DNA of 7,533 bases from a bacterium (GCA_027021085.1 JALUVB010000211.1:1-7533), one strand, 5' to 3'. Counted from the first letter of the stretch, positions 1 through 7,533 are shown. The notes: a model not told the origin generated them from the letters alone. Made by a program: numbers and translations.

Positions 1-10
1 CTGGTATGAT

Positions 11-17
11 AAAGGAG
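11..17 (+). promoter_or_regulatory. Ribosome binding site deciding a GTG start
   Basis: AAAGGAG lies 6 bases before the in-frame GTG at 24. It also lies inside the reading frame that would begin at the ATG at position 6. It therefore argues that translation of the large exported protein starts at 24. This shortens the protein by 6 residues and puts the basic and hydrophobic parts of the signal peptide in their usual places. Confidence 0.7.
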
Positions 18-23
18 AAAGAT

Positions 24-3000
24 GTGAAGATAAAAGGTAAAGAACTGTCCTTGTTCAGTGGTTTTATAGCAGTGGGATTCGCCTTTTTTTGTTTTTTCCC
101 CGTTTCCTCTTTTGCCGACCGGTACCGTGTCCCGTTGATGAAAAAACCGCCCCGGATAGACGGTTATGTCCAGGAAAGCGAATGGAAAGATGCCGTTGGT
201 TTTGATGGTTTCTCTTTTAATGGGAAATTGGAAGAACGGAAGGTAAGAGCCTACATCGGGGCTACGGAAAAGCATTTATATATTGCCATTGTCTCGGAGC
301 TCCCTCCGGAAGGTAATTTGCTGACAAAGAATACCAATACCCCCGGTAAACTCGTATACGATGACTCCGTGGAGATCTGGATTGACCCTTACCCGGGAGA
401 AGATAAAGGGATTACCTACCAGATGCTGGCAAATTCAAAAGGGGCGGTTTTTTATTTAACCCATCCCCGGGGAAAAATAAAAAAAGAAGATTATTACGGA
501 TGGAAGGGTAATTATAGAATTGACAATGGGTTTCACAATGGGTTCTGGCATTTTGAAGCAGAGATACCCATAGCAAACCTGGTGAGGGGAAGAAAATCAA
601 CCGCGGGCAAATGGGGGATAAACCTGACCCGTGATTTCAAACAGCCCTGGGCTTTTACTTCCCTGGGTAATGGCGCTTTTAACCCTGATAACGACATTGT
701 CTTTACTTTTTCTAAAGATGGTCTGGCCACAAAATACGAGAATGTAAAGGACCCGACGAGCAGGAATATAGATGGAATATTATCTCTTTACAATCCTGCT
801 GCAAAAGAAATCAGGGTAAAAGCAAAGCTTTTTCTACAGAGAAGTGCCATGCCGGAAATCGTAGCAGAAGAAGTATTTTCTGTTTCACCCGGAGAGACAG
901 AAACACTGGCGATAAAAGTAAAAGACGAAAATTCGGAAAAATTTAAACTTCTGGCAGAGGTAAAGTCTCCAGATGGGAAGAAAATTTATTATCAACGTTC
1001 CTATCACTGGGGATTACCCAGGAAAAGGCGCTGGACGAGCGAGAAAATTGCCATTCTTCCGGTTGATTTCCAGTTTGCTTACTACCCGTATCTGAACAAG
1101 ATGAAGGTTCTTGCAGATATTTCCGGGCTGAATAAAAAGGCTAAGTTAAAGAAGCTTTTATTTACCGTAAAGGAAACGAAAAGCAAAAAGGTTATCCGGA
1201 GATTCGCCCTGGATTTTTCCGAGTTTCAGAACAATAAATGTGAAAAGGTATTTGACCTTCCTCCTCTTTCCGGGAATTACAAGATTGTTCTTAAGGCGGA
1301 AGGGGAAGGGGTTCCAGAAGGAGAAGTAGTAAAATCTTTCCGGAGAACTGTATATGAATGGGAGCATAATAACCTGGGGAAAAGCAGAAAGGTCTATCCT
1401 CCGTTTGAACCGATAAAGGTAGAAGGAAGGAGCTTGTTTACAGTTTTAAAAGAATACCGGATGAATAACTTTGGACTTCTGGACCGGGTCAAGACAGAAG
1501 ACCAGCAGAGATTGGCCACAAAAGAATTGTTAAAAAGACCCATGAGCTATAGGGCAACTATAGCCGGAGAGGAGATGGAGCCGGAAGTCAAAGAGTTAAG
1601 GTTCCTGAGGAAAGCCGGGGATCGGGTTTCAGCCGAATCCAAGTTTTCTTTTGGACCCTTCAAGGTTAATTCCAAATCAACCCTTGACTACGACGGCACT
1701 TTAAGGATAGATCTGGAGCTTTTGCCGACTGCGGGGAAAAGGGTTGATTCTTTCATACTTGAAATACCCCTGAGAAGTAAAATTGCTACGATGTTTGAGG
1801 CCATGGCGGATGGAATAAGGTATCCCATCCTTACCGGTTACCTCCCAAAAGGAGAAGGCCTTATCTGGACTTCCCGGGAAATCGTTCCTGTGGGGTTTCC
1901 TCCCAACTTCTGCACTTATATATTCATCGGGAATCCCCGCAGGGGCCTGAGCTGGTTTGCAGAAAATGACCGGGGATGGTCCTGGGACAGGAAGAAACCG
2001 AACCTGGAATTAATTAGAAAAGGGGAGACCCTTACTTTAAGAGTGAACCTGATAAACAAGCCCATAATTATTAAAGAGCCCCGGAAGATAACCTTCGGAA
2101 TTCTTGCTGCCCCGGTTAAACCCCGGCTTAAAGGGTGGAGATACAAGTGGTTCAAGGATAAGTATTCAATCCTCGGGACGGATATAAACTGGTTTGGCCT
2201 GAGTAGTGCCAGCGCTGTCTATCCGGCCGGGAAAGATATGTACTTGTGGAAAATGCTTGCCGAAGGGAATAAGAGAAGGCTTTCCCGGGAAGAAATAGAG
2301 GAGGTGATTAAACGGGGGGAGAAATATTTTGCCCCTTATGGAGAAAAATATTTGGAAAAATTTATAAGGCATGTCCGGTATAACCTACGGGCACGCTATG
2401 GAACGACCATGGTATTTTATTACAACCGCGCTTCTAATGCCAGTGCTCCGGAATTCCAGACCTTTATGGATGAATGGAGTTTGAACAACTATAATCCTTA
2501 CCGGGGGAAAGATAGCATAAGAGAAATTAAAATCGTTCCCACGGACTCCTATATTGATTTTGCTCTCTACTGGTACGGTAAATCCTTTGATATTGCCAAC
2601 AATAAAGGAGTCTACTGGGATAATTATTTTTTTAAGGCCAGCTACAACACCATGATGACCTCGGCTTACAAAAGGAAAGATGGTTCAATCATGCCTTCCA
2701 CGGGTTTATGGGGTTTACGGGAACTGGTCAAGAGGACCTTCCAATACATGAACGAAAGGAAAATGCTTCCCATTACTATGGAGCATATGACCTCCACCCA
2801 GATACTCCCCCTTGAGTCCTTTGCTACGGTACAGTATGACTGGGAATGGAAGTATTCTCAAGGCGATGTGCAGGACAGGTTCCCGAGAAGCTATCTATTA
2901 CTGGTAAGTACCGGTGACCTGGCCGGGACCTGGCCGGTCCTTTTAGAAGACCACGGAAAACTTGCCCAGGACCCCTGGACACAAAAGACCTATCTTGGGG

Positions 3001-3404
3001 TGACCATAGTGCATGAACTGCTGGGCCCTATCGCAACCTGGAAACCTGAGCTTGGGAAATTATGGAAGACATTCAGAGAGCCAATCCTGGAAATATCCCA
3101 GAAGCCCGGGGTGGAAGTTTATCGCTACTGGGACGATAGAGAACAGCCTATTTTTGCTTCCAGCCCGGATCTCCCGGGTATAATTTATGTACTTAAAGGG
3201 GAGGAAGCCCTCTTTGCCATAACCAGCTACGCGGAGCAGGACGAAATAGCAAAGGTAACCATTATTCCGGAGATGCTCGGGTTTGAAAAAGGTTACAAAG
3301 TAATCGATGTGGAGACGGGAAAAGAATTAAAAGTAATTGGTAACAAAATTAAGTTTTTATTAAAAAAGCATGACTTAAAAGAATTCAGGTTAATTCCCGG
3401 GTAA
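24..3404 (+). CDS. Secreted CBM9-like / GH123-like (DUF6067-type) putative glycoside hydrolase
   Basis: Probable exported enzyme or binding protein acting on a complex glycan; the substrate is unknown. I prefer the GTG at 24 because AAAGGAG (11-17) sits 6 bases upstream. The ATG at 6 (1132 aa) has no room for a visible ribosome site. From the GTG the protein has 1126 residues. Residues 1-31 form a signal peptide: basic start, hydrophobic stretch about 10-25, and S-F-A before Asp32. Residues about 43-230 look like a CBM9/DOMON-type domain, with RIDG then W54, YDDSVEIWIDP near 112-122, and KWGINLTRD near 196-204. Residues about 244-690 are beta-rich modules. FGILAAPVKPR (691-701) opens a region resembling DUF6067/GH123-like TIM barrels, with GVYWDNYFF (862-870), MEH (919-921) and YDWEW (938-942). 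The last 95 residues look like a beta-sandwich cap. I could not identify the catalytic Asp-Glu pair known from characterised GH123 enzymes, so hydrolase activity is inferred. The LamG gene follows after 14 bases, probably in the same operon. Confidence 0.85.
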   Translation: MKIKGKELSLFSGFIAVGFAFFCFFPVSSFADRYRVPLMKKPPRIDGYVQESEWKDAVGFDGFSFNGKLEERKVRAYIGATEKHLYIAIVSELPPEGNLLTKNTNTPGKLVYDDSVEIWIDPYPGEDKGITYQMLANSKGAVFYLTHPRGKIKKEDYYGWKGNYRIDNGFHNGFWHFEAEIPIANLVRGRKSTAGKWGINLTRDFKQPWAFTSLGNGAFNPDNDIVFTFSKDGLATKYENVKDPTSRNIDGILSLYNPAAKEIRVKAKLFLQRSAMPEIVAEEVFSVSPGETETLAIKVKDENSEKFKLLAEVKSPDGKKIYYQRSYHWGLPRKRRWTSEKIAILPVDFQFAYYPYLNKMKVLADISGLNKKAKLKKLLFTVKETKSKKVIRRFALDFSEFQNNKCEKVFDLPPLSGNYKIVLKAEGEGVPEGEVVKSFRRTVYEWEHNNLGKSRKVYPPFEPIKVEGRSLFTVLKEYRMNNFGLLDRVKTEDQQRLATKELLKRPMSYRATIAGEEMEPEVKELRFLRKAGDRVSAESKFSFGPFKVNSKSTLDYDGTLRIDLELLPTAGKRVDSFILEIPLRSKIATMFEAMADGIRYPILTGYLPKGEGLIWTSREIVPVGFPPNFCTYIFIGNPRRGLSWFAENDRGWSWDRKKPNLELIRKGETLTLRVNLINKPIIIKEPRKITFGILAAPVKPRLKGWRYKWFKDKYSILGTDINWFGLSSASAVYPAGKDMYLWKMLAEGNKRRLSREEIEEVIKRGEKYFAPYGEKYLEKFIRHVRYNLRARYGTTMVFYYNRASNASAPEFQTFMDEWSLNNYNPYRGKDSIREIKIVPTDSYIDFALYWYGKSFDIANNKGVYWDNYFFKASYNTMMTSAYKRKDGSIMPSTGLWGLRELVKRTFQYMNERKMLPITMEHMTSTQILPLESFATVQYDWEWKYSQGDVQDRFPRSYLLLVSTGDLAGTWPVLLEDHGKLAQDPWTQKTYLGVTIVHELLGPIATWKPELGKLWKTFREPILEISQKPGVEVYRYWDDREQPIFASSPDLPGIIYVLKGEEALFAITSYAEQDEIAKVTIIPEMLGFEKGYKVIDVETGKELKVIGNKIKFLLKKHDLKEFRLIPG

Positions 3405-3406
3405 AC

Positions 3407-3414
3407 AAGGAGGG
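3407..3414 (+). promoter_or_regulatory. Ribosome binding site for the LamG protein gene
   Basis: AAGGAGGG begins 3 bases after the upstream stop codon. The next two in-frame codons are GTG (3416) and ATG (3419). The GGAGG core is 5 bases from the ATG but only 2 from the GTG, so ATG is the better start. Confidence 0.75.
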
Positions 3415-3418
3415 CGTG

Positions 3419-4228
3419 ATGTTAAAAAGCAGAATTATCTTTATTCTTGGGGTAGTATTTTTGTTTTATCTTGTCGTTGTGCAAACTGGTTACAGCGAGG
3501 AAAAAGCTGCAATTCCCATACCGGCTTCTTTGCAAGACAGTGTTATTTACTACAACAGTTTTGAAGCTTCCAATGGGAAGGCGGAAATAAATAAAATTGC
3601 TGCAAAAGAGCAGTTAAATATTTCCCACCTTACAGAGAGGGGAATTGTCGGGAAGGGTTATTTATCCGCTGCAGGCTGGAAAGACGGTGTTATCGTTATT
3701 TCAAAAGATTTATCTCCCTATAAGGCCCGCTCCATTTCCGTGTGGTGGGCATTGGATAAAGATTTTGAGGCCGGTAGAGTTTCTCAAGTTTTTGCCCTGC
3801 GGGGGAAGGGGAAAGGTTATATTTCTGCCTTTTTCAGGGGCGGGGGAGAGGACGGGTGGTGTGCTCTCAAAAAACCGGCCGGAATCTTCCAGGTTTACAA
3901 TTTCCCGGGGATAAAAAATATAAATGGCATTTACAACAGGGATATCGTACAATTACTAAGCCTGAAAGCAAAAGTCTGGCATAATACCATAGTTACCTTT
4001 TCCGCAGGTCAGGATATTGTTCTCTACCAGGACGGCAATAAAGTAGCAGAATACGTTTTGCAAGGCAGGCCACTGCGGGAAAATGATGGAATAAATAAAA
4101 TTGATATCGGCTTTGGTGGTAATTATCCTATGTTTCTGGATGAGATTGCCATTTATAACCGGGTTCTCTCCCCGGAAGAAATAGAAGAGTATGTAAACAT
4201 GGTGAGAGGATTGAGTTATACTAACTAA
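3419..4228 (+). CDS. Secreted single-domain LamG / concanavalin A-like protein
   Basis: Small exported protein that probably binds carbohydrate; no enzymatic motif is visible. It has 269 residues from the ATG at 3419. Residues 1-26 form a signal peptide: Lys3 and Arg5, a long hydrophobic stretch about 6-21, then G-Y-S before Glu27. The rest is one LamG-like (laminin-G/concanavalin-A-like jelly-roll) domain. It starts at VIYYNSFE, has the strand SISVWWAL near the middle and VLYQDGNKVAEY late. It ends with the family signature FLDEIAIYNRVLSPEEIEEY, in which an Asp-Glu pair on a strand precedes the 'raLs-eEI' helix. The gap to the upstream exported protein is 14 bases, so the two are probably co-transcribed and may act on the same glycan. 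LamG domains usually sit on larger enzymes, so a stand-alone copy could be an accessory binding subunit, a surface protein, or a remote relative of concanavalin-A-fold hydrolases. The fold assignment is good; the ligand is unknown. Confidence 0.85.
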   Translation: MLKSRIIFILGVVFLFYLVVVQTGYSEEKAAIPIPASLQDSVIYYNSFEASNGKAEINKIAAKEQLNISHLTERGIVGKGYLSAAGWKDGVIVISKDLSPYKARSISVWWALDKDFEAGRVSQVFALRGKGKGYISAFFRGGGEDGWCALKKPAGIFQVYNFPGIKNINGIYNRDIVQLLSLKAKVWHNTIVTFSAGQDIVLYQDGNKVAEYVLQGRPLRENDGINKIDIGFGGNYPMFLDEIAIYNRVLSPEEIEEYVNMVRGLSYTN

Positions 4229-4239
4229 TTGTCTGGTGA

Positions 4240-4273
4240 ACCAGGACACGATTCCTGGTCATATCTATTTTTT
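4240..4273 (+). terminator. Hairpin plus T-run, possible weak or attenuating terminator
   Basis: ACCAGGA (4240-4246) pairs perfectly with TCCTGGT (4253-4259) around a 6-base loop. With one bulged A, two further pairs are possible (TG at 4237-4238 with CA at 4260-4261). A run of six T residues (4268-4273) follows, but 8 bases after the stem, further than in a standard intrinsic terminator. The stem is short and only moderately GC-rich. The element separates the two exported-protein genes from the three cytoplasmic-protein genes. It could reduce read-through, or protect or process the mRNA. I see no convincing promoter downstream of it. Confidence 0.4.
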
Positions 4274-4305
4274 AATAAAATTACCACAAGATACAGGAGG
4301 GAAAA

Positions 4306-5307
4306 GTGGGAAAAACAGCAAGAGTTGTGTCCCCTCGGGTTAAGTGGGGGATAGTTGGGACCGGGACGATGGGATGCACAGCCATTAAAGCTTTAAAGGA
4401 AGCGGCAAGTGCTGAGGTGGTAGCCATAACGGATGTTAATGCCGAAGCTCGCAGGAAAGCTCAGGAAACATTTGAGATTGAGCACTCTTTCGACAACCTG
4501 GAGCTTCTGCTGGAGAAGGCGGATGTGGATGCGATTTATATTGCCACTCCTCCCTATCTCCATTGCCAGCAGGCAGTGCAGGCGGCAGAGGCGGGAAAGC
4601 ATGTATTTTGTGAGAAGCCAATGGCTATGAGTGAGGAAGAATGCCAGCGTATGATAGAAGCCTGCAAGCGGAACGGGGTAAAGTTGATGGTTGGGTTCAA
4701 GGCACGCTTCAATTCTTATCACCAGCACTTGCGGAAAATGATTGTGAAGGGCGAGCTGGGAGAGCTGGTATTTTTGCGGGCGGAAAGAATTGTTCTTATT
4801 GATTGTAAGTGGGGCTGGCACGAAGACCCGCGTATCTCCGGCGGAGGAGTATTGGCAGACCTGGGAACGCATGCCATTGACCTGCTCCGCTATTTAGCGG
4901 GAAGTGAGGTTACATCAGTCAGGGGAATCACCTCCCGGGTTACTGATTATCACTCGCCCGAAATTGAAGAGACGGGTTCTATCCTGCTACGGTTTGCCAA
5001 TAATGCACAGGGAATTATTAATATAAGTATTGCCTCTCCGATAGACCGGGCAGATGTGTGGGCCTGTGGCACCCGGGGAGAGGTTATTTGCAGGAATACC
5101 CTGGGTGGGGCAGGAAATGGGTCAATGGAAGTAATCATCCGGGGGAAACGCCGGCAGGTGACCCTGCCGGCAAACAATGAATACCAGTGCGAAGTAGAGC
5201 ATTTCAGCCAGTGCATACTGCATAATCGCCAGCCGTTAATCAGCGGAGAGGATGGCCTGGAGTGCACCCGCATATTAACCAGAGTTTACCAGGAGGAATC
5301 CAGATGA
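4306..5307 (+). CDS. Gfo/Idh/MocA-family NAD(P)-dependent oxidoreductase
   Basis: Cytoplasmic oxidoreductase that probably oxidises a hydroxyl of a sugar, inositol or glycoside using NAD(P); the precise substrate cannot be read from sequence. It has 333 residues, the usual size for the family. The start is GTG at 4306, with AGGAGGG ending 4 bases upstream. The N-terminal Rossmann domain (about 12-125) shows GIVGTGTMG (15-23), Asp43 at the end of the second strand (which often favours NAD over NADP), the strand AIYIATPPYLH (76-86) and the EKP motif (103-105) with the conserved Lys104. The C-terminal alpha/beta domain carries GGGVLADLGTHAIDLLRYL (179 onward), in which Asp185 and His189 match the conserved D-x-G-x-H catalytic motif. 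The stop overlaps the start of the next gene by ATGA, so the two are translationally coupled. This pairing with an isomerase-like TIM barrel recalls keto-sugar chemistry or inositol-type catabolism. Confidence 0.93.
   Translation: MGKTARVVSPRVKWGIVGTGTMGCTAIKALKEAASAEVVAITDVNAEARRKAQETFEIEHSFDNLELLLEKADVDAIYIATPPYLHCQQAVQAAEAGKHVFCEKPMAMSEEECQRMIEACKRNGVKLMVGFKARFNSYHQHLRKMIVKGELGELVFLRAERIVLIDCKWGWHEDPRISGGGVLADLGTHAIDLLRYLAGSEVTSVRGITSRVTDYHSPEIEETGSILLRFANNAQGIINISIASPIDRADVWACGTRGEVICRNTLGGAGNGSMEVIIRGKRRQVTLPANNEYQCEVEHFSQCILHNRQPLISGEDGLECTRILTRVYQEESR
5291..5296 (+). promoter_or_regulatory. Ribosome binding site for the isomerase-like gene, inside the oxidoreductase gene
   Basis: AGGAGG lies within the last codons of the oxidoreductase gene, 7 bases before the ATG at 5304. 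It fixes that ATG as the start in place of an in-frame GTG at 5262, which would add 14 unlike residues ahead of the family's usual short N-terminal strand. Confidence 0.8.
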
Positions 5308-6137
5308 AAATAGGAATTATGGCCGGAGAGTTTGTGGGTAAGCCCCTGTCGATGATATTTGCCAGGGCTAAGGAGTACGGGGCAGAGGCGGTGGAATTAG
5401 TCTTGCAGGATAATCTTCCCTTAAGCCAGGTCCCGGAGGTTAAAAGTTTATCAAAGCAGTTTGATATTGAGGTCTGTGCCATTAATAACCGTGCCTCGGT
5501 ATTGATGGCAGATGAGGAAACAAAACTCCAGGAAGCCAGGGAGATTTTTACTGAGAGTATAACCATGGCGGTTGAGCTTGCTGCTCCCATAATCGTTACC
5601 TATACTTATAGCGATATTATGGAGGGTGCTGAGGAGCAGGATATACTGGATAAGTATGCTTCCCGCCTGGAGCCGTTTATAAAGCGATGTGAGAAAGAAG
5701 GGATAACTTTAGCCATAGAAAACGAGCCTTGCGGCCTGACCCAGACTGCCCGGGGAGTGAGGCGGCTGGTGGAATATATTGGCAGCCCCCGGGTGCGGAT
5801 AAATTACGACCCGGACAATTTCTATAACGGGGGTGAAGAAGGGTTCCCTTACAGTTACGAGATGCTGAAAGATTTTATCGTTTATGTTCATGCCAAGGAT
5901 TCCACCAAGTACATAGAGAATTTGCATTCCCCCGAGGAACAAATTATCCATCGTTACATAGATGCGCTCTGCGTGCCCATTGGCCAGGGGGCGATTAACT
6001 GGGAAGGGTTGATGCGGAGGTTAAAAGCTGATGGATACGATGGAAGCATAGTCATTGAACCTCATACCAGGCCGGAGAAAATGGACCATACTTTTATGGC
6101 TGGTGTGCAATATATTAAAGCAAAACTGGCAGAATAA
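5304..6137 (+). CDS. Xylose-isomerase-like TIM-barrel sugar isomerase/epimerase family protein
   Basis: Probable cytoplasmic metal-dependent isomerase, epimerase, dehydratase or lyase of the AP-endonuclease-2/xylose-isomerase-like superfamily. From the ATG at 5304 it has 277 residues, normal for the family. It starts directly with strand 1 (MKIGIMAGEF). Putative metal ligands lie in the usual order: Glu139 in AIENE, Asp169 or Asp171 in NYDPDN, His196 in YVHAKD, and Glu252 in IVIEPH. The segment PIGQGAINWEGLMRRLKADG (225-244) is the common late motif of this family (G-x-G-x-[IV]-[ND]-[WF]). The start overlaps the stop of the Gfo/Idh/MocA gene, and the GH35 gene begins 50 bases downstream. Members of this family act as sugar epimerases, inosose dehydratases or isomerases, hydroxypyruvate isomerases, and partners in keto-glycoside cleavage. 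Sequence alone does not decide among these. The oxidoreductase partner favours a keto-sugar or keto-glycoside substrate. Confidence 0.92.
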   Translation: MKIGIMAGEFVGKPLSMIFARAKEYGAEAVELVLQDNLPLSQVPEVKSLSKQFDIEVCAINNRASVLMADEETKLQEAREIFTESITMAVELAAPIIVTYTYSDIMEGAEEQDILDKYASRLEPFIKRCEKEGITLAIENEPCGLTQTARGVRRLVEYIGSPRVRINYDPDNFYNGGEEGFPYSYEMLKDFIVYVHAKDSTKYIENLHSPEEQIIHRYIDALCVPIGQGAINWEGLMRRLKADGYDGSIVIEPHTRPEKMDHTFMAGVQYIKAKLAE

Positions 6138-6187
6138 AGGCATGAGAGAGAAAATAAACGCAAAAGTGAAGAGGAGGAAAAAGTAAG

Positions 6188-7533
6188 ATGTCGCAGCAAA
6201 AGACAAAAATAGAAGATTGTATATTTAAAGGAGAGGGCAGGGAAATCCCCCTGGTAAGCGGTGAGTTTCACTACTGGAGAAACAATGCAGAGAACTGGGA
6301 ATCCATACTTGAGAGTATAAAGAAACTGGGACTGCGGATTGTCTCCACTTATATCCCCTGGAATTTTCACGAGATTTCTCCCGGGGAATACGATTTTGAG
6401 GGAAAGACAAGCCCCCAGAAAAACCTGCGTGGATTTATTGAGCTTACCATAGCCAAGGGGCTCTACCTGGTGGTAAGGCCAGGGCCTTATATCTATGCAG
6501 AATGGCCGTTTGGGGGGGTGCCGGAGAGGGCAAGCAAATATCACCGGCTCGACCCCGAGTTTTTGCGGATGGCTAAAGATTATCTCATCAATGTCTGCAA
6601 ACTACTCTCAGCCTACCAGATTACCCGGGGAGGTAATATTATCCTGGTGCAGGTGGATAATGAGCCCTATCCTTCCGTGGAGAGCTTCGGAGAAGACCTG
6701 GGTTGTTTTGGGAAGGGAGTCCTTACCGGTTTTAAGCAATGGCTCAGGGAAAAGTACAAGGGAGACATAGAGTTATTGAACCGGAGATGGCAGGATAATT
6801 ACAAGTCCTTTGATGAACCCTGCCTGTTTTTCCATGAGCCGTATGTAAATATAAACCTGCCCATGGCAGACAGGTTGCTGCCTCACCCGGATTATTACTT
6901 CCGCTATGCGGACTCCATGGAATTCATTGGCTGGTATGGTGCTGAGATAGTTTCTGCCATAAAAGAGCCAATCAGGGAGGCGGGGATAGAGGTTCCTCTC
7001 TATGTTAACGGCTGGTCACCTCTATTCCAGGATTTCAGGAGGCTTTCCCGGAAAGTGGACATGGTGGGCGTGGATATCTCTCCCTACGGAGAATATATAC
7101 AGGGGGATAGACTCACTGAGGACGAATGGCTGTATATAATTGACATAGCCAAGCTTACCAATACAGATGTAGGTTACCTGTGGTGTGCGGAGTTGCAGAG
7201 CGGTATACCTCCCAGCAAGCAGTGTTACCTCCCTCCCAAACACTTTAAGTATCTTCCCCTGGCTTTAATGGCTTACGGCTTGAAGGGATGGAACTGGTAT
7301 ATGTTGGTAAACAGGGACAGCCGTTATAATTCGCCTATAGATGAATGGGGCAGAAAGAACGAGTACTATCCCATACATAAGGAGGTAGTAGAGATAGCGG
7401 AAAAGGTAAGGCCCTGGGAGTTAGAGCCTGTATATGATGTGGATTTATTTGTCTACAAACCCCACCGGGTGATAACGCCGGGAAATTTCAAGCAGACCTT
7501 TTATTCCCTCCAGGAGGCTAATGTAAGTTTCCA
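6188..7533 (+). CDS. GH35 beta-galactosidase-type glycoside hydrolase, 3' end beyond the window
   Basis: Retaining exo-hydrolase expected to remove terminal beta-galactosyl (or related) residues. The window holds 448 codons with no stop, so the frame runs off the edge. An in-frame TGA at 6167 makes ATG 6188 the first usable start; GAGGAGG (6171-6177) lies 10 bases upstream, slightly long spacing. The GH35 TIM barrel is clear. SGEFHYWR (24-31) corresponds to the family's SxHYxR. IVSTYIPWNFHEISPGEYDF (51-70) matches the family block. RPGPYIYAEWPFGGVP (97-112) is close to the GH35 consensus. VQVDNEP (154-160) contains the probable acid/base Glu159. LWCAELQSG (331-339) contains the probable nucleophile Glu335. 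GWNWYMLVNRDSRYNSPIDEWG (367-388) matches the late active-site loop. There is no signal peptide, so the enzyme should be cytoplasmic, unlike the exported proteins encoded upstream. Asp replaces the usual Glu in QVENE. Beta-sandwich domains normally follow the barrel and would lie outside the window. GH42 is less likely given these motifs. Confidence 0.93.
   Translation, partial: MSQQKTKIEDCIFKGEGREIPLVSGEFHYWRNNAENWESILESIKKLGLRIVSTYIPWNFHEISPGEYDFEGKTSPQKNLRGFIELTIAKGLYLVVRPGPYIYAEWPFGGVPERASKYHRLDPEFLRMAKDYLINVCKLLSAYQITRGGNIILVQVDNEPYPSVESFGEDLGCFGKGVLTGFKQWLREKYKGDIELLNRRWQDNYKSFDEPCLFFHEPYVNINLPMADRLLPHPDYYFRYADSMEFIGWYGAEIVSAIKEPIREAGIEVPLYVNGWSPLFQDFRRLSRKVDMVGVDISPYGEYIQGDRLTEDEWLYIIDIAKLTNTDVGYLWCAELQSGIPPSKQCYLPPKHFKYLPLALMAYGLKGWNWYMLVNRDSRYNSPIDEWGRKNEYYPIHKEVVEIAEKVRPWELEPVYDVDLFVYKPHRVITPGNFKQTFYSLQEANVSF

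Follow-up and report, generated by a model that had tools for sequence, protein, structure and literature searches.

How might a sugar oxidoreductase and a xylose-isomerase-like TIM-barrel protein, encoded by overlapping genes among genes for glycoside hydrolases, act together on a sugar? The question arises from a stretch of 7,533 bases (the window), which is the complete contig G000:C211 of a draft genome of 1.93 Mb, about 94% complete. ORF calls and Pfam place five genes in the window, all on the plus strand. They and the sites between them are as follows.

6..3404, plus strand: exported large protein with a partial GH123_N match, outside the conserved pair (ORF, Pfam)
3416..4228, plus strand: exported LamG (concanavalin-like) protein, outside the conserved pair (ORF, Pfam)
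4240..4275, plus strand: 7-bp hairpin with a T-rich stretch after it, in the gap separating the LamG and oxidoreductase genes; possible weak terminator
4306..5307, plus strand: Gfo/Idh/MocA oxidoreductase, 333 amino acids, without signal (ORF, Pfam, tree, model)
5304..5307, plus strand: ATGA start/stop overlap, translational coupling (sequence)
5304..6137, plus strand: xylose-isomerase-like TIM barrel (AP_endonuc_2), 277 amino acids (ORF, Pfam, motif comparison, model)
6188..7533, plus strand: GH35, cytoplasmic, incomplete at the contig end, 448 amino acids of about 700 (Pfam)

The oxidoreductase gene starts with GTG at 4306, preceded by CAGGAGGG, and its TGA is overlapped by the ATG of the TIM-barrel gene at 5304 (mechanically, the latter ORF opens at a GTG at 5262; the ribosome-binding site belongs to 5304). 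The TIM-barrel stop ends at 6137, 50 bases before the ATG of the GH35 gene at 6188. Coupling of the first two genes and a 50-base gap to a signal-less GH35 had been proposed in a preliminary description of the locus, and both are borne out by the ORFs and the sequence, as are the protein families by Pfam (GFO_IDH_MocA, E-value 9e-33; AP_endonuc_2, 1e-34; Glyco_hydro_35, 9e-42); the exported proteins match LamG (3e-10) and GH123_N (3e-14). The 77-base gap between the LamG and oxidoreductase genes contains the hairpin with its T-rich tail, which could separate genes one and two from the other three, so that all five might belong to more than one transcript (terminator-like sites in the window number 15 against 8.7 expected, mildly above chance).

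Conservation of the pair and its setting

Eleven AP_endonuc_2 genes and 21 Gfo/Idh genes are present in this genome, and three of the former (in the window and on contigs C53 and C249) touch one of the latter, compared with about 0.25 expected, in what is a post hoc count; with the window left out, the figure is two of ten (P about 0.02). Start and stop codons overlap in two of these three pairs (window and C249), and the same is true of a related pair from a different genome (G033 C139). The closest relative of the window pair is at locus L032 (record CSMAG_1143), in a MAG from another assembly, where a TIM barrel 50% identical to the window's, and having in common with it the unbroken stretch NYDPDNFYNGGEEGFPY, lies 14 bases ahead of a Gfo/Idh gene whose product is 39% identical to the window's, an order reversed with respect to the window. 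The L032 locus includes three further Gfo/Idh genes and a DegT aminotransferase gene (so that there are four Gfo/Idh genes to one TIM barrel) and is free of GH35, GH123 and LamG genes. A survey of the five-gene order, suggested in the preliminary description, thus yielded a single relative, in which the order is not conserved. This is the sole known relative of the pair, on a contig that is also short: no third close member of the subfamily turned up in 291 genomes related to that of L032 or in 386 around that of the window (next best match about E 1e-30), viral contigs searched for members of the pair gave no match, and plasmid matches by tblastn had 27-31% identity, with mixed neighbourhoods and no consistent pathway.

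Since this one distant genome retains the pair without GH35, GH123 or LamG, the oxidoreductase and the TIM barrel travel as a pair, independently of the glycoside hydrolases; the two are not accidental neighbours. They form a real, conserved sugar-redox unit, of a kind that is known, in a subfamily that is rare and uncharacterised. Being rare and conserved, having no close relative of characterised function, and coming from a little-studied bacterial group in which such genes abound, the pair is a reasonable target for assay.

The DegT gene at L032 could bring to mind amino- or nucleotide-sugar biosynthesis, in which a GnnA/WlbA-type 3-dehydrogenase would work with a DegT aminotransferase. UDP-GlcNAc 3-dehydrogenase (NF040723) is the second-best NCBIfam match of the oxidoreductase, and a related Gfo/Idh gene on another contig of the same genome, C297, adjoins a sugar nucleotidyltransferase gene. 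However, the NF040723 score reaches only 172 of the 450 bits required, and in the window there are glycoside hydrolases instead of an aminotransferase or nucleotidyltransferase, and we regard such a role as very improbable.

The glycan setting of the genome is real. A second locus brings together GH29, GH78-like, Gfo/Idh and GH35 genes, the last encoding a full-length paralogue 59% identical to the window GH35 and having a GLMA_2nd domain. The window GH35 itself scores 144 bits for PF01301 (cut-off 27) and possesses the NE acid/base motif, as VQVDNEP. Its nearest solved relative is a beta-1,2-glucosyltransferase (7vkx; PMC8861115), which, like the GlmA-type second domain of the paralogue, warns against assuming that the window protein is a beta-galactosidase. 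In the large exported protein the GH123_N match is limited to residues 426-597 of 1132, a partial domain, and catalysis is putative.

Family and active site of the two proteins

The oxidoreductase has an NAD-type Rossmann fold (GTGTMG, with Asp43 after beta-2) and intact EKP and catalytic DLGTHAID motifs. It falls under all NCBIfam cut-offs: the best match is IolG (TIGR04380, 184/355 bits), and levoglucosan dehydrogenase (NF052479, 112.6/650 bits) and the dehydrogenases of the BT2158/BT2159 families (NF058561 and NF058563, 61/750 and 79/650 bits) are also below threshold. An assignment as a GH109-type NAD glycosidase was considered and rejected, as Pfam gives no such match. In the tree it groups with its L032 neighbours and its own paralogue on C297 (support 96/88), and this clade is sister to GFOR plus aldose-aldose oxidoreductase (AAOR) at 97/96; the corresponding supports with a smaller set were 87/83 and 95/97. 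The predicted model (pLDDT 87) matches 1,5-anhydrofructose reductase and AAOR with Z 39.8, levoglucosan dehydrogenase with 37.2 and DgpA with 36.1.

The TIM barrel likewise scores under all NCBIfam cut-offs, its best match being IolE (TIGR04379, 45/290 bits). With its L032 counterpart it forms a clade (100/100) beside uncharacterised proteins, and the motifs ENE, D-P-x-N, H-x-K-D and E-P/T-H are common to the clade and these neighbours. In a tree with many long branches, AU tests reject its grouping with IolE (p 0.002), YcjR (p 0.02), UlaE (p 0.04) and Hyi/OtnI (p 0.001). The predicted model (pLDDT 79, built from two sequences) places the probable metal ligands at strand ends: Glu139 on beta-5, Asp169 on beta-6, His196 on beta-7 and Glu252 on beta-8. 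(Such a metal site is common to the whole superfamily, and hence unspecific for eliminases.) Also conserved are Lys198, Glu141 (in ENE, two residues past the beta-5 ligand in the window, L032 and relatives by motif comparison) and His254, two residues past the beta-8 Glu ligand. The nearest solved fold is that of Art22 (Z 28), and AtHYD (25.8), YcjR (25.0), and ketose 3-epimerases and UlaE (within 25-26) match as well. Folds do not tell an epimerase from an isomerase, a hydratase or a dehydratase here, AtHYD being a 2-hydroxy-3-keto-glucal hydratase.

Inositol catabolism, which would use an IolG-type dehydrogenase and an IolE-type inosose dehydratase, had been offered, together with sugar catabolism, as the simpler reading of the pair. 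IolG and IolE are indeed the best NCBIfam matches, and grouping of the oxidoreductase with IolG is not rejected (p 0.18). Yet both scores lie below the equivalog cut-offs, the beta-5 motif of the TIM barrel differs from that of IolE, and IolD was undetected in the genome by a search whose control worked. With IolD undetected and the grouping of the TIM barrel with IolE rejected, inositol catabolism is very improbable. The check by family trees that had been put forward therefore separates the two proteins: the TIM barrel has no firm inositol grouping, and for the oxidoreductase the test leaves one admissible.

The position of the oxidoreductase beside GFOR and AAOR, and its closest structural matches, could suggest instead the catabolism of a free sugar or sugar acid unrelated to glycosides, in which an isomerase or epimerase for ketoses or keto acids would act after a dehydrogenase. 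Ketose 3-epimerases are among the nearest characterised folds of the TIM barrel, and relatives adjoin UxaC or an enolase-superfamily dehydratase (one, at 31% identity, lies in a cluster of sugar importer, GH4, Gfo/Idh and UxaC genes). Against this, the catalytic Tyr of GFOR/AAOR is replaced by His189 (GGGVLADLGTH in the oxidoreductase versus GGGSLMDIGIY), as in IolG- and 3-dehydrogenase-type enzymes, and the pair's neighbours, GH35 and GH123-like, speak for glycans. We see it as a doubtful, though serious, alternative.

Cleavage or epimerisation

Redox routes that oxidise, rework or cleave sugars beside classical hydrolases have only recently been appreciated, and are hard to predict from sequence. 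In those of the levoglucosan type the sugar is oxidised, and then follow elimination, hydration and reduction (PMC7676230), and likewise with puerarin and AtOGE; in those of the YcjQRS type it is oxidised, epimerised and reduced (PMC11543891). The preliminary description proposed a route of the former kind, in which the Gfo/Idh enzyme would oxidise C3 and the TIM barrel would then carry out a metal-dependent beta-elimination; C-glycoside deglycosidases (CGDs), AtOGE and the levoglucosan pathway are the precedents. Known operons of this type pair Gfo/Idh genes with those of a 'sugar phosphate isomerase', the oxidoreductase has DgpA and levoglucosan dehydrogenase among its close structural matches (Z 36-37), and the TIM barrel has Mn-type Glu-Asp-His-Glu ligands and a CGD-like H-x-K (PMC8563793), although H-x-K-D is common across the wider family and so lends weak support.

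What of the catalytic residues? In C-glycoside deglycosidase the metal is bound by Glu147, Asp179, His269, Lys271 and Glu305, and His149, which lies two residues past the first of these and close to Glu307, serves as the base (PMC8563793); in AtOGE the ligands are His132/Asp163/His189/Glu233, and the base His134 is essential, as judged from the H134A variant (PMC10628242). The base position is thus occupied by His149 in AgCGD2, His143 in PuCGD and His134 in AtOGE, versus Glu141 in the window TIM barrel. By motif and strand order (rather than alignment), the TIM barrel has the metal site of CGD alpha and AtOGE and lacks the catalytic beta-5 His, and its Glu141 and His254 are the same two residue types as the CGD His and Glu, exchanged; His254 could stand in for the missing beta-5 His. 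The beta subunit CGDB (PF19906) was detected neither in the window nor in the genome, about 94% complete, by a search that found it in 3 of 386 other genomes (there, the matches fall within URO-D or repeat proteins). In the window's genome, 3-keto-disaccharide hydrolase and the PF06439 lyase of the Bacteroides-type 3-keto-glycoside pathway were also undetected, and a second TIM barrel, such as would serve as a hydratase, is absent from the contig. With no beta-5 His, and with neither CGDB nor a 3-keto-disaccharide hydrolase detected in its genome, the pair is, judged from its sequence, outside the known eliminase families. Of the earlier proposal, the redox sugar module stands, and glycoside cleavage seems unlikely: a keto-sugar epimerase role is at least as well supported, and elimination with other catalytic residues is conceivable. 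More improbable still would be a new class of metal-dependent keto-glycoside lyase whose catalytic dyad is swapped relative to CGDs, the Glu lying two residues past the beta-5 ligand and the His two residues past the beta-8 ligand, and which is served by a GFOR-related dehydrogenase; if it existed, such a lyase would open a linkage beyond the reach of the neighbouring hydrolases. A caution follows for similar loci, that a Gfo/Idh and TIM-barrel pair should not by itself be taken for a glycoside eliminase.

The reading that we prefer, at a probability of about 0.45, is of a cytoplasmic redox module for sugar catabolism, consisting of an NAD dehydrogenase and a metal-dependent keto-sugar epimerase or isomerase that would work in the manner of YcjQRS. 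The oxidoreductase, with NAD, would oxidise a ring hydroxyl, probably at C3, of a sugar or small glycoside, perhaps released or trimmed by the adjoining GH35; the TIM barrel would act beside the new carbonyl via an enediolate, Glu139 and Glu252 providing acid and base catalysis, so as to invert or move the neighbouring centre; and the same or another Gfo/Idh enzyme would reduce the product to an ordinary sugar. The metal ligands, the intact oxidoreductase motifs and the sister relationship to GFOR/AAOR are all consistent with this, as are the gene cluster of the 31% relative and the second GH35 locus of the genome. We favour epimerisation because a single TIM barrel carrying paired glutamates, with one dehydrogenase or two, would suffice for it, because L032 agrees with it (there a lone TIM barrel is accompanied by four Gfo/Idh genes, as is to be expected if one product oxidises and another reduces) and because the marks of eliminases are absent.

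Comparison with known systems

How does the pair compare with systems already described? It resembles DgpA-DgpBC, CarBC and AtOGE/AtHYD in combining a Gfo/Idh enzyme with a metal TIM barrel having Glu-Asp-His-Glu ligands, but differs in that Glu replaces the catalytic His behind the beta-5 ligand, and in having no CGD beta subunit; a PDB search gave no detectable sequence match to a CGD alpha chain. Like LgdA-LgdB1-LgdB2-LgdC, it has dehydrogenase and sugar-phosphate-isomerase-like genes together, but with one TIM barrel instead of two, on a contig without an ABC transporter, and with a score far under the 650-bit cut-off. GFOR and AAOR form the sister clade of the oxidoreductase, and 1,5-anhydrofructose reductase is one of its top structural matches, whereas the oxidoreductase is distinguished from GFOR/AAOR by its His189 for Tyr, its lack of a signal peptide and its TIM-barrel partner.

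A further comparison is with ycjQ-ycjR-ycjS of Escherichia coli, which encode guloside 3-dehydrogenase, 3-dehydroguloside 4-epimerase and glucoside 3-dehydrogenase beside sugar phosphorylases (PMC11543891). The window genes are not orthologous to these: the similarity of the TIM barrel to YcjR is only C-terminal, and there is no second dehydrogenase gene before the contig ends. As neither protein groups with its E. coli counterpart (AU test p 0.0008 for the oxidoreductase with YcjS, and the p 0.02 given above for YcjR), the likeness is one of build, not of membership, each system having a Gfo/Idh gene beside that of an AP_endonuc_2 TIM barrel, with the same folds, in a glycoside-handling cluster.

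The exported protein

Window, 6-3404: exported protein of 1132 aa, with a match to GH123_N that is partial only

The N-terminal domain of this protein resembles a carbohydrate-binding module. No relatives were found among PDB sequences at E 0.1, and the protein possibly represents a new glycosidase-like family.

Other glycan and sugar loci

L080, 3-12158 (contig C298, same genome): glycan cluster
L085 (contig C19, same genome): Gfo/Idh gene with putative sulfatase and glycosidase neighbours
L092, 3-10491 (genome G033, contig C139): sugar catabolic cluster

The GH35 protein of C298 is full-length and shares 59% identity with that of the window; its cluster also holds a GH78-like rhamnosidase, URO-D, a DUF3604 protein, a GH29 alpha-L-fucosidase, a Gfo/Idh protein and one unassigned protein. 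On C19, the Gfo/Idh gene (with one in-frame TAG) is flanked by genes for two sulfatase-like proteins, one GH38-like and one GH2-like protein, all putative assignments made by eye.

The G033 genes are an uncharacterised catabolic cluster for a uronate or glycoside. Here a TIM barrel 31% related to the window's overlaps a Gfo/Idh gene (TAATG), and there are two further Gfo/Idh genes and genes for glucuronate isomerase (UxaC), a zinc dehydrogenase, an ABC sugar importer and GH4.

A TIM-barrel paralogue and another coupled pair

L072, 6717-7547; L089, 907-1737; L010, 907-1737: TIM-barrel paralogue
L067, 1-1856 (contig C249, same genome): Gfo/Idh and AP_endonuc_2 pair, ATGA overlap

In three genomes of the class, the paralogue adjoins ispE, with gltX nearby, and has the ENE and EPH motifs in common with the window TIM barrel. 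A gene pair related to that of C249 occurs in genome G001 (contig C138), with a shorter Gfo/Idh frame. The C249 Gfo/Idh protein forms one group with E. coli YcjS, a D-glucoside 3-dehydrogenase (support 100/98).
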